From Nitrospirota bacterium (GTDB lineage Bacteria; Nitrospirota_A; Leptospirillia; Leptospirillales; Leptospirillaceae), in NCBI GenBank assembly GCA_021838765.1, contig JAKCCY010000061.1:1-15298 (forward strand): 15,298 nt of DNA, given 5' to 3'. Below, one piece after another: positions 1 through 15,298 of the stretch. The notes beneath the pieces were generated by a model that worked only from the letters and a program-made list of their open reading frames with translations, made no database searches and had not been told where the DNA came from. Position 1 is the stretch's first letter. Every line of letters begins with the position of its first letter. Both the position numbers and the translations under genes were made by a program.

Positions 1-2
1 TT

Positions 3-590
3 CCGGAGCTGGTCCTTCCGTCCAATCCTCTCCCGGTGGGGATCGATGTGGGCATTAAAACCTTTGCCTCTCTTTCCGATGGGACGGCCATCGAAAACCC
101 GAAGTTCCTGAAACGCTCCGCCAAAAGACTGGCGCAGGCCCAGCGGAAACTGGCTCTTCAGGAAAAAGGCTCTTCGGAACGAGCCAGGATCAAAAAGGTG
201 GTGGCGAAGATTCATGAACGGATCGCTTTTAAGCGATCCGACTTCGCCTATCAGGAAGCCCGAAAGATCGTCAATGCGTATGGACGGATCTTTGTTGAGG
301 ATATTACGGTCAACGAAATGAACTCCCACCGATGCCTGAACCGAAGCATCCGTGACGTGGCGTGGTCGCAATTCTTCCTCTTTCTCTCGTACAAAGCTGA
401 AAATGCTGGTCGGGAGTTCAGGAAGGTGAATCCGGCCTATACAAGCCAGACCTGTTCCTCCTGTGGCCATCGGCAGAAGATGCCGCTGTCCTGCCGGACG
501 TATGTCTGTCCGTGTTGTGGAATGGAAAAGGATCGGGACCACAACGCCTCCCTGAATATTTTGAGACTCGGCCTTTCGTCTCGGGGTTAG
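3..590 (+). CDS. tnpB: TnpB (IS200/IS605 OrfB family), C-terminal part, cut by window edge
   Basis: This is an RNA-guided RuvC-like endonuclease carried by IS200/IS605 and IS607 elements. The frame is open back to base 3 with no stop, so the N-terminal half lies outside the window; the GTG at 36 is an internal valine codon. Counting from that codon, the three RuvC motifs are intact: GIDVGIKT (D4), VEDI (E88) and DRDHNASLNI (D166/D168). A zinc ribbon lies between motifs II and III, with CSSC at 140-143 and CPCC at 158-161. The Arg/Lys-rich stretch at about 25-75 fits the nucleic-acid-binding bridge of the family. Full TnpB proteins are about 370-420 aa, so roughly half is seen. No frameshift or missing catalytic residue is visible, so the protein could be active. 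A hairpin right end follows the stop at once, as expected. Whether a tnpA partner exists cannot be seen. Confidence 0.93.
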   Translation, partial: PELVLPSNPLPVGIDVGIKTFASLSDGTAIENPKFLKRSAKRLAQAQRKLALQEKGSSERARIKKVVAKIHERIAFKRSDFAYQEARKIVNAYGRIFVEDITVNEMNSHRCLNRSIRDVAWSQFFLFLSYKAENAGREFRKVNPAYTSQTCSSCGHRQKMPLSCRTYVCPCCGMEKDRDHNASLNILRLGLSSRG

Positions 591-643
591 CCCCAAAAAG
601 CCCCCACGACAACCATTTCATGGTTTAGTGGCGGGAGCAGTCA
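591..643 (+). ncRNA. IS200/IS605 right-end hairpin, likely omegaRNA 3' scaffold
   Basis: Directly after the tnpB stop an imperfect hairpin spans 601-635. AACCA (611-615) pairs with TGGTT (621-625) around the loop TTTCA. CCAC (604-607) pairs with GTGG (628-631) across a small internal loop, and CCC (601-603) can extend the stem to GGG (633-635) past a bulged C. Subterminal hairpins of this kind are recognised by TnpA in this family, and the same region forms the 3' scaffold of the TnpB guide RNA (omegaRNA). The guide is then the flanking host DNA. If the element ends near GGGAGCAGTCAC (633-644), the guide would start at about 644. The hairpin is seen directly; the RNA and the exact boundary are inferred from the family. 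Confidence 0.55.
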
Positions 644-730
644 CCCATCCTTATCCTCAGGGAAGAAAACAGAAGGCTTGCAAGCGGGCGGTCTTTGTTT
701 CTGTCCTCACATTGAGGTATTCTCGTTCCC

Positions 731-811
731 ATGCAGACCGGCAAGCGCTTTCGAGCCTATTCCAACCCCGCACAGGAACAGCTCCTTCTCCAGAGGAACG
801 TTCGGTCGTGA
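731..811 (+). pseudogene. tnpB N-terminal relic (26 codons)
   Basis: An ATG at 731 opens a short frame reading MQTGKRFRAYSNPAQEQLLL then QRNVRS and a TGA at 809-811. The pattern FRxYxxPxQEQLLL is the typical start of the N-terminal helix-turn-helix domain of OrfB/TnpB transposases (usually a basic residue, R.Y.P...Q...L). The rest of the protein is absent, so this is a broken copy, distinct from the tnpB that ends at 590. It is followed by the small hairpin GGTC-GTGA-GACC (804-815 region) and by a copy of the right-end core at 841-852. The assignment rests on a short but characteristic motif. Confidence 0.55.
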
Positions 812-840
812 GACCGGAACCCCCTTCAAGAGGGCTGCCC

Positions 841-852
841 TAATGGCGGGAG
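841..852 (+). repeat. Second copy of the IS right-end core
   Basis: TAATGGCGGGAG here matches TAGTGGCGGGAG at 626-637, the distal arm of the tnpB right-end hairpin, at 11 of 12 positions. It lies about 30 bases after the tnpB N-terminal relic. The stretch from before 731 to about 852 therefore looks like an element that kept its left-end/N-terminal part and its right end but lost the middle. The repeat overlaps the ribosome-binding region of the following yaiI-type gene. Confidence 0.5.
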
Positions 853-857
853 AGTTC

Positions 858-1322
858 ATGATCTGGGTTGATGCAGATGCCTGTCCCCGCGCTATAAAAG
901 AAATTCTTTACCGCTCCTCCGTGAGGACAAAAACCCCCCTGACACTGGTTGCCAACGCCCCCCTCTCCACTCCGCGATCTCCTTTGATCAACACTATCAC
1001 CGTCCCCAAAGGATCCGACATGGCCGACAAGACCATTGTCGAAAAAGTTCAGTCCGGAGACCTGGTCATCAGCGGGGATATCATTCTTGCAGACCTTGTC
1101 ATTTCAAGGGGAGGGACGGTCCTTTCTCCACGGGGAGATGAGTTCACATCAGACAACATTGGAGAATATCTCTCCACAAGGACCTTCATGAGCGAACTCA
1201 GAAGCGCAGGACTCGCTTCCGGCGGACCTCCCGCCATGACCAATGCAGACAAGGAGCGTTTCGCCAATCGCCTGGAAACGGTTCTCAGACGATTAGCCCT
1301 CCGGCACAAAAACCTCCCATAG
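858..1322 (+). CDS. yaiI: YaiI/YqxD family protein (UPF0178, DUF188)
   Basis: This is a conserved cytoplasmic protein of 154 aa, the usual family length of about 150. The family has a PIN/NYN-like nuclease fold, but no reaction is firmly established. Diagnostic motifs run in order from the chosen start: WVDADACP at 3-10, KEILYR at 14-19, VAN at 31-33, a long match around GSDMADKTIVEKV, then GDLVISGDIILADLVI, SPRGDEFTSDNIGEYL and RTFMSELRSAG followed by GGPP. The frame stays open much further upstream, but that part runs through mobile-element debris and has no family similarity. ATG 858 places the conserved MIWVDADACP at the N-terminus, with GGGAG (848-852) close upstream. ATG 843 is an alternative that adds five residues. 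The GGGAG ribosome-binding sequence is part of the IS right-end copy. Confidence 0.9.
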   Translation: MIWVDADACPRAIKEILYRSSVRTKTPLTLVANAPLSTPRSPLINTITVPKGSDMADKTIVEKVQSGDLVISGDIILADLVISRGGTVLSPRGDEFTSDNIGEYLSTRTFMSELRSAGLASGGPPAMTNADKERFANRLETVLRRLALRHKNLP

Positions 1323-1323
1323 A

Positions 1324-1353
1324 TTGCCTCCCGGATATACGCTCGGGTAGAAT
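1324..1353 (+). promoter_or_regulatory. Possible sigma70-type promoter for the PpiD-like gene
   Basis: TTGCCT (1324-1329) and TAGAAT (1348-1353) are separated by 18 bases, giving 4/6 and 5/6 matches to the -35 and -10 consensus. It starts within a few bases of the yaiI stop and would give a leader of about 80 bases before ATG 1439. It is read by eye only. Confidence 0.35.
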
Positions 1354-1438
1354 GGCAGGATTGTTTCAGATTTTTTGTTGGCCAAAGCAGTCCCACAGTC
1401 AAGAATGCCCCTCTAACATAGGAAAAACAGGCAAAACC

Positions 1439-2152
1439 ATGCTCGAGATGATCAGAAAGTTTGCCATTGAAAAGCCAAAGATCCTGGGAGGACTCATCCT
1501 CTTCATCGCCATCATCTTTACGGTCTCGATGGGCTGGTGGGGATTTGCCAACTCCCGCTCTTCCCAGGGGGACATCGTGGCCAGGATCAATGGAACTCCG
1601 ATAAAAAGTACGGAGTTCGCCAGGGACTTTTCAATCATGAAGAACAACTACCAGCAGATGCTCAATGGGCCCATGGGATCAAAAATCCTGAAGCAGCTGA
1701 ACTTTCCGGGGCTGGTTCTGAGAAACATGATCTACCGTCAGCTTTGGGCCGACGAGGGGAAAAAACTTGGGCTTGTTGTTTCAGACGAAACAATTATCAG
1801 GGAGATCTCCCAGATTCCTTTTTTCATGGAGGGAACACCACCAAGGTTTTCAAAACAGATCTACACACGATTTCTGACCGGAACGCATCAAACAGCAAAA
1901 CAGTTTGAAGAGTCCATCAGAAAAGACCTTCTTGTTCAAAGAGCCCAGGTCATTGTCCGCGCAACTGCCGGATCACCCATCCCCGCACCCGTTTCTCCAG
2001 GTGCCCCGCCGGCAACAATGGTTGACCAGCAAAAAAATGCGCTTAAACTCGAGGAAGAGACCGTTCAATCCTTTCAGACACAGCTTGAAAACAGCGCAAG
2101 CATCAAGATTGACCAGGACGTCCTTAAAAAAGTTTCCCAGTCCCTGCTTTGA
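1439..2152 (+). CDS. Membrane-anchored SurA-N/PpiD-like protein without a PPIase domain
   Basis: The protein has 237 aa. Residues 14-36 form a single N-terminal membrane anchor (ILGGLILFIAIIFTVSMGWW) after a short basic cytoplasmic tail, the arrangement of PpiD, an inner-membrane periplasmic folding factor. VARINGTPIKSTEFARDF at 47-64 is the typical opening of a SurA N-terminal chaperone domain. The helices to about 175 fit it, with the conserved segment ...LRNMIYRQLWADEGKKLGL then VSDETII. In PpiD and SurA one or more parvulin PPIC domains would follow. Here there is only a Pro/Ala-rich linker (180-193) and a short helical tail (FQTQLENSASIKIDQDVL) that resembles the closing segment of such proteins. 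It is therefore likely a holdase-type chaperone without isomerase activity. ATG 1439 gives a PpiD-like N-terminus; longer in-frame starts add non-homologous sequence. The SD is weak. Confidence 0.75.
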   Translation: MLEMIRKFAIEKPKILGGLILFIAIIFTVSMGWWGFANSRSSQGDIVARINGTPIKSTEFARDFSIMKNNYQQMLNGPMGSKILKQLNFPGLVLRNMIYRQLWADEGKKLGLVVSDETIIREISQIPFFMEGTPPRFSKQIYTRFLTGTHQTAKQFEESIRKDLLVQRAQVIVRATAGSPIPAPVSPGAPPATMVDQQKNALKLEEETVQSFQTQLENSASIKIDQDVLKKVSQSLL

Positions 2153-2190
2153 CTCACCCCCTCCTCTCCGGAGGGGAATGAGTCAGGACG
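2151..2190. terminator. Hairpin between convergent genes
   Basis: GACTCA (2151-2156) pairs with TGAGTC (2179-2184). Inside this stem CCCCTCC (2158-2164) pairs with GGAGGGG (2170-2176), with only small internal gaps. It overlaps the plus-strand stop codon and ends seven bases before the minus-strand stop, so it probably serves both genes. Neither side has a convincing T-run. Confidence 0.55.
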
Positions 2191-2191
2191 G

Positions 2192-2740
2192 CTAGAAGAA
2201 ATTCACCCCGACACCTGCTGTGATGAACTCCCACGGTTGTGCCATCGTTCCAACCCCGACCTCCCTGTACCGGACATCAAGGAAAAACTGTCTGGCAGAT
2301 GACAATGGGGCATTCAGCATCACTCCCGCATCAAAATAAGTATTCGCAACACCGGAAAGCAGCGCCTGCCCAAAATCTCCCTCAAGATCAAGGGACATGT
2401 AGGATGTTGCAAAAAGATTGACCAGAAGTCCGCTGTAGAACGGAAAGATATTGCTCGGAAGGATCGTGCTCGTTTTTGACTGGTTCAGGTAATCGATTCC
2501 AGCCCTGACGCCCACATCTTTTGTAAACCAGTACTGAAGATCGACGCCAGCACCATAATAGAGATCCCCATTTGCTCCGGGAACATTGACCGGATCTGCA
2601 CCCTCAACCTCAATCCCGACACCGAAGGCATTGGAGGAGCCAGGTGATGCATGAACTGTCCCCGGAAACTCGAAAAACATGACAAGGGAGATTATCAGAA
2701 AAGATCCGATAACTGAAAAGCCTTTTCGCAGCGAAATCAT
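2192..2740 (-). CDS. Small outer-membrane beta-barrel protein
   Basis: The precursor has 182 aa. From ATG 2740 (SD AAGGAG seven bases upstream) residues 1-31 are a signal peptide: basic MISLRKGF, a hydrophobic core (VIGSFLIISLVMFFEF) and a cleavage site VHA-SP. The mature part has alternating hydrophobic/polar strands with many Gly, Tyr and Phe residues (YYGAGVDLQYWFTKDVGVRAGIDYL; SYMSLDLEGDFGQAL; FLDVRYREVGVG). It ends in ...TAGVGVNFF; a terminal aromatic residue is the usual signal for insertion by the BAM machinery. The size suits an eight-stranded barrel of the OMP_b-brl/OmpW/PagL type; no PagL-like catalytic pair could be identified. The frame extends 28 codons further upstream, but that part lies before the strong SD and would bury the signal peptide. 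Its function and ligand are unknown. Confidence 0.7.
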   Translation of the reverse strand: MISLRKGFSVIGSFLIISLVMFFEFPGTVHASPGSSNAFGVGIEVEGADPVNVPGANGDLYYGAGVDLQYWFTKDVGVRAGIDYLNQSKTSTILPSNIFPFYSGLLVNLFATSYMSLDLEGDFGQALLSGVANTYFDAGVMLNAPLSSARQFFLDVRYREVGVGTMAQPWEFITAGVGVNFF

Positions 2741-2860
2741 TTGAAACTCCTTTTTCGTTTGGAACCAGCAATGTTTTTGGCAGAAAAGATCCAACTTCTC
2801 TTCGGCAAAAATCCTCCGGAACAATAATCCGCCAGGCGCTGCATCCCCTTAAACCAATGG

Positions 2861-2889
2861 TTGTCCCGAGCCTGCTTCACCGTTACAAT
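2861..2889 (+). promoter_or_regulatory. Sigma70-type promoter for the rhodanese gene
   Basis: TTGTCC (2861-2866) and TACAAT (2884-2889) are separated by exactly 17 bases. This is one of the best promoter-like pairs in the window. Transcription would begin near 2896 and leave a leader of about 85 bases before ATG 2981. The leader is AT-rich and shows no clear structured element. Confidence 0.6.
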
Positions 2890-2980
2890 GAAAAGAGCCG
2901 GTTAGTCCTCAGCAGACAGCAAGAGTTGAAGCGCACAGTCAGCAATATCAAAATAAAAAACACGAAAAAGGAGGGATGGA

Positions 2981-3325
2981 ATGTTCGGACTATTCGGAGG
3001 CGGCAACGATATACAGCTTGATCCCAAAGAGCTTAAGGAAAGAATCGATGCAGGGGAAGACCTGATTCTTCTGGACGTCAGGGAAGACTGGGAACACTCG
3101 AAAGTCAAGATCCCCGGAGCCAAACACATCCCGCTCGGACAGCTTAACCGGGTGCTTGACGATATCCACAAAGAAGCAACGGTAGTGGTCTACTGCCACC
3201 ATGGCGCCAGAAGCCTTCAGGCTTGCATGGCAATGAAGAAAGCGGGGTATGCAAAAGTCCAGAATCTCAAGGGCGGGATTGATGCATACGCTATCCATGT
3301 GGATCCGTCGCTTCCCCGGTACTAG
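2981..3325 (+). CDS. Single-domain rhodanese (GlpE-like sulfurtransferase)
   Basis: This is a 114-aa cytoplasmic protein with no signal peptide. It has one complete rhodanese domain: LLDVRE at 30-35, IPGAKHIPL at 44-52, the active-site loop CHHGARS at 72-78 with the persulfide-carrying Cys72, and the closing LKGGIDAYA at 96-104. The six-residue active loop after Cys is the size used by sulfur-transferring rhodaneses rather than the longer loop of Cdc25-type phosphatases. The likely role is sulfane-sulfur transfer to an acceptor such as cyanide, thioredoxin or a cofactor pathway; the acceptor cannot be read from sequence. The start is firm: AGGAGG lies eight bases upstream. The gene stands alone between its own promoter (2861-2889) and terminator (3327-3370), so it appears to be a monocistronic unit. 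Confidence 0.9.
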   Translation: MFGLFGGGNDIQLDPKELKERIDAGEDLILLDVREDWEHSKVKIPGAKHIPLGQLNRVLDDIHKEATVVVYCHHGARSLQACMAMKKAGYAKVQNLKGGIDAYAIHVDPSLPRY

Positions 3326-3326
3326 G

Positions 3327-3370
3327 AAACTCCTCAGGATCTGATCCTCAAGATCCTGAGGAGTTTATTT
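3327..3370. terminator. Strong intrinsic terminator, probably bidirectional
   Basis: A perfect 15-base inverted repeat has its left arm at 3327-3341 (AAACTCCTCAGGATC) and its right arm at 3352-3366 (GATCCTGAGGAGTTT), around a 10-base loop. On the plus strand it is followed by TTTATTT. It begins just after the rhodanese stop and lies 17 bases from the stop of the convergent 95-aa gene, so it can end both transcripts. Confidence 0.85.
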
Positions 3371-3382
3371 CATGGGCTGGAA

Positions 3383-3670
3383 TCAGGACTTTTTGGGCGG
3401 CAGGGTATGGGCTGGCGGTCGACCGTAAACAGGAACCTCAACAATACCCGCCAGGCTTTCAAGATGCGTGATCCACTGCTCCCTCGGAACCTTTTCCAGG
3501 TTTTCCTCGCGGACACGCATTCTTCCGTTTCCAGGGGGGATAATCACATCGTATTCGTTCGCCTTCCAGTACCCCCTTGTTCGGCTCTCAACGATCCCCA
3601 ACTGATTGGTAACCTTTATCAAAACAGTTTCTCCTGCCTGAAAATGATAGGCAATTGGTCGGTATTCCAA
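3383..3670 (-). CDS. Hypothetical 95-aa protein with TTG start
   Basis: I do not recognise this protein. It has no signal peptide or membrane segment and is mildly basic. The first half (FQAGETVLIKVTNQLGIVESRT, then DVIIPPGNGRMRVREENLEKV) has short beta-strand patterns around Gly, like small SH3/KOW-type barrels that control nucleic-acid or protein binding; this is only an impression. The C-terminus is Pro-rich and ends PPKKS. The start must be TTG 3670: an in-frame TGA lies nine codons upstream, the first internal ATG would remove half the protein, and AGAGGTG lies four to five bases before TTG. It lies 77 bases downstream of the methyltransferase gene on the same strand and may be cotranscribed. 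The frame's coherent amino-acid pattern and the terminator at its end support a real gene. Confidence 0.6.
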   Translation of the reverse strand: MEYRPIAYHFQAGETVLIKVTNQLGIVESRTRGYWKANEYDVIIPPGNGRMRVREENLEKVPREQWITHLESLAGIVEVPVYGRPPAHTLPPKKS

Positions 3671-3747
3671 TGGGCACCTCTTTGATTGACAGATTCATGA
3701 ATGGTCAAAACCAGGTTGGACATCCTAGCATATCCTGCGGGAGAGCT

Positions 3748-4413
3748 TCAAAATCCTTTTCCACGCACCCAATCCGCGCGTCCGAAAATTCCCAGCCGGT
3801 AATGATGAATCTCACCACCGGCAGTCTCTTCAGAAGCATGAAGAAGCTGCCATTTCTCTCCCATGATCCGCGAAAAGTCGTCCTGATTGAAAAACACATC
3901 GTAATGACCTCTATGGGATACCCAGTTCCGGCTTCTCTTTTCACCAGGGTAGTGCTGAAAGCGTTCCGAAAAAACACCCAGAAGAAAAACCCCCGACGGA
4001 GAAAGCATCTCATCAATCCATTTCGGATATCTTCTTCGTTCGGGAGCCCTCATATGATGCAAGACTCCGAAATCCAGGACCACATCAAAGCTGCCCCGGC
4101 GAAAAGGAAGATTAAAGAGATCCCCGTTGACAAGTGATGCCTCTGAAAAAACAGGATTGCCCCGAATTTCAAGAAGAGGAGAAAGGACCGAGTCGATTCC
4201 TACAGTATGGCACTCCGAGAAAAGGGGGGGAAGAAGGTTGCGACCCTGGCCGCAACCTATTTCGAGGAACCTCGCGCCCTTCCTAAAAAAACCCATCGTT
4301 CCTGCTGCATCAACGATCCCGGATGCACCTGTCTTGGGCCATCCGGTCTGGCCGGAATCGTACGCCTGTTGAAAAAAATGCCGTTGTCTGCCGTATTGAT
4401 CATTTTTTTTCAC
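3748..4413 (-). CDS. Class I SAM-dependent methyltransferase
   Basis: The protein has 221 aa from GTG 4413. It shows the Rossmann-fold SAM site: motif I FLEIGCGQGRN at 49-59, an acidic residue ending strand 2 (GID, D74), GDLFNLPF at 97-104 and FDVVLDFGVLHHM at 109-121. These correspond to motifs I-IV of class I methyltransferases. The N-terminal HFFQQAYDSGQTGWP resembles the opening of thiopurine-methyltransferase/Methyltransf_11-type enzymes. The substrate is unknown; there is no DNA- or rRNA-specific motif such as NPPY. The frame can be extended by 16 codons to ATG 4458 or TTG 4461, but those lack an SD and add MKVVLVLGALTGGWI. GTG 4413 has GGGGGATGG just upstream. The gene is transcribed divergently from the degenerate GGDEF gene and lies upstream of the 95-aa gene. 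Confidence 0.8.
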   Translation of the reverse strand: MKKNDQYGRQRHFFQQAYDSGQTGWPKTGASGIVDAAGTMGFFRKGARFLEIGCGQGRNLLPPLFSECHTVGIDSVLSPLLEIRGNPVFSEASLVNGDLFNLPFRRGSFDVVLDFGVLHHMRAPERRRYPKWIDEMLSPSGVFLLGVFSERFQHYPGEKRSRNWVSHRGHYDVFFNQDDFSRIMGEKWQLLHASEETAGGEIHHYRLGIFGRADWVRGKGF

Positions 4414-4522
4414 AATCCATCCCCCGGTTAACGCTCCAAGGACCAAAACAACTTTCATCAATGTGATACAATGGCTCCATCAGGCTCGCCAATGGAACAA
4501 CTGTGACTGACCGGGAGAAGAC

Positions 4523-5869
4523 ATGTCGATTTTGCTGGGCCATTCATCTATCCGTCCCCTGACAAACATCCTCCAAAAAGTCAACCTGATTTGCGAAAAA
4601 GAAATGATCGGATTCGCACTCCTCTCAAGAAAAGGCTTTTTACGTGCCGCTGACAGCTTTTTTCTTTCTTTTCTGGATAGAAAAATTATTTCGGTCGGGA
4701 CACTCCCCCAAGCTGAAATCGAAAAAACATTCCTTTCAAAAACTCTCCCGGAACACGCAGCAACCATCAACCTGTGGATCAGGGGCAATGCAGCTCCCGC
4801 TTCAGGACTTTGGCATGCTACCGTCCCTTTTGGTCAAACGTCACTGGAGCTTTTTCGTGCCTCGGTCACAAACTCCGATGAAGAAGCGGCCCTTTTTTTC
4901 AGGGTAACAGGAGAGCAGGCATTTCAAAAAAATACCCTTCCCCGGATTTACACAGAATTGTCGGATGAAATCACGGAAATCCTTCTCGACTCCATGGACC
5001 ATGAAAAAATACTGGAAGTCCTCTCGGATCCGTTCTGGGAAAATCCTGAACTTCCGGATCTTCCGAAGGTTTTCCTCTGGAATACCGCAAGATGGCAGAA
5101 AAATTCGTTTCTGATCCAGCTCTCACCGAGGACATCCATCGAGAATCATGTCCCGATAACAACAGCCATCACCTCGATCATACCCAAAAAGGTGATCCAG
5201 TCGGTCTCTGTTCCTGTAACCCGCTCCTTTTTCATCAGAGAGCCGGACCAGGAAAACATTCACATGATCATTCCCCTGCTCAGGGGGACATCCCACCTTG
5301 GCTGGGTCATCCAGAAACTGACCACTGAAGGACAAAACAAAACAGATATCACTCACCATATCCAGCAAAAGACCAATGACCTGACCCGAAAAATCTTCAG
5401 GAACAGGGAGGAGGTACGATTGATCAGTCCCCTCAACCTGGATCCCGACTCCGCCCTGTTATCCAGAAGAGGCTTGATAGACGGACTGACTGACCTTCTT
5501 GAAATGGCATCATTAAAAAAACAGGGCGTCGGAGTGATAGGAATCACCCTTTCTGAATCCCGGGGAATATTCCCACTCGTTGAACATCTGGAGATATTCA
5601 CCAGAAGCTCCGATCTGCTTGGACGGATTTCTCCCCTGGAATTTCTGGCCTTGCTGCCCGACACGTCACGCTCCGGAACAGAAAAAGCGCTGATCCGCAT
5701 GAAATCGGCACTCCTGGCCGAGGTCGCCAAAAATGCCAGTTTGCTGGCAAGGTTTACTTTCTGTCATGCTCCTGAAGACGGAGTATCACCATTGAAGCTT
5801 CTGAGAGCAGCCTTCCAGGAAGGCCCCCATACCAATTTCGACAGCCGTGGGCAAAATCCCTTTGGGTAG
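4523..5869 (+). CDS. Protein with a degenerate GGDEF-like C-terminal domain
   Basis: The protein has 448 aa, with no signal peptide or clear membrane helix. Residues 1-130 form a mixed alpha/beta region possibly of the PAS or roadblock type, and residues 140-275 a second sensor-like region (GAF-like spacing; weak). A helix at 276-300 leads into a domain that follows the GGDEF plan. DPDSALLSRRGLIDGL at 307-322 stands where DxLTGLxNRRGF is expected. LLGRISPLEFLALLPD at 365-380 stands where the R-GGDEF-xxLLP core is expected, followed by amphipathic helices. The signature is degraded: GGDEF reads ISPLEF, and the metal-binding DxD of strand 1 is absent (VIGITLSES). Diguanylate cyclase activity is therefore not expected; a binding or scaffolding role is more likely. 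GGGAGAAG precedes ATG 4523. The next gene starts 42 bases downstream on the same strand. The domain assignment is by motif spacing only. Confidence 0.6.
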   Translation: MSILLGHSSIRPLTNILQKVNLICEKEMIGFALLSRKGFLRAADSFFLSFLDRKIISVGTLPQAEIEKTFLSKTLPEHAATINLWIRGNAAPASGLWHATVPFGQTSLELFRASVTNSDEEAALFFRVTGEQAFQKNTLPRIYTELSDEITEILLDSMDHEKILEVLSDPFWENPELPDLPKVFLWNTARWQKNSFLIQLSPRTSIENHVPITTAITSIIPKKVIQSVSVPVTRSFFIREPDQENIHMIIPLLRGTSHLGWVIQKLTTEGQNKTDITHHIQQKTNDLTRKIFRNREEVRLISPLNLDPDSALLSRRGLIDGLTDLLEMASLKKQGVGVIGITLSESRGIFPLVEHLEIFTRSSDLLGRISPLEFLALLPDTSRSGTEKALIRMKSALLAEVAKNASLLARFTFCHAPEDGVSPLKLLRAAFQEGPHTNFDSRGQNPFG

Positions 5870-5911
5870 TCCGGCTGAACCACTGTGTCCAACAGGAACA
5901 AGAGGAAAACC

Positions 5912-6097
5912 ATGATCGATTTCGACCCTAGAGATCCAAACCAGACAAACAAAAAAGATCGGTCCCTCTTCTGGATGCTCCTGCCTGTTGCAGTCATTTT
6001 TCTCCTGATCATGGGAACCAATCTTTGGCACCTTGCCCATCAGGACTTTGTCGGATTTGCAACCCGACACAAAGCCGTTCCGGAAAAAAGCAAATAA
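5912..6097 (+). CDS. Small single-helix membrane protein, 61 aa
   Basis: The sequence is a charged N-terminus (MIDFDPRDPNQTNKKDR), one strong hydrophobic helix at about 18-37 (SLFWMLLPVAVIFLLIMG) and a polar basic tail ending PEKSK. It is probably an inner-membrane protein; the family is not recognised. ATG 5912 has AGAGGA eight bases upstream, whereas the GTG at 5885 that opens the frame lacks an SD. It lies 42 bases behind the degenerate GGDEF gene and is probably cotranscribed with it. Its stop lies five bases from the stop of the convergent dapF-like gene, with no terminator between. Confidence 0.6.
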   Translation: MIDFDPRDPNQTNKKDRSLFWMLLPVAVIFLLIMGTNLWHLAHQDFVGFATRHKAVPEKSK

Positions 6098-6102
6098 TGG
6101 GA

Positions 6103-6987
6103 TCAAGGCTGCGCGGAGCACTTTTGCAATTCTTTCAGAAACTCTGAAGAGAATCGGCCACTCATCACAGAAGAAACAGGTCCTTCCATCCGGACATCCC
6201 CGGACTTTGACACATCAATCGTGAGCTCCCCGCCCGGCATTGTAACCCGTACAGGGCTTTTAACCTTTCCCAGGTGCACAGAAACAGATGCCGCCGCACA
6301 AGAAGATGATCCGGAAGCCAGCGTATATCCTGCTCCTCTTTCCCAGATCCGGATTTCAATTTGATCCTCTCCTGTCACCTTGACCATCTGTGTATTGATT
6401 CGCCGGGGAAAAAGAGGATTGTTTTCAATGGCCGAACCCCACTTTCTGATCCAGTCTTCATCAATTTGATCAACAAAGAAAACAAAATGAGGATTCCCCA
6501 CCGAAACAGCTGTTCCGCTGATCCGGACTCCCTGCCCCAGGTCAATCTCTTTTTCAATATGGGGAGCCAGGGCTCCCTTGACCCCAACCTTTTCCGGATC
6601 CATGGTATAGCTTCCCATATCAACAAGGACCCGTTTCACTAGACGGTCATCGCCCAGAGTCACCCGCGCCGAAACCATTCCTCCCAGAGTTTCGATCTGA
6701 AAAGATTCGCCTTTTGCATAACCGTATTCGTAAAGGAACTTTGCAAATATCCGGAGCCCGTTTCCGCTCTTCTCCGCCTCGCTGCCATCAGGATTGAAGA
6801 TACGCAGTCCAAAGGGCTCCCGGTCACGCGTCAAAAGAAGGATTCCGTCCGACCCAACGCCATAATTCCTGTCACAGATCAGCTGGATCATTTCGGGTGA
6901 CCATGAAAGACCGGAAGGAGGAGCCGTCATAACAATGTAATCATTTCCTAATCCATGAGACTTGATAAAATCCTGATCCAAAGCCAT
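6103..6987 (-). CDS. dapF: DapF-like protein with both catalytic Cys replaced by Ser
   Basis: The protein has 294 aa and is collinear with diaminopimelate epimerase, the PLP-independent enzyme that interconverts LL- and meso-DAP for lysine and peptidoglycan synthesis. Substrate-binding motifs are intact: HGLGND at 11-16, GVGSDGIL at 43-50, NPDGSE at 65-70, GNPH at 164-167, the Asn of RRINTQM (N198) and ERGAG at 216-220. In active DapF the two acid/base residues are cysteines in CGNGxR and CGSGxCA. Here these read SGNGLR (S74, codon AGC) and SGSSSCA (S225, codon TCC). Cys230 is in the non-catalytic position five residues on. Epimerase activity with serine at both sites is doubtful. The protein may be a binding or regulatory paralogue, or act by another chemistry. 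ATG 6987 has AAAGGAA six bases upstream. The TPR lipoprotein gene lies 38 bases upstream and is probably in the same operon. Confidence 0.85.
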   Translation of the reverse strand: MALDQDFIKSHGLGNDYIVMTAPPSGLSWSPEMIQLICDRNYGVGSDGILLLTRDREPFGLRIFNPDGSEAEKSGNGLRIFAKFLYEYGYAKGESFQIETLGGMVSARVTLGDDRLVKRVLVDMGSYTMDPEKVGVKGALAPHIEKEIDLGQGVRISGTAVSVGNPHFVFFVDQIDEDWIRKWGSAIENNPLFPRRINTQMVKVTGEDQIEIRIWERGAGYTLASGSSSCAAASVSVHLGKVKSPVRVTMPGGELTIDVSKSGDVRMEGPVSSVMSGRFSSEFLKELQKCSAQP

Positions 6988-7025
6988 TTAAATTCCTTTC
7001 GATATTGAGATTGTTGTGTTTCCTC

Positions 7026-7919
7026 CTAAATCCCGGGTGCCGCTGTCGGAGAGACATCTGAGTGTTCGCGAGGCCCTCTCCCAAGTGCCTGGGCCTCAAG
7101 CGCCATCTCCAGATCCCGGCGGGCCTTCGGGTCGGACGGACGAATCTGCAGTGCCCTCCGGAATGACTCGATGGCCTTTCCAATCCGGTTCTTCCTGAAG
7201 TAAGACTCCCCATTGCGTGTATGGAGGGCAACCTCTTCCAGTATCCGTTTTTTTAACTCCAGGGAATCGGTATCCGAAGGATCCAGCAACAGGGCTTTTT
7301 TAACAGACCGGTATGCACCAGCCGGATGGTTGGAAGAAAAGCGACTCTGTGCAAGATGCCGGTAGGACCAGGCCAGTGTCCGGTCAAGCTCCGGGTTTGC
7401 CGGCCCCTCCTTCCGGAGGAGAAGAAGACGGTTTGACAATGCTTCCCATTGCCTTCCCATCTGATTCTGGACTTCTATCAAAATCAGCAGATGCCGCCGG
7501 GCCCTTTGGGGGATATTCCAGCCGGGATCGAGCCGGCTCGCCTGCGAAACCTTTGAAAGCGCCTCGTTCAGATGGCCGACCCGCTCCAGCTGGCGAGCCT
7601 CCCCCATCCTGTAGATAGCCATTTCTCTGTTGATCTGGTGTTCAAGCCCGGAGAGCAGACGCTGATTTTTTGTGTTGAGAGAAGGGTATTTTCTCCATGC
7701 CAGGGCAATGGCTTCTGCCTTTGAGAATTCATTGCGGGCAAGATCAGCGCGGGCATCATTGTATGCATGAACAAAGCGGCTATTATTACGGGCGACAAGC
7801 GCATCATTTTGCTGAGGATGGGAGAGGATACACCCGGATAGAAACATTGTTCCGGAAACAAGAAGTATCTTGGCCCGATTGGCAAGGCAACAACCTTTTT
7901 CCATTTTCCAAAGAACCAT
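7026..7919 (-). CDS. TPR-repeat lipoprotein
   Basis: The precursor has 297 aa. ATG 7919 is preceded by GGGAGAGG. The basic/hydrophobic leader ends in a lipobox, LSGC, with Cys30 as lipidation site. Residue +2 is Ile, not Asp, so sorting to the outer membrane is expected. The mature part is almost all helical, with tetratricopeptide patterns: ARQLERVGHLNEALSKVSQ then DPG at about 107-133; AYRSVKKALLLDPSDT at about 202-217; and a clear complete repeat, GESYFRKNRIGKAIESF with RRALQIRPSDP, at about 237-264. Such lipoproteins act as protein-protein docking factors in the envelope (assembly of outer-membrane, pilus or polysaccharide machines); no partner can be named here. The frame extends 17 codons further upstream, but those lack an SD. 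It is followed 38 bases later by the DapF-like gene. Confidence 0.8.
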   Translation of the reverse strand: MVLWKMEKGCCLANRAKILLVSGTMFLSGCILSHPQQNDALVARNNSRFVHAYNDARADLARNEFSKAEAIALAWRKYPSLNTKNQRLLSGLEHQINREMAIYRMGEARQLERVGHLNEALSKVSQASRLDPGWNIPQRARRHLLILIEVQNQMGRQWEALSNRLLLLRKEGPANPELDRTLAWSYRHLAQSRFSSNHPAGAYRSVKKALLLDPSDTDSLELKKRILEEVALHTRNGESYFRKNRIGKAIESFRRALQIRPSDPKARRDLEMALEAQALGRGPREHSDVSPTAAPGI

Positions 7920-7968
7920 ACAGCCTCTCCCGGAGATTAAATCTTGAAGGCATGACAGAGAGCCCAAC

Positions 7969-8199
7969 ATGATCGCTCACGAAATCATCGGAGATGCCAC
8001 CGGCAACAAAACTTTGTACCCCGATGCATCCTCTGGGAGGCCACGGACATCGGCCGCCTGGCGGAAATTGGAATCTCCAGCCTGAAGCACGGCCTTGAAC
8101 CGGCAGAAGACATCCCCGATTTTCCCCGACAGATTCATGATCGATGGCTCGCCGGAAGCTTCCCGATGACAGCGCCCAACATCAGGTTCGCGCAATAAT
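7969..8199 (+). pseudogene. Possible decayed plus-strand gene, frameshifted
   Basis: The 345 bases between the TPR gene and dksA carry no intact gene that I can support. Two plus-strand pieces look protein-like in different frames. ATG 7969 begins MIAHEIIGDATGNKTLYP. From about 8028, one frame over, comes ILWEATDIGRLAEIGISSLK, continuing through HGLEPAEDIPDF and on to a TAA at 8197-8199. A one-base change near 8013-8027 would join them into a protein of about 75 aa. The minus strand offers a competing 53-72 codon frame with similar codon use and no recognisable domain. I cannot identify a family, so the call is tentative. 8200-8264 shows nothing convincing. Confidence 0.25.
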
Positions 8200-8264
8200 C
8201 CATCAGAAAGACTGGCCGCGGACTGAGGAAAGATCGCTCTCCACCAAACACCTGAATCAGCAGA

Positions 8265-8708
8265 CTAAGACAGGCGCTTTGCGTTTTCCTGAATTTCCTG
8301 AAGCGTCTTGCAGTCAATGCACAAAGTCGTAACCGGTCTGGCCATCAGGCGCTTTTCTTCGATCGCCTCACCACATCCTTCGCAAATGCCAAAGTCACCT
8401 TCCTTGATCCGCTCTATAGCGAGATCGATTTTCCGAAGAAGGTTCTTTTCCCTTTCCTTCAGACGGAGAGAAAAGGCTTCATGCTCTTCCCTGGTGGCCA
8501 TATCTGTAGGGTCGGGGGTCAACCCCGCAACATTGGCGACACCGATACCGACAACTCTTCCCGCCTCTTTCAGGATCTGATCCCGTTGATCGTGCAGAAG
8601 CCTTTCAATCTGGGAAAAGTCCCGCCCATCCTTTGCTTGTGGCGGTGAGTCCTGCCCTGAACTACCCGAGGAAAACTCTCCCATCGAATGATTCTCCCTT
8701 GTAGACAT
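8265..8708 (-). CDS. dksA: DksA/TraR family zinc-finger transcription factor
   Basis: The protein has 147 aa. It reaches into the secondary channel of RNA polymerase and, with ppGpp in characterised species, alters promoter choice in stress. A polar N-terminal tail is followed by a coiled coil (IERLLHDQRDQILKEAGRVV ... EEHEAFSLRLKEREKNLLRK). The tip motif DPTDMA (D66, D69, A71) matches the DxxDxA essential in E. coli DksA. The C4 zinc finger is CEGC at 109-112 and CIDC at 130-133, with the usual linker GEAIEEKRLMARPVTTL and the closing helix KTLQEIQEN. The frame opens at 8807, but a promoter-like pair at 8776-8804 overlaps that extension, so initiation must be further in. ATG 8708 (AAGG ten bases upstream) and ATG 8684 (GGGAG nine bases upstream) are both possible. 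Confidence 0.9.
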   Translation of the reverse strand: MSTRENHSMGEFSSGSSGQDSPPQAKDGRDFSQIERLLHDQRDQILKEAGRVVGIGVANVAGLTPDPTDMATREEHEAFSLRLKEREKNLLRKIDLAIERIKEGDFGICEGCGEAIEEKRLMARPVTTLCIDCKTLQEIQENAKRLS

Positions 8709-8775
8709 CGAAAAAACGCCTTCCCTCCCGGCAAGACAAACTTGCCAGGCAACATGCAACCATTCCATCATATCG

Positions 8776-8804
8776 ACTATACACAGCAAAGAATCATCGA
8801 TCAA
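8776..8804 (-). promoter_or_regulatory. Sigma70-type promoter for dksA
   Basis: On the minus strand TTGATC (8804-8799) and TATAGT (8781-8776) are separated by exactly 17 bases, 4/6 and 5/6 matches to consensus. The predicted start, near 8769, gives a leader of about 60 bases before ATG 8708. It also argues against the longer reading frame beginning at 8807. Confidence 0.55.
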
Positions 8805-8845
8805 CAAGATTAAGGGGACGACAAAACTGGGGGGAGGGACTTTTC

Positions 8846-9661
8846 TTGAATAACACGGCCGGATTCATCAGCCACGGTGCACCTGATATCATTCTTGGAA
8901 ACGACGGTGCCCTGGCCTCCTGGAAAAGCTACCTGGGCTCCGGAACCCATTTCAGGGGAATCGTTGTCATATCTGCCCACTGGATGGAAAAAGAAATAAC
9001 CCTGTCAGCGAACCCCCACCCTGCAACCATTCACGACTTTGGAGGGTTTCCCGAAGAGCTCTATCGGATGAAATACCCTGCATCCGGGTCTCAATCGATG
9101 GCGACGGACCTGAATGACAGGATTTTCAAAGCCGGATGGCGTTCGAAAATCGATCTCCACAGAGGACTTGACCACGGGGTCTGGATCCCTCTCATGGCAA
9201 TGCTCCCCGATTGCTCTCTTCCGGTTGTTCCCATTTCACTATCCCGGGAAATGGGAGCCGAAAGCATGTTTCAGTTCGGAAGGGATCTCCATGACATCAT
9301 GGGAGATGATCTCTTTTTTCTCGCAAGCGGAGGAGTCACCCACAACCTGTCTGAGGCAAGGTTCTCAGAAGGAAAAGGGGCTCCCTGGGCGGAAGAGTTT
9401 GATCGCTGGACGGTGGAAACAGTGCTGTCAGAAAACTGGACTGATCTGATTAACTACAGAAAGGTGGCCCCCTACGGAAACAGGAACCACCCCACTGAAG
9501 AGCACTTTCTTCCGCTTTTGTCCTTTGCCGGATGGGCAAGCCGGTCCAGGGAAAAATCACCCGGCATATCTTTGTCCGTTCCCCACAGGGCTATGTCCTA
9601 CTACTGCATTTCAATGACTGGATTCTTGTTGACAGAAAAGAGCTCCGCTCAAGCTCCCTGA
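8846..9661 (+). CDS. ygiD: LigB/YgiD-type extradiol ring-cleavage dioxygenase (DODA family)
   Basis: The protein has 271 aa and matches the class III extradiol dioxygenases exemplified by E. coli YgiD and plant 4,5-DOPA dioxygenase, which open a catechol ring with O2 using one active-site metal. Family motifs in order: GFISHGAPD at 6-14 (H10), VVISAHW at 40-46 (H45), TIHDFGGFPEELY at 61-73, MKYPASGS at 75-82, GLDHGVWIPL at 107-116 (H110), ASGGVTHNL at 160-168 (H166) and PTEEHFLPLL at 216-225 (H220). The histidines expected for the metal and for catalysis are all present. The natural substrate is unknown. The start is TTG 8846 with GGGAGGG eight bases upstream; the next Met is at residue 47, inside the fold. 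Its TGA stop abuts the stop of the convergent RND gene with no base between. Confidence 0.88.
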   Translation: MNNTAGFISHGAPDIILGNDGALASWKSYLGSGTHFRGIVVISAHWMEKEITLSANPHPATIHDFGGFPEELYRMKYPASGSQSMATDLNDRIFKAGWRSKIDLHRGLDHGVWIPLMAMLPDCSLPVVPISLSREMGAESMFQFGRDLHDIMGDDLFFLASGGVTHNLSEARFSEGKGAPWAEEFDRWTVETVLSENWTDLINYRKVAPYGNRNHPTEEHFLPLLSFAGWASRSREKSPGISLSVPHRAMSYYCISMTGFLLTEKSSAQAP

Positions 9662-12600
9662 TCAGGAAATCTCATCTCCCGCAAACCCCTTTGGCGATTG
9701 GGGAAGTTTTCCGGTGAGCGAATAGACCACGGGCAGCACCAGAAGAGTGAAGAGAATCGCAGTCACAACTCCTCCCACGATAACGATTGCCAGAGGCTTC
9801 TGGGCCTGATTGCCTATTCCTGTTGAAAGAGCCGCAGGCAGAAGACCAAGTCCGGCAAGAAGTGCGGTCATCAGCACAGGACGCACCCGGAGCTCTCCGC
9901 CTTTTGTGATCGCTTCGGCCATCCCCATTCCTTCCTGCCTCAACCTTGTTACAAAATTGATCAGGATCATTCCGTCCTGGATCGCGATGCCAAACAGGGA
10001 CAAGAATCCTATTGCCGCGGAAATAGACAGATGATGTCCTGTCAGGTAAAGAGCCCAGACCCCACCCGTAAGAGCAAACGGTACGGAAAGAAGCTGGACA
10101 AAGGCATAACCAACCGACTGGTAGGACCAGTACAGGAGCAAAAACATGATTCCAACGGCAATTGGTGCCAGGATCAGAAGCCTCGACTGGGCTTCCTTCA
10201 TTTCCCTGTACTCCCCGTACCACTGGATCCTGTAACCTGCCGGCATCGGAACATTCTTTGAAATGAGGCTTTTGGCCTCATCAACCGCGCTTCCTATATC
10301 CCTGTGGCGAACGGAAAACTTTACAGGAATATAGCGGGAGTTTTGCTCGCGAAAGATGTAGGAGTTCCCGTTCTTGACCTCAATGGTCGACAGCTGGGAG
10401 AGAGGAATGTGCGATCCGTCAGGAGTGTCGACCAGAATAGACCTGATCGCCTTGATATCCTTCCGGTATTTTGCGGCAAGCCGGATCGTCACGTCGAAAC
10501 GCTCCTCCTGCTTTAAAATCTGGGTAACAGCCACTCCACCAACAGCGGTCTGGATGACATTCTCAACATCCTGGGCATGGACACCATAACGGGCACAGGC
10601 TGACGGGTCAACGCGAATGAGAAGCTCCTGGCCTCCACGAATCCTGAAAATACCAAGATCGGCCATTCCCTTTACAGAAGACAGAAGGGAAACGGTCCTT
10701 TGCGCAAGTCGCTCAAGCTCTTTTGGATCCGGACCAAAGATCTTGAGGCTGTTCTGGCCTTTCACCCCTGATACCGCCTCTTCCACATTGTCCTCAATAT
10801 ACTGTGACACATTAAACGTCACACCTGGGATCCCATGGAGCTTTTTCAGGATTTCGGCCTGGATCATTGCTTTTGTCACACCAGGACGCCATTGTTTCTC
10901 GGGTTTGAAAAACACTGCAAATTCGGCATTCCAGAACCCTCCGACATCATAGGCGTCATCCGGTCGACCCTCCTCCGATGTCACAACCTTGATTTCCGGG
11001 GTTTCAAGAATCATTCTCCTGATGCCATCAGTCATCTTTGCCCCATAGGGAAGACTGACAGAAACAGGATAGGTGGCCCGTATGTAAAGGTTGTTTTCTT
11101 CAAGCTTGGGAAGAAACTCTGTCCCAAGTCTCGGAAGAATGATCAAAGAGGTTAAGATGAGAAAACCTCCTGCCAGAGTCAGCGTTACAACCTTGTTGGC
11201 AAGAACCCACGAGAGAAGAAACCGGTAAGACCGCTTCACCAGGCGCATCAGGAATGTATCTTCATGGGGGGAAACATTTGAGAGTGCTGCAGAAGAAATA
11301 GCCGGAGACAAGGTCATCGACAGGATCACCGCCGCCAGAAGACCTCCACCCATCGTATAGGCCATCGGGGTGAAAATCTTGCCTTCAACCCCCTTCATGA
11401 ACAAAAGGGGGACATAGGCTGCAAAAACAATCATCGTTGAGAAGACAGTGGCTCCCTGCACCTCTGTTACCGCGGAAAAGACAATCAACCGCGTGTCCGT
11501 CTTGTCGCCAGAAGGCCTTTCCATAAGATGCCGGTAGATATTTTCCACAACAATGACCGAAGCATCCACAAGAATTCCGAAATCGATCGCGCCAAGTGAC
11601 AGAAGGTTCGCCGAGATTCCCTTCAGCTTCATCAGGGAAAATGCGGCAAGCAGGGCAACAGGAATCGTTACGGCCACAATCAGGGCTGAGCGCAGATTTC
11701 CCAAAAACACATATAGCGTCAAAAGGACCAGCGTGATTCCAAGAGACAGGTTCTCAAGAACGGTATGAAGCGTCCAGCCCATCAATTCCGTTCTGTCGTA
11801 GAAGGTATTGATCTTGACCCCTTTGGGCAGATCGTGGGCCCGGATTTCCTCCACTTTCTTGTGGACACGCTCAAGAACATGCCGGGTGTTGGCCCCTCGC
11901 AATAAAAGGACAACTCCTTCGACCGTGTCATTGTTCAGATTCCGTCCAACCCGGCCAAGCCGGGGCTGGGGGCCAATCTGCACGGTAGCGATATCCCGGA
12001 TCAGAACAGGTGTTCCCTTGACCTCGGCAACCATGATCTTGCCGATATCCTCCCGGTTCCTCAAGAGCCCTATCCCCCTGACCACCTGGGCGGTCTCCCC
12101 GAAATTCAGGACATAGGCACCCACATTGTTATTGGCTGCCGAGACAGCTGCCATCACCTGGGCAAGGGTCAGGTTGTAGTCTCTAAGACGGCTCATGTCG
12201 ACCAGAATCTGGTACTGTCTGATCCATCCGCCCATTCCGGATTCATCAGCAACCCCGGGGATCTCCTTGAATCTTCGCTCAAGAACCCAGTCATCCAGTG
12301 TCTTTAGCTCATCAAGCGGGGCACCTGAAAGCGTATATCGATAAATCTCACCCGTTGCCGGCGTATTGATATCCAGAACCGGCACGATTCCTGCTGGAAG
12401 GTTGGCCTGAGCGGTCCGGTTGTAAATGCGGTGTCTGGCCTCAAAATCATTGACATTGCCGGAAAAAATAGCCATCACCACAGACAGGCCGTACATGGAG
12501 ATCGATCGCTGGGCTTTCATTCCCGGAGTTCCGTTGATCGCAATCTCAATGGGGAGGGTGATCTGGCGTTCAACCTCTTCAGCCCCTCTGCCTGGCCACT

Positions 12601-12751
12601 GGGTCAGGACTCTCACCATAAGGGGCGATACGTCCGGATAGGGCTCAATTTGCAGGTTCTGGTAAGAAACAACTCCAAGAACAACCACGACAACGCTCAG
12701 CAGATAGACAAAAACTCTTTCCCTGAGGGCCAGCTTAAGAAGGGTCCTCAT
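9662..12751 (-). CDS. Heavy-metal RND efflux pump, CzcA/CusA (HME) family
   Basis: This is a proton-driven inner-membrane pump of 1029 aa, typical for HME-RND proteins. TM1 lies at 12-30 after a short cytoplasmic start. Then come a large periplasmic domain, TM2-6 (about 335-490), a second periplasmic domain and TM7-12 in the last 180 residues. The proton-relay helix TM4 reads AIDFGILVDASVIVVEN, with D390, D396 and E403 conserved. This DFGxxVD pattern is that of divalent-cation (Zn/Co/Cd/Ni) HME pumps; E. coli CusA has a different pattern there. The second periplasmic domain has IEDNVEEAVSGVKG where CusA carries a substrate methionine, so Cu/Ag specificity is not supported. It is the last gene of an operon of outer-membrane factor, adaptor and pump. 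Its ATG overlaps the adaptor's stop (TAATG at 12753-12749). Exact substrate is uncertain. Confidence 0.93.
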   Translation of the reverse strand: MRTLLKLALRERVFVYLLSVVVVVLGVVSYQNLQIEPYPDVSPLMVRVLTQWPGRGAEEVERQITLPIEIAINGTPGMKAQRSISMYGLSVVMAIFSGNVNDFEARHRIYNRTAQANLPAGIVPVLDINTPATGEIYRYTLSGAPLDELKTLDDWVLERRFKEIPGVADESGMGGWIRQYQILVDMSRLRDYNLTLAQVMAAVSAANNNVGAYVLNFGETAQVVRGIGLLRNREDIGKIMVAEVKGTPVLIRDIATVQIGPQPRLGRVGRNLNNDTVEGVVLLLRGANTRHVLERVHKKVEEIRAHDLPKGVKINTFYDRTELMGWTLHTVLENLSLGITLVLLTLYVFLGNLRSALIVAVTIPVALLAAFSLMKLKGISANLLSLGAIDFGILVDASVIVVENIYRHLMERPSGDKTDTRLIVFSAVTEVQGATVFSTMIVFAAYVPLLFMKGVEGKIFTPMAYTMGGGLLAAVILSMTLSPAISSAALSNVSPHEDTFLMRLVKRSYRFLLSWVLANKVVTLTLAGGFLILTSLIILPRLGTEFLPKLEENNLYIRATYPVSVSLPYGAKMTDGIRRMILETPEIKVVTSEEGRPDDAYDVGGFWNAEFAVFFKPEKQWRPGVTKAMIQAEILKKLHGIPGVTFNVSQYIEDNVEEAVSGVKGQNSLKIFGPDPKELERLAQRTVSLLSSVKGMADLGIFRIRGGQELLIRVDPSACARYGVHAQDVENVIQTAVGGVAVTQILKQEERFDVTIRLAAKYRKDIKAIRSILVDTPDGSHIPLSQLSTIEVKNGNSYIFREQNSRYIPVKFSVRHRDIGSAVDEAKSLISKNVPMPAGYRIQWYGEYREMKEAQSRLLILAPIAVGIMFLLLYWSYQSVGYAFVQLLSVPFALTGGVWALYLTGHHLSISAAIGFLSLFGIAIQDGMILINFVTRLRQEGMGMAEAITKGGELRVRPVLMTALLAGLGLLPAALSTGIGNQAQKPLAIVIVGGVVTAILFTLLVLPVVYSLTGKLPQSPKGFAGDEIS

Positions 12752-13863
12752 TAACGGACCTGTCTCTTTCGAGGTGTTGGCAACACTCCCCGGTTCAGAA
12801 GGTCCTGTCTCATGTTTTCAAGAAGGATCGCCCCGGAAACAGCAATCGTCTCTCCGGACGAGACTCCTGAGAAAACAGTCATTTCTCCGTCCGACTCGTC
12901 ACCGGCAGAAACTTCCCTCGTCACAAAAGATCCAGGTGCCGTTTCAACAAAAACATGATACCCCTGGTCATCCCTGATAAAGGCAGCATCAGGAAGAGCG
13001 ATTTCTCCCGTTGGCCGGTCAAGGCTGATGATGACAGAGGCAAACATTCCCGGTTTCAACAAGTTATCTATATTCGAGATTTCCCCTCTTACATGAAATG
13101 TACGCGTTGCCGGATCGACCATCCCCCCCAGATAAATGATCTTTCCACCAAAACTCATCTCGGGATAGGCAACGGTATGAACCATGATTTTCTGTCCCTG
13201 TCGAACCAGGGGGAGATCTCCTTCAAAAATATCCATATAAACCCAGAGTTTCGAGAGATCCGCAATTGTCAGTAGCTGGTCTCCCGGATTCATGAAGAGT
13301 CCTTCCCTCAGCTGGGAGTTCAGGATCGTCCCTGCCCTGGGAGAGTGGATCGTGAGATAAGGATCAATTTTTCCCGTTCTGGAAAGTCTTGAAAGGTCTT
13401 TTTCCGAAGCACCCATCAGTAGCAGTTTCTTTGCCACCGCCTGGATATAGGATTTGGCTTCCGATGCGTCCTGGGACGTCTTCGCTACCCTGAATGCATT
13501 CAGATACTCAACTTCTGCAGTCACATAATCGGGACTGTAGACCTTGGCCAGGTCATCGTTTTTGGAAACCCTCTGTCCCTCAAAGGCCAGGATCTTGACC
13601 TCCCTGGCAGCAACTCTTGCCGAAATAACCGAAACTCTGCCCTCGTCAAAATTGATCGTTCCGGTTCTACGAATCGTCCGTGAAATTCTCCTGGGAACAG
13701 CGACCTCTGTCTTGACCCAATGTGCCTTGATCTGCTCAGGAGTCAAAGTCAGAACGGTCTGATCCAAAGGTAGCGCAAGAAGGAAGGAAGGAGAACAAAA
13801 ACCTCCAAGAAGCAGGGTCAAAAACAGGATCAGAGCAAATGGCAAATATCTTCCAGATCTCAT
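12751..13863 (-). CDS. Periplasmic adaptor (membrane fusion) protein, CzcB/CusB family
   Basis: The precursor has 370 aa. It bridges the RND pump and the outer-membrane factor in the periplasm. Residues 1-30 form a secretory signal or N-terminal anchor (hydrophobic FALILFLTLLL, then LLA-LP as possible cleavage site). The beta-barrel/lipoyl part begins with INFDEGRVSVISARVAAREV. The first half-lipoyl motif is EGQRVSKNDDLAKVYSPDYV at about 95-114, followed by a short helical hairpin (VEYLNAFRVAKTSQDAS ... KKLLLMGAS). The second half-lipoyl is SPRAGTILNSQLREGLFMNP, then LWVYMDIFEGDLPLVRQGQ, and a C-terminal membrane-proximal domain. No His- or Met-rich metal-chaperone segment is seen, unlike the N-terminus of CusB. 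Start and stop both overlap the neighbours by one base (TAATG at 13865-13861 and 12753-12749), which points to translational coupling. Confidence 0.9.
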   Translation of the reverse strand: MRSGRYLPFALILFLTLLLGGFCSPSFLLALPLDQTVLTLTPEQIKAHWVKTEVAVPRRISRTIRRTGTINFDEGRVSVISARVAAREVKILAFEGQRVSKNDDLAKVYSPDYVTAEVEYLNAFRVAKTSQDASEAKSYIQAVAKKLLLMGASEKDLSRLSRTGKIDPYLTIHSPRAGTILNSQLREGLFMNPGDQLLTIADLSKLWVYMDIFEGDLPLVRQGQKIMVHTVAYPEMSFGGKIIYLGGMVDPATRTFHVRGEISNIDNLLKPGMFASVIISLDRPTGEIALPDAAFIRDDQGYHVFVETAPGSFVTREVSAGDESDGEMTVFSGVSSGETIAVSGAILLENMRQDLLNRGVLPTPRKRQVR

Positions 13864-15272
13864 TACTTCACCTCTTCCCGGGATTTCATCCCCGAATTTT
13901 CCCCGCTAAGCTCAGGAAGGGATTCCCCAACTGCCGCCTCGAGATTTGAAAGGGCCTGGTAATACCCGATCAGGTTTTGGTAACCCGCATACCTGGCTTG
14001 CCTGTACGCCTGTATCGCACTGATCAGATACAAAAAATCGTTTTTCTGATTCTCATAACCCGTAAGAGCCAGATCAAAGGCCAGGCGAGTCTGTGGAACA
14101 ATCTCCCGGTCACTGATCTCATACTGACGGTAACCCAGAACAACCTGGGAGTATGAGTTGTCCACGTTCAGGCGAACCTGTACCGCCTGCCACTGATACT
14201 GAAAATCCGCAGACCTGACCTGATCAGCCGCCGAATCGACCTGGGGTTTTTGTTTCATCATGGCAAAAATGGGAACATTGACCTGAAGCCCCGCGTAATA
14301 ACAGTTCAGGCCCGAGAACCCGTAGCAGGATTCCCCTCCCATCGATCCTTCAAACTGGAAATCAGGCAGATACCCCATCTTTGTCAGAGTCAGCTGATGA
14401 CGGTTCAATTCGAGATTGGTCTCGCTCGACAGGAGGTCCGGCCGGTTTTTCAAGGCCAGCGCCTCAAGCCCTGAAAGCGGTCTGGAAAAAGAAACGGGAG
14501 CTGAAGGAGAATCGATCTCGACAGGGGTGTCTGGAGGGTAGGCCAAAAGGGCATTAAGCTGGCGTCTTGCGATCATCTCAGACATTTCCGCAGTGAGCTG
14601 GTCGAGCTTGGCCTGGGACAGCTGAACCTTTGCATTGACCACGTCGAGTATCTGGGCCGACCCAACCGAAAGCTTCGTTCTTGTGATATCCAGAACCCTT
14701 GCCAGCCAGTTCTGCATTTCAAGATTCAGGGAGAGAGATTTCTGGGCCAAAAGCAACTGGAAACAAGCCATTTCAGTCTGGTTTCGCAAAGATACCTTCT
14801 GGGCCTGATAAGCAAGATATGCGCTTTTTGTATTATCCCTGTTGATCTGGTATCCAATCTCCGACTTTCCCGGAAAAAGGACACTTTGGGTAATGGCCCA
14901 GTTGTTGCCAGACTGGTAGGGAAGGCCCTGGCCATTGGGACCATTCCCCTGCTCACCCGCTCCGAAGAGATACTGAATCTGCGGATCGGCTGGAGCCAGA
15001 GCCGTCACTTCGAGTTTTTTCGTGGACTTCCACGAAGCCTTATAGGCCAGGATATCAGGATTTTTCCGCAGTGCGATGTCTACGGCCTGCGAAACAGTAA
15101 GCCTCCTCGGCACCGGAGACTCATCCGCCCCCGCAGCTGAACTTTTGAGGGACTGATTCTGCCCCGTCTCCGCCATTTCAGTCGCAGCAAAGGATTCGCC
15201 GGAGCCAAATCCCATCAGGATCAGTAAAAACAGAATATCTATAAACCGAAGGCATTTAGAAAATGTCAACAT
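13863..15272 (-). CDS. TolC/CusC-family outer-membrane efflux protein
   Basis: The precursor has 469 aa and forms the trimeric outer-membrane exit duct of the efflux system. A signal peptide spans residues 1-29/30 (MLTFSKCLRFIDILFLLILM core, SFA-A cleavage). There is no lipobox, unlike CusC. Two structural repeats follow: LTVSQAVDIALRKNPDILAY at 58-77 opens the first, and LEALALKNRPDLLSSETNLE at 269-288 the second. The long helices carry the usual Ala/Gln/Leu heptads (TRTKLSVGSAQILDVVNAKV, with LSQAKLDQL). The first outer loop is Gly/Asn-rich (GAGEQGNGPNGQG). The second contains Cys316 and Cys324, which could form a disulfide at the cell surface. ATG 15272 has GGAGAT six to seven bases upstream. 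Only 26 bases remain before the window edge, so the operon promoter and any regulator are probably outside. Its TAA overlaps the ATG of the adaptor gene. Confidence 0.9.
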   Translation of the reverse strand: MLTFSKCLRFIDILFLLILMGFGSGESFAATEMAETGQNQSLKSSAAGADESPVPRRLTVSQAVDIALRKNPDILAYKASWKSTKKLEVTALAPADPQIQYLFGAGEQGNGPNGQGLPYQSGNNWAITQSVLFPGKSEIGYQINRDNTKSAYLAYQAQKVSLRNQTEMACFQLLLAQKSLSLNLEMQNWLARVLDITRTKLSVGSAQILDVVNAKVQLSQAKLDQLTAEMSEMIARRQLNALLAYPPDTPVEIDSPSAPVSFSRPLSGLEALALKNRPDLLSSETNLELNRHQLTLTKMGYLPDFQFEGSMGGESCYGFSGLNCYYAGLQVNVPIFAMMKQKPQVDSAADQVRSADFQYQWQAVQVRLNVDNSYSQVVLGYRQYEISDREIVPQTRLAFDLALTGYENQKNDFLYLISAIQAYRQARYAGYQNLIGYYQALSNLEAAVGESLPELSGENSGMKSREEVK

Positions 15273-15298
15273 ATTATCTCCATTAGAATTGATATCCT

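Follow-up and report, generated by a model that had tools for sequence, protein, structure and literature searches.

A dapF homologue encoding serine at both positions of the catalytic cysteine pair was found on the minus strand at 6103..6987 of a 15,298-nucleotide stretch of Nitrospirota DNA, the whole of which is referred to here as the window. We consider its product, a 294-aa protein of what we term the Ser/Ser subfamily (Cys/Cys and Ser/Cys likewise denote the residues at the same two sites), to be probably the enzyme that converts LL-diaminopimelate (LL-DAP) to meso-DAP in this organism, having displaced the classical dapF of the lysA-dapF-dapA-dapB cluster (probability of approximately 0.65). 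Gene exclusion and the pathway context make it quite likely that the protein has DAP epimerase activity, and the proposal that Ser74 and Ser225 form the acid/base pair has even odds. The broader view, in which a cofactor-independent, two-serine epimerase lacking catalytic cysteines provides the meso-DAP from which whole Nitrospirota families and members of several other phyla build their cell wall and lysine, has a similar chance of being right or wrong; its range would include the relatives of Leptospirillum and, by inference, most Nitrospira-type genomes.

Two-base epimerization by a thiol/thiolate pair is typically illustrated by DapF, which has also been proposed as a target for antibiotics. 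If a natural and widespread Ser/Ser form works, it would indicate that the fold is capable of epimerase chemistry without a thiolate, would turn weak-base proton abstraction into a directly testable question, and would lie one step past the Ser/Cys and Ser/Thr precedents of the proline racemase superfamily. If it is inactive, 49 of 144 genomes would be without a known DAP epimerase, and a novel one would await discovery. As judged from the alignments, what is new here is a conserved natural Ser/Ser subfamily of DapF; Ser/Cys and Ser/Thr relatives are already published (PMC4113996). No natural Ser/Ser DapF was named in the titles and beginnings of abstracts of the best matches from the open-access literature searched, outside of which most subscription journals lie.

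A full-length DapF homologue with two serines

The open reading frame starts with ATG and is full-length (6987 to 6103 of the window, minus strand). Its product scored 239.7 bits against the NCBIfam DapF profile TIGR00652, the equivalog cut-off of which is 114.65. The AlphaFold2 model (mean pLDDT 96.1) has the DapF fold, and the closest solved folds are those of DapF enzymes. Whereas classical DapF (TIGR00652; 8qzy, 4ijz, and 9mro) has a catalytic cysteine at each of two helix N-termini, the window protein has Ser74 (AGC, 6766..6768) directly ahead of the helix formed by residues 75-87 and Ser225 (TCC, 6313..6315) directly ahead of that formed by residues 226-238, with both codons on the minus strand. 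The serine at the second site also separates it from the Ser/Cys type of the proline racemase superfamily. Position 73 is occupied by lysine (AAG, 6769..6771, minus strand), which is invariant in the Ser/Ser rows of the alignment and in place of which the Nitrospirota Cys/Cys rows have Met or Phe.

Side chains that grip both ends of DAP were present as N15, N65, N165, N198, E216, and R217. These contacts were transferred by mapping onto Anabaena DapF, in which the equivalent residues contact the two ends of aziDAP, as described in a structural report (PMC12039745). The motifs HGLGND, NPDGSE, GNPH, and ERGAG were found in the translation together with N198, and the original observation of a serine at both catalytic positions combined with the retention of DAP-gripping residues was, therefore, confirmed. 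The residue following ERGAG is Tyr in the window protein; Glu is usual at this position in Cys/Cys proteins, and many Ser/Ser members have it as well.

The source genome (G000) has 104 contigs totaling 1.98 Mb and a completeness of 80.5%; the window is on contig C102 and extends beyond the contig end. The closest named relative at the DNA level was Leptospirillum sp. (L039, 69% identity), which places the organism among the relatives of Leptospirillum. The assignment of the surveyed genomes to Nitrospirota follows the names of matching proteins; family f1 is probably Leptospirillaceae, and family f10 is probably Nitrospira-like. The DNA-level contig search was performed with a single-protein query and returned one locus, and the whole-genome survey described below, therefore, covers Nitrospirota only.

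Distribution in Nitrospirota and the lysine pathway

A search of 148 Nitrospirota genomes with TIGR00652 gave a match in 144, in all of which the gene or a piece of it was read. Eighty-seven genomes had only Cys/Cys, 49 only Ser/Ser, and 4 only Ser/Cys forms, 2 had both Ser/Ser and Cys/Cys, and 2 had partial genes. Each of the Cys/Cys-only and Ser/Cys-only genomes had one gene, as did 48 of the Ser/Ser-only genomes, the other one (G004) having two Ser/Ser genes. Ser/Ser and Cys/Cys genes co-occurred in 2 of the 142 fully classified genomes, both of family f7; the Fisher value for this exclusion (1.7e-31) ignores kinship and is not usable as a probability, and relatedness among the genomes limits the number of independent events behind it. 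This near mutual exclusion makes a DAP-binding sensor, one of the roles suggested earlier for the protein, unlikely. The two copies in G004 (loci L114 and L115) are on different contigs with the same neighbors, and perhaps reflect two strains binned together.

Seventeen genomes, including 13 Ser/Ser-only ones, were searched with PF01678 at E values of up to 10, and no other gene over the cut-off was returned; a few sub-threshold pieces had a best E of 0.008, and the second gene of G004 was again Ser/Ser. A search for a second, Cys/Cys DapF in the source genome also found none, and the possibility that the window gene is the only DapF homologue of its genome held for G000 as assembled (80.5% complete) and for the same-genus G002 (a single contig, 99% complete). 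No DapF match was found in 8 of 21 Leptospirillaceae genomes, all eight at most 89% complete; the completeness figures predict only approximately 4 such absences. There was no DapF match in G074 (99% complete) or, even at an E value of 10, in G154 and G168 (family f23, one genus; 98 and 96% complete).

Regarding the remainder of the pathway, LysA was over the cut-off in 17/17 genomes tested, as was MurE, which carried in all 17 the DNPR motif that we take to be the mark of a DAP-adding MurE. DapL was over its cut-off in 12/12 genomes outside Leptospirillaceae, 9 of them Ser/Ser-only. Among 13 Leptospirillaceae genomes, it exceeded the cut-off of 593.25 bits in 2, scored 581-591 bits in 8, and had no full-length counterpart in 3, and a full DapL-like match was missing in 6 of the 21 Leptospirillaceae genomes scored for DapF. 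Ddh (DAP dehydrogenase) was over its cut-off in none of the 17 and none of the 21 genomes (five common to both sets); weak Ddh-like proteins in G066 and G133 reached 117 and 113 bits against a cut-off of 180.6. The product of DapL is LL-DAP and the substrate of LysA is meso-DAP, and a DAP epimerase is, therefore, still required; only Ddh among the two would bypass DapF. The earlier suggestion that meso-DAP may be made through DapL or Ddh instead was not borne out. The DapL route fails because its LL-DAP needs an epimerase, even though the source genome has a protein just under the DapL cut-off (590.1 bits), and Ddh could provide a bypass in principle, which we rejected in the absence of a match over the family cut-off in the genomes tested.

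The argH-lysA-dapA-dapB cluster was without dapF in 7/7 Ser/Ser-only genomes read (of the 49), whereas dapF adjoined lysA or dapA in 15/15 Cys/Cys or Ser/Cys loci read, lying between both in 12 and beside one in 3. One of these 15 loci belongs to G026, which carries a further Ser/Ser copy elsewhere. The simplest account of the missing dapF in Ser/Ser-only genomes is displacement by the Ser/Ser gene at another location. In G000 (L255 5385-5939) and G002 (L254 3412-3966), the slot filled by dapF in other genomes, between lysA and dapA, holds an ORF of 184 aa. The G002 copy had no NCBIfam match, and the other five Ser/Ser clusters showed no such ORF; it could be a novel enzyme.

Considering this distribution, it is unlikely that the Ser/Ser protein no longer epimerizes DAP and has another role, such as DAP sensing, with an unrelated novel epimerase making meso-DAP. 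The loss of both textbook catalytic residues would agree with such a change, and the long stem of the Ser/Ser clade (1.16 changes per column) also fits a new function, as do the scanned neighbors without lysine genes, the presence of both forms in the two f7 genomes, and the absence of the Ser/Ser gene from eight Leptospirillaceae genomes; nevertheless, co-occurrence is confined to 2 of 142 genomes, the 13 Ser/Ser-only genomes searched have no PF01678 protein of another type over the cut-off, and the DAP site is conserved.

Conservation of the subfamily and a possible serine mechanism

Two homologue searches, each represented by the best 120 of 8000 scored rows and, thus, giving no measure of the frequency of Ser/Ser among all DapF, provided 239 Ser/Ser rows: the 120 best matches including the window protein, 118 further proteins, and the second query. 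Rows of less than 230 residues were excluded from the alignment counts and signature comparison, and those of less than 240 residues from the tree. Lys73-Ser74 and Ser225 were present in 239/239 rows, both queries included, and N65, N165, N198, E216, and R217 were invariant in the same set; N15 was found in 238, the remaining row being a gap. The equivalent of Anabaena Thr226, which is Ser227 in the window protein, was Ser in 194 and Thr in 45 rows. Ser/Ser with Lys73 was also read in 71/71 loci (repeat fetches of some genes included), and the dapF genes of both same-genus genomes (G001 and G002) were Ser/Ser. Source names, available for a minority of the Ser/Ser proteins listed, include Nitrospirota, Leptospirillum, Thermodesulfobacteriota, Dadabacteria, Armatimonadota, WOR-3, NC10, Dehalococcoidia, and Binatia. 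The signature against the Cys/Cys rows of Nitrospirota includes, in addition to S74 and S225, the residues Y17, P66, K73, I80, and G102, which set the Ser/Ser proteins apart.

In the mechanism that we propose, DAP would be bound as in DapF, as suggested by the conservation of contact residues, the alpha-carbanion would be stabilized with the help of the two helix N-termini, and the proton would be relayed by Ser74 and Ser225 on the two faces. The invariant Lys73 may tune this serine relay.

Compared with cysteine, serine is a much weaker acid, which argues against this mechanism. Previous reports describe DapF catalysis as that of a thiol/thiolate pair and a Cys-to-Ser swap employed to hinder it for crystals (PMC12039745; structures 2q9h and 2q9j), as well as greatly reduced turnover when cysteine is changed to serine in the related histidine racemase HisR (PMC11602996). 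Natural precedents are present in the proline racemase superfamily, in which a Ser/Cys 4-hydroxyproline 2-epimerase and a Ser/Thr trans-3-hydroxyproline dehydratase are active and have been solved, and in which some clusters are stated to be without one or both cysteines (PMC4113996). These enzymes resemble the window protein in their related fold (4lb0 and 4k7g were among the fold matches) and in having Ser at the first site, but act on another substrate, and the solved examples have Cys or Thr at the second site, in contrast to Ser in the window protein.

An independent variant, in which only the first of the two sites is Ser and the second is Cys, was found in Nitrospirota at L117, L119, L208, and L097 (genomes G069, G131, G153, and G151, respectively). 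It shares the first serine with the window protein, but keeps the second cysteine and has a separate origin. Ser/Cys was found in 120/120 relatives of the L208 protein (the best 120 listed), and this dapF adjoins lysA in G069, G131, and G151, the three genomes with context read. The clade represents a ready comparison for the Ser/Ser form.

This comparison bears on Lys73. It is improbable that the protein is a DAP epimerase with a base other than serine, the proton being abstracted by Lys73 or some other residue. K73 is invariant together with S74 (239/239 rows) and occurs in none of the 100 Cys/Cys rows from Nitrospirota, in which position 73 is Met in 99 and Phe in 1; however, this position is Phe or Leu throughout the independent Ser/Cys clade (127/127 rows), and residues of the loop holding position 73 make no direct hydrogen bond with the substrate in DapF structures (PMC12039745). 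On these alignments, a tuning role for Lys73 in a serine-based reaction is possible.

An altered substrate or reaction, such as another amino-acid racemase or an elimination, with the loss of DAP epimerization, is very unlikely. The solved relatives of the window protein do include the O-ureidoserine racemase DcsC (7vdy), which has a different substrate, Ser also occurs among the dehydratases of the proline racemase superfamily (PMC4113996), and Cys-to-Ser glutamate racemases retain elimination activity (PMC8142540). Against this stand the invariant distal DAP contacts N65, N165, N198, E216, and R217 and the pathway gap that such a change would leave in 49 genomes.

Origin and selection

The tree was constructed from 51 representatives of 537 rows, picked by identity clustering. 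With columns 73, 74, and 225 removed, the Ser/Ser proteins formed one clade (support 100/98), which, together with the 239/239 rows, bears out the earlier suggestion of a distinct subfamily. The Ser/Cys proteins formed a separate clade (97/87) nested among other Cys/Cys proteins. A single origin of both was rejected (joint clade, AU p 6e-11), which on this tree implies at least two replacements of Cys by Ser at the first site. The Ser/Ser proteins of f1 and f10/f18 were separated in the free tree, although their joint clade was not rejected (p 0.21), and we, therefore, make no claim of two independent gene displacements. Of 39 loci, 23 encode S74 by AGY and 16 by TCN, and all 39 encode S225 by TCN, several of these loci being repeat fetches of one gene; as an argument on the origin of the serines, the codon classes may be taken as suggestive only.

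The window dapF differed from its 90% relative in G001 of the same genus by a dN of 0.052 and dS of 1.11 and from the G002 gene by a dN of 0.070 and dS of 1.23, which corresponds to a dN/dS of approximately 0.05. This purifying selection indicates that the gene is not decayed and, with the clade-wide conservation, supports the earlier argument against simple decay. A sequencing error or chance is contradicted by the same substitutions in G001 and G002. A decayed gene or sequencing artifact, in favor of which there is nothing except the missing cysteines, may be dismissed given this dN/dS and identical substitutions in 239/239 rows.

Gene neighborhood and other genes in the window

A TPR-repeat protein of 314 aa is encoded 38 bases upstream of dapF (7026..7970, minus strand; identified by ORF and domain searches). 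A related TPR-type neighbor was present in G002, G006, and G004, but not in G008, and in 0/11 loci of other families. Lysine genes were not found among the scanned neighbors of Ser/Ser dapF, which itself lies outside the lysine cluster. The idea of a functional partner encoded beside it was considered and rejected, the scanned neighbors being TPR, UvrC, glyoxalase, polysaccharide deacetylase, M50 peptidase, and short-chain and zinc-type dehydrogenases. The zinc-type alcohol dehydrogenase family was the only neighbor family that recurred across two lineages, lying within a few kb of Ser/Ser dapF in Leptospirillaceae (G004, L114 7726-8772; G008, L116 6896-7966) and family f18 (G079, L089 9608-10609; G125, L091 8096-9106).

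Elsewhere in the window, an OrfB/TnpB-type transposase fragment carrying a Cas12f1-like TNB domain is located close to the edge (36-590, plus strand), followed by a protein with a SurA-type N-terminal domain, the Pfam matches of which do not include the PPIase domain (1352-2152, plus strand). An RND efflux set occupies 9662-15272 on the minus strand and consists of an AcrB-family pump (1029 aa), a HlyD/CusB-type fusion protein, and an outer-membrane efflux protein.
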